DNA from: Acholeplasmatales bacterium
GTDB taxonomy: Bacteria; Bacillota_I; Bacilli_A; Izemoplasmatales; Izemoplasmataceae
Direction of reading: 5' to 3'
Assembly (NCBI GenBank): GCA_007694145.1
Contig: RECF01000062.1
Coordinates: 1 to 64,000 of the forward strand
Length of the DNA stretch: 64,000 bases
Numbering within the stretch: position 1 is the stretch's first letter; every line of letters begins with the position of its first letter. This document shows positions 1 to 64,000 of this stretch, piece after piece. Below the pieces are notes generated by a model, which worked only from the letters and a program-made list of their open reading frames with translations, was not told where the DNA came from and ran no database searches. The position numbers and the translations under genes were made by a program.

Positions 1-17
1 ATAGAGGAGGCAAAGCC

Positions 18-1229
18 ATGAACCAAGTATACTCAGAAATCGGCCGGCTCAAAACAGTGTTGTTGCACCGTCCAGGCAGAGAACTAGAGAACCTCACCCC
101 CAGCATTTTGGAGAAACTACTCTTCGATGATATTCCTTTCTTGGAGATTGCTCGACAGGAGCACGATGCCTTTGCGAATGCCCTGCGGTCCAAAGGCGTT
201 GAGGTTGTCTATTTGGTTGACCTTGTCGTTGAGACGTTGCAAGCACACCCTGATCAGCGCGAATCCTTCATCAACCGGTTCATAACCGAAGCCAAGGTTG
301 CGGCGACTTCAATCCGTGCTGCGCTTTTTGACAAGTTGCAAGCCTATCCGTTGCGGACAATGGTCGAGATGATGATCCAAGGCATTCGCACGTATGATAT
401 TCACGTCAAAAAAGCCCCATCAATCATGGACGGCTTGATTGATGAGTATCCATTTTACACCGACCCGATGCCAAACATCCTCTTTCAAAGAGATCCATTC
501 GCAAGCATCGGCCAAGGTGTCACCATTAATCGGATGTCAACGAGCACCCGTCAGCGCGAGACGTTGTTCAGCGACTTGATTCTTCGCTACCATCCCCGGT
601 TCAAGAAGCCCGAGGATCGCATTTACTTCAGTCGTGATGACCGCTACAGTCTTGAAGGGGGCGATATCCTTGTGCTCAATGAGAAAACCTTGGCTATCGG
701 CATCTCCAAACGCACGGATCCCCGCGCCATTGAGCGCGTGGCCGAAACCGTCTTTGCGGCGAACGAACGCTTCGAGACAGTTCTGGCGCTCAATATCCCC
801 AAAACCCGTGCATTCATGCATCTTGACACGGTCCTGACGCAGATTGATCATCACTTGTTCGCCATCCATCCAGGCATTATGAAGACCTTGACCCTCTTTG
901 AAGTGAAACGGGGTGAGTCCGGCTTGAGTATCAGGAAAGTTGTCACCGATCTTGAGACATTGTTAAGAGAAACACTCGGTCGGGATATTGAGTTTGTGTA
1001 TTGTGGTGGCGAAGATATTGTCCACAGTGAGCGTGAACAGTGGAATGATGGTGCGAACACACTCGCCGTCCATCCCGGCTGTGTCATTGTCTACTCGCGC
1101 AATTACATCACCAATGGCATATTACGGGCCAAAGGTGTTGAAGTCATCGAAATTCCCTCAAGTGAACTATCTAGGGGACGGGGCGGTCCCCGCTGTATGA
1201 GCATGCCCATCCATCGAGAAGACCTATAG
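18..1229 (+). CDS. arcA: Arginine deiminase
   Basis: Cytosolic first enzyme of the arginine deiminase pathway; hydrolyses L-arginine to citrulline and ammonia. The 403 residues carry the family signatures in order: RDPF at 158-161, EGGD at 213-216, HLDT at 268-271 and the nucleophile Cys393 in GGPRCMSMP near the C terminus. Length fits bacterial ArcA (about 400-420). A GAGGAGG ribosome-binding site at 4-10 precedes the ATG, so the gene is complete, but its promoter and anything upstream lie outside the window. It is followed after 11 bases by the carbamoyltransferase gene, forming one operon that yields one ATP per arginine. Confidence 0.97.
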
Positions 1230-1240
1230 GAGGAATCATC

Positions 1241-2260
1241 ATGAACTTACAAGGTAGACATTTCATCACGCTGCTAGACTACAAACCTGAAGAAATTGAG
1301 TATCTTATTGCATTGTCGGCAACACTGAAGAAACAGAAGGAAACTGGTATTTCCCACAAGCACCTGCCTGGCAAGAATGTCGTCCTCTTGTTTCAAAAGG
1401 ATTCGACACGAACTCGATGCGCGTTTGAAGTCGGTGCATTTGATTTAGGTATGGGCGCGACGTATCTTGGTCCAAGTGGGTCACAAATGGGAAAAAAAGA
1501 GTCAATTAAAGATACGGCCCGCGTGCTGGGCCGCATGTATGACGGCATCGAGTTTCGCGGCTACTTGCATACCGATGTCGAGCAGTTGGCCGAATATGCC
1601 GGTGTTCCGGTTTGGAACGGCTTGACCGACATGTATCATCCGACACAGGTGCTCGCGGACTTCTTGACGGTACAGGAAGAGTTTGGTTCGTTGAAAGGCA
1701 TCAAGTTCAGCTATGTCGGTGATGCACGCAACAACATGGGGAACAGTTTGATGATTGGCTGTGCCAAGCTCGGGCTCAATTTCACTGCCGTTGCACCCCG
1801 GGAGTTATGGCCGGAAAAATCACTGATTGACGTGTGCGAGAAGTTGGCCGCTGAAAGCGGAGGCAGCCTTCGCTTCACCGAAAATCCCGTTGCAGGTGTC
1901 ACGGGTGCGGATGTGGTTTACACAGATGTCTGGGTTTCCATGGGTGAGCCCAAAGATGTATGGCACGCACGCATTAAGCAACTTCACGACTATCAGGTGG
2001 ACAGCGCGCTGATGGAACACACCGCTGAGCGGGCAATTTTCCTTCACTGCTTACCCGCGTTTCACGGCATGGATACGGAAGTCGGGACGCAGATTGCACA
2101 GGAGTTTGGTGAAGAGTATCCCCGTGTAGCCCAAGGGGAGATGGAAGTGACGAACGAAGTGATCGAATCAGCGCGCAGTCGGGTTTTTCCGGAAGCGGAA
2201 AACCGCATGCACACTATCAAAGCCGTGATGTTGGCCACGCTTGGAGGCCATTATGAGTAG
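1241..2260 (+). CDS. arcB: Ornithine carbamoyltransferase (catabolic)
   Basis: Second step of the deiminase pathway: citrulline plus phosphate to ornithine plus carbamoyl phosphate. The carbamoyl-phosphate loop STRTR is at 55-59, an HPTQ motif follows in the middle of the protein and the ornithine-site HCLP is at 269-272; 339 residues is normal. The sequence alone does not separate catabolic from anabolic enzymes; position between arcA and arcC, with no arginine biosynthesis genes, argues for the catabolic role. An AGGAGG site lies 8 bases before the ATG. Its last 8 bases overlap arcC, so the two are likely translationally coupled. Confidence 0.96.
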
Positions 2261-3170
2261 ATTTGTTGTATCGCTTGGTGGCAATGCCCTAGGTAACACG
2301 CCCGAAGAACAAAAGACCTTGCTTGAACATGTCGTCATACCAATTTCTGCCTTGATTGCGTCTGGACACGAAGTTGTCCTCGTGCACGGGAACGGCCCGC
2401 AAGTCGGTATGATCAACTTGGCTTTTGCGGATTCATCGACCACCCCGGAGATGCCGTTTCCCGAATGTGGCGCTATGAGCCAAGGTTATATCGGGTATCA
2501 TCTCCAAAATGCCCTTGATAATCGCTTACGATCAATCGGATTGAGTCGAGCGGTCGCCACGGTGGTGACCCAAGTGGTCGTCGATGCGGCCGATCCCCGT
2601 TTCCATCAACCAAGCAAACCCATCGGCGCTTTTTATGACCACGAGACCAGTCTCAAGTTACAAGATGAAAAAGGGTATACGATGAAAGAAGATAGCGGTC
2701 GTGGTTATCGTCGCGTCGTACCTTCCCCCCTACCGGTGGATGTCGTGGAAAAGGCCGTCATCCACTCTGCCTTGAAAGCTGGGCATATCGTGATTTGTGC
2801 CGGGGGTGGCGGGATCCCGGTTATCGAGCAAAATCAACGCTATGTGGGGGTGGCGGCCGTCATTGACAAGGATTTCGCGAGTGCTAAAATCGCCGAACTG
2901 ATTGATGCGGATACCTTGGTCATCCTGACGGCGGTCGAACATGTTTGCCTACATTTCAACACCCCGGATGAACAACTGCTACGTCAAGTCGACGCTGAAA
3001 CCATGCAACGCTATCTTGATGCGGGACATTTTGGTCAAGGCAGTATGGCCCCCAAAGTGGAAGCCTGTCTCAAGTTTGTCGCCCAAGCGGGGAAAACAGC
3101 GGTCATCTCGTCGCTAGAGAAGGCCGTTGAGGCGTTTGCGTTTGAAACCGGCACCCTAATCAAATCATGA
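2253..3170 (+). CDS. arcC: Carbamate kinase
   Basis: Last deiminase-pathway enzyme: carbamoyl phosphate plus ADP to ATP, CO2 and ammonia. The 305-residue protein opens with the amino-acid-kinase glycine loop ([10 protein letters not shown]), has the HGNGPQVG segment near residue 50 and the CAGGGGIPV loop near 180, all typical of carbamate kinase. The reading frame extends to a TTG 12 bases upstream, but GGAGG at 2243-2247 is correctly spaced only for the ATG at 2253. It ends three bases before a strong hairpin terminator, closing the operon. No arginine/ornithine antiporter gene (arcD) follows; one could lie upstream of the window. Confidence 0.96.
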
Positions 3171-3172
3171 AG

Positions 3173-3197
3173 AAAAGGTCGCTTCGAGCGACCTTTT
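3173..3197. terminator. Bidirectional hairpin terminator after arcC
   Basis: Perfect 11-bp inverted repeat AAAAGGTCGCT / AGCGACCTTTT with a 3-base TCG loop, A-rich on one side and T-rich on the other, so it can end transcription from both convergent operons. It overlaps the stop codon of the minus-strand permease gene by two bases. Confidence 0.9.
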
Positions 3198-3927
3198 ATG
3201 ATGCTTTGAGACGTTGGACCAGCACTTCAAGACCCGCGACGATCATGATGATCAGAAGGGTCCAGGCGAATACCGGTGTATAGTCGATCATTTCAGTGCC
3301 AGTAAACAAAATGTGTCCGACACTCGGAGTGGCCCGGCTGATAAACTCGGCCGTGATGAGTACTTTGAAACCGAGCCCGACACTTTGTAAAGCAGTGGTT
3401 TTTACGGTGGGCAAACTGAGAGGTATATCGATATGGACCATCCTGAACCACCATGTATTCGGTTCGAGTGCCAAAACATCTTTCAAGTCAACGGGCATTT
3501 GCAGGACGCTTTGTCTAGCGGCTTCATAGATGAGGGGAAAGAGCATCAAGAAAGTGATGACATAGACAACCTGATTGCGGACTGGCAATAAAACGAGCAA
3601 GATGACGATGATTGAGACAACAGGCAAAGTACGCAACCCGGTGACCCAAGGTCTAAACAGCCCCTCGACCCACGCATACCGTCCCGCTAACAACCCAAGT
3701 AGATAACCAAATAGCGCGGCCATGAAGGCTGCTAGGATAAGGCGACCCAATGTATAGGCGATAATCCGATACGTTTCCAGCGTCCAAAGCAGTTTAAGCA
3801 AGGCGGTAAAAACTTTCAGCGGTGTCGGAAACACCAGCGCATGACCGAATGATGTCGCATAGATATGCCATGCCAAAACCGCGAGACATAGTGAGCCGAT
3901 TGTCGCAAGCGGTCTAAGGCGTATCAT
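3196..3927 (-). CDS. ABC transporter permease, SsuC/TauC-like
   Basis: Inner-membrane permease with the binding-protein-dependent transport fold: 243 residues and about six hydrophobic segments. The cytoplasmic EAA-type loop (around LALEPNTWW... and DIPLSLP) is recognisable but degenerate. I start it at the ATG at 3927, which overlaps the end of the lipoprotein gene by 14 bases; the open frame runs further upstream to 4035, but that stretch lies inside the lipoprotein coding region and looks unlike a protein. The ribosome-binding site is weak, suggesting coupling to the upstream gene. No ATPase subunit is encoded nearby, so this importer must borrow or be completed by a distant ATPase. Substrate unknown. 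Confidence 0.85.
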   Translation of the reverse strand: MIRLRPLATIGSLCLAVLAWHIYATSFGHALVFPTPLKVFTALLKLLWTLETYRIIAYTLGRLILAAFMAALFGYLLGLLAGRYAWVEGLFRPWVTGLRTLPVVSIIVILLVLLPVRNQVVYVITFLMLFPLIYEAARQSVLQMPVDLKDVLALEPNTWWFRMVHIDIPLSLPTVKTTALQSVGLGFKVLITAEFISRATPSVGHILFTGTEMIDYTPVFAWTLLIIMIVAGLEVLVQRLKAS

Positions 3928-4864
3928 AATCAGAGATTCCATAGTAGAAATGATCATCGGGCAAGGTCTCGATGACCGCATCACTTTCCCGTAGGATGGT
4001 TTGAAGGAAAGCTTCAATGGCTTCACGCGCCTCAAGTGCTCGCACTAAGTTGATGCCACCCCGTGGCAAAGCGTCCATCATCCTTGAACGGGAAAAAGGG
4101 TAACCGAGTGTTTCAGCTTGTAGAGCGACACGCGCAGGGTCGTTCAAGGCCAACAGGGCACTATCAGCCAAAGTCTCAAGATAACTTTCCACAAAGGCCG
4201 TCTCAACAGATGTGGACACAAAGACACAGGCTTGTGGGATGGGGTATTCGGCTTCGTCATGCCACAAAGCGTTCAAGTCAAGCACATAAAGAGATTCAAA
4301 GTGTTCCATCGCCGCACTCAAGACGGGTTCGGCCGTCAAAATCACCTTATCGGGGCGAAGCACCAGTTCAACGAGGGCGGCTTGAAACGAGGTGGCATAC
4401 GTAAGAGAAGACGGTGTGACACTGTGATTGCGAAGCAAGACGTCTAGGACGATGCCCGAGGGTGCGCCTGCGCCAAAACCAATCAAATCACGGCCTTCGA
4501 TCTCCTCAAGATGCGTCAAGGATGTTCCGCTGATTAAAAACAAGTTACCCCAGGTGATGATGGCTGCGCACTGGTAAGGTGACCCGCCTTCAATCAGTCG
4601 TGCACCGACTGTGAGTGGTGCGATGATGATGTCGTGTGAGCGGGAAGCCATGGCCGCTATCAGCGGTGCCGGACCACTGACGCGCTCGATGTCATAGGGT
4701 GTGTTGCCGATAACCGGACGGGTGTATTCAAGGTGGGTCTGGGCTAAGGCGGGTAATCCATCGGGAACCAAAATTAAGACGCGTTCTCTTGTTCCCCTGA
4801 AAGAACACCCCATCAAGCTCAAAAAGAGCCAAAAGCTCAGTAACACTATAAAGATTTTACGCAT
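3914..4864 (-). CDS. Substrate-binding lipoprotein, NMT1/SsuA-like
   Basis: Predicted extracytoplasmic solute-binding protein anchored by a lipid. It has a hydrophobic signal with lipobox LMGC (Cys20), then a periplasmic-binding fold resembling nitrate/sulfonate/taurine and thiamine-precursor (NMT1/THI5) binding proteins: an initial strand (VLILVPDGLPALA), a segment reading IIIAPLTVGARL and a hinge-like GFGAGAPSG. With the ATG at 4864 it is 316 residues; the AGGAGG eight bases upstream supports this start over the ATG at 4891. Cotranscribed with the permease; divergent from the Crp-family regulator. Ligand cannot be deduced from sequence. Confidence 0.8.
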   Translation of the reverse strand: MRKIFIVLLSFWLFLSLMGCSFRGTRERVLILVPDGLPALAQTHLEYTRPVIGNTPYDIERVSGPAPLIAAMASRSHDIIIAPLTVGARLIEGGSPYQCAAIITWGNLFLISGTSLTHLEEIEGRDLIGFGAGAPSGIVLDVLLRNHSVTPSSLTYATSFQAALVELVLRPDKVILTAEPVLSAAMEHFESLYVLDLNALWHDEAEYPIPQACVFVSTSVETAFVESYLETLADSALLALNDPARVALQAETLGYPFSRSRMMDALPRGGINLVRALEAREAIEAFLQTILRESDAVIETLPDDHFYYGISDYDTP

Positions 4865-4896
4865 GCGAGGACCTCCTGTTGGTTTTGTCATATTTA

Positions 4897-4905
4897 TGAT
4901 ACAAT
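4897..4905 (+). promoter_or_regulatory. Extended -10 promoter of the crp-like gene
   Basis: TGATACAAT is a TGn-extended -10 box about 45 bases before the regulator start codon; the -35 region is poor, as usual for extended -10 promoters. Confidence 0.6.
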
Positions 4906-4922
4906 AGAATCGTTCCCAAAAA

Positions 4923-4938
4923 TGTAATCTCGGTTACG
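4923..4938. promoter_or_regulatory. Candidate Crp/Fnr-type operator
   Basis: TGTAA-N6-TTACG, one mismatch from a perfect palindrome of the Crp/Fnr architecture (TGTNA-N6-TNACA). It lies just downstream of the predicted start of crp transcription and about 60 bases upstream of the divergent lipoprotein gene, so the regulator could repress itself and control the transporter. Inferred from pattern and place only. Confidence 0.45.
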
Positions 4939-4949
4939 GAGGTGTACGG

Positions 4950-5558
4950 ATGCTTGATGTGTTGCTTTCAGAGCTTGATCGTCATGACAGCGCCAGATTT
5001 CCGTGTGTGTACCAGAAAGGGATGATCCTGTTCATGGAAAATGACCCGTGCACAACACTGGGGGTCGTACTCTCAGGTGCCGTCAAGATGAGTCATTATC
5101 GTCATGACGGGTCAGAACGCGTCCACGCCGTCATCCGAGCCGGCGCGGTGTTCGGTGACTTTTTGATATTCTCCAGCACGCCATACTACCCAGGCCATTT
5201 GACAGCGCTGGAAGAATCTGTCATCCTCCATGTTCCGCGCGAGCGGATTGAGACAATGATGGCGCAGTCAGCATCATTTCGTCATCAGTACTTGCGACAT
5301 GTCAGCGAGAAAGCGCTAGAGTTGAACGACCGGCAAAAACTGCTTGGGACCCATACGCTTGAAGAACGTCTGTTGTTTTGGCTAGCAGGCGAGCAGCGCC
5401 GTCTCAATACAACGACCATTCCACACAACGGCCAAGAAACGCTTGCGGGCATCCTCCATGTCCAGCGACCTTCTCTCTCGCGCACCCTAAATCAGCTCCG
5501 ACGGCAAGGGAAAATTACGTACGATCGTCACCACATCATCATTTTAGAGCCGATATGA
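4950..5558 (+). CDS. Crp/Fnr-family transcriptional regulator
   Basis: DNA-binding regulator of 202 residues: an N-terminal cyclic-nucleotide-like beta barrel (about 10-115), a dimerisation helix, and a C-terminal winged helix with the recognition segment around VQRPSLSRTLNQLRRQG. The phosphate-binding cassette of cAMP receptors (GE..R-S/T) is not conserved (FGDFLIFSSTPYY), and only two Cys are present (19 and 34), so neither cAMP nor an Fnr-type iron-sulfur cluster is supported. Crp-family members (ArcR, FlpA) often govern arc operons in Bacillota, and this gene lies 1.8 kb from arcC; that link is suggestive only. GGAGGT lies 6 bases before the ATG. Confidence 0.85.
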   Translation: MLDVLLSELDRHDSARFPCVYQKGMILFMENDPCTTLGVVLSGAVKMSHYRHDGSERVHAVIRAGAVFGDFLIFSSTPYYPGHLTALEESVILHVPRERIETMMAQSASFRHQYLRHVSEKALELNDRQKLLGTHTLEERLLFWLAGEQRRLNTTTIPHNGQETLAGILHVQRPSLSRTLNQLRRQGKITYDRHHIIILEPI

Positions 5559-5603
5559 ACCGCTTAAGAACGACGTTTCACACATTCAGGAATAAAAATG
5601 CAT

Positions 5604-5631
5604 AAAAGGCTTGCATCAGGCCTTTTTTTTT
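5604..5631 (+). terminator. Terminator after the crp-like gene
   Basis: AAAAGGC / GCCTTTT stem followed by a run of ten T, 45 bases after the stop codon. It separates the regulator from the ribosomal superoperon. Confidence 0.8.
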
Positions 5632-5757
5632 GATAGACTATCATAGACTCACGCCAGAGTCGAGCTGAGAAGTGGGAGGTTGCTGACACACCGGAAGGCG
5701 TTGTCTTGACGGATCAGGTCATTCCCATGGAGCCAGTCTATAATCTATCGTAGGCGA
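5632..5757 (+). promoter_or_regulatory. S10 operon upstream region with long-range inverted repeat
   Basis: Holds two overlapping signals. (1) A long-range inverted repeat: GATAGA (5632-5637) and ATAGACT (5643-5649) match AGTCTAT (5735-5741) and TCTATC (5744-5749), 13 bp in total, which would close a domain of about 100 bases if transcribed. (2) A perfect TATAAT at 5739-5744 with a weak AGGTCA 17 bases upstream, which would start transcription near 5751 with a very short leader. Which is used decides whether this is a promoter or a structured leader. No other good promoter is visible between the preceding terminator and rpsJ. Confidence 0.45.
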
Positions 5758-5773
5758 AAGGAGGATTTCCCAA

Positions 5774-6079
5774 GTGGCAAATCAAAAAATCAGAATCAGA
5801 TTGAAATCCTATGATCACAGATTGTTGGATCAATCGGCAAAAAAAATCGTCGATACGGCGAAGAAGACCGGATCACAAATTTCCGGACCCATTCCCCTGC
5901 CGACGGAAAAAGAGGTGTTCACCATTTTGCGAAGCGTCCACATCAACAAGACGTCCCGCGAACAGTTTGAACGCCGCACGCACAAACGCTTAATCGATAT
6001 TTTGAACCCGACCCCGCAAACCATCGACGCGTTGATGCATCTGGATCTACCCTCGGGCGTCGACATCATCTTAAAATAA
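5774..6079 (+). CDS. rpsJ: 30S ribosomal protein S10
   Basis: First gene of the S10 operon; 30S head protein and, as NusE, an antitermination partner of NusG. 101 residues, normal length, with the typical start [14 protein letters not shown] and the RTHKRLIDI segment. It starts with GTG; AAAGGAGG at 5757-5764, nine bases upstream, fixes this start. Opens an uninterrupted run of genes to rplQ. Confidence 0.98.
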
Positions 6080-6103
6080 CAAATCTAATCAGGAGGTGTA
6101 CTC

Positions 6104-6802
6104 ATGGCCAAAGGTATCTTAGGAACAAAAATCGGGATGACGCAGATCTTTGACGAGGCCGGCAAACTGGTGCCCGTCACCATCGTCCGCTGCGAACCCA
6201 ATGTTGTTCTCCAAAAGAAAACAGTTGAAACAGACGGCTACGAAGCCGTGCAGTTGGGTTACAAAGACCAACGCGTAAGTCTTGCGAACAAGCCGAAACT
6301 CGGTCACTTCGCAAAGTCAAACACAAAGCCTAAGCGCTACGTCAAGGAAATTGCCGGCCAGGAACTGGGCAATTTCGAAGTCGGTCAGGAGATCAAAGTC
6401 AATATATTCGAAGCAGGTGAACCCATCGACGTCACCGGCACATCGAAAGGTAAAGGTTTCCAAGGTGTCATCAAGCGTCATAACCAATCACGCGGTCCGA
6501 TGACCCACGGTTCCCGCTATCATCGTGGCCCCGGTTCGATGGGCCCCATCGACCCAAACCATGTCCGCAAAGGTAAAAACTTACCTGGACAAATGGGCAA
6601 CGAAACCGTCACCATCCAAAATCTTGAAATCGTCAAAGTCGATCTTGAACGTGACCTGCTCCTCATCAAAGGGAATGTCCCCGGCCCTAGACGTGGTCTA
6701 GTCATGGTCCGACGCGCCGTCAAGGCCGAAGCGATTCCCCCGCTGGATCCGGCTCAATATGTCACGACACAAAACACAAGCTCGGAAGAGCCGGTCGAAT
6801 AG
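6104..6802 (+). CDS. rplC: 50S ribosomal protein L3
   Basis: Early 50S assembly protein near the peptidyl-transferase centre. The conserved [12 protein letters not shown] and [11 protein letters not shown] segments of L3 are present. At 232 residues it is about 20 longer than the usual 209; the extra part is a C-terminal tail ending in acidic residues (SSEEPVE) that should be surface exposed. AGGAGGTG precedes the ATG. Confidence 0.98.
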
Positions 6803-6823
6803 GACTTGAAAGGAGGACTTGAA

Positions 6824-7447
6824 ATGCCAACAGTAACGTTGTTCAATCAAACTGGAGAAAAAATCGGCGATGTTTCACTTCACGAGGCCATTTTCGGAAT
6901 CGAACCGAATCAACAGGTCTTATATGAAGTTGTTAAAGCGCAACGCGCTGCGATGCGCCAAGGCACCCACAGTACAAAAAACCGTAGTGAAGTGCGCGGC
7001 GGCGGTCGCAAACCATGGCGTCAAAAAGGCACCGGCCGTGCCCGTCAAGGTTCCATCCGCTCACCCCAATGGGTTGGTGGGGGCGTCGTATTCGGTCCCA
7101 CACCCCGGGATTACCGAATGAAAGTCAACCGCAAGGTGCGTCGTCTCGCGCTGAAATCCGCCCTATCATCGAAAGTGCTCGGTGAGCAATTCGTCGTCCT
7201 CGATGCATTGTCACTCGAAGCCGCCAAGACCAAAACCATGGTCGAAGTACTCGCAAGCCTTTCACTGCAAGGTAAAATCATGATTGTGCTCGATGCAATG
7301 GATGAGACCATCGCACTCGCCGCCCGCAACATCCCCGGCGTCAGCGTCACCACGGTCGAACAAGCCAGTGTCTACGACCTGCTCAACCATGCCGTCGTTC
7401 TCACGACGCAAGAAGCGGTCAAAAAATATGAGGAGGTGCTCGGATAA
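6824..7447 (+). CDS. rplD: 50S ribosomal protein L4
   Basis: 50S protein whose loop lines the exit tunnel; 207 residues. The tunnel-loop segment [19 protein letters not shown] is intact. AGGAGG at 6811-6816 selects the ATG at 6824 rather than an in-frame start 18 bases upstream. In proteobacteria L4 represses its own operon; no such site can be demonstrated here. Confidence 0.98.
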
Positions 7448-7731
7448 TGGTCGCAGCTGACATCATCAAACGTCCGATTATCACCGAAAAAAGCATGCAA
7501 CTTGTCGAAAAGCTGAACCAGTACACCTTTTCAGTCGACAAACGGGCTAACAAAATTCAAATCAAACAAGCCATCGAAGAGTTGTTCGATGTCAAAGTTC
7601 TCAAGGTCAACATCATCAATACGACACCCAAAAAGAAACGCGTTGGTCGCTATGAAGGGTATAAGAATGAGATGACGAAAGCCATCGTCACCCTGGCCAA
7701 AGAAGACAAAATCGAGATCTTCTCCGCGTAA
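7447..7731 (+). CDS. rplW: 50S ribosomal protein L23
   Basis: Exit-site protein that docks trigger factor and SRP. 94 residues with [12 protein letters not shown] at the N terminus and the KKKRVGR loop. Its ATG overlaps the rplD stop by one base (TAATG), implying translational coupling. Confidence 0.98.
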
Positions 7732-7755
7732 ACCAATCAGAAGGAGGTACCCGCA

Positions 7756-8583
7756 ATGGCTTTAAAGAAGTATAAAGCGATCACCAACGGGCAACGGCAC
7801 ATGACAAGCCTCGATTATTCGGAGCTCAGCAAGACCGCCCCGGAAAAATCGCTGCTCGTCAAGTTGAACAAAAAATCCGGCCGTAACAACCAAGGCAAAA
7901 TTACCGTGCGCCACCAAGGCGGCGGTGCAAAACGCAAGTATCGGATCATCGATTTCAAACGCAACAAAGACGGCATTCCTGGACGCATCGCGACCATCGA
8001 ATACGATCCGAACCGGACAGCCAACATCGCCCTCGTCCACTATGCGGACGGTGAGAAACGCTATATCCTCGCCCCCAAAGGGCTCAAAGTCGGCATGGAA
8101 ATCGAATCAGGCGCTGACGCGGACATCAAAGTCGGCAACGCACTCCCCCTGAAGAACATTCCTGTCGGTAGCACGATCCACAACATCGAGCTCGCGCCAA
8201 ACAAAGGCGGACAACTTGTCCGTTCAGCCGGCACCAGTGCCCAAATCCTTGGCCGCGAAGAAAAGTACGTTCTCGTAAAATTGGCATCCGGCGAAGTGCG
8301 CAAGATTCTTGCGACCTGTCGCGCCACCCTCGGTGAAGTTGGCAACGAAGACCACGAACTTGTCAACGTTGGCAAAGCCGGCCGCACCCGTCATAAAGGG
8401 ATCCGGCCCACTGTCCGCGGTTCGGTCATGAACCCGGTTGACCATCCACACGGTGGTGGTGAGGGTAGACAGCCGATTGGCCGCAAAAGCCCTGTCACCC
8501 CATGGGGCCGCCCGGCGCTTGGTCTTAAAACGAGGAAAAACAAAAAGGCTAGCGAGCGTTTGATCGTTAGACGTAAGAAATAG
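7756..8583 (+). CDS. rplB: 50S ribosomal protein L2
   Basis: Core 23S-binding protein needed for subunit association and peptidyl transfer. 275 residues, standard length; contains [16 protein letters not shown] near 40-55 and the C-terminal [12 protein letters not shown] whose His is functionally important in bacterial L2. Preceded by AAGGAGGT. Confidence 0.98.
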
Positions 8584-8601
8584 GAGAGGAGGAACTCATA
8601 C

Positions 8602-8880
8602 ATGGCACGTTCAATCAAAAAAGGTCCATTCTGCGACGACCACCTGTTGGTGAAAGTGGACAAAATGAATGAAGAAAACAAGAAACGCGTGATTCAAACA
8701 TGGTCGAGACGTTCAACCATCTTCCCGCAATTTGTCGGGCATACCATTGCAGTGTACAACGGCAAGGAACACGTTCCTGTCTACGTCACTGAAGACATGG
8801 TCGGACACAAACTGGGCGAGTTCGCTCCCACCAGAACTTACCGCGGCCACGAAAAAGACAAGAAAGCCAAGAAGAAGTAG
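8602..8880 (+). CDS. rpsS: 30S ribosomal protein S19
   Basis: 30S head protein contacting S13 and the A-site tRNA. 92 residues, starting ARSIKKGPF, with the conserved [10 protein letters not shown] and [11 protein letters not shown] segments. GAGGAGG ten bases before the ATG. Confidence 0.98.
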
Positions 8881-8891
8881 AGGAGGAAATT

Positions 8892-9227
8892 ATGGAAGCT
8901 AGATCTCAAGCAAAAATGGTACGTATTTCTTCTCGCAAAGTGAAATTGGTCATCGACCTCATTCGTGGCAAGCAAGTTGGCGAAGCGTTGGCGATTTTGC
9001 GACTGACGCCCAAAGCTGCCTCACCTATGGTCGAGAAACTGTTGCGTTCTGCGGTGGCCAATGCCGAACACAACTATAATATGGATACCGAAAACCTTTA
9101 TGTCAAAGAAGTCTACGTCGGCGAGGGCCCGACCTTGAAACGTATCCGGCCCCGTGCGAAAGGTAGCGCATCAAGAATTTACAAGAGAACCAGCCACACG
9201 ACCATCGTCGTGGCTGAGAAAGAGTAA
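8892..9227 (+). CDS. rplV: 50S ribosomal protein L22
   Basis: Exit-tunnel protein. 111 residues; [15 protein letters not shown] at the N terminus and the beta-hairpin [13 protein letters not shown] that reaches into the tunnel, the place where macrolide-resistance changes occur in other bacteria; it looks ordinary here. GAGGAGG seven bases before the ATG. Confidence 0.98.
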
Positions 9228-9241
9228 AGGAGGGAATCTAC

Positions 9242-9892
9242 ATGGGTCAAAAAGTAAGTCCGGTCGGATTACGTGTCGGAATTATTCGCGATTGGGATTC
9301 TCGTTGGTATGCCGATAAAAATGATGTGGCCGATCTTTTGCTGGAAGACATAAAAGTCCGCGAAATATTGCACAAGTTTTACGCCAATGCCGCGGTCTCA
9401 AAAATCGAAATCGAACGGTTGAAAAACCGTGTCATCTTGACAGTTCACACCGCAAAACCAGGCATGGTTATCGGACGTGAAGGTTCAGTCAAGAACCAAG
9501 TGCTCACAAAACTGAGAAAAATCACCACCAATGACATCATTCTGAATGTTGTCGAAATCAAAAAACCCGAGTTGGACGCCGTACTCGTCGCCGACTCAAT
9601 CGCTCAGCAACTCCAAAATCGTGCCTCATTCAGACGTGTGCAAAAAATGGCCATCCAACGCGCGATGCGCGCAGGTGCCAAAGGATGCAAAACGCTGGTA
9701 TCAGGTCGTCTTGGCGGCGCTGAAATCGCCCGCAGTGAAGGATACAGCGAAGGCAACGTTCCGCTGCACACCTTGCGTGCCGATATCGACTATGCACATG
9801 CGGAAGCGATGACCACCTATGGAAAACTAGGCATTAAAGTCTGGATCTACAAAGGTGAAATTCTACCTGAAAAGAAAAGGGGGGGCCAGTAA
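9242..9892 (+). CDS. rpsC: 30S ribosomal protein S3
   Basis: 30S protein at the mRNA entry tunnel with helicase function. 216 residues; a KH domain with the GREG loop (VIGREGS) and the C-terminal [14 protein letters not shown] domain. The stop codon abuts the rplP start with no spacer. Confidence 0.98.
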
Positions 9893-10315
9893 ATGTTGAC
9901 ACCCAAAAGAACGAAATATCGTCGCCCTCACAGAGTCTCATATGAAGGAAAAGCCAAAGGCGGAACACAGGTCAACTTCGGTGAGTTCGGTTTACAGTCG
10001 CTTGAAGGTGCCTGGATCACAAATCGTCAAATCGAATCCGCTCGGATTGCAATCAACCGCTACATGAAACGTCAAGGAAAACTTTGGATCAGAATTTTCC
10101 CCCATATGGCAAAAACCGCCAAACCCCTCGAAGTCCGCATGGGCTCCGGTAAAGGTGCTCCGGATAGCTGGGTTGCCGTGGTTAAAGAGGGCACCATGAT
10201 GTTTGAAGTCGCTGGCGTACCAGAAGATATCGCCAAAGAAGCGCTTCGGCTCGCATCGCACAAGCTGCCTGTCAAAACCAAAGTGATCAAAAAAGAAAGT
10301 GGTGATTCCCAGTGA
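9893..10315 (+). CDS. rplP: 50S ribosomal protein L16
   Basis: 50S protein that positions tRNA in the A and P sites. 140 residues beginning [11 protein letters not shown]; the RMGSGKG loop, where the hydroxylated Arg lies in other bacteria, is present. The G-run at the end of rpsC serves as its ribosome-binding site, and its stop overlaps the next start (GTGA). Confidence 0.98.
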
Positions 10316-10503
10316 CCGCGAACGAAATCAGAGAATGGGAAACCGAAAAAATCAACAACGAAATAGCCTCGCTTAAAAAAGAATTGTTCGATCTGCGTTT
10401 TCAACAAGCCACCGGCAATCTCGAAAATACGGCACGCATCAGAAATATCCGTAAAACCATTGCTCGGATGAAGACCGTATTGACCGAGCGCAATGCGAAA
10501 TAG
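10312..10503 (+). CDS. rpmC: 50S ribosomal protein L29
   Basis: Small helical-hairpin protein at the tunnel exit. 63 residues with [14 protein letters not shown] and the C-terminal [11 protein letters not shown] helix. Starts with GTG overlapping the rplP stop by four bases and has only a weak ribosome-binding site, so it is probably coupled to rplP translation. Confidence 0.96.
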
Positions 10504-10519
10504 ACGAGAGGAGAATTCG

Positions 10520-10780
10520 ATGGAACGCAATCAAAGGAAAATCCTGATCGGAACCGTCGTATCCGCCGGTGCGGACAAGACGATTTCCGTCATGGTCGAA
10601 TATGCGAAAAAACATCCATTGTACGGTAAGAGTGTCAAACGCTCCAAAAAATTCGCCGCACATGACGAAAACAATCAAGCCCAAGTTGGAGACATTGTCA
10701 AAATAATGGAAACACGTCCGTTATCGAAAACAAAGAAATTCCGCTTGCTTGAAATCGTAGAAAGCAAAACGCTCGCTTAA
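10520..10780 (+). CDS. rpsQ: 30S ribosomal protein S17
   Basis: 16S-binding primary assembly protein. 86 residues with [12 protein letters not shown] and the KKHPLYGK loop; OB fold. GAGAGGAG at about 10505-10512 fits the ATG at 10520; an in-frame start nine codons upstream lies within rpmC and lacks a site. Confidence 0.97.
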
Positions 10781-10812
10781 GCAACACCCGAGCTTAAAGG
10801 AGGTTCTTTTAG

Positions 10813-11181
10813 ATGATTCAACAAGAATCGAGACTGAAAATTGCAGACAACTCCGGTGCCAAAGAGATTTTGACCATCAAAGTCTTAGGCGGCACCCGTC
10901 GAAAATACGCATCCGTTGGTGATATCATCACCGCAACGGTCAAGCAAGCCACGCCGGGAGGCGCTGTCAAAAAAGGTGAAATTGTCCAGGCGGTCATCGT
11001 ACGGACAGTTCGAGAAATCCGTCGTCCAGACGGCACGTACATCAAATTTGACGACAACGCCGCAGTCATCGTACGCGAAGACAAATCTCCCCGCGGAACA
11101 CGTATTTTCGGACCAGTAGCCAGAGAGCTTCGTGAGCACGGTTTCATGAAAATCGTGTCGCTGGCTCCAGAAGTACTATAA
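10813..11181 (+). CDS. rplN: 50S ribosomal protein L14
   Basis: 50S interface protein, binding site of the silencing factor RsfS in other bacteria. 122 residues, start [18 protein letters not shown], and the conserved [13 protein letters not shown] segment. AAAGGAGGT precedes the ATG; opens the spc part of the superoperon. Confidence 0.98.
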
Positions 11182-11198
11182 GCGTAGGAGGATAACGT

Positions 11199-11525
11199 AT
11201 GAAAATCAAAAAAGGCGACAAAGTACGCGTGATCTCCGGTGAAAACAAAGGAAAAGAAGGCAAGGTTTTGCGTGTTTATCCCAAGACAGACCGCGTGTTG
11301 GTCGAAGGCGTGAACATTATCAAGAAACATGCGAAACCAACCCAGAACAATCCTGACGGAGGCATACTCGAATATGAAGCTCCCATCCACGTATCAAACG
11401 TGATGATCGCCGATAAAAACGGTCCCTCAAGAGTGGGGTATAAAACCGTTACTGAAACCGTCCGCAAAAAAGAAGTGACCCGTAAAGTGCGTGTCGCGAA
11501 AAAATCCGGCGAGGTTCTGGACTAA
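11199..11525 (+). CDS. rplX: 50S ribosomal protein L24
   Basis: Assembly initiator of the 50S subunit. 108 residues with the KOW motif near the N terminus ([18 protein letters not shown]) and the conserved [15 protein letters not shown] stretch. Length and content are ordinary. Confidence 0.97.
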
Positions 11526-11547
11526 CCGAGAAAGGAGGCATTAGTGG

Positions 11548-12090
11548 ATGAACCGTTTACAAGAACGCTATAACAATGAAATTCGCCCGTCACTAGTTGA
11601 AAAATTCACTTATTCATCGGTGATGGAGGCCCCCAAAGTTGAAAAAGTCGTGGTCAACATGGGTGTTGGCGATGCCGTGGCCAATCCCAAGGCACTCGAT
11701 GACGCCGTCAATGAGCTGACCCTACTGACCGGTCAAAAACCCATCATCACTAAAGCGAAACGTTCCGTCGCCAGCTTCAAATTGAGAGAGGGTATGGCCA
11801 TTGGCTGCAAAGTGACCCTCCGTGGTGAACGGATGTATGATTTCCTCGACAAACTGATGAGTATCGCCCTTCCACGTGTGCGCGACTTTCAAGGTGTGAG
11901 CCCCAAAGCATTTGACGGACGCGGCAACTACACCCTCGGTGTCAAGGAACAACTTATTTTCCCGGAAATTAATTATGACAAAATCAACCGTGTCAGAGGC
12001 ATGGACATTGTCATCGTAACGACTGCAGAATCCGATGTCGAAGCACGCGAGCTGCTTGCCCAAATGGGCATGCCGTTCAGAAAAAGTTAA
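11548..12090 (+). CDS. rplE: 50S ribosomal protein L5
   Basis: 5S rRNA-binding protein that contacts P-site tRNA. 180 residues; contains [20 protein letters not shown] and the C-terminal [22 protein letters not shown] lies about ten bases before the ATG. Confidence 0.98.
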
Positions 12091-12102
12091 AGGAGGCACG
12101 CT

Positions 12103-12288
12103 ATGGCTAAAACTTCCATGATCGTCAAAGCGAAGCGCACACCGAAGTTCAAAGTCCGCAAGTATACGCGCTGCGAACGTTGCGGAAGACCGCACGCTGT
12201 CATCCGCAAGTTCAAAATCTGCCGTATTTGTTTCCGCGATCTCGCTTACAAAGGACAAATACCGGGCGTTAAAAAAGCAAGCTGGTAA
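12103..12288 (+). CDS. rpsN: 30S ribosomal protein S14, zinc-binding type
   Basis: 30S head protein, short 61-residue zinc form (type Z, as RpsN1 of Bacillus). Four Cys at 24, 27, 40 and 43 (CERC and CRIC) form the zinc ribbon. AAGGAGG precedes the ATG by about seven bases. Confidence 0.98.
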
Positions 12289-12297
12289 AACTATAAT
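12269..12297 (+). promoter_or_regulatory. Candidate internal promoter before rpsH
   Basis: TTAAAA, 17-base spacer, TATAAT, straddling the end of rpsN. The spacer before rpsH is unusually A/T-rich for this operon. Could give extra transcription of the second half of the spc operon; pattern evidence only. Confidence 0.35.
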
Positions 12298-12327
12298 TCC
12301 TAATATTTTGGGAGGAGGCACTATCAT

Positions 12328-12723
12328 ATGGTCATGACAGACCCTATTGCGGATATGTTGACACGCATCAGAAATGCAAACCAGATGAAAAAAGAAACTG
12401 TGGACATTCCCGCATCAAAACTTAAACTGCAGATTTTAGAACTGCTGCGCGAAGAGGGTTACATCAACCAAGTCAAGCTTGTTGAAAGCAAGCCCGGCAA
12501 CATCTTGCGCGTCACACTGAAATATATGCAAAACGAACGCGTTGTCAAAGGCTTGAAACGCATTTCCAAGCCAGGACTCAGAGTCTATGCAAGTAACGGT
12601 GATATTCCGAAAGTCCTGAACGGTCTCGGTATTGCCGTCGTTTCCACGTCCAAAGGCATCATGACGGACCGTGAGGCCCGCAAACAAAATGTCGGCGGCG
12701 AAGTACTCGCATACGTATGGTAA
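12328..12723 (+). CDS. rpsH: 30S ribosomal protein S8
   Basis: Primary 16S-binding protein of the platform. 131 residues with [14 protein letters not shown] at the start and the C-terminal [23 protein letters not shown] second Met at codon 3 is an alternative start; GGAGGAGG at about 12311-12318 fits the first. In E. coli S8 regulates the spc operon at the rplE transcript; no matching structure was demonstrated here. Confidence 0.97.
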
Positions 12724-12744
12724 TCAAATAGAGGAGGTACGAAA

Positions 12745-13281
12745 ATGAGTCGTATCGGGAACAAACCCATTACACTGCCCGAGGGCGTTACATGCACCGT
12801 AAACGGTCGACATGTCGAAGTCGAAGGCCCCAAGGGCACTTTATCCCTGACGGTTCATGAGGCCATCGTCGTCAAGGTCGACGAATCGATCGTGACTGTC
12901 GAAAGACCGTCGGACACCAAAATACACAAAGCGCTTCATGGCACAACACGGGCCCTGATCAACAATCTCGTTGTTGGTGTCAATGAAGGATACAAGAAAA
13001 ATCTCAAGATGATTGGTGTTGGCTACCGCGCCCAGACACAAGGCCAAAAGCTTATTGTCAGTGCCGGATATTCGCAACCGGTTGAACTGGCCATTCCAAG
13101 CGGTATCACCGTCGAAGTCGTCAAAAATACGGATATTTCCGTTGCCGGCATCGATAAACAGCTCGTTGGCGAATTTTCCGCAAACATCCGTGCCATCCGT
13201 AAGCCGGAACCGTATCTAGGCAAAGGCATACGTTATGTGGATGAACACGTACGTCGTAAAGAAGGAAAAACTGCCAAGTAG
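12745..13281 (+). CDS. rplF: 50S ribosomal protein L6
   Basis: 50S protein near the GTPase-associated centre. 178 residues, MSRIGNKPI start, two repeated domains, and the C-terminal [24 protein letters not shown] signature. GAGGAGGT precedes the ATG. Confidence 0.98.
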
Positions 13282-13302
13282 CAGTGAGGGAGTGACTGAA
13301 GC

Positions 13303-13665
13303 ATGATTAATAAGACATCAAGAAACGTTATGCGCAAGAAACGTCATTTGCGCATCCGCAAAACTGTGACCGGAACGGCCCTCAGACCCCGTCTCAGCGT
13401 CTTCCGTTCAAACAAGCACATCTACGCCCAACTGATTGATGATGTCAACGGCATCACGTTGGCCAGCGCCTCATCAGTTGAAGGTTTTTGCACCGCTGAT
13501 GAAGCCGCCAACCTCAAAGGCGCGACAGCTGTCGGCAAAGCGATCGCCGAGCGGGCCGTACAAAAAAACATCAAAAATGTTGTGTTCGACCGTGGTGGTT
13601 ACTTGTACCATGGCCGCGTCAAAGCACTCGCCGAATCCGCACGCGCTGCGGGTCTGGAATTCTAG
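13303..13665 (+). CDS. rplR: 50S ribosomal protein L18
   Basis: 5S rRNA-binding protein. 120 residues with basic N terminus ([14 protein letters not shown]), [16 protein letters not shown] and the C-terminal [18 protein letters not shown]. Ribosome-binding site (GGGAGTG) is weaker than its neighbours'. Confidence 0.97.
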
Positions 13666-13681
13666 AGAAGGAGGTTAGCCC

Positions 13682-14203
13682 ATGCAGAACAATCGAAGAG
13701 GACGTAAAGGAAAAAGAAGAGAAGAAAATATTTACGAAGAACGCGTCGTCAACATAAATCGTGTCACCAAGGTTGTCAAAGGTGGCCGCCGCTTCCGTTT
13801 CAGCGCCCTAGTCGTCGTCGGCGACAAAAAGGGTCAGGTCGGTTTTGGTACCGGCAAAGCCCAAGAAGTCCCCGATGCGATCAAGAAAGCGATCGAAGAA
13901 GCGAAGAAAAGCTTCGTCAAGGTGCCTATGTACGGAACGACAATCCCCCATCAAATCACGGGTCGTCACGGGGCCGGTCAAGTATTCCTAAAACCCGCTG
14001 TTGAAGGTACCGGTGTTATCGCCGGGGGTCCTGTCCGTGCCATCCTTGAGGCTGCAGGCGTCGAAGATATCCTGAGCAAATCACTGGGTTCGGCCACACC
14101 GATCAATGTCGTCCGCGCCACGATGAACGCCATCGAAAACCTTCGCACGGCCGATCAGGTCGCACGCACCCGGGGCAAAACGGCAAAGGAGATTTTGTCA
14201 TAA
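13682..14203 (+). CDS. rpsE: 30S ribosomal protein S5
   Basis: 30S protein at the mRNA entry site, important for accuracy. 173 residues; dsRNA-binding-like domain with [13 protein letters not shown], then [11 protein letters not shown]-like and [13 protein letters not shown] segments. Stop overlaps the rpmD start by one base (TAATG). Confidence 0.98.
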
Positions 14204-14385
14204 TGGAAAAAACATTGGAAATCACACTGGTCAAAAGCTTGATTGCAGCCCTGCCTAACCAAAAGAAAACAGCCAAAGCGCTTGGTTTGTCAAAGCTTAA
14301 CAAGACTGTTGAAAAAGCAGACACAGCCACCATACGAGGTATGATCAACGTCATCGCCCATCTCGTGACCGTGGTGGAAAAATAG
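14203..14385 (+). CDS. rpmD: 50S ribosomal protein L30
   Basis: Small 50S protein, 60 residues, with the [23 protein letters not shown]-type core (read in pieces: [18 protein letters not shown]) and the MINVIAHLV end. Translationally coupled to rpsE by a one-base overlap. Confidence 0.96.
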
Positions 14386-14396
14386 GAGGTACCCAC

Positions 14397-14837
14397 ATGA
14401 AATTACATGAGTTGAAACCCGTACCCGGCGCCACGCATGCACGGAAACGTGTTGGTCGCGGGACCGGGAGCGGTACTGGTAAAACTGCGGGTTCCGGCCA
14501 TAACGGCCAAAATGCCCGTTCCGGCGGTAAAGTCAGACTCGGTTTTGAAGGTGGACAAACACGCTTCTTCAAACGGTTGCGTAAAGTCGGCTTCACCAAT
14601 CAAAATCGCAAAGAATTCGCCATCATCAACGTCGATGCTCTCAATCAGTATGAAGATGGCACCGTCATTACCCCGGAAAAATTGTACGCGGATCGCCTGA
14701 TTTCCAAAAGCGGCCTCGCCGTCAAAATCCTCGGCAATGGTACGCTCGAAAGGAAACTCACGGTAAAAGCGCACAAATTCACAGCTTCAGCCGCAGAGAA
14801 AATCCAAGCTGTCGGTGGAAGCGCTGAGGTGATTTAA
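14397..14837 (+). CDS. rplO: 50S ribosomal protein L15
   Basis: Late assembly protein of the 50S core. 146 residues: glycine/basic N-terminal extension ([28 protein letters not shown]) and a globular C-terminal domain. Overlaps the secY start by one base, tying protein synthesis genes to the translocon gene. Confidence 0.98.
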
Positions 14838-16138
14838 TGGACACCATCAAAGCGGTATTCAAAAACAAGTCTGTCATGAAAAAAATCGGCTTTACCCTGA
14901 TGATTTTCCTTGTTTACCGTCTGGCGATTTTCATTCGGATGCCATTGATCAATCCTTTACAGTTCCAAGAGTTGTTTGAAAGCGGCTTCCTAGGCATCAT
15001 GGATGCCTTCACAGGCAGTGCCCTGTCGAACTTCTCCATCATCGCCCTCGGCATCGGCCCATACATCACATCGTCCATCGTCGTGCAGCTTCTGCAAATG
15101 GACATTCTCCCGGTCTTGAAGGAATGGTCTGAAGAAGGCGAAACCGGCAAACGGAAAATCAACCAGTTGACCCGTTACCTTGCTATCGGTTTGGCATTCG
15201 TCCAGGCACTTGGTATGACCTATGGCTTCCAACTTTCATCAGGGGGCGGCCTGTTCGCCTGGGGCGAACCCAACTTCCTGACATTCACCTATCTCGCCCT
15301 TGTCATCACCGCAGGGACAGCTTTCTTGCTCTTCCTTGCTGATCAAATCACCATGCGCGGCATTGGTAATGGTACCTCGATGATCATCGTCGCCGGCATC
15401 ATCGCCGGTATTCCCGGCATGTTTGCATCGATGACATCCGATTACATTACCTCCGATACAGCAGGACTGGCGTCTTATGCCACCTTCGGCATTATCATCA
15501 TCGTGTACTTGCTTGTACTCGTCGGTGTGACGTTCATGCAATCGGCAAACCGGAAAATACCCATCCAATACTCAAATCGTCCGGGTTCAAGTAAATTCAA
15601 GGGAAAACAAGAATCAAATATTCCCCTCAAAATCAACTCGGCCGGCGTCATCCCCGTTATTTTCGCCGTCACCATCCTGAGTCTGCCGCAGACGGTCATC
15701 AACTTCATTCCGCAAATTCAAGCCACGAACTTCGGCCTGTTGCTCAATGAAATGTTTAATTATGAAAGGCCACTCGGACTCATTATTTACATTACCCTCA
15801 TCATTGTCTTCACATTCTTCTATTCATTCGTGCAAATCAATCCGGACAAGATGTCCAACAACCTGCAAAAGCAAAATGCCTATATTCCCGGCATTAGACC
15901 CGGCATCGAGACAGAAAACTACATCTCGAAACTGTTATTTAAAATCACGGTTATCGGCTCGCTTTACCTAGTAGCCGTCGCGATTTTACCCATCCTCGCC
16001 GCCATTTTCTTCGGTCTACCCACGTATGTGCAAATTGGTGGGACATCGTTGCTGATTGTTGTGGGTGTCGCCATCGAAACGACCAAACAAATCAAAACCG
16101 ACGTTCAAGGTAAAAGTTACAGCGGATTCATCAAGTAA
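14837..16138 (+). CDS. secY: Preprotein translocase channel subunit SecY
   Basis: Membrane pore of the Sec translocon, partner of SecE (36.6 kb) and SecA. 433 residues with about ten membrane segments; the plug region FTGSALSNFSIIALGIGPYI, the cytosolic loop with RKIPIQYSNR and the PGIRPG loop before a late helix are typical. The start is ATG with GAGGTG upstream. Usual position in the spc operon between rplO and adk. Confidence 0.97.
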   Translation: MDTIKAVFKNKSVMKKIGFTLMIFLVYRLAIFIRMPLINPLQFQELFESGFLGIMDAFTGSALSNFSIIALGIGPYITSSIVVQLLQMDILPVLKEWSEEGETGKRKINQLTRYLAIGLAFVQALGMTYGFQLSSGGGLFAWGEPNFLTFTYLALVITAGTAFLLFLADQITMRGIGNGTSMIIVAGIIAGIPGMFASMTSDYITSDTAGLASYATFGIIIIVYLLVLVGVTFMQSANRKIPIQYSNRPGSSKFKGKQESNIPLKINSAGVIPVIFAVTILSLPQTVINFIPQIQATNFGLLLNEMFNYERPLGLIIYITLIIVFTFFYSFVQINPDKMSNNLQKQNAYIPGIRPGIETENYISKLLFKITVIGSLYLVAVAILPILAAIFFGLPTYVQIGGTSLLIVVGVAIETTKQIKTDVQGKSYSGFIK

Positions 16139-16151
16139 GGGGGCCGCTGAC

Positions 16152-16802
16152 TTGAAATTATTGCTCATGGGTCCCCCAGGTGCCGGCAAAGGCAGTCAGT
16201 CGGAGCGTCTAGTCAAAGACTTCGAACTGACCAGTATTTCAACCGGCCAAATGTTTCGCGAGTCCCACCGCAACGAGGAGCCACTTGGCATCGAAGCAAT
16301 GCGCTACATTGAACGTGGTGAACTGGTAGCGGACGATATCACCAACGAAATCGTTCGTAAACGGCTGCTCAAAGAAGATGCCGAACGCTGCTTCATTCTC
16401 GACGGCTATCCCCGCACGGTTTCCCAGGCCAAGGCACTCGACGACATGCTCGCCAAAATGCGCTCCAAACTGACCGCGGTCATCAACATCACAGTTGATA
16501 AAAAAGCCATTTTAGAACGGATGGTCGGCCGCCGCGTCTGCAAGCAATGTGGTCTCAGTTACCACCTTGCATTCAAGCCCACCCGTCAAGATGGCATCTG
16601 TGATGTCTGTGGTGGCACCTTGTATCAACGCCCGGATGACCAACTCGAGTCCGTCCGGAACCGTCTTGAGATTTATGAATCGAAGACACAGCCGCTGCTT
16701 GCCTATTACAAAGGTCGTGGCATTCTCCGTGAAGTGGACGGCATGCAATCGTTCGACGCGGTGTATCAAGCCATTTGTGCTGTGCTCAAGGAACTGACAT
16801 GA
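16152..16802 (+). CDS. adk: Adenylate kinase, zinc-containing LID
   Basis: Equilibrates ATP + AMP with 2 ADP. P-loop GPPGAGKG at 7-14, DGYPRT at about 84-89, and a LID domain with four Cys (130, 133, 150, 153) that binds zinc as in Gram-positive enzymes. I start it at TTG 16152 (216 residues): this gives the expected [10 protein letters not shown] terminus and GGGGG sits eight bases upstream; the frame extends upstream into secY but without a site. Ends in a four-base overlap with map. Confidence 0.96.
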
Positions 16803-17548
16803 TCACCATCAAATCAGCGCGAGAAGTCGAGTTGATGCGCGAAGCGGGGCGGATTGTTGCCCTAGCCCACCAGGCGGTGCGCACGCACATCAGGCCAGGC
16901 CTGACCACGGCAGATATCGACAACGTGGTTGAACGCGTCATCCGCGACCACGGCGCCGAACCATCGTTCAAAGGTTATGGTGGTTTTCCCGCCAGTGCCT
17001 GTACCTCGGTTAACGAAGAAGTCATCCACGGCATTCCCTCGCCGAAGCGAAAATTGAAGCGGGGCGACATCCTCAAAGTTGATATTGGCGCCATGTACAA
17101 AGGCTATCACGGTGATTCGGCTTGGACCTATGCAGTCGGAAAAATCTCCAAGGAAGCCGAACAGTTGCTTCTAGTGACTGAAGCAGCACTCTATGAAGGC
17201 TTAAGCTTCGCACGAAGCGGCCAACATCTATCCGACATTTCCCATGCCATCCAGCAATATGCTGAAGCGCATGGTTACAGTGTCGTTCGGGAGTTTGTCG
17301 GTCACGGCATCGGCAAGCAGCTTCACGAAGATCCGCAAGTACCAAACTACGGGCTACCCAGTAGAGGACCGATTCTCAAACCCGGCATGACCCTAGCCGT
17401 TGAACCGATGATCAATATCGGTGCCAAATCCGTCAAAGTTTTAGCGGACCAGTGGACCGCTGTCACAACGGATGGCAGCTTGAGCGCACATTTCGAGCAT
17501 ACCATTTTGATTACAGAAGACGCGTGCATGCTTCTCACTGTGTTATAA
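16799..17548 (+). CDS. map: Methionine aminopeptidase, type I
   Basis: Removes the initiator Met from nascent proteins. 249 residues, pita-bread fold; the five metal ligands are visible: Asp95, Asp106, His169, Glu202 and Glu233. Its ATG overlaps the adk stop (ATGA), so translation is coupled. No N-terminal zinc-finger extension. Confidence 0.97.
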
Positions 17549-17562
17549 AGGAGGACATCCAT

Positions 17563-17781
17563 ATGGCGAAAGAAGACAAAATCGAACTCGAAGGTAAAGT
17601 CATCGAAGCCTTGCCCAACACCCAGTTTCTGGTCGAGTTGAGCAACGGGCATCGCATCCTAGCTCACGTTTCAGGTAAAATCCGTATGTACTACATACGC
17701 ATCTTACCTGGTGATCGCGTCACGGTTGAATTATCACCGTACGACCTAACACGTGGGCGTATCACCTATCGCCACAAATAA
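17563..17781 (+). CDS. infA: Translation initiation factor IF-1
   Basis: Binds the 30S A site during initiation. 72 residues, OB fold, with [13 protein letters not shown] at the start and [24 protein letters not shown] at the end (read as ILPGDRV and YDLTRGRI). AAAGGAGG sets the ATG at 17563; the frame also extends upstream within map without a site. Confidence 0.97.
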
Positions 17782-17813
17782 CCATCCCACGCTCCAAAGG
17801 AGGACAATCTACC

Positions 17814-17927
17814 ATGAAAGTCAGACCGTCTGTGAAGAAGATCTGCGATAAATGCAAAATTATCAAACGCAAAGGCAAAGTCATGGTCATTTGCGAAAAT
17901 CCGAAACACAAGCAAAGACAAGGTTAA
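17814..17927 (+). CDS. rpmJ: 50S ribosomal protein L36, zinc-binding
   Basis: 37-residue protein [15 protein letters not shown]...KHKQRQG. Cys11, Cys14, Cys27 and His32 form the zinc site of the canonical (C+) L36. AAGGAGG lies nine bases before the ATG. Position between infA and rpsM is the normal one. Confidence 0.97.
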
Positions 17928-17941
17928 TAGGAGGTGCTTTA

Positions 17942-18304
17942 ATGGCACGTATCGCTGGTGTAGACATTCCCCGTGACAAGCGTATCGTCATTTCGCTGAC
18001 CTATGTATACGGCATTGGGAAAACGATCTCACAACAAATTTTGGCAGCTGCGCAAGTTTCTGAAGACACCCGGGTCAAAGACCTGACTGAAGAAGAACTG
18101 ACGCGCATCCGTACGGAAATCACACGCATTAAAACGGAAGGTGACTTGCGCCGTGAAGTTTCACTCAACATCAAACGCCTGCAAGAAATCGGCAGTTACC
18201 GTGGCATCCGTCACCGTAGAGGGTTACCGGTTCGTGGACAAAATACGCGCAACAACGCGCGTAACCGTAAAGGTCCGCGTAAAACCGTAGCCAAAAAGAA
18301 ATAG
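17942..18304 (+). CDS. rpsM: 30S ribosomal protein S13
   Basis: 30S head protein that bridges to the 50S and contacts P-site tRNA. 120 residues, [14 protein letters not shown] start and C-terminal basic tail [21 protein letters not shown] at about 17931 picks the ATG at 17942 over an in-frame start 30 codons upstream inside rpmJ. Confidence 0.98.
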
Positions 18305-18316
18305 GAGGCAACGAAT

Positions 18317-18703
18317 ATGGCTCGTAGAAGACCAGGCAAACGCCGCGCCAGAAAGAATATACCCGCGGGTGTTGCCCATATCCATTCAACTTTTAACAAC
18401 ACCATCATCACCATCACCGATCCAGGCGGAAACGCCATTGCATGGACGAGTGCCGGTGCCCTTGGCTTCAAAGGCAGCCGGAAATCAACCCCTTACGCGG
18501 CACAAATTGCCAGCGAGGCTTGCGCCAAGGCCGCCATGGAACATGGTGTACAGCGCGTAGAAGTGTCGGTCAAAGGTCCGGGACCCGGACGCGAGGCAGC
18601 CATTCGCTCCCTGCAAACCGCAGGGCTTGAAATCACTGCCATCAAAGACGTTACACCCGTCCCCCACAACGGCTGTCGTCCGCCGAAACGGCCTCGTGGA
18701 TAG
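18317..18703 (+). CDS. rpsK: 30S ribosomal protein S11
   Basis: 30S platform protein near the E site. 128 residues; [15 protein letters not shown] and the C-terminal [18 protein letters not shown] signature. Ordinary length and context. Confidence 0.98.
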
Positions 18704-18735
18704 TTTTTTGATAAAAACATAGGGAGGTTGACCTT

Positions 18736-19689
18736 TTGAAAAACTTGAAATTTGAAAAACCAGATACTAAAATCATCGAAACCGATGAGCGAAAAGGCAC
18801 ATTTGTCATCAGTCCGCTTGAGCGGGGCTATGGTACAACACTCGGTAATGCTTTGCGCCGGATTTTGTTATCCAGCCTGCCCGGTTCAGCCATCGTCGAT
18901 TGCCATATCGAGGGCGTTCAACATGAATTCTCCGCGATTGATGGTGTCGTTGAAGACGTGACAACCATTGTGCTTAACCTTAAAGATGTGGTGCTCTCTA
19001 TTGATAGTGATGATCCCGATATCGAGAAGAAGTTGGAGATTGAAATCGAGGGTCCTTACACCATCCATGCGAGAGATATCAAGCATGATCATGACGTGAC
19101 CATTGTCAATGAAGACCAACACATCGCTACTTTGAATCAGGGAATTTTCCACATGACGATGTATGCCCGTCGCGGTATCGGCTATGTCAGCGCCGAGATG
19201 AACAAGGTGTTCACGGAAGAAAAAATGGTTGGGACCATTCCCATCGACAGTCTCTATACCCCGGTACAACGTGTTAAATACGAGGTAGAAAAAACGCGGG
19301 TTGACGATGAGGCTGATCTCGATAAACTGACCATAGAAGTCGAAACCAATGGCAGCATCACCCCACAAGAAGCCCTCGGGCAAGCGGCCAAAATGATGAT
19401 CAATCATCTCGATGTCATCGTCGACCTTTCAGAAAAAGCGCAAGATGAAGATTACATGGTCGAACGCGAATCCGCCGCAAACTCGCAAATTCTTGAAATG
19501 CAGATTGAAGATCTTGATTTGTCTGTTCGCAGTTATAATTGCTTGAAACGCGCCGGAATCCATACCGTCGATGAGCTGACTCAAAAAACCGAAGAAGATA
19601 TGATGAAAGTCCGTAATCTCGGTAAAAAATCACTCAAGGAAGTCAAGCAAAAACTTGAAGATCTCAATCTTTCCCTCGCGAAACACTAA
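18736..19689 (+). CDS. rpoA: RNA polymerase alpha subunit
   Basis: Scaffold of RNA polymerase assembly and target of activators and UP elements. 317 residues: N-terminal dimerisation domain with the LGNALRRILLSSLPG motif, then the C-terminal helix-hairpin-helix domain (SYNCLKRAGIHTVDEL). Starts with TTG; AGGGAGGT eight bases upstream supports it, and the codon choice may lower yield relative to the ribosomal genes around it. Confidence 0.97.
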   Translation: MKNLKFEKPDTKIIETDERKGTFVISPLERGYGTTLGNALRRILLSSLPGSAIVDCHIEGVQHEFSAIDGVVEDVTTIVLNLKDVVLSIDSDDPDIEKKLEIEIEGPYTIHARDIKHDHDVTIVNEDQHIATLNQGIFHMTMYARRGIGYVSAEMNKVFTEEKMVGTIPIDSLYTPVQRVKYEVEKTRVDDEADLDKLTIEVETNGSITPQEALGQAAKMMINHLDVIVDLSEKAQDEDYMVERESAANSQILEMQIEDLDLSVRSYNCLKRAGIHTVDELTQKTEEDMMKVRNLGKKSLKEVKQKLEDLNLSLAKH

Positions 19690-19723
19690 ACTCTATCGCA
19701 CACGATAGTCATAGGAGGTAAGT

Positions 19724-20086
19724 ATGGCAGGTTACAGTAAACTCAATCGCCGTAGCGACCAGCGCAAAGCGATGCTTCGCGACCTGGTGACACAGTTGAT
19801 TGTTCACGAACGCATCGAAACCACAGAAACCAAAGCACGCGAAGTGAGCCGGATGGCCGAAAAAATGGTCACCCTCGGCAAAAAGAATACATTAGCCTCT
19901 CGTCGGAAAGCCGCAGAGTATGTCCGTTTCATTGATGCTGATGAAACGCAAAACGCCCTGCAAAAGCTCTTCAACGAAATCGCGCCGCGTTTTGCGGCCC
20001 GCGAAGGCGGCTACACCCGTGTCTTGAAACTTGGCCCACGTCGTGGTGACGCGACAGAAATGGCCATCATCGAGTTTGTCGAATAA
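19724..20086 (+). CDS. rplQ: 50S ribosomal protein L17
   Basis: Tunnel-exit protein, last gene of the S10-spc-alpha run. 120 residues with [18 protein letters not shown] and the C-terminal [19 protein letters not shown]. Followed six bases later by a strong terminator. Confidence 0.98.
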
Positions 20087-20091
20087 AGTAC

Positions 20092-20120
20092 AGTGCAGCC
20101 GCACATCGGCTGCACTTTTC
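20092..20120 (+). terminator. Terminator of the S10-spc-alpha superoperon
   Basis: Perfect 10-bp stem AGTGCAGCCG / CGGCTGCACT, loop of 5, then TTTCTTTT. No other convincing terminator was seen from rpsJ onward, so this marks the end of a 14-kb unit. Confidence 0.93.
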
Positions 20121-20136
20121 TTTTGTCAGGGTGCCC

Positions 20137-20164
20137 TTGACATCTAGGGAGGTCTTGTTACAAT
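20137..20164 (+). promoter_or_regulatory. Promoter of the membrane-protein gene
   Basis: TTGACA, 16-base spacer, TACAAT, with a TGn extension (TGTTACAAT). Good match to a housekeeping promoter. Confidence 0.75.
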
Positions 20165-20187
20165 GAGGAGGAAGGGAGGTCGACAAC

Positions 20188-20604
20188 ATGAAAGCCAACC
20201 AGAAACCTGACCCGATTCGCCATGACTTCACCGTATCGTTTTATGGTCTTTATTTTGGATTATTGGGCCTTTTTTTCATGCGTGTGTTCATCCTTAGGCA
20301 GGATGTCGTCGCCTTGTGGGACTTCGGGGTGTTGTTCGTTATCATCTCCGTTGGGACCTTGATTCGGATGCGTCGTGCAGGCACCTGGCCGACCATTTGG
20401 GATGAACACGGCAAGTTGTTGTTTGGAAAACACCTCATTGACACCTTGCTCAGCACGTTCTTCTTTGCCTTCATCATGGTCATTGCCGGATTTTGGTCGC
20501 TTGACACACCGGGTGGCGTCTTTGGCGCCCTCATCGGTGCATCTGTATACGCCGTCCTTTGGTGGTTCTTGCCGGTTCTGCTAAAGCGCCAACCACCCCG
20601 CTAA
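20188..20604 (+). CDS. Small membrane protein, function unknown
   Basis: 138 residues with four predicted membrane helices (about 18-36, 42-60, 88-108, 112-134) and a short cytosolic loop RMRRAGTWPTIWDEHGK between helices 2 and 3. I do not recognise the family with certainty; similar four-helix proteins of unknown function occur in Bacillota. It has its own promoter and GGGAGGT seven bases before the ATG, and stands alone between the ribosomal superoperon and the ECF genes. Confidence 0.7.
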   Translation: MKANQKPDPIRHDFTVSFYGLYFGLLGLFFMRVFILRQDVVALWDFGVLFVIISVGTLIRMRRAGTWPTIWDEHGKLLFGKHLIDTLLSTFFFAFIMVIAGFWSLDTPGGVFGALIGASVYAVLWWFLPVLLKRQPPR

Positions 20605-20678
20605 GGCACCACCATACAAACTCGACCTGTACAAGTGGTTGAATTGTGATGTTTTTCATCGCTATTCAGACCACTTTT

Positions 20679-20687
20679 TGGTATAAT
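20679..20687 (+). promoter_or_regulatory. Extended -10 promoter of the ecf-truA operon
   Basis: TGGTATAAT, a perfect extended -10; no good -35. About 30 bases before the ecfA1 start. Confidence 0.65.
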
Positions 20688-20716
20688 ATGACAAGGGTCA
20701 ACCGGGAGTGATAAGC

Positions 20717-21517
20717 ATGATTGAAATCCGTAATTTGTCCTTCGAATATCAAACCGGTAAGCCGGTTTTGCACGATATCAACCTATCGATTGAAAAAGGT
20801 GAATGGCTGACCATTCTCGGCCACAACGGCAGTGGGAAGTCAACGCTTTCGAAGTTGATTGTCGGACTGCTCAAGCCAAAGACCGGCTCGGTCGTCGTCG
20901 ATGGCTTGACGCTTTCACATGAGACAGTCCACGCCATTCGCCGCAAGGTTGGCATTGTCTTTCAAAACCCGGATAATCAATTTGTCGGAGTGACCGTACG
21001 CGATGACATTGCCTTTGGGCTTGAAAACTTGCAAGTTCCTCGGGACGATATGATTGAGCGGATTGAGCGGTTTGCGCAAAAGGTCGGTATGACCGAGTTT
21101 TTGAACAAAGAACCCCACGCCCTTTCCGGGGGGCAAAAACAGCGGGTCGCCATCGCGGGTATTTTGGCGATGGATACGGACGTCATTATTTTTGATGAAG
21201 CCACGGCGATGCTTGACCCAAAAGGCCGTCGGATGATTGTTGATTACATGCGCCAACTAAACCGCGAAGGGGTGACGATTCTGACGATCACCCACGATAT
21301 GAAAGAAGCGGTTTTGAGCGATCGGATTGTCATCTTGAAAGAGGGCAAGATATTGCTCGATGGTGAGGCTTCGGCAGTACTGAACAACCGGGCCATGCTC
21401 GAACAATCGAATCTTGAGTTGTTGTTGCCGCTTAGAATTCGTCATGCCTTGACGGAACGCGGCGTGCGACACCCGGGACTGGAGGCGCTGTTATGGGCAT
21501 CAAGTTTGAACAAGTAA
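20717..21517 (+). CDS. ecfA1: ECF transporter ATPase A1
   Basis: One of two ATPases of the energy-coupling-factor module, which powers uptake of vitamins and metal ions by exchangeable S subunits. 266 residues: Walker A GHNGSGKST at 35-43, ABC signature LSGGQKQR, Walker B IIFDEATAMLD and switch His in THDM. Start ATG 20717 is preceded by GGGAGTGA; an in-frame GTG three codons earlier lies inside that site. Overlaps ecfA2 by 25 bases. No S subunit is adjacent, as expected for a shared (group II) module. Confidence 0.96.
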   Translation: MIEIRNLSFEYQTGKPVLHDINLSIEKGEWLTILGHNGSGKSTLSKLIVGLLKPKTGSVVVDGLTLSHETVHAIRRKVGIVFQNPDNQFVGVTVRDDIAFGLENLQVPRDDMIERIERFAQKVGMTEFLNKEPHALSGGQKQRVAIAGILAMDTDVIIFDEATAMLDPKGRRMIVDYMRQLNREGVTILTITHDMKEAVLSDRIVILKEGKILLDGEASAVLNNRAMLEQSNLELLLPLRIRHALTERGVRHPGLEALLWASSLNK

Positions 21518-22356
21518 ACTTCGCCTACCAGGGTCCGGATGGACAAAAGTATCTGGCTTTGGCCAACATCAATTTGCCCATTCATGAAACCGGTGAGTTT
21601 ATCGCGCTGATTGGCGAGACGGGTTCAGGCAAGACGACGTTGGTGCAACATATGAATGCCTTACTGGTTCCCGATACTGGCTCAGTGACGATACTCGGTG
21701 TCAAGGTGACGAAAGAAGCCGTTCGAAAAAAGCAGATTAAACTCAATCCGATTCGTAAAAAAGTTGGACTGGTTTTTCAGTTTCCCGAGTACCAACTGTT
21801 TGAGGAAACCGTCTTGAAAGATATTATCTTCGGTCCGAAAAACTTTGGTATTTCCGATGCCGAAGCCACCGCACGCGCCCATGACATTATAAAAGTTGTC
21901 GGCCTTGATGAAAGTTATCTTTCCCGGAGCCCGTTCAACTTGAGCGGGGGAGAGAAGAAACGCGTGTCGATTGCCGGCATTTTGGCGATGGAACCGGACA
22001 TTCTCATCCTTGATGAACCAACGAGTGGTCTTGATCCGATGGGGCGGGATGAGTTGCTTACCGTGTTCAACCGAATCCATACCACATTGAACAAAACCAT
22101 TATCTTGATCACCCATGACATGAACACCGTGTACCGCTATGCCAAGCGGGCTTTGGTTATGCGTAGTGGGTATTTGGTATACGACGGGGACCCCCGTGCA
22201 CTCTTTTCTCGCAATAACATTGATAACTGGAACCTTGAAACACCGGATATTTTGTCGCTTCAACAAGCCATCACCGCTGAACTTGGCTTAAAACTGCCAC
22301 ATATCGCGCATACTGAAGAGGATTTGTTGGCGATGCTTGAGGCGGTGTTATCATGA
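21493..22356 (+). CDS. ecfA2: ECF transporter ATPase A2
   Basis: Second ATPase of the ECF module; forms a heterodimer with EcfA1 under EcfT. 287 residues: Walker A GETGSGKTT, signature LSGGEKKR, Walker B ILILDEPTSGLDP, ITHDM. GGAGG lies eight bases before the ATG within the end of ecfA1. Ends with a four-base overlap (ATGA) with ecfT. Confidence 0.96.
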   Translation: MGIKFEQVNFAYQGPDGQKYLALANINLPIHETGEFIALIGETGSGKTTLVQHMNALLVPDTGSVTILGVKVTKEAVRKKQIKLNPIRKKVGLVFQFPEYQLFEETVLKDIIFGPKNFGISDAEATARAHDIIKVVGLDESYLSRSPFNLSGGEKKRVSIAGILAMEPDILILDEPTSGLDPMGRDELLTVFNRIHTTLNKTIILITHDMNTVYRYAKRALVMRSGYLVYDGDPRALFSRNNIDNWNLETPDILSLQQAITAELGLKLPHIAHTEEDLLAMLEAVLS

Positions 22357-23321
22357 AAAACATCGTGATAGGCCGTTTCATTCCCGGAACGAGCTTTTTG
22401 TACAAGATGGATCCCAGGACGAAAATTATCGTCCTGATATTACTCATGGTATCCGCGTTTTTGGTACGTTCGCTCAGTTTGATTGCCATTGGGTTGTTAT
22501 TGCTCATGGTCGTTTTATTGGCGGGTCGAATCAGTGTCAAGCGGGTCTTGCTTGGTTTGCGACCGCTCATGTTTTTATTGCTGTTCACCTTCTCCTTTCA
22601 AATTTTCTTCAATACCGCCGGTAATCTGTTGTTTTCGACGACGCTTGCCTATTCACCGGGTGGCTTGGGAATTGTCGGGTTACTTTTTGCATTTTGGTGG
22701 CTTACAAAGCGCCGTGTGCCTTTCAAACTGCTCTACTTTCTCCTGCTTTTAGGGGCCGCAGCGACCGTGCTCAGCCTGTTCAGCTACGGCCCTGTCATAG
22801 CTGAAAGCACTATCGAAGTGTACAGCCAAGGTCTTGAAATGGCTTTGTTTATCATGTTGCGTCTTGTCATCATTGTCACCTTATCGACGATTCTCACTTT
22901 GACCACCAAACCAACCGACTTAAATCTCGGCTTAGAAGCGGTGTTAAAACCTTTCAAACTGATTCGTGTCAACACCGAAGAGATGGCCATGATTATTTCC
23001 ATCAGTTTGCGGTATATCCCAACGTTGCTTGATGAGGCCAACAAGATCATCTTGGCACAGGCGAGCCGAGGTGTCGATTTTTCCGAAGGCAAACTGAAAG
23101 ACAAGTTAATGCAAATTGTTTCTTTGTTGGTCCCGATGTTCATCATCTCCTTCAAGCGAAGCGATGAGTTGGCCAGCGCCATGGAAGCCCGCTCGTTCGT
23201 GCCGGGTAGACCTAGGACCCGCTTGCATTTGCTTACATGGCGACCCATTGACACGGTGGCACTGTGCCTAGCGATTGTGGTATTGACGGCGGTCGTCATG
23301 GTGCGGGTGATGGGATGGTAA
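22353..23321 (+). CDS. ecfT: ECF transporter transmembrane subunit T
   Basis: Membrane scaffold that joins the ATPases to S subunits. 322 residues; N-terminal cytosolic start with LYKMDPRTKI, several hydrophobic helices, and the coupling helices with the Ala-Arg-Gly type motifs (QASRG and MEARS) that contact the ATPases. It is longer than the common 265 residues: an extra hydrophobic stretch lies around 100-150. Overlaps the start of the truA fusion by seven bases. Confidence 0.95.
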   Translation: MKNIVIGRFIPGTSFLYKMDPRTKIIVLILLMVSAFLVRSLSLIAIGLLLLMVVLLAGRISVKRVLLGLRPLMFLLLFTFSFQIFFNTAGNLLFSTTLAYSPGGLGIVGLLFAFWWLTKRRVPFKLLYFLLLLGAAATVLSLFSYGPVIAESTIEVYSQGLEMALFIMLRLVIIVTLSTILTLTTKPTDLNLGLEAVLKPFKLIRVNTEEMAMIISISLRYIPTLLDEANKIILAQASRGVDFSEGKLKDKLMQIVSLLVPMFIISFKRSDELASAMEARSFVPGRPRTRLHLLTWRPIDTVALCLAIVVLTAVVMVRVMGW

Positions 23322-24310
23322 GTCATCTCATCGAAGCCTGGCAGTCCAATGACTGGCCAAAACTGGCGACTTTGCTCGCCCATGACTGTGCCTTGAGCTG
23401 GTTTGAGGAAGGTCTTGTGCACGGTCCAGACGCGGTCGTTAACCGACTGTCCGAACACCCTGTCTCTGTGCAGGGTTTTGAGCTGTACTTGTCTTATACG
23501 ATCATCAAGCTACGCATGGGGGATCGACCGGTCCTTGTCAAGGTAGTGACTTCTATAGATGCCGTCATGTTGCTTGTTGTCGTGGCGCCGCCACCGGGCC
23601 ATCATCGAATCCGTTTTACGATGGCGTATGACGGTTCACGTTATCGGGGCTTTCAGCGACAACCTCAGGGAGGCGCCATTCAAAACGTTCTCGAGGCGGC
23701 CCTAGTTAAACTGTTCAAGCACCCGCTTTCCATCCATGCCGCTTCGCGCACAGATGCTGGCGTGCATGCACGAAAACAAGTGTTTCATGCCGACTTGCCG
23801 GCGATGCCGAATCATCTAGCTGACCTGCTTGACAGGATGTTGCCGGATGATTTGCATGTGTACGGCGCCGAAGTGGTACCGCATGTCTTTCATAGCCGCT
23901 ATGATGCGCGTAAGAAGACGTATCGCTACCGTCTCATCCATCAGGTTGATCCCTTCCTTTCCCATCAGGCACTTGTTCACCAAAAGCTTGACGTGCACCG
24001 CTTGAACACGCAACTCGAGCTTTTCGTAGGTTGTCACGATTTCCGCGCATTCACCGTTCGTAACGATAAAATAGATACCGTGCGGACTGTCTATGCTGCC
24101 CGGGCGTTTTCGCTGGGTGATGAAACGATCATTGAATGGATTGGTGACGGTTTCTTGCGACACATGGTACGCATGATGGTCGGTCATGTCCTACATGATC
24201 TTTGCCATGATGTCAATACGGTGCACGCTATGCTTGCTGAACCGCTCAAACCACGGCGCGCCATGATGGCACCGGCAAAAGGCCTGTATCTTCACGATAT
24301 CGAGTATTAG
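23315..24310 (+). CDS. truA: TruA tRNA pseudouridine synthase with N-terminal NTF2-like domain
   Basis: Residues about 97-331 are TruA, which makes pseudouridine at positions 38-40 of tRNA anticodon arms: MAYDGSRYRGFQ and the catalytic Asp148 in SRTDAGVHA, and VRMMVGH near the end. Residues 1-92 are additional: helix-strand pattern (IEAWQSNDWPKL, then HGPDAVVNRL, then three strands) resembling the SnoaL/NTF2-like fold. The frame is continuous and there is no ribosome-binding site before any internal start near residue 85-105, so I call one fused protein. ATG 23315 overlaps ecfT; the usual ecfA1-ecfA2-ecfT-truA order is kept. TruA part is high confidence, the extra domain's fold moderate. Confidence 0.88.
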   Translation: MVSHLIEAWQSNDWPKLATLLAHDCALSWFEEGLVHGPDAVVNRLSEHPVSVQGFELYLSYTIIKLRMGDRPVLVKVVTSIDAVMLLVVVAPPPGHHRIRFTMAYDGSRYRGFQRQPQGGAIQNVLEAALVKLFKHPLSIHAASRTDAGVHARKQVFHADLPAMPNHLADLLDRMLPDDLHVYGAEVVPHVFHSRYDARKKTYRYRLIHQVDPFLSHQALVHQKLDVHRLNTQLELFVGCHDFRAFTVRNDKIDTVRTVYAARAFSLGDETIIEWIGDGFLRHMVRMMVGHVLHDLCHDVNTVHAMLAEPLKPRRAMMAPAKGLYLHDIEY

Positions 24311-24358
24311 TATGGATGTGCGCGCGGTTTTTTCTCGCGTTCATCCGTCAATCCTTTG

Positions 24359-24387
24359 TTTATTTTAAGACCGACGTATGCGATAAT
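24359..24387 (+). promoter_or_regulatory. Candidate promoter of the tmk-metG operon
   Basis: TGCGATAAT extended -10 at 24379-24387 with a T-rich, imperfect -35 (TTTATT) 17 bases upstream. The 107 bases between truA and tmk contain nothing else I can name. Confidence 0.4.
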
Positions 24388-24417
24388 GGAATCATCATAG
24401 AGACTGGACGTGAAACT

Positions 24418-25038
24418 ATGAACGGACGTTTCATCACCTTTGAAGGCCCTGAAGGCTCGGGGAAAACCTCAGTCATGAAAGCGGTCGCTGCCACACTAGC
24501 CGCAGACGGACATGACATCACCACAACCCGCGAGCCCGGTGGCATCAAGATAGCCGAGCAGATTCGCAAGGTCTTGCTCGATGTCGACAACACGGAAATG
24601 GACGCCCGAACCGAGGCGCTTCTTTTTGCGGCTTCCCGTCGCCAACACATGGTCGAAAAGGTTTTGCCGGCCTTACAAGCAGGGCGCATTGTCCTGTGTG
24701 ACCGTTTTGTTGACAGCAGTCTCGCCTATCAAGGGGTCGGTCGCGACCTCGGCATCGACGAAGTATACGCCATCAATCGGTTCGCCATCCATGACCGGTT
24801 GCCGGATTTGACAATATTTATCGACGTCCCACCCTCGATTGGGTTGAAACGTGTCTTTGACAATGGCCGTGACATCGACCGGCTCGATGTAGAAAGTGCC
24901 CGGTTTCATGAGAAAGTGTATCGCGGTTACCAAGAGGTGATAGCGACCTACCCAAGTCGCATAAAAAGAGTCGACGGGACGGCGTCGCTTGAACAAGTCA
25001 CCCAGGCCGCACTGACGCTGATTCAAGCGATTCTTTAA
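24418..25038 (+). CDS. tmk: Thymidylate kinase
   Basis: Phosphorylates dTMP to dTDP for DNA synthesis. 206 residues: P-loop FEGPEGSGKTS at about 7-17, the TREPGG motif, and DRFVDSSLAYQG in the substrate region. The frame extends 34 codons upstream through unlikely sequence; the ATG at 24418 gives the family N terminus, although its ribosome-binding site is weak. First of six closely packed genes down to metG. Confidence 0.96.
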   Translation: MNGRFITFEGPEGSGKTSVMKAVAATLAADGHDITTTREPGGIKIAEQIRKVLLDVDNTEMDARTEALLFAASRRQHMVEKVLPALQAGRIVLCDRFVDSSLAYQGVGRDLGIDEVYAINRFAIHDRLPDLTIFIDVPPSIGLKRVFDNGRDIDRLDVESARFHEKVYRGYQEVIATYPSRIKRVDGTASLEQVTQAALTLIQAIL

Positions 25039-25050
25039 GGGAGTGAGTCC

Positions 25051-26064
25051 ATGTTTGAAACACTCGTTATGATGCAACCCGCCGTCGTTAAGATGTTGAA
25101 AAACAGTCACCTTAAGGACCGTTTGTCACACGCCTATATTTTCGAAGGCGATTCGGGGACCGGGACGTTTGAGGCGGCGCTTTATCTTGCAGCGCGTCTT
25201 TTGTGCGAAGCGGACGAGGATCGGCCGTGTGGTGTTTGCAGCAACTGCCGGAGAGTCATGAACACGACCCATCCCAATGTGCATATCATCCGCCCGGCAC
25301 GTCGGCAAATCGTCAAAGAAGACATTCGCCTGTTACAGGAGGATTTCAATAAAACCGCGCTTGAGAATGGTGCTAAAATCTATATCATCGAAGATGCCCA
25401 CACCATGAATGCGCATGCGTCCAATGCGTTGCTCAAGTTTCTTGAAGAACCACACCCTAATCTCTACGGCGTTCTGCTCGCGCGCGATGCCGGCGCGTTG
25501 CTAGAAACGCTGCGTTCAAGAAGTCAAACACTTCACTTCACGAGCATGCCGCGTCAGTTGATTGAAAAGGGCCTAGTTGATGGCGGTTATCCTGCCGAAC
25601 AAGCACGCTTAGCTGCTTCCATGACGCATACGCTTGCCCATGCAGAGGCATTGCTCAACGAACCGAACTTGACAGGGCTGCTCGACTTGCTCAACCATCT
25701 TCATGAAGCGATGATCAAGGGCAAGTCTTTGGTGACGACCTTTCACCGTATTCACAACACAGCCATCGAGGGCACCGATGATTATGAACGGTTGCTTGAC
25801 CTAATGATTCGCTACCAAAAAGACTTGATTTATGGTAAAATGGACCATTATGGTCAGTGTGTCTTTGTCGAAGACGGTGAGACGCAAGCCCGCATCGTCG
25901 CGATGAAGAGCGAGAGGATGCTGCTTGAAGAACTGGACATGATGCTTGAACTCAAAGCCAAACTGAAACATTACATCAATGAACGGCTGGCATTCGACAA
26001 CTTGTTGCTGGCACTGGAAAGAAGGATGGATCTTGAAGAAACAAGTGGTAGGCATCCGCTTTAA
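25051..26064 (+). CDS. holB: DNA polymerase III delta-prime subunit
   Basis: Clamp-loader subunit. 337 residues: N-terminal AAA+ domain with a zinc module (Cys52, Cys60, Cys63, Cys66) and the LLKFLEEP motif (about 127-134). The P-loop position reads GDSGTGTF: the Lys of GxGK is replaced, so ATP binding is not expected; delta-prime is catalytically inactive in well-studied loaders too. Usual tmk-holB neighbourhood, but yaaQ and yaaR, normally between them in Bacillus, are absent. Overlaps ricT by 32 bases. Confidence 0.93.
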   Translation: MFETLVMMQPAVVKMLKNSHLKDRLSHAYIFEGDSGTGTFEAALYLAARLLCEADEDRPCGVCSNCRRVMNTTHPNVHIIRPARRQIVKEDIRLLQEDFNKTALENGAKIYIIEDAHTMNAHASNALLKFLEEPHPNLYGVLLARDAGALLETLRSRSQTLHFTSMPRQLIEKGLVDGGYPAEQARLAASMTHTLAHAEALLNEPNLTGLLDLLNHLHEAMIKGKSLVTTFHRIHNTAIEGTDDYERLLDLMIRYQKDLIYGKMDHYGQCVFVEDGETQARIVAMKSERMLLEELDMMLELKAKLKHYINERLAFDNLLLALERRMDLEETSGRHPL

Positions 26065-26875
26065 ATCAGCGGGAAAAAAATATTATTTTGACCCACTCGA
26101 CTTTGCCCTCAAGGTCGGGGATTTTGCCGTAGTTGAAACAGTCCGTGGCATGGAACTCGGTGAAGTAATCGAAGCTGAAAAGAGCATCGACGAAAAAGAT
26201 GTCATTGCCTCGCTTAAACCGGTCATCCGACCGGCAAATAAGAAAGATATGGAACGGGAAGCAGCCAACCAGGCTGAGATTCCCGGCGTCATGAAGACTA
26301 CGTTTGAGCTGGTGCGCAAGAACAAGCTCGACATGAAGTTGCTTGAGGCAGAGTATACACTCGACCGTGCAAAACTGATTATTTACTTCACAGCTGAAGG
26401 TCGCATCGATTTTCGGGAACTGGTCAAAGACCTTGCCAACGCCTTCCGCGTTCGCATTGAGTTGCGTCAAGTCGGCGCCCGCGATGGCGCTAAGTTTCTT
26501 GGCGGGATCGGCCCATGTGGGTATTTGCTTTGTTGCAACACCTTTCTTGGCGAGTTCGATGCCGTGTCAATCAAAATGGCGAAAAACCAGAACTTGTCGC
26601 TCAATCCGGCCAACATCTCCGGTTTATGCGGCAAACTGCTATGTTGTATCCGCTATGAGGATCAACTCTACAGCGAGAACCGTCTCCGGATCCCCAAGGA
26701 CAACAGCCGTGTGAAAACAGCTGAGGGATATGGAAAAGTGTTGTCCGCAAACATCATCAACCTGACGGTCAAAGTCTTCCTTGAAAAAGAAGGACTCGTT
26801 CGCCACTACAAAGTCGACGACTTGCTTGAAATCGAACACTACGACAAATCCAAGTCCAATCATCATCCCTCATGA
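26033..26875 (+). CDS. ricT: PSP1-domain protein RicT (YaaT)
   Basis: In Bacillus RicT is part of the Y-complex with RicA and RicF, which carries iron-sulfur clusters and directs RNase Y to specific transcripts. 280 residues; PSP1 domain with the two Cys clusters GPCGYLLCC and GLCGKLLCC that can hold a cluster. I start it at TTG 26033 with AAGGA seven bases upstream; the frame extends further up inside holB with no site. Ends in a four-base overlap with trmN6. No ricA or ricF is seen in this window. Confidence 0.9.
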   Translation: MKKQVVGIRFKSAGKKYYFDPLDFALKVGDFAVVETVRGMELGEVIEAEKSIDEKDVIASLKPVIRPANKKDMEREAANQAEIPGVMKTTFELVRKNKLDMKLLEAEYTLDRAKLIIYFTAEGRIDFRELVKDLANAFRVRIELRQVGARDGAKFLGGIGPCGYLLCCNTFLGEFDAVSIKMAKNQNLSLNPANISGLCGKLLCCIRYEDQLYSENRLRIPKDNSRVKTAEGYGKVLSANIINLTVKVFLEKEGLVRHYKVDDLLEIEHYDKSKSNHHPS

Positions 26876-27618
26876 AAACGGCGCAACCCGGCGAAGTCAT
26901 CAATGACTTGCTCGGTTATGATGGTTTGAAGATTATCCAGCGGCCGGACATGTTCAATTTTTCACTCGATTCCACCTTGCTAGCGGACTTCACGGTGTGC
27001 CACCCCAGTACGCGACACATTCTTGATTTAGGAACGGGATTCGCGCCCATTCCCCTGTTTCTTTCGCTTAAGACAAAAGCCAAAATCACCGGTGTTGAAA
27101 TTCAACCGGATGTCGCGGACATTGCACGTCGGAATGTCGACTTGAATAACCTTCAGAATCAAATTGAGATTGTCTGCGATGACATCAAGCATTTGCCAAG
27201 ACACCTACCGGCATCGTCTGTTGACATCATCACCTGCAATCCGCCTTTTTTTAAAGTCACCCCGACATCGAATGTGAATGACAGTCCCTACAAGACGTTG
27301 GCCCGTCATGAAGTCGCCATCGATTTGCCACACATCGCGAAAGTATCCCAAATCCTTCTAAAAACCCGGGGTCGACTCTTTATGGTGCATCGGGCCGAAC
27401 GACTGTTTGAACTGACCGAAATACTCCATGCGCATCGCTTGCAAGTCAAGCGACTCCGTTACGTCTATCCCCGCGCCGAGACCCATGCCAACATGGTGTT
27501 GCTTGAAGCGGTATCAGGGGGCCGTCCGGGTGTGAAGGTTTTGCCACCGCTGATTGTGCACAAAGGCACGCGTTACAGTGACGAAATCTTGAAGATATTC
27601 CACTACGGAAGAATGTGA
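26872..27618 (+). CDS. trmN6: tRNA1(Val) adenine-N6 methyltransferase family (YabB)
   Basis: SAM-dependent methyltransferase, 248 residues: SAM loop DLGTGFAPIPLFL near 48-60 and the amino-methyl catalytic motif NPPF near 123-126. Family members methylate A37 of tRNA-Val in E. coli; the Bacillus homologue YabB lies in the same position before rsmI. The assignment to the family is firm, the exact target is by homology. The GIY-YIG gene yazA and replication regulator yabA, usually nearby, are missing. Confidence 0.85.
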   Translation: MKTAQPGEVINDLLGYDGLKIIQRPDMFNFSLDSTLLADFTVCHPSTRHILDLGTGFAPIPLFLSLKTKAKITGVEIQPDVADIARRNVDLNNLQNQIEIVCDDIKHLPRHLPASSVDIITCNPPFFKVTPTSNVNDSPYKTLARHEVAIDLPHIAKVSQILLKTRGRLFMVHRAERLFELTEILHAHRLQVKRLRYVYPRAETHANMVLLEAVSGGRPGVKVLPPLIVHKGTRYSDEILKIFHYGRM

Positions 27619-27622
27619 AGCC

Positions 27623-28483
27623 ATGCAAATCCAAGCGAGTTTTGACGCAGGACAAGCCACTTTGTATCTCGTGGCAACGCCGATTGGGCATCTTGCCGAC
27701 TTGACTGTCCGGGCCGCGGAGACACTTCAAGAAGTGTCGGTCATTTTTGCGGAAGATACCCGGCAAAGCAAAGTGCTGCTCGCCCATTACGGCATCCGCA
27801 CCCCGATGATCAGCATGCACCAACACAATGAAGCAGAGCGTGTTGAAACCGTGATAGAACACCTTGAAACAGGGGTGTCTGTAGCCCTAATCAGCGATGC
27901 TGGAACCCCCCTGATCAGCGATCCGGGTGCCCGCATCGTGCAAGCGGTCATTGAAGCCGGTTATCCCGTTGTCACCATCCCGGGACCATCTGCCGCCTTG
28001 ACGGCACTGCCGGCGTCAGGGCTTTCGACTGAACCGTACTTGTTTTATGGTTTCCTACCGGCCAAATCAGCCGCCAGACAAAAGATTTTGCGGACGCTTT
28101 CGACGTTGCCGTTTACCCTCATCTTTTATGAAGCCCCCCATCGTATCGACGCCATGATTGCGGATTTGACAGCCGTGCTTGGTCCGCGGCACTGTGTCAT
28201 CGCCCGCGAGCTGACCAAGCGCTTTGAGTCTTATCTTCGTTTCACCTTGGATCAATCGTTGACCTTGCCAGCCCTCAAAGGAGAAATCGTCGTCTTAGTC
28301 GAAGGTGCGACAGACGTTTTGCTTGACCATGATGACGCGGTTGTGCATGTCGAACTGTTGATGGCGGACGGGCACTCGGAAATGGAAGCCATCAAACGAG
28401 CGGCCAAAGCAAGACACTTGAAAAAAAACGAAGTCTATATGGCGTTTCAGCGCGCCAAAAAACAACGCGAACAAAGGAAGTGA
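27623..28483 (+). CDS. rsmI: 16S rRNA 2'-O-methyltransferase RsmI
   Basis: Methylates the ribose of C1402 in the decoding centre of 16S rRNA. 286 residues of the tetrapyrrole-methylase fold: LYLVATPIGHLADLT at the start, AEDTRQS near 47 and the SAM-site SDAGTPLISDPG near 91-102. A C-terminal lysine-rich tail (KKNEVY...KKQREQRK) is typical. Weak ribosome-binding site, so probably coupled to trmN6. Confidence 0.95.
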   Translation: MQIQASFDAGQATLYLVATPIGHLADLTVRAAETLQEVSVIFAEDTRQSKVLLAHYGIRTPMISMHQHNEAERVETVIEHLETGVSVALISDAGTPLISDPGARIVQAVIEAGYPVVTIPGPSAALTALPASGLSTEPYLFYGFLPAKSAARQKILRTLSTLPFTLIFYEAPHRIDAMIADLTAVLGPRHCVIARELTKRFESYLRFTLDQSLTLPALKGEIVVLVEGATDVLLDHDDAVVHVELLMADGHSEMEAIKRAAKARHLKKNEVYMAFQRAKKQREQRK

Positions 28484-28488
28484 CAGCC

Positions 28489-30426
28489 ATGTCCAAAACG
28501 TACTATATCACAACACCCATCTACTACCCAAGCGGTAAATTGCACATCGGCAACACCTATACGACGGTGCTGTGCGACACCTTGAAACGGTACAAGGCCT
28601 TACGGGGTTTCGATACCTATTATTTGACGGGTATGGACGAGCATGGGAAAAAAATCGAAACGGTCGCAGCCGAGCGTGGTGTCGCGCCGCTTGAACATGT
28701 CAAGGAAATGGCCGAAGAAACACAGGCGCTTTGGGATACGCTGGAAATTTCCTACGATGACTTTATCCGGACGACCGAAAAGCGACACAAGACCGTCGTT
28801 CAAAAGATTTTTGAGAAACTGTTGGACCAAGGTGACATTTACCTCGGCACCTACAAGGGTTACTACTGTATGCCTTGTGAGTCATTTTATACGGAAACCC
28901 AACTCGGCGAGCAGCACACCTGCCCCGATTGTGGACGTGAAACGAGCCAACTTGAAGAAGAGAGCTACTTCTTCAAGCTGTCCAAGTATCAAAAGAAACT
29001 GTTGCAGTTCATTGAAGACCATCCTGACTTTATCACCCCGGAAACACGCAAAAATGAAGTGGTTGCATTCATCAAACAAGGACTCAACGATCTCAGTGTT
29101 TCTAGAACAACATTCGACTGGGGCATCAAGGTTGTCTCCAATCCCAAACATGTTGTCTATGTTTGGATCGATGCCCTGTCCAATTACATCAGTGCCCTCG
29201 GCTATGGCACAGACAATGACCAACTTTACCAAAAGTACTGGCAAGGCACGGAAGTCGTCCATGTAGTGGGAAAAGATATCCTCCGGTTTCACGCCATCTA
29301 TTGGCCGATTATGTTGATGGCGCTCGGTGTGCCAGTCAACTTCAAGCTCCACGCCCACGGGTTTTACATGATGCGTGATGGCAAGATGAGCAAGTCGAAA
29401 GGTCAGGTCATTTACCCTGACATCATCTTGAAACGTTACGGCCTTGATGAACTGCGCTATTTCCTTTTGCGTGAACTGCCCTACGGCAGTGACGGCGTCT
29501 TCACACCGGAAGCCTTTGTCGAGCGCATCAACTTTGACTTAGCCAACGATTTCGGCAACCTGCTCAATCGGACCATCTCGATGATCAACAAGTATTTTTC
29601 CGGTACAATCCGCATCAATGAAACCGTTCAGACTGATTATGACGCGGCACTTTCTAGCCTGACCGACGACGTCATCAAGAACACCAAGTCTCTAATGAAC
29701 ACATTCAAAGTGTCCCAGGCACTGCAAGAAGTTTGGCGTCTGATTTCCCGCACCAACAAGTATATCGATGAGACCATGCCGTGGGTGCTTGCCAAGGATG
29801 AAGCACAGAAACCGGTTCTTGAAAATGTGCTCTATCATTTGGCCGAATCGCTTCGGCAAATCGGTATTTTACTGAAACCCGTCTTGATTCATGCCTCTAG
29901 CAACCTTTTCAAGCAACTGAATGTCCCCGATAGTTTACAGGAATGGGAAAGTCTCGCTTTCGGCAAACAGAAGACATACACCGTGATTGCCAAGCCGACG
30001 CCGCTCTTTCCAAGACTTGATGTTGACGAGGAAGTCAAGGCACTGCAAGAGCTGATTCGTCAAGGCGTCGAAGAGACTACGCCCCAACCCGAAGCCACCG
30101 TTCCTGAAATTACCATCGATGACTTTGTCAAACTCGACCTCCGCATCGGAAAAGTACTCACCTGTCAACCGCATCCCGATGCCGACAAGCTGCTCGTTTC
30201 GACCGTAGACATCGGTCAAGGGCAAACCAAACAGATTGTCTCGGGCATCGCCAAACACTATCGCCCCGAAGAACTGCTTGGTCAGCACGTGCTCGTCTTG
30301 ACCAATCTCAAACCCGTCAAGCTGCGCGGGGTGCTCAGCGAAGGCATGTTGTTAGCTGGGTCGAACAAAGAAACACTCGAAGTCTTGTTCGCCCATAAAC
30401 TAAAGGCTGGAGACATTGTGAAATAA
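28489..30426 (+). CDS. metG: Methionyl-tRNA synthetase
   Basis: Charges initiator and elongator tRNA-Met. 645 residues: class I HIGN at 19-22, zinc knuckle Cys127, Cys130, Cys145, Cys148, KMSKS at 299-303, anticodon domain, and a C-terminal tRNA-binding (EMAP/Trbp111-like) domain starting at about [21 protein letters not shown] eight bases upstream supports ATG 28489 over the in-frame GTG at 28480. No T-box leader precedes it, as it is inside an operon. Confidence 0.97.
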
Positions 30427-30448
30427 CCGTAAAAAACATACAAAAAGT

Positions 30449-30477
30449 TTGACTTTTCCCCCTATCTACGCTATGAT
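30449..30477 (+). promoter_or_regulatory. Promoter of rplM-rpsI
   Basis: TTGACT, 17-base spacer, TATGAT. Five of six matches in each box. Confidence 0.75.
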
Positions 30478-30483
30478 GTTATA

Positions 30484-30544
30484 CGGTACATTTTCAAAAA
30501 TCTCCTCCAGCCCGCACTATGAAACCATTAGGAGGCTATCCGCT
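30484..30544 (+). promoter_or_regulatory. L13-type leader with sequestered ribosome-binding site
   Basis: About 60-base leader between the rplM promoter and start. CCTCC at 30504-30508 can pair with the GGAGG (30531-30535) of the rplM ribosome-binding site. Bacillota commonly carry an autoregulatory L13 leader here; place and pairing agree, but I could not test the family model. Confidence 0.5.
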
Positions 30545-30979
30545 ATGAAAACATACATGGCAAACGCACAGACGGTCGAACGTAAATGGTTCGTCATCGA
30601 CGCCAAGGGACAACGGCTTGGGCGCTTATCAACCGAAGTCGCCACCCTGCTTCGCGGCAAGCACAAACCAACGTTCACACCGCACGTAGACTGTGGAGAC
30701 TACGTGATCGTGATTAACGCAAGCAGCATTGAATTGACCGGCAACAAATGGGAAGACAAAAAGTATTACACGCACTCGCAGTATCCGGGCTCACTCAAGG
30801 TAACCAACGCTGAAACTATGCTTCAGAAACATCCTGAAAGACTGATTGAATTCGCAGTCAAAGGGATGCTTCCAAAAGGCAAACTCGGACGTCAAATGTA
30901 CAAAAAACTCTTTGTGTATGCGTCGGAACAACATCCGCACCAAGCACAAAAACCTGAGACCCTCGGGTTGAAAGGTTAA
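30545..30979 (+). CDS. rplM: 50S ribosomal protein L13
   Basis: Early 50S assembly protein. 144 residues: [18 protein letters not shown] near the start, GDYVIVINA, and the C-terminal [16 protein letters not shown]. The frame runs upstream to a TTG at 30449, but AGGAGG nine bases before the ATG at 30545 fixes the start. Confidence 0.98.
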
Positions 30980-30990
30980 GGAGGCATACT

Positions 30991-31386
30991 ATGGCAAAAC
31001 AAGTTATGTATCGAGGTACTGGCCGTCGGAAAAGCGCCGTTGCGCGTGTTATGATGAAACCCGGAACCGGTAAGTTTTTCATCAACGGCAGAACCTTTGA
31101 ACAGTACATCCCCTCAGCGGCGACACGTCTTGACGTATCGCAACCCCTTGATCTCACCGACAACGCCCAAACGTTCGACATCATCGTCAACGTCTATGGC
31201 GGCGGCATCACCGGCCAAGCCGGTGCCATCCGTCTCGGCATTACCCGGGCATTGCTTGAAGTCAATGCCGATCTGCGTCCGAAGCTTAAAGCAGCCGGAC
31301 TGATCACACGTGACCCACGCGAGACCGAGCGTAAGAAATACGGTCTTAAGAAAGCACGTCGCGCCCCACAATTCAGCAAGCGTTAA
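30991..31386 (+). CDS. rpsI: 30S ribosomal protein S9
   Basis: 30S head protein whose C-terminal tail reaches the P-site tRNA. 131 residues; [14 protein letters not shown] at the start, [15 protein letters not shown], and the tail [18 protein letters not shown]. Eleven bases after rplM, followed by a terminator. Confidence 0.98.
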
Positions 31387-31393
31387 AAACAAG

Positions 31394-31423
31394 AAAAAGC
31401 ACATTCCCCGATGTGCTTTTTTT
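31394..31423 (+). terminator. Terminator after rpsI
   Basis: AAAAGCACAT / ATGTGCTTTT, 10-bp perfect stem with a 6-base loop, then more T. Confidence 0.92.
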
Positions 31424-31458
31424 GTGACACCTCGCTGCGGATTTTTTACGGATTTCGC

Positions 31459-31487
31459 TACACAATATTACCAAAACATACTATAAT
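31459..31487 (+). promoter_or_regulatory. Promoter of gltX
   Basis: TACACA, 17-base spacer, perfect TATAAT. Confidence 0.6.
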
Positions 31488-31514
31488 AAGACCATCGTCA
31501 TGAGGAGGATGCGT

Positions 31515-32954
31515 ATGAAACCAAGAGTTCGCTATGCCCCAAGCCCCACCGGTCACCTGCACATCGGCAATGCACGCACCGCATTGTTCAATTACCTGTT
31601 TGCTAAACGTCACGCGGGGACATTCATTGTCCGTATCGAAGATACCGATCTTGCCCGCAATGTTGAATCCGGTATTGCCAGTCAAATGGCGCATTTACGT
31701 TGGCTAGGCATCGAGCCGGATGAATCCATCGACCACGGGGGCGCATACGGGCCATACCGCCAGCTAGAACGGCTTACGCTTTACGCAACCTATGCCGAGC
31801 AGTTGCTCAAACAAGGACACGCCTATAAATGTTACTGCACCAGTGAAGAACTCGAAGCGGAACGTGAAGCGCTTAAAGCTGCGGGTGATGACAAGCTGCA
31901 CTATTCTAGGAAATGCTTGCATGCGCCCGCTCAAGATGCACCCTACGCCATCCGCTTCAAGGTACCTGAAAACACCACGTGGACGTTTGACGACATGGTC
32001 AAAGGCACCGTCACATTTCAAAGTGACGACATCGGTGACTGGGTCATGGTCAAGCAAAATGGGATTCCGACTTACAACTTTGCGTGTGCGATTGACGATC
32101 ACTTGATGGCGATCACCCACGTGTTGCGTGGTGAAGACCACATTACCAACACACCCAAACAGATGATGGTCTTTGAAGCCTTGGGCTGGACGCCGCCCGT
32201 CTATGGGCACATGACCTTGATTGTCAATGAGCAAGGTAAGAAACTGTCCAAACGCGATGGCGCCATTCTGCAATTTATCGAGCAGTATAAAGATCTCGGC
32301 TACTTGCCGGAGGCGTTGTTCAACTTTATTGCCCTGCTTGGCTGGAGCCCACCAATTGAAGCGGAAATTTTCACCCAAGACGCACTCATCGAGCACTTCG
32401 ATGCACGCCGGTTGTCCACGTCACCAGCGCGTTTTGACCGGGCCAAACTGACCTACATCAACCAACAACACATCAAGCTACTTGACAGCGAAGCGCTCAA
32501 AACGGTGTGCCACCCATTTCTTCAAACAGCCGGATTACTTGAAGGCAAGGATGATGCGTTCGTCGACAGTGTGATCGATGTCTTTCGCGATCGCTTAACG
32601 TACGGTGCGGAAATCGTATCGCTTTATCACGACTTTTTTGATGAAAATCTGGTGCTCTCCGCCGAATCGAGGGAGTTCTTGCGGTCGGTTGAAGATGTAC
32701 GGCCACTTTTGGCTACCTTTGCGGACAAACTCACTGAACTTGATGAAACACCCACACCGGACGCTTACAAGAATCTAATCAAAGAAACGGGTAAAATATG
32801 CGGGATGAAAGGGAAAAATCTCTTCATGCCCATCCGTATTGCCGCAAGCGGCAGCATGCACGGACCGGACTTGCCGAAGATGATGCATCTGCTTGGTATA
32901 GAGACCCTTAAACAACGATTTGCGCATATCTTGCAAGATGACCTGTCGTTTTGA
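31515..32954 (+). CDS. gltX: Glutamyl-tRNA synthetase
   Basis: Charges tRNA-Glu (and in most Bacillota also tRNA-Gln for later amidation). 479 residues, class I: YAPSPTGHLHIGNART at 8-22 with the HIGH-like HLHIG, KMSKS-equivalent KLSKRDG, and an anticodon-binding helical C-terminal region. GAGGAGG six bases upstream supports ATG 31515; an earlier ATG at 31500 overlaps that site. Stands alone between its own promoter and the cold-shock gene. Confidence 0.97.
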   Translation: MKPRVRYAPSPTGHLHIGNARTALFNYLFAKRHAGTFIVRIEDTDLARNVESGIASQMAHLRWLGIEPDESIDHGGAYGPYRQLERLTLYATYAEQLLKQGHAYKCYCTSEELEAEREALKAAGDDKLHYSRKCLHAPAQDAPYAIRFKVPENTTWTFDDMVKGTVTFQSDDIGDWVMVKQNGIPTYNFACAIDDHLMAITHVLRGEDHITNTPKQMMVFEALGWTPPVYGHMTLIVNEQGKKLSKRDGAILQFIEQYKDLGYLPEALFNFIALLGWSPPIEAEIFTQDALIEHFDARRLSTSPARFDRAKLTYINQQHIKLLDSEALKTVCHPFLQTAGLLEGKDDAFVDSVIDVFRDRLTYGAEIVSLYHDFFDENLVLSAESREFLRSVEDVRPLLATFADKLTELDETPTPDAYKNLIKETGKICGMKGKNLFMPIRIAASGSMHGPDLPKMMHLLGIETLKQRFAHILQDDLSF

Positions 32955-32967
32955 TGGGCAAAAAGAT

Positions 32968-32996
32968 TTGCATTTTGCCAAAAAAGCGTGTATAAT
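32968..32996 (+). promoter_or_regulatory. Promoter of the cold-shock gene
   Basis: TTGCAT, 17-base spacer, perfect TATAAT. The 38-base leader that follows is purine-rich with AAGGAG twelve bases before the start, a longer spacing than elsewhere. Confidence 0.75.
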
Positions 32997-33034
32997 GCGA
33001 AGTATCATTAAAAGAGAAGGAGATTTCGTTTTAG

Positions 33035-33235
33035 ATGACAGGAACTGTTAAATGGTTTAATTCAGAAAAAGGTTATGGTTTCATCACTACGGATGAAGGA
33101 CAAGACATTTTCGTCCATTACAGCGCTATCAACTCCGAAGGCTTCAAAACGCTCAACGAAGGTGACGCTGTCGAATTCGAAGTGACCGAAGGCGATCGCG
33201 GTCCCCAAGCTTCAAACGTTGAAAAAATTGGGTGA
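33035..33235 (+). CDS. Cold-shock protein, CspA family
   Basis: 66-residue single OB-fold RNA/DNA-binding protein; RNA chaperone during cold shock and growth. RNP1 KGYGFIT at 12-18 and RNP2 IFVHYS at 25-30 are intact (His-Tyr where His-Phe is usual). MTGTVKWFN start. Monocistronic between a promoter and a terminator. Paralogue identity (CspA/B/C/D) cannot be told. Confidence 0.95.
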
Positions 33236-33247
33236 ATCTGACGCATG

Positions 33248-33272
33248 AAACAGGCTTCGGCCTGTTTTTTTT
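33248..33272 (+). terminator. Terminator after the cold-shock gene
   Basis: AAACAGGC-TTCG-GCCTGTTT hairpin with a stable TTCG tetraloop, followed by a T run. Confidence 0.93.
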
Positions 33273-33291
33273 GTACATGACCACGTGAACG

Positions 33292-33320
33292 TTTCAAGTC
33301 GCGTGGATGTGTGATACAAT
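33292..33320 (+). promoter_or_regulatory. Promoter of cysS-mrnC
   Basis: TTTCAA, 17-base spacer and the extended -10 TGATACAAT. The leader is only about 30 bases, so there is no T-box. Confidence 0.6.
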
Positions 33321-33352
33321 AAATATGAAGTTTTCTGATGCGGGTGATAAGC

Positions 33353-34690
33353 ATGAAAATCTACAATTCTTTAAACAGAAAGATCGAGCCGTTTGAACCG
33401 TTGCACGAAAACACCGTCAACATGTACGTCTGCGGTCCAACCGTCTACAACTACATCCATATCGGCAATGCCAGGCCGGTTATCTTTTTTGATGTCGTCC
33501 GCCGGTATTTCGAGTACTTAGGCTATACGGTCAATTTCGTTTCTAACTTCACCGACGTCGATGACAAGATTATCGTCAAGGCGATCGAAGAGGAACAATC
33601 GGAGCGGGACGTGGCTGAGAAGTTCATTGAAGCCTTTTATGAAGACGTTGCCCGACTCGGCAGTTCAACCCGTTATCTCGCCCCGCGTGTTACAGAGTAC
33701 ATGTCGGCCATCATCGACTACATCGACCGTCTCGTCAAGGCGGGTCATGCTTATGTGGTTGAGGGGGATGTTTATTTCCGGGTAGCGCATGCTAAAGGTT
33801 ACGGTCAACTCTCAGGACGCAAGACGGAAGAACTTGAAAGCGGTGCCCGCATCGCCATCAATACGCGCAAGGAAGATCCCCTCGACTTCACGTTGTGGAA
33901 AAAGACAGAAGTCGGCGTGACCTATCCCTCCCCATGGGGAGAAGGGCGACCGGGCTGGCACACGGAGTGTGTGGCCATGATTGAAGATATCTTCGGGGGT
34001 GAAATCGACATCCACGGTGGTGGTGTTGACTTGAAGTTCCCCCATCATGAAAACGAAATGGCCCAAAACGAAGCCTTGCACAAGCGCCCATTGGCCCGCT
34101 ACTGGATGCACAACGGGCACTTGGATTTTGGCGACAAGAAAATGTCCAAGAGCGAGGGAAATGTCATCTTGGTTAAAGAACTGGGGCTTGATACGATGGG
34201 ATTCAGGCTGTTCACACTGGGCAATCATTACCGCAGTCCCATCACGTATACCGACGCAACACTTGATCACTACATGAATGAGTGGAAAAAGATCAAACGG
34301 GCGTATGCTCAAGCATTTTATGCGCTTGATCTGGCAGAGTACCTCGATGAAGAACCGAAAACATTTACCGAAATTGCGGCGATTGATCGTCGTTTCATGG
34401 CCGCGATGGATGAAGACTTCAACACCCCAAACGCCATCACCGAACTGCAGAATTTGACCAAGTATGCCAACCAGCAGCTCCGAGGCAAGCAAGACCTCGA
34501 CGCCTTGCTTGCGGCAGTCAGACTCTTTGATACGTTCTTTACGATTTTGGGCTTGAATCCCGATGTTGAGCGCATGAGCAAAGCGACACGCAACATTTAT
34601 CTTGCTTGGACCGATGCCCGTAAGAACAAACAGTTTGAAAAAGCTGACCGTCTACGCGCGCAACTCGTTGAGAAAGGGATTTTCGCATGA
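33353..34690 (+). CDS. cysS: Cysteinyl-tRNA synthetase
   Basis: Charges tRNA-Cys. 445 residues: zinc ligand Cys27 in VCGPTVYNY, HIGN at 36-39, GWHTECVAM with a further zinc Cys, GGVDLKFPHHENE with zinc ligands, and KMSKSEGN. The GGGTGAT site fits ATG 33353, not the in-frame ATG at 33338. In Bacillus cysE lies between gltX and cysS; here it is absent. Ends in a four-base overlap with mrnC. Confidence 0.97.
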   Translation: MKIYNSLNRKIEPFEPLHENTVNMYVCGPTVYNYIHIGNARPVIFFDVVRRYFEYLGYTVNFVSNFTDVDDKIIVKAIEEEQSERDVAEKFIEAFYEDVARLGSSTRYLAPRVTEYMSAIIDYIDRLVKAGHAYVVEGDVYFRVAHAKGYGQLSGRKTEELESGARIAINTRKEDPLDFTLWKKTEVGVTYPSPWGEGRPGWHTECVAMIEDIFGGEIDIHGGGVDLKFPHHENEMAQNEALHKRPLARYWMHNGHLDFGDKKMSKSEGNVILVKELGLDTMGFRLFTLGNHYRSPITYTDATLDHYMNEWKKIKRAYAQAFYALDLAEYLDEEPKTFTEIAAIDRRFMAAMDEDFNTPNAITELQNLTKYANQQLRGKQDLDALLAAVRLFDTFFTILGLNPDVERMSKATRNIYLAWTDARKNKQFEKADRLRAQLVEKGIFA

Positions 34691-35064
34691 GTGATCCAGG
34701 TGCACGTGCGCTCGCTTATCTCGGTGACGCCGTGTATGAACTCCGAGTACGACAACACCTGATCAGTCAAGGCTTCACCACCGCCGACCGTCTCCATACT
34801 GAAGCGGTCCGGTTTACGAGTGCTGCCGGTCAAGCGCGTGCCTTAGCAGCGATTGTCGAAGCGCTCAGTTTGGAAGAAACCGCCATCTTGAAGCGCGGGC
34901 GCAACGGTGGCCTTTCCCGCAAACCAAGAACAGAACCGCTTCATGTCCACCATAGTGCCTCAGCGCTTGAAGCCTTATTTGGCTACTGGTTTCTTGCGGG
35001 GGATACAGCGCGAATTGAGGCTGTGTTTGCGATCATCGTCGCCAAGCTGGACGGGGTTCAATAA
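34687..35064 (+). CDS. mrnC: Mini-RNase III
   Basis: Ribonuclease III catalytic domain without dsRNA-binding domain; matures 23S rRNA ends in Bacillus. 125 residues: LAYLGDAVYELRVR near 9-22 with the catalytic Asp, and ALEALFGYWFLAGD near 93-106 with the catalytic Glu. Overlaps cysS (ATGA), the conserved cysS-mrnC-rlmB order. Confidence 0.95.
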   Translation: MSDPGARALAYLGDAVYELRVRQHLISQGFTTADRLHTEAVRFTSAAGQARALAAIVEALSLEETAILKRGRNGGLSRKPRTEPLHVHHSASALEALFGYWFLAGDTARIEAVFAIIVAKLDGVQ

Positions 35065-35101
35065 GTACCTCGATTTTTCAAGAACAGGTCCAACCATCGT
35101 A

Positions 35102-35110
35102 TGATACACT
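35102..35110 (+). promoter_or_regulatory. Candidate extended -10 before rlmB
   Basis: TGATACACT in the 67-base gap after mrnC; no clear -35. Confidence 0.4.
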
Positions 35111-35131
35111 GAAAAGGGGAGACAAAGACGT

Positions 35132-35827
35132 ATGTTGATTCATGGCAAAAACCCGGTTTTCGAAGCACTGAAAGCAGGGCGTAAAATCCAGGCCCTGTAC
35201 GTTCAGGAAAACTTCAATCTTCATGTCTTTGCGCCATTTGCCATCGACACCATCCCGCGCACCATCTTGTCCAAAGCGAAGATGGACGCCCAGTTTCCCA
35301 AGGGACATCAAGGCATCGCGGCCGAAGTGAGCGACTACACTGGGCCGACACTAGAAGCGGTCTTAAAACGTCCCGGGCCGAAACTGTTTGTCATGCTTGA
35401 TAATGTTGAGGATCCACACAACCTTGGTGCGGTCATCCGCAACGCCGAAGCATTTGGTGTCACCGCGGTCATCATCCCCAAGCATCGCAGTGCAGCCGTG
35501 ACAGCGACGGTTGTCAAAGTGTCGGCGGGCGCCATTGAGCACATCGATCTTATTACCGTCACCAACCTCAATCAGGCAGTTCGAACCCTTAAAGCCCATG
35601 ATGTTTGGGTTGTCGGAACGGATCTCGACACCGATCAAACCCTCGAGGCCATCCATGCGGACACAGACTTAGCAGTCGTGTTTGGCAGCGAAGGCAAAGG
35701 GTTGTCACGTCTGCTTAAAAGTCAGTGTGACTATCTCGTCCGCATTCCGATGTCGGGACAGGCCAACAGTCTCAATGTCAGTGTGGCCTGTGGCATCGTG
35801 CTCTACGATATTCTCAGAAGAAGGTGA
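35132..35827 (+). CDS. rlmB: 23S rRNA 2'-O-methyltransferase, RlmB/TrmH family
   Basis: SPOUT methyltransferase of 231 residues: N-terminal substrate-binding domain (LIHGKNPVFEALKAG), then the three knot motifs: NVEDPHNLGAVIRNAEAFG (conserved Asn and Arg), VFGSEGKGLS, and IPMSGQANSLNVSVA. The family methylates ribose in 23S (G2251) or tRNA; position next to mrnC supports RlmB. Its stop overlaps the sigma-factor start. The yacP gene expected next is missing. Confidence 0.92.
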   Translation: MLIHGKNPVFEALKAGRKIQALYVQENFNLHVFAPFAIDTIPRTILSKAKMDAQFPKGHQGIAAEVSDYTGPTLEAVLKRPGPKLFVMLDNVEDPHNLGAVIRNAEAFGVTAVIIPKHRSAAVTATVVKVSAGAIEHIDLITVTNLNQAVRTLKAHDVWVVGTDLDTDQTLEAIHADTDLAVVFGSEGKGLSRLLKSQCDYLVRIPMSGQANSLNVSVACGIVLYDILRRR

Positions 35828-36378
35828 CCATCCTGAACCGTTACCCTCGGCACAATGACTACGAAATCATCGGCCTCATCCAAGAAGGCGACGCCGATGC
35901 CGTGACATTGCTTGCTAAGAAGTACGGTCGGATGATTGCAAAAAAAATCCATAAGTTCAACCTGGCTTATGTTTTTGATGACATGTACCAGGAAGGCTTG
36001 ATGGTTTTGTATAAATCAGCCATCACCTTCAACCCGACCTTCAATAAAACCTTCACCCGCTATTTTGAGATGAATTACGAACGGTATCTCATTACAACCG
36101 TCACGCATTTCCGAATGCGTTCTGAAGTCGAGTTTCTTCATAAACAAGATATTCATCAGAGCGTGCACAGCGTTCGGGAAAGCTCCGTTTATTTCCCGCT
36201 TCACCTCAAGGAGTTGAAAAATGTTTTGACAGACACCGAGTATCGTGTTTATATATTAAGGGAAGTGAAAAACGTGACTGTAGATGCCATCGCCACCGAG
36301 TTGGCGATTCCCATCAAGTCCGTCTACAACGCCCTACATCGTGCCAAGGCGAAGATTCGTCGTTACTTTCAGGCGTAA
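35824..36378 (+). CDS. sigH: SigH-like sigma-70 family factor
   Basis: Alternative sigma factor, 184 residues. Region 2: IQEGDADAVTLLAKKYG and DDMYQEGLMVLYKSA; region 4: helix-turn-helix AIATELAIPIKSVYNALHRAKAKI. The similarity pattern and the position immediately before rpmG-secE-nusG match sigma-H of Bacillus (218 residues), which drives sporulation and competence; here it is shorter and diverged. Start is uncertain: GTG 35824 overlaps the rlmB stop but the AGAAGG site is too near it, and would better fit CTG 35833. Target promoters unknown; competence genes would be a reasonable guess. Confidence 0.82.
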   Translation: MTILNRYPRHNDYEIIGLIQEGDADAVTLLAKKYGRMIAKKIHKFNLAYVFDDMYQEGLMVLYKSAITFNPTFNKTFTRYFEMNYERYLITTVTHFRMRSEVEFLHKQDIHQSVHSVRESSVYFPLHLKELKNVLTDTEYRVYILREVKNVTVDAIATELAIPIKSVYNALHRAKAKIRRYFQA

Positions 36379-36382
36379 AACC

Positions 36383-36411
36383 TTGACAAATAGGGTTCTT
36401 TTTGATAAATT
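36383..36411 (+). promoter_or_regulatory. Promoter of rpmG-secE-nusG
   Basis: Perfect TTGACA, 17-base spacer, TGATAAATT extended -10. Confidence 0.8.
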
Positions 36412-36435
36412 ATATATTTGCAAGGTTGTGATGCA

Positions 36436-36582
36436 ATGAGAAAAAAAGTCGCCTTGATTTGTGAAATATGTTTATCGCGCAATTACAGCGTGATGAAACA
36501 CAAGGATGCTAAAGAACGATTGACCATCAAAAAATTCTGCAAACGTTGTGGGAAACATACTATCCACAAAGAAAGCAAATAG
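36436..36582 (+). CDS. rpmG: 50S ribosomal protein L33, zinc-binding
   Basis: 48-residue protein beginning [12 protein letters not shown]. Cys9, Cys12, Cys35 and Cys38 form the zinc ribbon (C+ type). Position before secE is the standard one. AAGG lies about ten bases before the ATG. Many bacteria have a second, zinc-free copy; none is in this window. Confidence 0.95.
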
Positions 36583-36594
36583 GAGCGTGTCACC

Positions 36595-37053
36595 ATGGCT
36601 GAAAAACCAACTAAACCTGAAGTGAAAAAAACTGCAAGTGCGAAGCCTGAGAAAAAAACGAGTCGCGTCATTGAAATCCTCAAAACTGAATATCCTTTTG
36701 AAGGGATCTTGCTCGGTATTTTGGGCATCCTCGTTTTCTTGCTGGGTGTGTACATTTTCGAGGCGGAAGTGTTGCAAATCCGCTTTACCGATTTTTGGCT
36801 GTTTGACTCACCACTGAAAATTCAAATCTTCTCTTCGGTCGTTATGGTGATTGGTGCTGGCGCCATCATCATGGCATTCGCGCCCTTCTTCATTCCTGGC
36901 TTGAAAGAGATGAACCGCGTATCGTGGCCAAATCGCCGCACCATGGTCAACCATACTTCCCGCGTTCTTGGATTCATGGCTTTTGTCGGTGTGATGTTTG
37001 TCTTGTACGATATCGTCTTGCGTCCGTTCTTCCGCTGGATCGAAAGCCTTTGA
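36595..37053 (+). CDS. secE: Preprotein translocase subunit SecE, extended form
   Basis: Clamps SecY in the Sec translocon. The C-terminal part is canonical: amphipathic FIPGLKEMNRVSWPNRR at about 99-115 followed by a membrane helix at 123-143. Unlike the roughly 60-residue one-helix SecE of Bacillus, this protein has 152 residues: a charged Lys/Pro-rich tail (1-25) and two further helices (about 36-55 and 75-97), an architecture like the three-helix E. coli SecE. AGGAG precedes the ATG; rpmG-secE-nusG order supports the call. Confidence 0.92.
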   Translation: MAEKPTKPEVKKTASAKPEKKTSRVIEILKTEYPFEGILLGILGILVFLLGVYIFEAEVLQIRFTDFWLFDSPLKIQIFSSVVMVIGAGAIIMAFAPFFIPGLKEMNRVSWPNRRTMVNHTSRVLGFMAFVGVMFVLYDIVLRPFFRWIESL

Positions 37054-37063
37054 GGCGCCGACC

Positions 37064-37612
37064 ATGAACAAAGCACTTCCAGATAAACGGTGGTATGTCG
37101 TTCAGACTTATTCCGGTCTTGAAAACTCCGTCAAAATCAATCTCGAGCGACGCATCGAGTCGATGCAGATGGAAGACCTGATTTTCCAGGTTGTCATTCC
37201 CGAAGAAATCCGGATGGAAAAAAAAGCGGATGGCACCATGAAGGAAAAGTTGGTCAAGCTCTATCCCGGCTATGTATTCATCGAGCTGATTGTCACCGAT
37301 GATTCATGGTTTGTTGTGCGTAATACGCCAGGTGTCACAGGCTTTTTAGGCAGTAGTGGTGGCGGTACGAAGCCGATTCCCCTACCACCTGATGAGATCA
37401 ACCCCATTCTTAAGAAAGTCGGGATTCTCCAAACCCCGAAAATCGACGTCAAGGTCGGTCAAAGTGTCCGTGTCAACAGTGGACCGTTCAAAAATCAGAT
37501 TGGCATCGTGGATGCGATCGATCATGATAAGGCCGAACTGACCGTGCTTGTTGAAATGTTTGGTCGGCAAACACCCGCCGAACTCACCTTCGATGAAATC
37601 GACCCACAGTAA
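37064..37612 (+). CDS. nusG: Transcription termination/antitermination factor NusG
   Basis: Binds RNA polymerase and couples it to the ribosome via S10. 182 residues: NGN domain with KRWYVVQTYSGLE and YPGYVFIEL, WFVVRNTPGVTGFLG, then the C-terminal KOW domain (VNSGPFKNQIGIV). ATG 37064 is chosen by the GAGGCG site and family N terminus; the frame extends upstream into secE. Followed by a terminator. Confidence 0.97.
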   Translation: MNKALPDKRWYVVQTYSGLENSVKINLERRIESMQMEDLIFQVVIPEEIRMEKKADGTMKEKLVKLYPGYVFIELIVTDDSWFVVRNTPGVTGFLGSSGGGTKPIPLPPDEINPILKKVGILQTPKIDVKVGQSVRVNSGPFKNQIGIVDAIDHDKAELTVLVEMFGRQTPAELTFDEIDPQ

Positions 37613-37622
37613 AACAACCCAG

Positions 37623-37647
37623 GGCTTGTCAAGTGGCAAGTCTTTTT
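37623..37647 (+). terminator. Terminator after nusG
   Basis: GGCTTG / CAAGTC stem (one G-T pair), 8-base loop, then five T. Modest in strength. Confidence 0.6.
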
Positions 37648-37677
37648 CATGAATCCCCATTCTGGTGGCATTTTTGC

Positions 37678-37706
37678 TTGACACAAGCGTCCCGACATTA
37701 TATAAT
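37678..37706 (+). promoter_or_regulatory. Promoter of rplK-rplA
   Basis: Exact consensus TTGACA and TATAAT with a 17-base spacer, one of two perfect promoters in the window, as expected for a ribosomal operon. Confidence 0.92.
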
Positions 37707-37712
37707 GCTATA

Positions 37713-37795
37713 GCATGCGTATGTCTATGCGTTTTTTGAGTGGAAGGATGGCTGCCATCCGTTGACCACATCACGACCAAGAGGAGGTGTCTATC
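37713..37795 (+). promoter_or_regulatory. Leader of rplK with a stable hairpin
   Basis: About 83-base leader containing GGATGG-CTG-CCATCC (37746-37760) extended by GTGG/CCAC (37740-37743, 37766-37769) across an internal loop. L1 autoregulates the L11-L1 operon in E. coli by binding a leader stem; this hairpin is the natural candidate here, but binding is not shown by sequence. Confidence 0.4.
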
Positions 37796-38221
37796 GTGGC
37801 TAAAGAAATCAAGACTGTCGTCAAGTTGCAAATCCCCGCCGGAAGAGCGAATCCCGCTCCCCCTGTCGGACCAGCGCTCGGACAAGCCGGTGTCAATATC
37901 CAGGAGTTCTGTGTCAAGTTCAATGACCAGACCAAGGAGCAAATGGGTAATGTTGTTCCCGTTGTAATCACCGTTTTTACCGACCGTTCATTCACCTTTG
38001 TGACCAAGACGCCACCAGCGGCAAATTTGTTGCTCAAAGCGGCCGGAATCCCCAAAGGCTCTGGCAACCCGCTGAAAGAGAAAGTCGGCAGCGTTACCCG
38101 TCAGCAATTACGTGAAATCGCCGAAGTTAAAATGCCCGACTTAAACGCAAATGACGTTGAAGCGGCAATGAACATTATCGCAGGCTCTGCGAGAAACATG
38201 GGAATCTTGATCAAAGACTGA
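37796..38221 (+). CDS. rplK: 50S ribosomal protein L11
   Basis: Stalk-base protein that binds the GTPase-associated region and is needed for RelA-type stringent signalling. 141 residues, exactly the family length, with [16 protein letters not shown] near 20-35. GTG start; GAGGAGGT seven bases upstream selects this GTG rather than the in-frame GTG at 37787, which lies inside that site. Confidence 0.98.
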
Positions 38222-38233
38222 ACACTTAGCTGT

Positions 38234-38253
38234 CCCGCACAGCTGACTGTGGG
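38234..38253 (+). other. Stem-loop between rplK and rplA
   Basis: CCCGCACAG-CTGA-CTGTGGG, seven pairs with one bulge, in the 79-base gap before rplA. No T run follows, so not a terminator; may modulate rplA translation or mRNA stability. Confidence 0.4.
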
Positions 38254-38300
38254 AGGAGACTTCACCAGATTCCGTCAGACCACATTAGGAGGAAATTATC

Positions 38301-38993
38301 ATGGCCAAAGGTAAAAAATACCGCGCGGCAATGGAGAAGGTCGACCGGACCAAACGCTACCCGGCCCTTGAAGCTCTTGAGCTTGTCAAAGGTCTCTCGT
38401 TTGAGAAGTTCGATGCGACCGTCGAATGTGTCGCCCGTCTCAACATCGACCCTCGGAAAGCCGATCAGAACTTGCGCGGTGCCATCGTGTTGCCCCACGG
38501 CACCGGTAAGGTAAAACGCGTCCTTGTCTTCGCACAAGGCGACAAAATCAAAGAAGCCCAGGATGCCGGCGCAGACTTCATCGGTGATGAAGAAACCGTC
38601 ACAAAAATCCAAGGCGGCTGGTTCGATTTCGATACTGTCGTCGCCACGCCCGACATGATGGCACAAGTTGGTAAACTCGGTCGTGTTCTCGGTCCCCGCG
38701 GACTGATGCCCAACCCGAAAACCGGCACCGTGACCATGGATGTCAAAAAGGCTGTCGAAGAAATCAAGGCCGGTAAAATCGAATACCGTACCGACAAGGT
38801 CGGCAACATCCACGTCCCCATCGGCAAGGTGTCCTTCACCCCCGATAAACTACTTGAAAACATGCGTGTCTTCTACGACACCATGATCAAAGTCAAACCA
38901 GCAACCGCTAAAGGCGTTTACGTCAAAACCTTTTCCGTTGCTAGCAGCATGGGTCCAGGCGTCAAAGTCGAACCCAGCACCGTACTCAAGTAA
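38301..38993 (+). CDS. rplA: 50S ribosomal protein L1
   Basis: L1-stalk protein that helps release deacylated tRNA, and translational repressor of its own operon in E. coli. 230 residues with [11 protein letters not shown], the [18 protein letters not shown] segment and the C-terminal [22 protein letters not shown] precedes the ATG. Confidence 0.98.
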
Positions 38994-39004
38994 CCCCACT
39001 TAAT

Positions 39005-39120
39005 GGCAAAAACTCTCACTTACTGTCAAAGACTCAGGTGCCTAAGGGCTTAATAACCTGCCGAGACGAAAGACCTATGATTTCATAGACCTCTTTTGTC
39101 GTCAGACAGGAGAGGTTTTT
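39005..39120 (+). promoter_or_regulatory. L10-type leader with attenuator
   Basis: The 155-base gap before rplJ has the CAGGTGCCTAAGGGCTTAA block closed by ACCTG (39035-39060) characteristic of the L10(L12)4-binding leader of Bacillota, and just downstream a terminator-like hairpin: ACCTCT / AGAGGT (39089-39094, 39111-39116) with inner TGTC/GACA, followed by TTTT. An alternative CTATGA/TCATAG hairpin (39075-39088) sits immediately upstream. Together they fit autogenous attenuation of rplJ-rplL. Confidence 0.75.
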
Positions 39121-39148
39121 CATCGCTCACTGTAGGAGGTGTAAAAGC

Positions 39149-39649
39149 GTGTCACAAAAGGCTATCGAACAAAAGCAGTTACTAGTCGAAGCGCTGACTG
39201 AAAAAATCAAGTCAACGCCATCCGTCGTCATTCTCGATTACCTTGGCCTGACGGTTGAGGAAGTGACCAAACTTCGCGTTGAACTGTACAACAACAACTG
39301 CGAAATGCAAGTCATCAAAAACAACATCACCCGTCGCGCCGCTGAAGCGGCCGGTTTCGGTGAAATGATCGAGCATCTCGTTGGACCTAACGCGGTCGCG
39401 TTTTCCAACAGCGACTCCGTCTCTGCGGCCAAAGTCATCTATGACTTCGCCAAAGACCACAAAAACCTTGAACTGAAGGTTGGTATCGTCGACGGCGTCT
39501 TCATGAACCATGATCAAATCACCACCATCGCCACCATCCCGTCAAGAGAAGCACTCCTGACCATGATTGCCGGCGGCCTGCTGCAACCTATCAAGGAAGT
39601 GGCAATCGGACTCACCATGCACATTGAAAATCTTGAGCAGAACGCTTAA
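39149..39649 (+). CDS. rplJ: 50S ribosomal protein L10
   Basis: Stalk protein that anchors L7/L12 dimers. 166 residues; N-terminal domain with VVILDYLGLTVEEVTKLR and the C-terminal helix that binds L7/L12. GTG start with AGGAGGTG upstream. Expected to repress its own transcript through the leader before it. Confidence 0.97.
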   Translation: MSQKAIEQKQLLVEALTEKIKSTPSVVILDYLGLTVEEVTKLRVELYNNNCEMQVIKNNITRRAAEAAGFGEMIEHLVGPNAVAFSNSDSVSAAKVIYDFAKDHKNLELKVGIVDGVFMNHDQITTIATIPSREALLTMIAGGLLQPIKEVAIGLTMHIENLEQNA

Positions 39650-39667
39650 TCCAAGGAGGAAAAAAAC

Positions 39668-40036
39668 ATGGCTAAATTAACCAATGAAGAAATCATCAAG
39701 GCGTTAGAAGAAAAAACGTTGCTTGAACTGAAAGAACTTGTCGACATGATGAAAGAAACATTCGGTGTCGATCCTTCAGCTGTCGCTGTCGCCGCACCGG
39801 GTGCCGCTGCCGAAGATACCGGCCCAACTTCTGTCAATGTCGTCATCACCGATGTCGGCGCGAAAAAGATCGGCGTACTGAAAGTCGTGCGTGAACTGAC
39901 AGGTCTTGGCCTCAAGGAAGCCAAAGAACTCGTTGACAACATCCCTGCCGTTGTCAAGGAAAACATGGATCCCGAAGATGCGAAACCTATCAAAGAACAA
40001 CTTGAAGAAGCCGGCGCAACCGTCGAACTCAAATAA
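39668..40036 (+). CDS. rplL: 50S ribosomal protein L7/L12
   Basis: Flexible stalk protein that recruits translational GTPases. 122 residues: N-terminal dimerisation helices, an Ala/Pro/Gly-rich hinge (AVAAPGAAAED), and the C-terminal domain with KIGVLKVVRELTGLGLKEAK. AAGGAGG precedes the ATG. Confidence 0.98.
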   Translation: MAKLTNEEIIKALEEKTLLELKELVDMMKETFGVDPSAVAVAAPGAAAEDTGPTSVNVVITDVGAKKIGVLKVVRELTGLGLKEAKELVDNIPAVVKENMDPEDAKPIKEQLEEAGATVELK

Positions 40037-40056
40037 ACGGACAACACGAGCTGAAG

Positions 40057-40081
40057 ACCTGAGTGCAAACTCAGGTTTTTG
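40057..40081 (+). terminator. Hairpin terminator/attenuator after rplL
   Basis: ACCTGAGT / ACTCAGGT 8-bp perfect stem, GCAA tetraloop, then five T. It may set the ratio between rplJL and downstream transcription. Confidence 0.8.
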
Positions 40082-40113
40082 CCTGTCTAGGGGTCACGGA
40101 AGGAGGTCGCACG

Positions 40114-40701
40114 ATGTCGCATTACTATGATGCCGATCAAGACAACGTGAAAAGTGCACCACGCCGCATCAGTTTCGAGCTTGAGGGGCAGCACTACACA
40201 CTCATGACGGACCACGGCGTCTTTTCCCACGGTCATGTGGATGAGGCAACGCGCCTGTTGATTGAAACCGTCCGGCTTGATGCCGGACAAAAAGCACTGG
40301 ACCTTGGTTGTGGTTACGGTGTCATCGGCATCGTCCTCGCCAAGCGCGACCAGGCTCAGGTCACTTTGACCGATGTCAACACCCGGGCCCTCATGTTGGC
40401 TGATGAAAATGCCAAGGCCAACCACGTGTCTGTCCACTGCATCGCAAGCGATGGCTTCACCGAAATCGATAATCAGTTTGACGCCATCATCACCAATCCG
40501 CCCATCCGCATCGGGAAAACAGAACTCTAAGCGCTTAACGACGCGGCAATCGAACATCTAAAACCACAGGCAAGCCTAAGGCTGGTGCTTCATAAAAAAC
40601 ATGGGGCGCTGTCGACCTTGCAACACTTAGCAACGAAAACCCGCACAACCCTTGTGCGACGGCATAAAGGCTTCCATGTCCTACGATGCGATAAAGATTG
40701 A
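40114..40701 (+). pseudogene. RsmC-like 16S rRNA methyltransferase (YbxB) broken by an in-frame TAA
   Basis: Class I SAM methyltransferase in the position of ybxB between rplL and rpoB. The open part (138 residues) has GVFSHGHVDEATRLL, the SAM loop DLGCGYG and the catalytic NPPIRIGKTEL, then TAA at 40528-40530. The same frame continues for 56 more sense codons (ALNDAAIEHLKP..., LVLHKKHGAL, RRHKGFHVLR) with the family's C-terminal look before TGA at 40699-40701; a Tyr codon at the stop would restore a typical 195-residue protein. So a single nonsense change (or sequencing error) separates it from an intact gene. AAGGAGGT precedes ATG 40114. Confidence 0.85.
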
Positions 40702-40726
40702 CTATTTGACAAGACTGTGATAAAAT
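40698..40726 (+). promoter_or_regulatory. Promoter of rpoB-rpoC
   Basis: TTGACT, 17-base spacer, extended -10 TGATAAAAT; the -35 overlaps the final codon of the rsmC-like frame. A weaker TACAAT at 40739-40744 could be a second start. The 70-base leader holds no clear structure. Confidence 0.7.
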
Positions 40727-40796
40727 ATCAAAATGCGATACAATGCGCTTTTTTGTGTTGTCGTCATTTTTCGACTAAAAAACGGGGTGTATACGA

Positions 40797-43700
40797 GTGA
40801 ACTATAAGATTGTACAATACGGTAAAAAACGTGTGCGAAGAAACTATTCCCGCGTCAAGTCCAACATTGAACTGCCTAATCTCATTCAGGTCCAAACTGA
40901 TTCATTCAAATGGTTTGTCGAACATGGACTCGGCGAGTTATTTGAAGATATTTCCCCTATTGAAAGTTTTACTCAGGACCTGCAGCTTTACTTTGAGAAG
41001 TTCGAGTTTGACGACCCCAAATATGACCTGCGTACATCGAAAGACAAAGATTTGACCTACGCCCGGCCGTTACGGGTTTTTGTAAAACTTGTGAACAATG
41101 CGACCGGCGAGATCAAAGAACAAAAAATCTTCATGGGAGACTTCCCCTTCATGACCCCGACGGGGTCGTTTGTCATCAACGGATCCGAACGTGTCATCGT
41201 TTCACAAATTGTCCGGAGCGCCGGGGTTTTCTTTTCCGAAGAAATCGACAAAAAGACCTTGCGACGCAAGTACCTTGGCCAGGTCATTCCTAACCGTGGT
41301 GCCTGGCTTGAATATGAGATTGGAACGAAAGACATTCTTTTCGTCAAGTTGGACCGATCGAAAAAAATCCCGATGACCACGCTTTTGCGTGCCCTCGGTT
41401 TTTCAAGTAACGATGAAATGATTAAACTCTACGGTGAGCAGCCGCTTTTCGTTGGGACACTCGAAAAGGATCTGACCAAGAACTCAAATGAAGCCATTCT
41501 TGAGGTCTATTCGAAGCTCCGCCAGGGCGAAACCGCCACCATCGAAGGTGCGATGACGTTTTTCACGAGTCGATTGTTTGATTCCAAACGGTACGAACTC
41601 GCCGAAGTTGGCCGTTACAAGGTCAACAAGAAACTCGACGTGCTCAACCATGTCATCGGCAAATCACTCGCCCGCGATTTCATCGACCCGAAAACCGGTG
41701 AAGTGCTCGTCAAAAAAGATGTGCGCATCAACCGCAAATTACGCGATATTCTCCATGCCAACCGCCACCTGTTCACCCAAGTGGTTCCCGGCGTGTTACG
41801 GAGTGGCCTTGACTATGATTTCGCAGACCAACTCGAGATCCTTGATGCCAACCCGGCCCTTGATTTCCTGACTCGCGAAGAAAAGCTCCATCACATTCGT
41901 CACCAAAGCTACTTGACGGCCGAAGGGTACGTCAAAGCTATGTTCAAGGCGACAATCACCAACAAAAAACAGTATGTTGAAACGCATGGCCAAGAAGCGT
42001 ACCGCAACATGATTACATCGCTTGAAGAAACACTGGCCAATGAAAAACTATACCTAGAATTAGCGAAAGTCCAGATTCTCGAGGTTAATCACCTGACCCG
42101 TGAAGATGAAGAGGTCGTCGTGCGTATCATCGGGAACGATCCCACCGAAGACAAAGAACACATTGTGCCCTCAGACATCATCGCCAGTATCGCGTATTAC
42201 CTCAATCTGTTTTCCAGCTACGGTCGACTCGACGATATCGACCATCTTGGCAACCGCCGCTTGCGCCTGATTGGCGAACTGCTTAAAAACCAGTTCCGAA
42301 TCGGTTTGTCAAAACTCGAGAAAAACGTCAAGGACCGCATGAGTACCCAAAGCATGACCCAAGAAGTGACCCCGCAAAACCTGATCAACATCCGTCCGCT
42401 GACGTCCTCACTCAAAGAGTTTTTTGGTTCGAGTCAGTTGTCGCAGTTCATGTCGCAAACCAATCCGCTCGATGAACTGACCCACAAACGTCGTCTATCG
42501 GCTCTTGGTCCAGGTGGGTTGACCCGTGATCGGGCCGGCTTTGAAGTCCGTGACGTCCATTACTCCCACTATGGCCGTATTTGCCCGATTGAAACGCCTG
42601 AAGGACAAAACATCGGCCTTATCAGCAGCTTGGCATCGTATGTCCGTGTCAACAAATACGGGTTCATTGAAACACCGTATTTGCGTGTTGAGTCGGAAGA
42701 GTTGCCGGATGATGACGTAAAACTGACTGTCACCGATGAGATGCTCTACTTGACGGCCGATGAAGAAGAACAATACACAATCGGTCAGGCTAACATCGAA
42801 CTGAGCGATGACAAAGTGATTCTCAACGACAATGTCGTTGCCCGTCACATGGGTGAAACGAAAATGTTCCCACGCGAAACCATCGAACTCATCGACGTTT
42901 CTCCTAAACAGATCGTTTCCATCTCAACAGCCTGTATCCCCTTCCTTGAGCACGATGACGCCAACCGTGCGCTCATGGGTGCCAACATGCAACGCCAGGC
43001 TATTCCGTTACTTAGACCGGAAGCCCCCTTTGTCGGAACGGGTATCGAATACAAGGCGGCCCAAGATTCGGGTTCCTGCTTGCTTGCGGAAAACGATGGA
43101 ATCGTGCAGTATGTCGATGCGAAAACCATTCGCATCAAAAACGATACCGGTAAGACCGATATATACAGACTGCGCAAGTTTGAGCGCAGCAACCAAGGCA
43201 CCTGCGTCAACGAAGTGCCCATTGTCGAAGTTGGCGAATCCGTCAAAAAAGGTGACATCATTACCGATGGTCCCTCGATGGACGAAGGCGAACTCGCGCT
43301 TGGCCGCAATGTTACCGTCGCGTTCATGACGTGGAACGGTTACAACTACGAAGATGCCATCATCCTCAGCGAACGGCTGGTCAAGGAAGATGTCTATACC
43401 TCCATCCACATTGAAAAATATGAGGCCGAAGCCCGGGAAACCAAGCTCGGTAAGGAAGAAATCACCCGCGAGATTCCCAACGTCGGTGAGGAAGGCCGTC
43501 GCTATCTCGATGAGCGTGGCGTCATCATCCCCGGATCCGAAGTTGAAGAAGGCGACATCCTCGTCGGCAAAATCACCCCGAAAGGCCATACCGATCCGAC
43601 CCCCGAAGACAAGTTGCTCCTGGCAATTTTTGGTGAGAAGTCCCGCGAAGTGCGCGACACGTCCCTCCGTGTACCACATGGTGGGGGCGGCATCGTGCAA

Positions 43701-44564
43701 AGCGTCAAGTATTTCTCCCGTGCGAACGACGACGAGCTACCGCCTGGGGCCAATGAAATCGTGCAGGTATTCATCGTCCAGAAACGGAAAATTTCCGAAG
43801 GGGACAAGATGGCCGGCCGTCACGGAAACAAAGGCGTTATCTCGAAAATCCTACCGGTTGAAGACATGCCGTATTTACCTGATGGAACCCCTGTTGACAT
43901 CATGCTCAACCCACTGGGCGTACCTTCACGCATGAACATCGGTCAAGTACTTGAAATCCACCTTGGCCTCGCCGCGAAGAAACTGGGCGTTCATATCGCG
44001 ACCCCCGTCTTTGACGGTGTGTCCAATGACGATTTAGTGGCTATCATGAAAGAGGCGAACTTGCAAGCGAACGGCAAAACCCTCCTTTACTCGGGTCGAA
44101 CCGGTGAAGCATATGACAACGAAGTGTCTGTCGGCGTCATGCACATGATCAAACTCGACCACATGGTCGACGACAAACTGCATGCTAGAAGTGTTGGCCC
44201 CTACACCCTCGTCACCCAGCAACCCATGGGCGGGAAAGCACAAAACGGCGGTCAGCGTTTCGGTGAAATGGAAGTTTGGGCCCTTGAAGCTTACGGCGCC
44301 GCGTACTGCTTGCAGGAGATGTTGACCGTCAAAAGTGACGACATCATCGGTCGCAATAAGGTTTTCCGTGCCATCGTCGACGGCAAGAGCATTCCCGGCC
44401 CGAGCCTTCCGGAGTCCTTCCGCGTCCTCACACGCGAATTGCAGTCCTTAGGCATTTACGTCGAGCTAATCAACCGTGAAACCAAGCGGAATGAAGCAAA
44501 CAAGAGCCTCGTGGAAGATTCGGATGTCGAGGACTACTTGGACAAATACGGGTTCAACTCCTAA
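40797..44564 (+). CDS. rpoB: RNA polymerase beta subunit
   Basis: Catalytic subunit forming the pincer, fork loop and rifampicin pocket. 1255 residues. The rifampicin region reads [39 protein letters not shown] in register with the sensitive form (pieces: [22 protein letters not shown]), [16 protein letters not shown] follows, and [11 protein letters not shown] carries the conserved catalytic-site lysines. GTG start with GGGGTG seven bases upstream. Fifteen bases before rpoC. Confidence 0.98.
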
Positions 44565-44579
44565 AGGTAAGGTGAAACG

Positions 44580-47500
44580 ATGAGTAAAAAATTCTCGCAC
44601 TACAAGATTCGACTGGCCTCACCCGAAGAGATGCTATCATGGTCCTACGGTGAAGTTGAGAAACACGAAACCATCAACTACCGGACGTTGAAACCCGAAC
44701 GCAAAGGTCTTTTCTGTGAAGAAATCTTCGGCCCGACCAAAGATTTCCAGTGCGCCTGTAACAACAAATCTAAGCGCAGCTCACAAAGCGGCAAGAAATG
44801 TCCGCATTGTGGCGTTGAAATCACAGAAAGCAAAGTCCGCCGCGAACGGATGGGGCACATCAAACTCGCCGCCCCCGTCGTCCATACGTGGTACTTACGC
44901 AACACGCCCTCGCGCATTGCGACCCTGCTTGATATCAAACCAAAAGATCTCGAAGAAGTGGTCTATCTCGCCTCCTACATCGTCATCGACAAAGGTGACA
45001 CCGACTTGACGTACAAGCAAATTCTCTCCGAGGCGAAGTATACCGAAAAATATATGGAATACGGACACCGTTTCCGCGCCTTGACCGGGGCGGAAGCCGT
45101 CAAGATTCTTTTGCAGCAAATCGATCTCAAAGAAGCGGTCTATCGACTCCGCAAGGAGCTGCCTACTGCTTCAAAACAAAAACGAGAAAAGATTATCAAA
45201 CGTCTTGAAGTCATCGAAGCATTCAACCATTCTGACAACAAGCCCGAATGGATGGTACTTGAAGTCTTGCCGGTCATTCCACCGGAACTCAGACCGATGG
45301 TGCAACTTGACGGGGGTCGCTTCGCTACCACCGACCTCAACGACCTGTATCGCCGGATACTCAACCGCAACAACCGTCTGAAAAGACAAATCGAACAAAA
45401 CGCCCCCCACCTGATCACCAAGAACGAAAAGCGGATGTTGCAAGAAGCCGTCGATGCCCTCATCGACAACTCCAAGCGCGGCCGTAAAGTTGTGGTGGAA
45501 AAAAATCGTCCGCTCAAATCGCTCTCGGATATGCTCCGGGGGAAACAAGGACGTTTCCGCCAAAATCTCCTTGGCAAACGCGTCGACTACTCCGGTCGAA
45601 GCGTCATCGTCGTCGGACCGGATCTGGAAATGTATCAATGTGGTCTGCCCCGCGAAATGGCGATTTCCCTATTCAAACCGTTCGTCATCCGCGAACTGAT
45701 CATCCGGGAACTTGCGTCGAACATCAAAAGTGCCAAAGCCAAAATTGAGAAGCTCGATCCCGTCATTTGGGGCGTGCTTGAAGACGTCATCAAAGAACAT
45801 CCCGTCCTGCTTAACCGGGCCCCGACCTTGCACCGACTCGGTATCCAAGCATTCGAGCCCAAACTTGTCGAAGGGAAAGCCATCCGGCTGCACCCGCTCG
45901 TCACCCCGGCCTTCAACGCTGACTTTGACGGCGACCAAATGGCCGTCCATGTTCCTTTGAGTGAAGAAGCGCAAGCGGAAGCCCGTGTTCTGATGCTGGC
46001 CTCTAACAACATCCTAAACCCCAAAGACGGTCGTCCCGTCGTCACGCCTTCACAAGACATGGTCCTCGGCAATTACTACCTAACCCTCGAGCGCCCTGGC
46101 GCTAAAGGTGAAGGCAAAGTGTTCGGTGACTACAATGAAGCGATGATCGCTTTTGAAAACAAAGCCATCACCTTGCACACCCGCATCGCCCTCCGCGGGG
46201 ATGCCCTCGGCAACGCACCCCTCACAGCCGAACAGAAATCTGGCTATCTTGTGACCACGTTTGGCAAACTGACATTCAACGAAATCTTGCCGAAAAGCTT
46301 CCCCTATCTCAACGAACCGACGCAGGAAAACCTCGCCAAGAATACACCGGACAAATACTTTATCAAACGCGGTGAAAACATTCCTGAGCGTATTCGCGAA
46401 ATGCCTGTCATCGAGCCGTTTAAGAAAAATTTCCTGTCCGCCATCATCTCCCGTGTGTTTGTCGATTTCAAAATCAACGACACCTCGAAGATGCTTGACA
46501 AGATGAAAAACCTCGGCTTCAAGTATTCGACTTACGCCGGCATCACCGTCAGTGCCTTTGACGTTACCCCTTACAGCCGCAAGACTGAAGTGCTCGCCGA
46601 AGCGGATGCCGCCGTTGAAAAGATCCAAGACTTGTTTGAAATGGGTCTCCTTACTGAAAATGAGCGTTACAATCAAGTGCTCAAAGTATGGGAAAACACG
46701 AAAAAAGTCATCGAGAGTGGCTTGCTTAAAGAGCTGGCGCACGACAACCACATCTTCATGATGAGCGATTCCGGATCACGCGGTAGTGCCTCGAACTTCA
46801 CCCAGCTTGCCGGGATGCGCGGTTTGATGTTTACCCCGACTGGGAAGACCATTGAACTGCCCATCAAAGCCGCCTTCCGTGAAGGGTTGACAATGAGTGA
46901 GTTTTTCATCTCGACCCACGGTGCCCGAAAAGGGTCCACCGATACCGCCCTCAAAACAGCCGACTCCGGCTATTTGACCCGTCGACTCGTCGATGTGAGC
47001 CAAGACCTCGTTATCACTGAAAGCGACTGCAACACCGATCGTGGTGTCGTCGTCAGTGCCATTATCGACGATGATGGCAGAATCATCGAGCCACTAGGCG
47101 ACCGCCTGAGTGGCCGCTACACCCAACAAACTGTTGTCCATCCGGAAACGGGTGAAATCATTGCCCCGCGCAACACGTACATCACTGAAGCCATTGCCGT
47201 TGACATCGTCAATGCCGGAATCGAAGCCGTCAAAATCCGTTCCGTCCTGACTTGTAACGCGAAAAACGGCTTGTGTAAAAAGTGTTACGGGCAAAACCTC
47301 GCGACTGGCGAACTGGTCGAAGTCGGTGAATCGGTCGGCATCATCGCCGCCCAGTCCATCGGTGAACCTGGTACCCAGCTGACCATGCGTACGTTCCATA
47401 CTGGCGGCGTTGCTGGTGCGGACATCACCCAAGGTTTGCCGCGGATTCAAGAACTGTTTGAAGCGCGTACCCCAAAAGGGAAAGCGATCATCAGTGAAGT

Positions 47501-48290
47501 CGATGGTGTCATCAGCAAAACCGAGCAAATCAACGAGCGGTACAAAGTGACTGTCGAAGGTGAAAACGGTGAAGTTCTGACGTATGAGACCAACAGTGGC
47601 GTCACGTTGCTTGTCAGCCAAGGCGACAAAGTCAAGTCCGGCGACATGATCACCCAAGGTTCCATCGATCCCAAACAGCTGCTCAAGGCAACCGATGCCG
47701 AAACGGTCCAACAGTACTTGCTTAAGGAAGTACAAAAAGTTTACCAGGCCCAAAGGGTTGAAATTTCCGACAAGCATGTTGAAATCATCATCCACCAAAT
47801 GATGCGCAAGGTCAACATCATCATCGAAGGGGAAACCGACTTGCTTCCCGGTGCCCAAATCTCCCTTCGCGAGTTTAAAGAAGCCAATGCCAAAGCGCTT
47901 GCCGCGCGCAAGAAGCCAGCCATCGGCCGACCCGTTTTGCTTGGCATTACGCGCGCCTCACTGCGCAGCGAATCGTTCCTCAGCGCCGCCAGTTTCCAAG
48001 AGACCACCCGCGTACTGACCGACGCCGCCATCCGCGGTAAAGTCGATGAACTCGTCGGACTCAAGGAAAATGTCATCATTGGTGGTTTGATTCCCGCTGG
48101 TACCGGCATCCTCAAACATACGCACTTCGATTATGAAAAAGCGGAAATGGATGTAGAACCCGACGAGGAAGCGTTGCTTCGGACGGTCACCCGACCACGC
48201 GACATCGAATATGATGAAGAAGACGAGAACGAAACACCGTATGATGAGTTGCTTGAAGTACTCGATGAAGAAGACGGTTTGTACGAATAA
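44580..48290 (+). CDS. rpoC: RNA polymerase beta-prime subunit
   Basis: Carries the active-site magnesium and the bridge helix. 1236 residues: N-terminal zinc finger (CACNN... and CPHC), the sigma-binding coiled coil near the [18 protein letters not shown] segment, the absolutely conserved NADFDGDQM, the second zinc site (CKKCYG), and the trigger-loop region. The C terminus is strongly acidic ([25 protein letters not shown], in pieces). AAGGTGA precedes the ATG. Confidence 0.98.
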
Positions 48291-48304
48291 CCCGGATAAT
48301 TGAT

Positions 48305-48330
48305 GTGCCGGCGGCCCAGGTCGCCGGCAC
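48305..48330. other. Stem-loop after rpoC without a T run
   Basis: GTGCCGGCG / CGCCGGCAC, 9-bp perfect GC-rich stem with 8-base loop, 14 bases after the rpoC stop. GATTTAC follows instead of T residues, so it is a weak terminator at best; may protect the 3' end of the rpoBC mRNA. Confidence 0.55.
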
Positions 48331-48355
48331 GATTTACAAATTGATAACATAAGGG

Positions 48356-48384
48356 TTGACACACCTGGTTCAGTGTTATATAAT
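48356..48384 (+). promoter_or_regulatory. Promoter of the str operon
   Basis: Exact TTGACA and TATAAT, 17-base spacer. Drives rpsL-rpsG-fusA. Confidence 0.92.
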
Positions 48385-48402
48385 TATCCATGCGCTAGAC
48401 GA

Positions 48403-48440
48403 TTAAAAACATCAGGGTGGACTTCAGCCCTTGTTTTTAT
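48403..48440 (+). promoter_or_regulatory. Attenuator-like hairpin in the str leader
   Basis: In the 110-base leader of rpsL, AAAAAC (48403 on) and CAGGG can pair with CCCTTG and GTTTTT downstream, giving a stem-loop that ends in a T run before the ribosome-binding site. Looks like a transcription attenuator; the regulator (S7, S12 or another signal) is unknown. Confidence 0.45.
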
Positions 48441-48498
48441 GAACAAACCGGCACACTTGGATGTGTTGTCATCATTAATGAAGAGAGGAGGAACCCAT

Positions 48499-48906
48499 AT
48501 GCCGACCATTAACCAACTGGTGAGAAAAGGTAGACACTCCAAAGTCAAGAAAACCAAATCACCGCACTTGGGAATCGGTTTCAACTCCATTAAGAAGGAG
48601 TACACGGACACACCGAGCCCACAAAAACGTGGCGTTTGTACACGCGTAGCGACCATGACGCCCAAAAAGCCGAACTCGGCCCTGCGCAAGTATGCCCGTG
48701 TTCGCTTGACCAACAGCATTGAGGTCACAGCCTATATTCCCGGAATCGGTCACAAGCTCCAGGAACATAGTGTCGTACTCATTCGCGGCGGTCGTGTCAA
48801 AGACCTTCCCGGTGTCCGCTATCACGTTGTGCGTGGTACACGCGACACCACGGGTGTTGAAAAACGTAAACAAGGGCGTTCCAAATACGGCGCCAAGAAA
48901 AGCTAA
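48499..48906 (+). CDS. rpsL: 30S ribosomal protein S12
   Basis: Decoding-centre protein controlling accuracy. 135 residues; [11 protein letters not shown] start, [11 protein letters not shown] with the Lys of the streptomycin-sensitive form, and the GVRYHVVRG segment. GAGGAGG sets the ATG at 48499; the frame extends 42 codons upstream through the leader without a site. The L7Ae-like gene ybxF, which sits between rpoC and rpsL in Bacillus, is absent. Confidence 0.98.
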
Positions 48907-48936
48907 TAGCTGACCAAGTCGGCTATGTTTAATTTT
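48907..48936 (+). other. Hairpin between rpsL and rpsG
   Basis: TAGCTGAC-CAA-GTCGGCTA, 8-bp stem (one G-T pair) followed by the T-rich TGTTTAATTTT. In E. coli S7 binds the S12-S7 intercistronic region; this may be an equivalent control site or a leaky attenuator. Inference from position. Confidence 0.4.
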
Positions 48937-48964
48937 CCATGTTATCTGAAAGGAGGAATATGCC

Positions 48965-49435
48965 ATGCCTCGTAAAGGCCACATTCCCAAAAGAGATGTC
49001 CTGCCCGATCCGATCTACCATTCAAAGTTGGTCACTAAATTGATTAACAGCATCATGAAAGATGGTAAGAAAGGTACGGCGCAAGAAATTTTGTACAACG
49101 CCTTCAAACGCGTTGAAGAGACCGCCAATAAACCGCCGCTGGAAGTATTTGAGGACGCATTAAACAACATCATGCCCGTCTTCGAAGTGCGTTCCCGCCG
49201 CATCGGGGGTCAAAACTATCAAATTCCCACAGAAGTTCGCAATGAAAGACGTTACACCCTTGGACTCAGATGGCTCGTACTCTACTCAAGACTCAGAACT
49301 GAAAAGACCATGGAAGAGCGACTTGCCAAGGAAATCATCGATGCAGCCAATGGACTGGGCGCTTCCGTCAAGAAACGTGAAGACATGCACAGAATGGCTG
49401 ATGCCAACAAAGCTTTCGCGCATTATCGTTGGTAG
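48965..49435 (+). CDS. rpsG: 30S ribosomal protein S7
   Basis: Primary assembly protein of the 30S head. 156 residues; [17 protein letters not shown] start, [19 protein letters not shown] in the middle and the [20 protein letters not shown] end (read in pieces). AAGGAGG precedes the ATG. Confidence 0.98.
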
Positions 49436-49450
49436 GAAGGAGAACACAAT

Positions 49451-51520
49451 ATGGCGCGTACATTCAGTTTGGAAAAAACACGAAACATTGGAATCATGGC
49501 TCATATTGATGCGGGGAAAACCACGACAACCGAACGCGTCTTATTTCATACCGGCAAAATTCACAAAATGGGTGAAACCCATGACGGGGCTTCTCAGATG
49601 GACTGGATGGCCCAAGAACAAGAGCGCGGCATTACCATCACCTCGGCCGCTACGACCGCCCTTTGGAAAGACCACCGTGTCAACATCATCGACACCCCAG
49701 GACATGTCGACTTCACCGTTGAAGTGTCCCGCTCGCTACGTGTCCTAGACGGCGCTGTCGCCGTATTAGATGCCCAAGCCGGTGTCGAACCCCAAACCGA
49801 GACGGTCTGGCGTCAGGCGACAGAGTACCGTGTTCCCCGCATCGTACTCATCAACAAAATGGACAAAATCGGTGCTGATTTCGACTACAGCCTCCAATCG
49901 ATCCGCAGCCGCTTAGGCGCTGAGGGTGTTGCCATCCAATGGCCGATCGGTGCTGAAAATCAGTTTGAAGGCATCGTCGATTTAGTCGAGCAAAAAGCCT
50001 ATCGCTTCGATGGTTCAGCCGAAGAAAAATCCGTAGAAATCCCCATTCCCGAAGAACTCGTTGATATTGTTGCGGAAAAACGGGATGAGTTGATTCAAAA
50101 ACTCGCCGACTTCAACGAAGAGATGATGATGCAGTATCTTGAAGAAGAAGAGATTTCTGTCGAGTTAATCAAAGAAACGATGCGTGCCGCCACGCTCAGT
50201 GTCCAGTTTTTCCCGGTCCTTTGCGGCAGCGCCTTCAAAAACAAAGGCATCAAGATGATGCTTGACGCGGTCATCGATTATTTGCCCTCACCCACCGACG
50301 TTGTTGAAGTCAAAGGCGTCATGAAAAATGGCGATGAGGTCCTCGTGCCCTCAACCGACGAAGAAAAGTTCGCCGCGCTCGCCTTCAAGGTTATGACCGA
50401 TCCGTTTGTCGGCAAACTGACCTTCTTCCGGATTTATTCCGGTACGCTCAAAAAGGGCTCTTACGTCATGAACACCTCAAAAGGCACCAAGGAACGTATC
50501 GGCCGCATTCTACTCATGCATGCGAACCACCGCGAAGAAGTCGATGAAGTGTATGCCGGCGATATCGCCGCAGCCATCGGCCTCAAGAACACCACCACCG
50601 GCGATACGCTTGCCCAAGAACGCCACGATATCATCCTTGAGAAGATGAACTTCCCCGAACCGGTCATCAGCGTCGCCATCGAACCGAAATCAAAAGGCGA
50701 CCAAGACAAGATGGGGATAGCTTTGCAAAAGCTGTCTGAGGAAGATCCCACCTTCAGAACCTACACCGATCAAGAGACTGGACAAACCATCATTGCCGGT
50801 ATGGGTGAACTGCATCTTGACATCATCGTCGACCGGATGCGTCGCGAGTTCAAAGTAGAAGCCAATGTCGGGGCCCCACAGGTCAGCTATCGCGAGACCA
50901 TCACGCAAGCAGCCGACATCGAAGGACGTTTTGTGCGTCAGTCCGGGGGTCGTGGTCAATACGGCCATGTCTGGATTACCTTCGAACCCAATCCTGGCAA
51001 AGGGTATGAATTCGTCGACAAAGTCGTCGGCGGCGTCGTGCCACGAGAATACATCCCGGTCGTTGACAAAGGTCTGCATGACTCACTTGAAGACGGCGTG
51101 TTGGCCGGCTATCCGCTCATCGATATCAAAGCAACGCTCTATGACGGATCCTACCACGATGTCGACTCATCGGAAATGGCGTTTAAGATTGCCGCTTCCA
51201 TCGCGCTCAAGGCGACCCGTGAGAAATGCCAGCCAATCATCCTTGAACCGATTATGGATGTCGATGTCATCACACCTGACGACTATCTCGGCAACATCAT
51301 CGGTGACTTGACGGCCCGTCGCGGTAAAATCGAAGCGCAGTCGCAACGCGGCAATGCGCATCAAATTGAGGCCAAAGTACCCTTGTCGGAAATGTTCGGT
51401 TATGCGACCGGTCTCCGCTCAAACAGCCAAGGCCGTGCCAACTACTCGATGAACTTTTCACACTATGAATCGGCACCCAAATCCATCTCGGAAGAAATCA
51501 TCAAAAAACGTAACGGCTAA
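49451..51520 (+). CDS. fusA: Elongation factor G
   Basis: Translocation GTPase. 689 residues: G1 [12 protein letters not shown] near 17, switch [10 protein letters not shown] with the catalytic His, NKMDK for guanine, then domains II-V; the domain IV tip region [13 protein letters not shown] and the C-terminal [14 protein letters not shown] are canonical. AAGGAG precedes the ATG. Compare the paralogue at 52977. Confidence 0.98.
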
Positions 51521-51546
51521 CACGGCGGACCAGTTACACGAATGAC

Positions 51547-51575
51547 TTGCAATCACCATGGATTTAAGTTAAAAT
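51547..51575 (+). promoter_or_regulatory. Promoter of tuf
   Basis: TTGCAA, 17-base spacer, TAAAAT in the 92-base gap after fusA, allowing tuf to be made in excess of the rest of the str operon. Confidence 0.6.
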
Positions 51576-51612
51576 AACTATGATATAAGACCAAATCAAG
51601 GAGGAAACACTA

Positions 51613-52803
51613 ATGGGTAAACAAAAATTTGAACGTACAAAACCCCATGTCAATATTGGCACCATTGGCCACGTCGACCACGGAAAAACGACATTGACTG
51701 CCGCCATTGCGACCATTTTGGCCAAACGGGGCATCGGTGGAACAACGGCCGCAACCTATGATTCCATCGACAATGCGCCTGAAGAGAAAGAAAGAGGCAT
51801 CACCATCAACACCGCACACATCGAGTATTCAACTGAAGCGCGCCATTATGCGCACGTTGATTGCCCCGGCCACGCGGACTACGTCAAAAACATGATCACT
51901 GGCGCTGCCCAAATGGACGGTGCGATTCTCGTGGTCAGCGCCGCTGACGGCCCGATGCCGCAAACCCGTGAACACATCCTGCTCAGCCGCCAAGTCGGCG
52001 TGCCAAAACTGGTTGTTTTCATGAACAAAGTCGACATGGTCGACGATGAAGAACTACTCGAACTGGTTGAACTTGAGATTCGCGAACTGCTCAGCGAATA
52101 CGACTTCCCAGGCGACGACATTCCTGTCATTCGTGGTTCTGCCCTCAGAGCGCTTGAAGGCGACGAAAACTATGAAGAGAATGTCATCGAACTGATGGAA
52201 GCTGTCGACACGTACATCGAAGATCCTATCCGTGAAACCGACAAGCCGTTCCTGATGCCTGTCGAGGACGTCTTCTCCATTACTGGACGCGGTACGGTTG
52301 CAACGGGTCGTATCGACCGTGGAACCATCAAAGTCCAAGAAGAAATTGAGATCGTTGGTATCCGTGCCACACGCAAATGTGTTGTAACCGGTGTTGAAAT
52401 GTTCCGCAAACTGCTTGACCGCGGTGAAGCTGGCGACAACATCGGCGCCTTGCTTCGTGGTGTAAGCCGTGAAGACATCGAACGTGGCCAAGTACTTGCT
52501 AAACCGGGCAGCGTGACCCCCCACACAAGATTCCGTGGTGAAGTCTATGTCCTCTCTAAAGCAGAAGGCGGACGCCACACGGCGTTCTTCTCGAACTACA
52601 GACCGCAGTTTTACTTCCGTACGACCGATGTGACCGGTGTCATCGAACTGCCTGAGGGCGTTGAGATGGTCATGCCTGGTGACAACGTCGAGATGATCGT
52701 TGACCTGATTCACCCCATCGCCCTTGAACAAGGTACGAAGTTCTCGATCCGCGAAGGTGGACGTACAGTCGGCGCCGGCATCGTTGCCGAAGTCATCAAG
52801 TAG
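51613..52803 (+). CDS. tuf: Elongation factor Tu
   Basis: Delivers aminoacyl-tRNA to the ribosome. 396 residues: [13 protein letters not shown] near 19, DCPGHADYV near 81, [16 protein letters not shown] near 136. The kirromycin/GE2270 regions look ordinary. AAGGAGG precedes the ATG. Followed by a long terminator hairpin, so the S10 operon does not follow tuf here as it does in Bacillus. Confidence 0.98.
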
Positions 52804-52822
52804 TCTGATTTCCAAGCGTCTT

Positions 52823-52878
52823 AAGGCCATAAAGTTAAGGATCTGATCGGATCTTTCATCTTTATGGCCTTTTTTTTC
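52823..52878 (+). terminator. Terminator after tuf
   Basis: AAGGCCATAAAG / CTTTATGGCCTT, 12-bp perfect stem with a 25-base inner part containing GATC repeats, then eight T. Confidence 0.92.
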
Positions 52879-52929
52879 CAGCACAAGCGGGCCGTGTTTT
52901 CAAGACGTCGTTCAAGCGGCCACAGCCTG

Positions 52930-52938
52930 TGCTATAAT
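52930..52938 (+). promoter_or_regulatory. Extended -10 promoter of the EF-G paralogue
   Basis: TGCTATAAT, perfect extended -10; -35 poor. Confidence 0.65.
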
Positions 52939-52976
52939 AGACATGAAGTCAAATATTCCATGGAGGCAAATGTTTC

Positions 52977-55064
52977 ATGAAACAGTATGATACCGCTAAA
53001 ATACGTAACATCGCCATCCTCGGACATCTCGGTTCAGGCAAGACCTCCTTGTCCGAATCCATTTTATACGTCACCGGTGCGATCGGCAAAAAAGGTGAAG
53101 TTGAAAAGAAGAATACCGTTGCCGACTACTTGCCTGAAGAGCATACGAGGCAAACCACATTGGCCATGAGTCTCATTCCATGTGCGTGGCAAGACTACAA
53201 GTTCAACTTCATCGATACACCAGGTAGTGAAGAGTTCCTCGGTGAACTGAATCAGGTCCTGTCCGTGGTCAAAGGTGCCATCTTGGTCATCGATGGTGCT
53301 AAGGGCATTGAAGTTGGAACGGAGCGCATTTGGATTGAGTTGACCAAACGCCACATTCCGACCATCATCTTCATCAACAAACTCGACAAGGAAAACATCA
53401 AATTCAACGAACTCATCAGCAACATCCGCGAACGTTTTGGCAAGCAGGTGGTTCCCTTCTCCTGGCCCATTGGCGAAGCCGCTGATTTCAATGGCTATGT
53501 AGACATGATTGAAATGCAAGCCCGTGTCACCGATTCGCAAGATGCAAGCCAGCCGGTCGACATGCCGGCAGACCTCGCCGATGAGGTGGCATCTTGGCGT
53601 GAGCAAATTGTCGAAGCCGTCGCTGAGTCATCGGAAGAACTGCTTGAGAAGTATTTTGAAGGGGAAGAACTGACACTCGATGAGATCCGTTCTGCCCTGC
53701 GTACCGGTGTCATGGCTGCCGAACTCTATCCCATCGTTGTCGGCAGCGCGACCAAGACACTCGGCATGCGAACCATGCTCGACATGCTTGGCAATTTCTT
53801 CCCTGCACCGGATGAGTTAAAGCCGATGAAGGGCACAGACCTGGGAACCGGCGAGACCGTCATCCGTAAAACCGACAACAACGAACCGTTCTCAGCCTAT
53901 GTATTCAAAACAACCGTCGACCCGTTCATCGGTGCTGTCAACTTGTTCAAAGTCGTTTCAGGCACCTTGTCGGCAGGGCGCGAAATTCTCGTTGCCAACA
54001 ACAAGGAAACCGAAAAAGTGAGCCAGCTGTTCACGATGTCGGGCAAAACCCAGGTGCCGCTAGAAACCATCAGTGCTGGTGATATCGGTGCGGTAGCGAA
54101 ACTCGACAACATTTTCACTGGTGCCACCTTATGCGACCCGAAACATCCGGTTGTATTCGAAGGGGCCGAGATTCCTACGCCAACGATTTACATGGCCGTC
54201 CAGCCGAAGAACAAACAAGATGAAGATAAAATTTCATCCGCCTTGCAACGCCTACGCACCGAAGATCCGACCTTTGAAGTCGTCCGCAACAAGGAAACGG
54301 CTCAGCTTTTGATTGGTGGACAAGGGCACACGCACATCGGCTTCATTCTTGAGAAAATGAAAAATATGTTCAAAGTCGATGTCGACACCGCCGATCAGCG
54401 GATTGTCTACCGTGAGACCATCAAGAAGCGGACCGAAGCGCAAGGTCGCCACAAAAAACAATCGGGCGGTGCCGGTCAGTTCGGCGATGTTTGGATTCGT
54501 TTTGAGCCACTCAACTCCAATGAAAAAACATTTGAGTTTACCGATCAAGTTGTCGGTGGTTCCGTTCCGAAAAACTACTTCCCCGCTGTTGAGAAAGGTT
54601 TGGTTGAAACACTCGAAGCCGGACCGCTTGCTGGGTTCCCTGTCATCGGCGTCAAAGCCACTTTGTATGACGGGTCGTACCATCCAGTCGACTCCAATGA
54701 GATTTCCTTTAAACTAGCAGCGTCGCTCGCATTCCGCAACGCCTGCAAAGATGCACAGCCGACCATTCTTGAACCCATCATGAAAGTGCGCATCACCGTG
54801 AAAGACGACTATGTCGGCGATGTCATGGGCGACATCAACAAGCGTCGTGGTCGTGTGCTTGGCATGGAACCCATCGGCGGTGGCATACAAGTCATCTCTG
54901 CCGATATTCCCGAAGCCGAAATTGTCAAGTATGCCATCGACCTCAAGGCGATGACCCAAGGTTCAGGGGCATTCACCCGTGAATTCGACCGTTATGAAGA
55001 GGTACCTGGCAACCTGATCGACAAAATTATCGAAGAACAAAAGCTTCAAGAAGAACGCAAGTAG
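52977..55064 (+). CDS. EF-G-like translational GTPase (second copy)
   Basis: 695-residue paralogue of EF-G with all five domains. G1 is GHLGSGKTS (16-24) and G4 is NKLDK, but switch II reads DTPGSEEF (80-87): the catalytic His after DTPG is Ser. The domain IV tip LYDGSYHPVDSNE is kept. Such EF-G2-type proteins are known in several phyla and often have weak or altered GTP hydrolysis; functions proposed include rescue or stress roles. Own promoter, GGAGG ten bases before the ATG, and own terminator. Exact role unknown. Confidence 0.93.
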   Translation: MKQYDTAKIRNIAILGHLGSGKTSLSESILYVTGAIGKKGEVEKKNTVADYLPEEHTRQTTLAMSLIPCAWQDYKFNFIDTPGSEEFLGELNQVLSVVKGAILVIDGAKGIEVGTERIWIELTKRHIPTIIFINKLDKENIKFNELISNIRERFGKQVVPFSWPIGEAADFNGYVDMIEMQARVTDSQDASQPVDMPADLADEVASWREQIVEAVAESSEELLEKYFEGEELTLDEIRSALRTGVMAAELYPIVVGSATKTLGMRTMLDMLGNFFPAPDELKPMKGTDLGTGETVIRKTDNNEPFSAYVFKTTVDPFIGAVNLFKVVSGTLSAGREILVANNKETEKVSQLFTMSGKTQVPLETISAGDIGAVAKLDNIFTGATLCDPKHPVVFEGAEIPTPTIYMAVQPKNKQDEDKISSALQRLRTEDPTFEVVRNKETAQLLIGGQGHTHIGFILEKMKNMFKVDVDTADQRIVYRETIKKRTEAQGRHKKQSGGAGQFGDVWIRFEPLNSNEKTFEFTDQVVGGSVPKNYFPAVEKGLVETLEAGPLAGFPVIGVKATLYDGSYHPVDSNEISFKLAASLAFRNACKDAQPTILEPIMKVRITVKDDYVGDVMGDINKRRGRVLGMEPIGGGIQVISADIPEAEIVKYAIDLKAMTQGSGAFTREFDRYEEVPGNLIDKIIEEQKLQEERK

Positions 55065-55074
55065 ACACCCTTGG

Positions 55075-55106
55075 CGGACCGCGCGAAAAAAGCGGTCCGT
55101 TTTTTT
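55075..55106 (+). terminator. Terminator after the EF-G paralogue
   Basis: CGGACCGC / GCGGTCCG 8-bp stem, 9-base loop with A run, then seven T. Confidence 0.92.
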
Positions 55107-55115
55107 GTCTTTCGC

Positions 55116-55144
55116 CTGAAATTTAGTGCGAAAAAGCGTATAAT
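55116..55144 (+). promoter_or_regulatory. Promoter of tatD
   Basis: CTGAAA, 17-base spacer, perfect TATAAT. Confidence 0.55.
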
Positions 55145-55166
55145 GGTACTACAAGGAGTTGATGTC

Positions 55167-55937
55167 ATGCTCATTGATACACACGTCCACCTGAACAATC
55201 CCGCCTTGCTTGAAACCTTACCCGCCGTGCTTGAGAAAGCCGAACGGGCCGGTGTAAAGACCATGGTGGTAGTCGGGTATGACCCGGCAAGTAACCTCAA
55301 GGCCCTTGAGCTTGCGAAGACGCATACACCGCTTTATGCGGCCGTTGGGTTTCACCCGACTGAGGCAACGAAAGTTAAAGAAGCCGACTATGCCACCTTA
55401 GCTGCGTGGCTTGAGTGCGAAAAGGTTGTCGCCCTTGGGGAAATCGGGCTTGACTTTTACTGGGACAAAACCCATCATGATACCCAAGTCGCGGTGTTCA
55501 AACGACAAATTGAAATGGCTCAGGCCCGTCGGTTGCCCATTGCCGTTCACATGCGTGATGCGACCGAAAAAACGTATGAAACGTTGAAACCGTACGCACC
55601 GCTTGTCGGTGTCATGCATTGTTACAGTGGGTCGGCGGAGATGGCCGAAAAGTTCGTCGGACTCGGCATGCACATTTCCCTCGGCGGTCCGGTCACCTTC
55701 AAAAATGCACGCGTCCCTAAAGCGGTCGCCCGCATCGTCCCGCTTGAGCGTCTCTTGATTGAGACGGATGCCCCGTATCTAGCCCCCCACCCTTACCGGG
55801 GGAAGCAGAATCATCCAGGCTATCTCCCCCTTATTGCCCAGGCGATTGCCGATGAACGCGGTATCACCTATGAAGCAGTGGCAGAAGCTACTACCCGTAA
55901 TGCACGGAAACTTTTCCTATTCAAGGAGGCGACATAA
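55167..55937 (+). CDS. tatD: TatD-family metal-dependent DNase
   Basis: Cytosolic 3'-5' exonuclease/AP-lyase-like hydrolase of the TIM-barrel amidohydrolase fold. 256 residues; metal ligands visible in THVHLN (His6, His8), GEIGLDFYW (Glu), HMRDA and HCYSGS (His) and ETDAPYLAP (Asp). AAGGAG eight bases before ATG 55167 overrides the longer open frame from 55071, which starts in the preceding terminator. Normally follows metG in Bacillus; here it heads a different operon. Overlaps the protease gene by one base. Confidence 0.93.
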   Translation: MLIDTHVHLNNPALLETLPAVLEKAERAGVKTMVVVGYDPASNLKALELAKTHTPLYAAVGFHPTEATKVKEADYATLAAWLECEKVVALGEIGLDFYWDKTHHDTQVAVFKRQIEMAQARRLPIAVHMRDATEKTYETLKPYAPLVGVMHCYSGSAEMAEKFVGLGMHISLGGPVTFKNARVPKAVARIVPLERLLIETDAPYLAPHPYRGKQNHPGYLPLIAQAIADERGITYEAVAEATTRNARKLFLFKEAT

Positions 55938-57220
55938 TGAAACGCATTTTCCTACTTCTCAGTCTCATGTCTTTGATGGTACTTGCGGCCTGTGATTACA
56001 ATTTTGATGGTGAGCGCACCGGGTTCACTGAAGATCAAATCCGCAATATTGTTGACGATCACATCGCCAACCGTGGTGATGAGAACTTGCTTTACATCAC
56101 CGAAGCCCAGCTTGTTACACTGATCAACAGTCTCTTACCGGCGACACTCTCACCTCAGGAAATCGCCGATATCGTGACCGAGTACGTTCCGACGGACTTG
56201 ACCCGAGGAGAAATACTCGATCTGATTATCGACCTGATGCCTGAAGACCGTTACACGACGACATACGACCTGGCCTCATTTGAACAGCACCTCGTCGACA
56301 TGGTCGCCGATCGGGCAAATAGCCTCGTTGGCATCCAGTCATTGCGCGGGTTAACTGGTGGCACGGGTTCTGGTGTCATTTACAAAAGTGTCGGCAATCG
56401 CTATTATGTCATCACCAACCATCATGTCATTGAAAATCACACCGAGATTGAAGTGATTTATGAGCGCAACGGCATCTTGTTCACCATCGGCTTCGACGAT
56501 ATTACCTTCTATGGTTCAGATGCCACCACCGATGTGGCGGTGTTGTCTTTTGTATCGGACAAAGCGTTTGATGTCGCCCCGTTTGCGGACTCGTATTTGT
56601 TGCAGGTTGGCCAAATCGTCATCGCGATGGGGAATCCACTTGGTTTCAATTACTATGGTACTGTCACCCAGGGGGTGCTTTCTGGCACGACCCGTTTCAT
56701 GGAACAGGGTGATTTCAACGCCACCGTCTTGCAGCACGATGCGGCCTTGAGTCCTGGAAACAGCGGCGGTCCACTTTTCAACATCAACGGTGAAGTCATC
56801 GGCATCAACTTTATGAAAATCATTGACTCAGTGGCATCGGGCATCGGCTTTGCCATACCGAGCAATACCGTCTTACGCATTGCCAAAGATCTTGAAGAGG
56901 TCGGCACCATCATCCGCCCGTTCCTCGGTATTTCCTCAGCGGTTTTGGTGAATGAATGCGGCCTTGACTATGGGGTTTGCCTCAGCGAAGTCATCGCAGG
57001 CGGTGCCGCAGCCGCGGCCGGTTTGCGTCCCGGTGATGTCATTATCGGCTATCGCCACGCAAGCGAAGAAGCGTTCTTACCCATTTTCAATTTCAATGAT
57101 TTGCGCGAAGCCATTCTAAACTCGCGTGTCGGCGACCAAGTCGTCGTAGAGTATATTCGTGATGGTGAGACATTCACCTCACCAACAACCGAACTGAACC
57201 CCCATCCTGACGATGCGTAG
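55937..57220 (+). CDS. Lipid-anchored DegP/HtrA-like serine protease with PDZ domain
   Basis: Surface protease of the trypsin (S1C) class. Signal with lipobox LAAC (Cys19), so predicted to be tethered outside the membrane. Residues 30-101 are four helical repeats of about 14 residues (at 30, 54, 71 and 88) sharing (F/I/L)(T/S)xxx(I/L)xx(I/L), a fifth partial at 111. Protease domain about 140-320: GTGSG, His163 in NHHV, Asp199 in TTDVAV, Ser276 in SPGNSGGP. PDZ domain about 330-422 with GLRPGDVI. No membrane helix as in HtrA. ATG overlaps the tatD stop (TAATG). Likely envelope quality control. Confidence 0.9.
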   Translation: MKRIFLLLSLMSLMVLAACDYNFDGERTGFTEDQIRNIVDDHIANRGDENLLYITEAQLVTLINSLLPATLSPQEIADIVTEYVPTDLTRGEILDLIIDLMPEDRYTTTYDLASFEQHLVDMVADRANSLVGIQSLRGLTGGTGSGVIYKSVGNRYYVITNHHVIENHTEIEVIYERNGILFTIGFDDITFYGSDATTDVAVLSFVSDKAFDVAPFADSYLLQVGQIVIAMGNPLGFNYYGTVTQGVLSGTTRFMEQGDFNATVLQHDAALSPGNSGGPLFNINGEVIGINFMKIIDSVASGIGFAIPSNTVLRIAKDLEEVGTIIRPFLGISSAVLVNECGLDYGVCLSEVIAGGAAAAAGLRPGDVIIGYRHASEEAFLPIFNFNDLREAILNSRVGDQVVVEYIRDGETFTSPTTELNPHPDDA

Positions 57221-57243
57221 ACAGTTAATGAGGAGGCCATAAC

Positions 57244-58344
57244 ATGCCCTTATCTGCTGGAATCATCGGTTTGCCCAACGTCGGCAAATCCACGGTATTC
57301 AATGCTTTGACGCGCGCTGAAGTGCTTGCGGCCAATTATCCGTTTTCCACCCTCGAACCCAATGTCGGCACCGTTGTCGTACCCGATGAACGTCTAGAGC
57401 GTCTTGCAAGCATGCTCAATCCTGCGAAGACCATCCCAACGACGGTGGAGTTCACCGATATCGCCGGTCTTGTCAAGGGTGCAAGCAAAGGGGAGGGGCT
57501 TGGCAACCAGTTTTTGGCCCATATCCGGAATGTCGATGCCGTCATCCATGTTTTACGCTGCTTTGAAGATGGCGATGTCAGCCATGTCGACGGAACGGTT
57601 GACCCGGTCCGGGATATGGATACGGTCTTAAGTGAGCTGATGCTTGCCGATTTAGACACCGCGCAAAAACGATTGCCGAAAATTGAAAAAAAGGCATGGC
57701 TCAAGGTCGATGTCGACATCACCCGTGAGTACGAGGTACTCATGGCTGTTCGCGACTGCCTTCTTGAAGGCAAGCCGGTCTCCTCACTCCCCCTCAACGC
57801 CTTTGAAGAAGCGGTAATCAAACCGTATGGTTTCCTGACCGCCAAACCAGTCTTGTACTTGTGCAATGTCTCCGAAGAAGATTTTCTTGAAAACCGGATC
57901 AACAACCATGTACAAGCTGTACTAGATGCCGTCACGGATCATGGCACAACGGCGATTTTGAGTGCGAAGTTCGAGGATGACCTGGCCGATTTAGACGGTG
58001 AAGAACAACAGTTTTATCTCGCTGATTTCGGGTTGGATAAAAGCGGTCTTTCGGCGTTGATCGAGGCGACATACGCCCTGCTTGGGTTGGCGACATTCTT
58101 CACGACGGAGTCGTCGATTTTACGTGCATGGACGTTTCGGCAAGGGTTGACAGCCCCTGCTTGTGCAGGGATTATCCACAGCGATTTTGAGCGCGGTTTT
58201 ATCCGCGCTGAAACCATTCACTGTGAGGTATTGTTTACCGTTGGCACGCTCACAAAAGCCAAAGAAACCGGTCAGATTCGTTCCGAAGGGAAAAACTATA
58301 TCGTTCGGGACGGCGATGTCATCTTGTTCCGCTTCAACGTCTAG
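57244..58344 (+). CDS. ychF: Ribosome-associated ATPase YchF (Obg family)
   Basis: OLA1/YchF P-loop protein that binds ribosomes and prefers ATP. 366 residues: GLPNVGKSTVFNALT at about 8-22, switch DIAGLVKGASKGEGLGNQFL (in pieces), G4 replaced by NVSEED as in the ATP-preferring family, and a C-terminal TGS-like domain. GAGGAGG-like site before the ATG. In Bacillus it lies directly before rpsF-ssb-rpsR; here three genes intervene. Confidence 0.96.
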   Translation: MPLSAGIIGLPNVGKSTVFNALTRAEVLAANYPFSTLEPNVGTVVVPDERLERLASMLNPAKTIPTTVEFTDIAGLVKGASKGEGLGNQFLAHIRNVDAVIHVLRCFEDGDVSHVDGTVDPVRDMDTVLSELMLADLDTAQKRLPKIEKKAWLKVDVDITREYEVLMAVRDCLLEGKPVSSLPLNAFEEAVIKPYGFLTAKPVLYLCNVSEEDFLENRINNHVQAVLDAVTDHGTTAILSAKFEDDLADLDGEEQQFYLADFGLDKSGLSALIEATYALLGLATFFTTESSILRAWTFRQGLTAPACAGIIHSDFERGFIRAETIHCEVLFTVGTLTKAKETGQIRSEGKNYIVRDGDVILFRFNV

Positions 58345-58355
58345 AGGAGGATTGT

Positions 58356-58826
58356 ATGCTTTTACAGTATGTTTCGCTGATACTACTCATGTTTTTTATC
58401 ACATTTTTTGCCGGTGTCTTCTGGAAGTACATCCGGACTAAAACCGTTGTGCCACAAAAAATGTTCAGCTATAAACAAGGCGGGTTGTTTGAACACTACA
58501 TCATCGTGGGAACCCTCACGGTGCTCATCATCTTTTTGCACCTTGCCTTTGATCTTTCTCCATTTGGTGAGAATATCTTGAACCGCGTGATCAGTATCCT
58601 GACCCTTGCCGGTGTCGGATACGCTTTTCTCGTGTTCATCTTCATTTTCATGTTTTACCTTATCGCGGTGATTTACACCAAAATTGTGAAGATTGAAGAT
58701 CGACAAGCTTTTTTCGGTCGACACAACGACCGGATTGTCACGACCGCGATGATTCTGTCCGCAATTTTGATGGTGCCTGTGCTAATCATCGGCATCCTAC
58801 AGCTATTGGGTGTCATCGGAACATAA
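58356..58826 (+). CDS. Membrane protein, function unknown
   Basis: 156 residues with four predicted helices (about 3-23, 47-66, 80-108, 129-152) and a polar stretch KIEDRQAFFGRHNDR before the last. Resembles small DUF3899-like membrane proteins of Bacillota/Mollicutes, but I cannot confirm the family. GAGGAGG overlaps the ychF stop, so it is translated from the same transcript. Confidence 0.65.
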   Translation: MLLQYVSLILLMFFITFFAGVFWKYIRTKTVVPQKMFSYKQGGLFEHYIIVGTLTVLIIFLHLAFDLSPFGENILNRVISILTLAGVGYAFLVFIFIFMFYLIAVIYTKIVKIEDRQAFFGRHNDRIVTTAMILSAILMVPVLIIGILQLLGVIGT

Positions 58827-58875
58827 ACTGCGGCTACGAACCGTGTATCCCCTTTAAAGAATGGAGGCATCTATG

Positions 58876-60096
58876 ATGCAGGCCACGATTATTACCCTTG
58901 GTGAGGAACTGTTGAGTGGTCAAACCGTCAACACCAACCTTGCCCATATCGCCCAAGCGTTGAAAAGTATCGGTATTGAGACGCGGCGGGCCGTCACCAT
59001 CGGCGACTCAGAGCCGATGATTCAAACCGAACTGAAACGCCTTGATACGCCACTGATTATCCTGACGGGTGGACTCGGGCCCACCCACGATGACCTAACG
59101 AAAGAAGGTGTTTGCCGTTATTACGGCTTGCCACTCGTCTTGCATCATGAGTCGTTGTCAAGGATCCGAAATTACTTCGCAAAACTCGGTAAAGACATGG
59201 CCGACAGCAACACGAAACAAGCGTATTTCCCGGCGGATGCCATCATATTGCCCAATCGTTTCGGGACGGCACCCGGGGCTATTTTCGAGGCGGAGGAGCG
59301 CACCATTGTCCTTTTGCCCGGTCCACCAAGTGAAATGCAACCCATGTTTGTGCAGGTGCTCGATTATTTGCAAGGGCGATTTTCAACAGATCCCCGCCAT
59401 GAGGCCGGGTATTTGCTTGTAGGCATCGGTGAATCCGACATGGAATCAAAACTGCAGGCGTTTTATGCGGAACATGCCGATGTCGATGTAGCGTCTTACG
59501 CCAATTTGGCTGAAATCCGTTATCTCTTCAAGAGCGATAATCCAGAGGCGCTTGAGAAGGCTATGGATGCATTCAGGTTAATCGCCGACCGCTATATTGT
59601 CGGTCCACACGACAAGACACTAGAACAGCGGGTCGTTGAGACCCTCATGCACCAGGAAAAAACAATCAGTTTCGCCGAATCGTGCACCGCCGGACTTGCG
59701 GCGGGTCGTCTTGTGAATGTCCCTGATGCCTCCAAAGTGTTTCGCGAATCCTATGTGCTTTATGACAATGCATCCAAGATGAAACAACTCGGTGTCCATG
59801 GAACTGTGATTGAACGGTTTGGCGCCGTGAGCGATGCGTGCGTCTATGAGCTGGCCTATCACCTTGCCCAGCGTACCGACTGCGACATCGCCTTGAGTAT
59901 TTCCGGGATTGCCGGTCCTTCAGGGGGTACAGCGGTCAAACCCGTGGGAACGGTCTATTTCGGTGTCCATCATGAAGGGAAGACCAAGACACGACACAAG
60001 GTGTTTTCCGGTGATCGACAGATGATTCGCCATAAAGCTGTCGTGCACGGCCTCTATCTTGTCCTGAAAGCGCTCATGCATGAAGACACGGATTGA
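58876..60096 (+). CDS. cinA: CinA-family protein (MoCF domain plus NMN deamidase)
   Basis: Two-domain protein of 406 residues: N-terminal molybdopterin-binding-like domain with TLGEELLSGQTVNTN and GGLGPTHDDLTKEGV, C-terminal PncC domain with SFAESCTAGLAAGRL and SISGIAGPSGGTAVKPVGTV. In other bacteria it acts on ADP-ribose and nicotinamide mononucleotide and is competence-inducible in streptococci. GGAGG at 58863-58867 fits ATG 58876 (or 58873); the earlier ATG at 58861 lies in the site. Overlaps the next gene by 17 bases. Confidence 0.93.
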   Translation: MQATIITLGEELLSGQTVNTNLAHIAQALKSIGIETRRAVTIGDSEPMIQTELKRLDTPLIILTGGLGPTHDDLTKEGVCRYYGLPLVLHHESLSRIRNYFAKLGKDMADSNTKQAYFPADAIILPNRFGTAPGAIFEAEERTIVLLPGPPSEMQPMFVQVLDYLQGRFSTDPRHEAGYLLVGIGESDMESKLQAFYAEHADVDVASYANLAEIRYLFKSDNPEALEKAMDAFRLIADRYIVGPHDKTLEQRVVETLMHQEKTISFAESCTAGLAAGRLVNVPDASKVFRESYVLYDNASKMKQLGVHGTVIERFGAVSDACVYELAYHLAQRTDCDIALSISGIAGPSGGTAVKPVGTVYFGVHHEGKTKTRHKVFSGDRQMIRHKAVVHGLYLVLKALMHEDTD

Positions 60097-60802
60097 CAAA
60101 ACAACCCGTAACGGTCTTGAAGTGCTCACCTACCGACCCGATACACCTGCACGGCTTTTGTTTTTGCAACATGGTATCCGCTCAAAAAAAGACAGCCCGA
60201 TGCAGCTGCTTGGGGTTTCGCTAGCACGGCTTGGCTACGAAGTGGTCGGCATCGATGCCTACAAGCACGGCAGTCGGGCCGAAGAACCGTTTAAAAGCGG
60301 CCACCCCGACCTGTGTGAGCTCGCCACGATGGAAGTCGTCGAGCGGACAGCACAAGAGATTGAACAACTCTATGCCCAGCATTACCAGGACCGCTACGCC
60401 AGCTTTGACATCGTGGGCGTTTCCATGGGTGGCTTGATTGCCTACTTGCTTTCCACACTGACAAACAGACTGGATACGCTGGTGGCCCTCATCAGCAGCC
60501 CCCGCTTTCTTGAGGCAGCCGAACACACCTTTCCTCCGGAAAAACAAGTGTTGTATCCTGAAGAAACAGCAAAGAGCCGGGCCAAAGTTATAGCGCTTGA
60601 CCCCTCAAGTCGTCCCGATGCGATGCAGTACCGGCGGCTGATTATGCTTAACGGCGCGGACGATCCCGTCATTCCCGCTTCGCAAAGCGAATCCTTCCTG
60701 CTTGAGAACCCCCACCGCAACATCCTCTTTCAAACGTTCCCCACCGCCCATAAAATTTCTGTCGAGATGCACGAAGCCCTTTTGTCGCTGTTGAGTGTCT
60801 AA
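60080..60802 (+). CDS. Alpha/beta hydrolase
   Basis: 240 residues: oxyanion-region LLFLQHGI near 26-33, nucleophile elbow GVSMGG near 113-118, acid in NGADDPVIPA and a late His in TAHKIS: a full catalytic triad can be assigned. Resembles YitV-like dienelactone-hydrolase-type esterases; substrate unknown. Starts inside the end of cinA with a poor ribosome-binding site, suggesting coupling. Confidence 0.82.
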   Translation: MKTRIDKTTRNGLEVLTYRPDTPARLLFLQHGIRSKKDSPMQLLGVSLARLGYEVVGIDAYKHGSRAEEPFKSGHPDLCELATMEVVERTAQEIEQLYAQHYQDRYASFDIVGVSMGGLIAYLLSTLTNRLDTLVALISSPRFLEAAEHTFPPEKQVLYPEETAKSRAKVIALDPSSRPDAMQYRRLIMLNGADDPVIPASQSESFLLENPHRNILFQTFPTAHKISVEMHEALLSLLSV

Positions 60803-60816
60803 CCTGTTTAAAATGG

Positions 60817-60845
60817 TTTACAACCATGCAGTGATATGATATAAT
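60817..60845 (+). promoter_or_regulatory. Promoter and leader of rpsF-ssb-rpsR
   Basis: TTTACA, 17-base spacer, TGATATAAT (perfect extended -10). The roughly 70-base leader that follows contains GTGAGC/GCTCGC and GCTGC-GCAA-GCAGC hairpins and a CACCG; S6-S18 is known to bind rpsF leaders with a CCG bulge in many bacteria, so an autoregulatory element is plausible. Confidence 0.75.
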
Positions 60846-60922
60846 GATACACCGTGAGCAGAACGCTCGCGTCTTTTCCTTGCTGCGCAAGCAGCCATCA
60901 GACCACAAGGAGGTATACACAC

Positions 60923-61210
60923 ATGACCAAGTATGAAATCATGTTTATCATCCGTCCGACCACACCTGAAGAAACGCGACAAGCCTTGATTGAAGAGTTT
61001 CAAAACATCTTCACATCACGCGATTCTGAAGTGGTCAAAGTTGATACATGGGGTCTTCGGGACATGGCCTACGAAATCCAAAAACATCGAAAAGGTTACT
61101 ACGTTGTGATGGATGTCAAAGCCACTGAAGAAGCGCGAGCCGAGTTCGACCGCGTCATCGCACTTCGTGAAGATGTTATCCGTCATATCATGATCAAAGA
61201 CGTCCGCTAG
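60923..61210 (+). CDS. rpsF: 30S ribosomal protein S6
   Basis: Platform protein that binds with S18. 95 residues, ferredoxin-like; TKYEIMFIIRP start, the WGLRDMAYEIQKHRKGYYVVMD core (in pieces WGLRDMAY, KGYYVV). AAGGAGGT sets ATG 60923; the frame extends upstream through the leader. Confidence 0.97.
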   Translation: MTKYEIMFIIRPTTPEETRQALIEEFQNIFTSRDSEVVKVDTWGLRDMAYEIQKHRKGYYVVMDVKATEEARAEFDRVIALREDVIRHIMIKDVR

Positions 61211-61222
61211 AAAGGTGATAGT

Positions 61223-61696
61223 ATGATCAACCGAGCAGTGCTTGTTGGTCGCTTGACCAAAGATCCCGAACTGAGACATACGGCCAACGATATTCCTGTG
61301 GCGACCTTTACTTTGGCCGTCAACCGCCCATTTTCCAATCAAAGCGGCGAGCGTGAAGCCGATTTCATTCCCTGTGTCGTCTGGCGTCGTCAAGCCGAGA
61401 CTGTTGAACGCTTCTTGTCAAAAGGGAGTCTCGTCGGTGTCGAAGGCCGGATTCAAACAAGGAGTTACGACGATCAAGACGGCAACCGTAAATATATCAC
61501 GGAAATTGTCGCCGACAGTGTCCAATTTCTTGAAACTAGGGCAATGAGCGAACAATCTTCTTCAGACGCTCCGCCCCCACAAGAACCCAAGCGGTATGAA
61601 TCCCGCAATGAACCACGCAAGCAAGAAAACAAAGAGCAAACCAAACAAGATCGCATCCCTGATGTCAGCATCAGCGAAGACGACCTGCCATTCTAA
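61223..61696 (+). CDS. ssb: Single-stranded DNA-binding protein
   Basis: Coats single-stranded DNA and recruits repair proteins. 157 residues: OB fold (about 1-110) starting [18 protein letters not shown], a disordered Pro/Gln/Lys-rich linker, and the interaction tip EDDLPF at the C terminus. GAAAGGTGAT precedes the ATG. Standard rpsF-ssb-rpsR setting. Confidence 0.97.
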
Positions 61697-61711
61697 AAAA
61701 GGAGGCTTATC

Positions 61712-61945
61712 ATGGCTCGATACAACTCATTCCGCAAACGTCGGAAAAAAGTATGCTATTTCACTGAAAATAAAATCGACTACATCGATTATAAAGACGC
61801 TGATACACTGAGACGGTTCATCTCCGACCGGGGCAAAATTTTGCCCAAGCGCGTCACCGGAACCAAAGCTGGTTATCAGAAAAAACTGAGCGTTGCCATC
61901 AAACGCGCCCGTCACATGGCGCTGCTCCCCTTCGTCAAAGACTGA
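61712..61945 (+). CDS. rpsR: 30S ribosomal protein S18
   Basis: Platform protein, partner of S6. 77 residues; RRKKVCYF near 10-17, [19 protein letters not shown] and [11 protein letters not shown]. Only one Cys (Cys15), i.e. the zinc-free form. AAAGGAGG precedes the ATG; the operon ends here, without rplI or dnaB. Confidence 0.97.
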
Positions 61946-61950
61946 TTTTA

Positions 61951-61990
61951 AACACCACACCGTGTCGAGGATACGATGTGGTGTTTTTTG
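61951..61990 (+). terminator. Terminator after rpsR
   Basis: AACACCACA / TGTGGTGTT with an inner CGTGT/ATACG continuation, then six T. Very strong. Confidence 0.93.
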
Positions 61991-62012
61991 GTAGCCTTGA
62001 CCGATTTCGGCA

Positions 62013-62041
62013 TTGAGGTTTTTGGTGAAACACGTTAAAAT
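62013..62041 (+). promoter_or_regulatory. Promoter of corA
   Basis: TTGAGG, 17-base spacer, TAAAAT. No M-box-like magnesium leader: only about 25 bases separate the predicted start from the gene. Confidence 0.6.
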
Positions 62042-62072
62042 AAGAGTAAGTCACAACCGTTGGGGTGGTGTC

Positions 62073-63077
62073 ATGTTCAACCGTTTTCGCACAAAAAAAC
62101 CAGTCTATACCGGCAAGCATGCGGATGTGCCAACGCGCATTACGCATTATCATTATGATGCGGCGACATTAAAAATGTCCAACAGTTTCAAGCCATTGCC
62201 GCTAGCGAAACATTATATCGAAGTGGTGGGCCTCAATGACATTGACAAAGTCAGTTCGCTCAAGTCCTATATTGACGTTGACAACCTGATGATGGAAGAT
62301 GTTTTCAATGTCCGCCAGCGCAACAAAATCGAATGGCGCGACGGCATCCTCTTTGGTGTGTTTCATATGAACAAGCTTCAAAACGGTGCCATCAAAGACG
62401 ATTACATGAGCTTGATCATGACACAGGACACGCTCGTGACTTTTCATGAAACGCCACCGTTCTTTAAGGAAGCCGTACACAGTCTTTTTGAAACAGACCT
62501 GACTTTGCGGCAGGCCACCGTGGATTACATCATGTATCTCATCTTAGACATGATTACCGACGGCCATCTTGATGTCTACGATTTTCTCGATGAGCAAGCG
62601 AGTGTCGTTGAAGCGGTGTTGCTCGAATCGGGGAAAGTCGAGCAAGAGACGTTTTATCATCTGCGCAAGCAGTTTCTGAAACTGAAACAATGCGTCACCC
62701 CGACGCTTGAACAACTCAATCGTACCCTCAACAAGAACACGCAACTGTTTCATCCTGACAATCAACCATACTTTGATGACTTGCAGGATCATTTGTTGCG
62801 TCTTGACAATCACTTGTCACAAGAACGTGAACTCATGCGTCACCTGCTCGACCTTCACATCAACAATCAATCGAATCGCTTGAACCGGATTATGACAACC
62901 CTGACGCTTTTTTCCGCCTTGTTCATACCCCTTACATTTTTGACAGGCTTTTTTGGGATGAACTTCGTACATTTTGATATTTTGGCTTATGAACACGCTC
63001 TGGCGGTCTTTATCGGTGCTTGTTTCCTCGTGGCGCTGTTCATGTTTTGGTTGTTCAAGCGGATGAAATGGTTTTAA
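62073..63077 (+). CDS. corA: CorA-family magnesium/divalent cation channel
   Basis: Pentameric inner-membrane channel for Mg2+ (or Co2+/Ni2+). 334 residues: a large N-terminal cytosolic alpha/beta and stalk-helix domain, then two membrane helices at the C terminus with the GMN selectivity motif in FFGMNF between them and a basic end (KRMKWF). ATG 62073 with GGGGTGG upstream is preferred to the longer frame from 62013, which would start in the promoter. Confidence 0.93.
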   Translation: MFNRFRTKKPVYTGKHADVPTRITHYHYDAATLKMSNSFKPLPLAKHYIEVVGLNDIDKVSSLKSYIDVDNLMMEDVFNVRQRNKIEWRDGILFGVFHMNKLQNGAIKDDYMSLIMTQDTLVTFHETPPFFKEAVHSLFETDLTLRQATVDYIMYLILDMITDGHLDVYDFLDEQASVVEAVLLESGKVEQETFYHLRKQFLKLKQCVTPTLEQLNRTLNKNTQLFHPDNQPYFDDLQDHLLRLDNHLSQERELMRHLLDLHINNQSNRLNRIMTTLTLFSALFIPLTFLTGFFGMNFVHFDILAYEHALAVFIGACFLVALFMFWLFKRMKWF

Positions 63078-63103
63078 AAAAAGTACGCATCGGCGTACTT
63101 TTT
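63078..63103. terminator. Bidirectional terminator between corA and the transporter gene
   Basis: AAAAAGTACGC-ATCG-GCGTACTTTTT, 11-bp perfect hairpin between convergent genes. Confidence 0.93.
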
Positions 63104-63105
63104 CA

Positions 63106-63804
63106 TTACAGATCGATAGGTTTGATGCGTGTCATCGCATAAACGAACGGTGTATCGATTAAGGCGACAATCAACTTAATTAAATAGGTTGTCAGGATGA
63201 TGTCGATCAAGATGGGCGTCTCAAGGACACCGAGAAAGGCAATGGGGACAAATATCAGTGAGTCTACAAGCTGACTGACAGCGGTGGAACCGATATTACG
63301 GATGTACAACCTGCGTTGTCCGGGGAAACGTTGCCGGATTTTTTGAAACAGGTGCACATCGAGCAACTGGCTGATGAGATAGGCCGTCAAACTGGCCAGC
63401 GCGACCCGTAAAAAGCTGAAATCCTGAAAGTTGAAAGCGAATAGAAATGCCAAAGCATCATGGGCTTCATCCCCTTCAGCCGGCTGAAACCACACCGCAA
63501 ACTGCATGATGATCAGCGCACTCAATAACGTAAAGAAACCAATGAAAACAGAGCGTCTTGCGACTTTTAAGCCATACTTCTCACTCAAGGTATCGGTGGC
63601 AAGAAAAATCGACCCAAAGGTGATGTTGCCCAAAGTGGCCGTCAATCCGAATAACTCAACGAGTTTTAGTACCTGGATGTTGGCCAGCACGGTGCCGGTT
63701 GCAATCCAGACAATCAGACCCGTCTTGCCAAACAGCTTGTATGCGGCTGTCATCAGGGCGAAATTAGTCAATGCAAATAAAAACCAAATCCATTCATTGC
63801 TCAT
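63106..63804 (-). CDS. yhhQ: Queuosine precursor transporter, YhhQ/VUT_1 family
   Basis: Integral membrane importer of queuine or preQ0/preQ1 for queuosine modification of tRNA. 232 residues, about six helices; ITFGSIFLATDTLSEKYG and the C-terminal GSTAVSQLVDSLIFVPIAF are typical of the family, including the conserved Asp residues. With AGGAGG seven bases upstream the start is ATG 63804 (the longer frame runs to 63891 across the riboswitch). A preQ1-I-like riboswitch in the leader supports the substrate, so this organism probably salvages rather than makes the precursor. Confidence 0.93.
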   Translation of the reverse strand: MSNEWIWFLFALTNFALMTAAYKLFGKTGLIVWIATGTVLANIQVLKLVELFGLTATLGNITFGSIFLATDTLSEKYGLKVARRSVFIGFFTLLSALIIMQFAVWFQPAEGDEAHDALAFLFAFNFQDFSFLRVALASLTAYLISQLLDVHLFQKIRQRFPGQRRLYIRNIGSTAVSQLVDSLIFVPIAFLGVLETPILIDIILTTYLIKLIVALIDTPFVYAMTRIKPIDL

Positions 63805-63811
63805 GGTCAAG

Positions 63812-63850
63812 CCTCCTAGTTTTGATAGCGCAGGATGGTTTCGAACTGCG
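63812..63850 (-). promoter_or_regulatory. preQ1-I-like riboswitch
   Basis: On the minus strand: stem CGCAG (63850-63846) / CTGCG (63833-63829), a 12-base loop TTCGAAACCATC, then an A-rich tail CTATCAAAACTA running into the AGGAGG ribosome-binding site (63817-63812). Stem size, loop length and AAAACTA tail follow the preQ1-I class; loop ACC can pair with GG of the ribosome-binding site, so preQ1 would block translation of the transporter. The element sits immediately after the predicted transcription start. Confidence 0.82.
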
Positions 63851-63862
63851 TGATTCTGGGCT

Positions 63863-63891
63863 ATTGTAGCGTGAATGCGAGGATTTGTCAA
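63863..63891 (-). promoter_or_regulatory. Promoter of the queuosine transporter gene
   Basis: Minus strand: TTGACA (63891-63886), 17-base spacer, TACAAT (63868-63863). Confidence 0.85.
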
Positions 63892-63931
63892 CGCCCATGA
63901 AGTCGGGAGTGTTTTTTTCTGTCGGGCGGTA

Positions 63932-63940
63932 TGGTATAAT
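63932..63940 (+). promoter_or_regulatory. Extended -10 promoter for the last gene
   Basis: TGGTATAAT 30 bases before the GTG at 63971; no good -35. Confidence 0.6.
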
Positions 63941-63970
63941 AGCTTAAGTCAAACACGATGGGGTGAAACT

Positions 63971-64000
63971 GTGGGAAAACGCGCTGGTATCATGACAAGC
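63971..64000 (+). CDS. Start of a gene cut by the window edge (possibly 6-phosphofructokinase)
   Basis: Ten codons, MGKRAGIMTS, from a GTG start with GGGGTG six bases upstream and an extended -10 promoter before it. KRxGxxTS resembles the N terminus of PfkA (KRIGVLTSGGD); ten residues cannot settle it. Confidence 0.35.
   Translation, partial: MGKRAGIMTS

What the first reader, a model, noticed from the sequence alone, without database searches (positions are those of the whole stretch)
40114..40701. RsmC-like gene interrupted by one in-frame TAA right after its catalytic motif
Seen: sense codons in the same frame on both sides of TAA 40528-40530, with family-like C-terminal sequence after it. 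A Tyr codon (TAC/TAT) one base away would restore the protein. No indel is needed. Known: this methyltransferase (YbxB) is conserved between rplL and rpoB. Inference: recent loss, a strain polymorphism, a sequence error, or stop read-through.
Basis: partly seen in the sequence, partly recalled or inferred. Interest (0 to 1): 0.5.

Follow-up and report, generated by a model that had tools for sequence, protein, structure and literature searches.

The report
Recently broken ribosomal RNA methyltransferase gene
An uncultured bacterium, probably of the Izemoplasma group, carries a housekeeping ribosomal RNA methylation gene cut short by a stop codon; it looks like an ordinary, recent gene loss, and the gene most likely marked a different ribosomal RNA position from the one first assumed.

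Summary
The 195-codon frame at 40114-40701, between rplL and rpoB, has one in-frame TAA at 40528-40530 and no indel against the same-genus genome. Of 90 genomes of the order, 74 have the gene; only this one has a stop in it. The site is Tyr in 27 and Phe in 2 of 29 aligned relatives. Within 17 codons after the stop the frame also departs at three conserved positions that the same-genus gene keeps, so a lone base-calling error is not the best reading. The stop falls inside a helix and removes the last three strands of the fold. Best explanation: a recent pseudogene, perhaps polymorphic; reads would be needed to exclude error. rpoB is probably unaffected: its conserved promoter overlaps the gene's normal stop codon. 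'RsmC, m2G1207' needs correction: the intact same-genus gene misses the NCBIfam RsmC cut-off, and 9 of 9 16S copies from 7 relatives carry C1207 and G1051, so the likely target is G1051, the site a 2025 preprint shows for the related SasO (PMC12637814). Ordinary, low interest.

The parts
40114..40701 (+). ybxB/SasO-like (RsmC-type) rRNA methyltransferase gene, interrupted: pseudogene
   Evidence: Translation; PF05175 137.9 bits over residues 28-190; intact in the same-genus genome at 71% identity with no gap; ribosome-binding-like GGAAGGAGG before ATG read directly
40528..40530 (+). in-frame TAA, codon 139
   Evidence: aligned column is Tyr in 27 and Phe in 2 of 29 relatives
40114..40527 (+). 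part before the stop, 138 codons: AdoMet-binding half with DLGCGYG and NPPIR motifs, family-like
   Evidence: 0 of 55 class-constrained columns violated; PF05175 120.9 bits
40531..40698 (+). part after the stop, 56 codons: corresponds to the rest of the fold (last strands); carries three unusual residues
   Evidence: structure model of intact relative L039
40053..40080 (+). hairpin with T run between rplL and the gene, probable attenuator
   Evidence: Fold -18.4 kcal/mol, z -4.69; conserved in 4 of 4 genomes aligned; not flagged by the terminator scan
40698..40726 (+). probable rpoB promoter: TTGACT, 17 bases, TAAAAT with TG before it; first hexamer contains the gene's normal stop codon
   Evidence: Scan match 10 of 12; conserved in 4 of 4 genomes aligned
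39008..39130 (+). L10 leader of the rplJL transcript
   Evidence: Rfam RF00557, 56 bits, cut-off 44
39668..40036 (+). rplL, upstream neighbour
   Evidence: ORF; 98% identical to the same-genus copy
40797..44564 (+). rpoB, downstream neighbour, intact
   Evidence: ORF; 95% identical to the same-genus copy over 1255 residues, no stop

Best explanation
A recent pseudogene (fixed or still polymorphic). In this lineage the single-domain 16S rRNA guanine-N2 methyltransferase gene between rplL and rpoB acquired a nonsense codon at residue 139. Translation should end there, giving a 138-residue fragment with the AdoMet-binding half and the NPPIR motif, but without part of the following helix and the last three strands of the sheet; such a fragment should not fold into an active enzyme (inference from the model of an intact relative). 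No second copy was found in the assembled genome, so the m2G mark that this enzyme makes, most likely on G1051 of 16S helix 34, is predicted to be absent. The loss is tolerated because the mark is not essential and because rpoB has its own promoter, whose first hexamer overlaps the dead gene's normal stop codon. Shown: the stop, the intact relatives, the extra departures, the promoter-like sequence and its conservation, the base pair in relatives. Inferred: no active protein, no mark in this organism, promoter activity and no effect on rpoB, recent date.
For: Stop present. 74 of 90 order genomes have the gene at E <= 1e-15; 72 of the 74 are near full length without a stop, one (G020) is split over two contigs, and only the window has a stop. 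Site aromatic in 29 of 29 relatives. After the stop the window has N where 29 of 29 have F/L/Y, A where 29 of 29 have G, R where 29 of 29 have W/Y/V/I; strict class violations after the stop 2 of 18 in the window against 2 of 466 in 29 relatives, Fisher P 0.0075, and 0 of 55 before it; the first 20 columns after the stop fit the family worst of 30 sequences (0.70, next 0.59 and 0.54). The same-genus gene has family-type residues at those three positions. Loss of fold: model of an intact relative, mean pLDDT 93.5; the stop falls within helix 134-145, and E148-159, H164-172, E176-183, E186-192 lie after it; best PDB match 1dus. The protein search finds one match in the own genome, this one. Dispensability: 7 of 7 genomes of one family of the order have no match at 1e-15; of the Mollicutes analysed in PMC4014445 only Acholeplasma laidlawii has RsmC (passage). 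Recent: no indel in 195 codons, and gene-wide divergence like that of intact pairs.
Against: The assembly is a draft (94 contigs, 92.58% complete) and reads were not available, so an error, a minority allele, or a second copy in the missing part is not excluded. The three extra departures are few; intact relatives, mostly distant ones, can have as many or more unusual residues after this column (milder threshold: window 4, others up to 6; stricter threshold: window 3, others up to 5). No gene-wide loss of constraint: the pairwise position 1+2 to position 3 ratio, 0.30, lies below that of the 17 intact pairs (0.31-0.64), and the codon model rejects omega 1 on this branch on both sides of the stop and even puts it below background (the branch length ran to its bound, so that estimate is unreliable). 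These fit a recent loss but also an intact gene with an error.
Confidence: 0.78

Rival explanations
1. Sequence or assembly error: the organism has an intact gene and the consensus base is wrong.
For: Draft assembly with 94 contigs; one codon decides; no indel; gene-wide divergence looks constrained.
Against: Three further unusual residues at conserved positions lie within 17 codons after the stop, while 0 of 55 class-constrained columns before it are broken; the other seven genes of the 10.9-kb stretch aligned with the same-genus genome show no stop or gap (7 of 7, rpoC over 968 of 1236 residues).
Confidence: 0.15
2. Strain polymorphism: the nonsense allele coexists with an intact allele in the population, and the assembly took the nonsense one. 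This is a sub-case of the best explanation and its probability is contained in that one.
For: A recent loss would pass through this state.
Against: Nothing here tests it; I had one genome of this species and no reads.
Confidence: 0.2
3. Functional stop read-through or reassigned TAA: the full protein is still made.
For: The frame after the stop is still recognisable.
Against: Conserved positions after the stop are broken; no TAA inside the seven neighbouring genes, while rplA, rplJ and rpoB, which align end to end with the same-genus copies, end with TAA; 73 of 73 other genomes of the order with a match have no stop in it.
Confidence: 0.03
4. Split gene: the part after the stop is translated separately and both halves assemble.
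For: None found.
Against: In frame after the stop there is no ATG, and the first GTG or TTG leaves 38 codons (read directly); the 56-codon tail alone has no Pfam match.
Confidence: 0.01

Closest known systems
SasO-like / YbxB-type single-domain 16S rRNA (guanine-N2) methyltransferase
   Same: Single domain of about 195 residues next to rpoB; relatives' 16S has the G1051-C1207 pair that the preprint associates with this type (PMC12637814 section 9)
   Different: Here the frame is interrupted and the product should be inactive; the target was not tested in this organism. The preprint measured SasO from Streptomyces; for Firmicutes it argues from gene distribution and from drug sensitivity of an S. 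aureus knockout
MJ0882 (PDB 1dus)
   Same: Best sequence and structure match of intact relatives: E 2.5e-33 for the same-genus protein, TM 0.90 over 196 columns for the L039 model
   Different: Archaeal, intact, and its in vivo target was not looked up here
E. coli RsmC (PDB 2pjd), m2G1207
   Same: Same catalytic domain family; second structure match, TM 0.77 by query length
   Different: Chain of 334-343 residues against 195; NCBIfam cut-off of 295 bits not met by this gene (88.0) or its intact relative (83.8); base 1207 is C, not G, in relatives' 16S
Reductive loss of RsmC in Mollicutes
   Same: Same type of gene lost in related lineages (PMC4014445, one passage)
   Different: There the gene is reported absent; here the gene body is still in place

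Membership tests
RsmC equivalog (NCBIfam NF007023) | score at or above the curated cut-off of 295 bits | tested here: not met
   88.0 bits (frame with X), 83.8 bits (intact same-genus copy)
RsmC equivalog (NCBIfam NF007023) | target G1207 present in 16S rRNA | tested here: inconclusive
   Not met in relatives: C at 1207 in 9 of 9 copies from 7 relatives; the window's own genome has no assembled 16S
SasO-like / YbxB-type methyltransferase | methyltransferase small domain PF05175 | tested here: met
   137.9 bits, cut-off 23
   rplL before and rpoB after in the window, G001, G035 and G007; rpoB follows the gene in 30 of 30 loci, window included; rplL was not checked in the other loci
SasO-like / YbxB-type methyltransferase | G1051 as substrate base | tested here: inconclusive
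   G at 1051 in 9 of 9 copies from 7 relatives, none available for the window's genome
SasO-like / YbxB-type methyltransferase | uninterrupted frame | tested here: not met
   TAA at codon 139
SasO-like / YbxB-type methyltransferase | N2-methylation activity | not testable with these tools
   needs RNA or protein
pseudogene | disabling change with intact orthologues elsewhere | tested here: met
pseudogene | relaxed constraint | tested here: inconclusive
   local excess of unusual residues after the stop but no gene-wide signal
pseudogene | change confirmed by reads | not testable with these tools
   no reads held

The most novel reading that the evidence does not exclude
An environmental Izemoplasma-type bacterium has recently and naturally switched off helix-34 guanine methylation (G1051) while keeping the unmethylated target base, which would make its ribosomes sensitive to saskemycin-type inhibitors; the same base pair is kept in the one gene-less relative whose 16S was read (G037). 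The still bolder reading, that TAA is read through and the enzyme persists, is given about 3%.
Probability: 0.45. Interest if true: 0.3.

Novelty: new member of a known kind. Interest (0 to 1): 0.15.

Why it matters
Mostly it does not go beyond one more gene-loss event. It gives a natural case in which the loss of a widely kept rRNA methylation can be studied, it suggests that rpoB is insulated from the loss by a promoter that begins inside the dead gene's end, and it moves the expected modification site for this group from 1207 to 1051, which changes what a bench test should look for.

Tried and rejected
A gene-wide test of relaxed selection by a branch codon model ran into saturation: the branch length of the window's gene hit its upper bound, so its low omega (about 0.02, below background) is not trusted. 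Pairwise controls showed that the strong divergence of this gene against the start of rpoB (4.4-fold) is normal for the gene (1.7 to 5.8-fold in 17 intact same-genus pairs, which share members and are not independent), so divergence alone was rejected as evidence of decay.

My first alignment was wrong because 12 loci lay on the minus strand; it was redone, and one search is not used. The 16S of the window's own genome was sought and not found; of 19 relatives searched for 16S, 7 gave one. The first scan of genome contigs with the single protein confirmed nothing; the profile scan gave named relatives.

Other interrupted genes in the window: I looked at frames of 48 codons or more in 14 stretches poorly covered by the long ORFs (only the first 70 residues of each were printed) and saw no second interrupted gene; recognition was by recall and this is not a full annotation.

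Papers: listings from six searches. Seen as passages: PMC4014445, PMC12637814, PMC10868615, PMC7056703, PMC8046335; read as a section: PMC12637814 section 9. A search for papers with both RsmC and ybxB gave none. No claim is made that this gene's loss in this group is absent from print.

Full report
What is there. The frame that starts at ATG 40114 reads 138 codons, meets TAA at 40528-40530, continues for 56 sense codons and ends with TGA at 40699-40701. Both sides belong to one methyltransferase domain: PF05175 covers residues 28-190 with 137.9 bits against a cut-off of 23 when the stop is read as X, and 120.9 bits for the part before the stop alone; the 56-codon tail alone gives no Pfam match. 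The gene lies between rplL (39668-40036) and rpoB (40797-44564). The window is part of contig C90 of a 1.86-Mb genome in 94 contigs, 92.58% complete.

Where it comes from. So the window is most likely from an uncultured Izemoplasma-type member of the Bacilli (inference).

Relatives. Among 90 genomes of the order, 74 have a match at E <= 1e-15. In 72 the match is near full length without a stop; in G020 the gene is split over two contigs; the window is the only one with a stop inside. Sixteen have no match: all 7 genomes of one family (f2, genus g18), and 9 others of 68-89% estimated completeness, which I did not follow up. For the f2 genomes, rpoB was found in 6 of 7. From the frame ends printed, none of the six shows an rplL or methyltransferase frame just before rpoB; in four a frame that I recognise by recall as rpsI stands there.

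The stop column. In an alignment with 29 of the 60 relatives (the best-scoring ones, for which loci were returned), the stop column is Tyr in 27 and Phe in 2. The same-genus gene aligns over all 195 codons without a gap at 71% identity.

Is the stop the only change? No. Within 17 codons after the stop, the window has Asn where 29 of 29 relatives have Phe, Leu or Tyr; Ala where 29 of 29 have Gly; and Arg where 29 of 29 have Trp, Tyr, Val or Ile. In columns where all other sequences share one residue class, the window breaks 2 of 18 after the stop and 0 of 55 before it; the 29 relatives together break 2 of 466 and 7 of 1602; Fisher P 0.0075 after the stop (related sequences are not independent). 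Gly to Ala is not counted in that strict test, because a class of small residues was allowed; it is the one departure in 6 invariant columns after the stop. Over the first 20 columns after the stop the window fits the family worst of 30 sequences (deficit 0.70; next 0.59 and 0.54). Results against: counted over the whole part after the stop, some intact relatives have as many or more unusual residues (milder threshold: window 4, others up to 6; stricter: window 3, others up to 5).

How recent. Gene-wide there is no sign of long decay. The same-genus pair has a ratio of position 1+2 to position 3 differences of 0.30, against 0.31-0.64 in 17 intact same-genus pairs, and no indel. A branch codon model rejects omega of 1 on the window's branch on both sides of the stop and puts it below background, but the branch length hit its bound and the estimate is unreliable. 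The gene was therefore probably constrained for most of the time since the two species split, and the loss, if real, is young.

What the stop does. The model of an intact named relative (L039, alignment of 25 sequences, mean pLDDT 93.5) has helix 134-145 followed by strand 148-159, helix 164-172 and strands 176-183 and 186-192. The AdoMet-binding half and NPPIR remain; the last three strands and the helix between them are lost. I infer no active enzyme. The closest solved structures are 1dus (TM 0.90) and E. coli RsmC 2pjd (TM 0.77 by query length). The protein search finds one match in the window's own genome, this gene; the other nine PF05175 matches there are other members of the wide domain family and were not assigned.

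Why it can be tolerated. A promoter-like TTGACT-17-TAAAAT with a TG before the second hexamer lies at 40698-40726 (10 of 12 matches; 3 such sites were found where shuffles gave a mean of 1.5, so the scan alone is weak). It is conserved in 4 of 4 genomes aligned, and its first hexamer contains the gene's normal stop codon. A hairpin with a T run stands between rplL and the gene, conserved in the same four. rpoB is therefore probably not dependent on translation of this gene (inference). In E. coli the rsmC knockout lowered reporter yield at most twofold (PMC7056703, passages), and among the Mollicutes analysed in PMC4014445 only A. laidlawii has RsmC (passage).

What the enzyme would have done. 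Neither the window's frame (88.0 bits) nor the intact same-genus gene (83.8 bits) reaches the RsmC cut-off of 295 bits. Aligned to an E. coli 16S for numbering, 9 of 9 copies from 7 relatives (4 of the same family, 3 others of the order; 7 of 19 genomes searched gave a 16S) have G at 1051 and C at 1207. A preprint reports that SasO methylates N2 of G1051, that Firmicutes with this flipped pair frequently carry SasO-like genes, and that inactivating the S. aureus orthologue raised saskemycin sensitivity 32-fold (PMC12637814, section 9). So the lost mark is most likely m2G1051. The window's own 16S is not assembled, so this is inferred from relatives.

Verdict. An in-frame nonsense codon in a housekeeping rRNA methyltransferase gene, best read as a recent pseudogene, with sequence error and polymorphism not excluded without reads. 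Ordinary; the useful additions are the extra departures, the promoter overlap and the corrected modification site.

Noticed in passing
40698-40726: The probable rpoB promoter's first hexamer contains the stop codon of the upstream methyltransferase frame in 4 of 4 genomes aligned, so the end of that gene may be kept for two reasons.
   Followed up: yes
40740-40761: The conserved start of the rpoB leader can pair with itself (ACAATGCG with TGTGTTGT, six-base loop); the window's difference from its relatives keeps a G-U pair. Read by eye, not folded.
   Followed up: no
40053-40080: Hairpin with T run between rplL and the methyltransferase gene, conserved in four genomes, probable attenuator.
   Followed up: partly
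39008-39130: L10 leader (RF00557), 56 bits, the only Rfam match of the window at gathering score.
   Followed up: no
L131-L136: In family f2 of the order, 7 of 7 genomes lack a match to this methyltransferase at 1e-15, and in the 6 with rpoB found no rplL frame was seen just before rpoB; in four an rpsI-like frame (by recall) precedes it.
   Followed up: partly
L124: The f2 genome G037 lacks a match to the gene yet keeps G1051-C1207 in its 16S.
   Followed up: no
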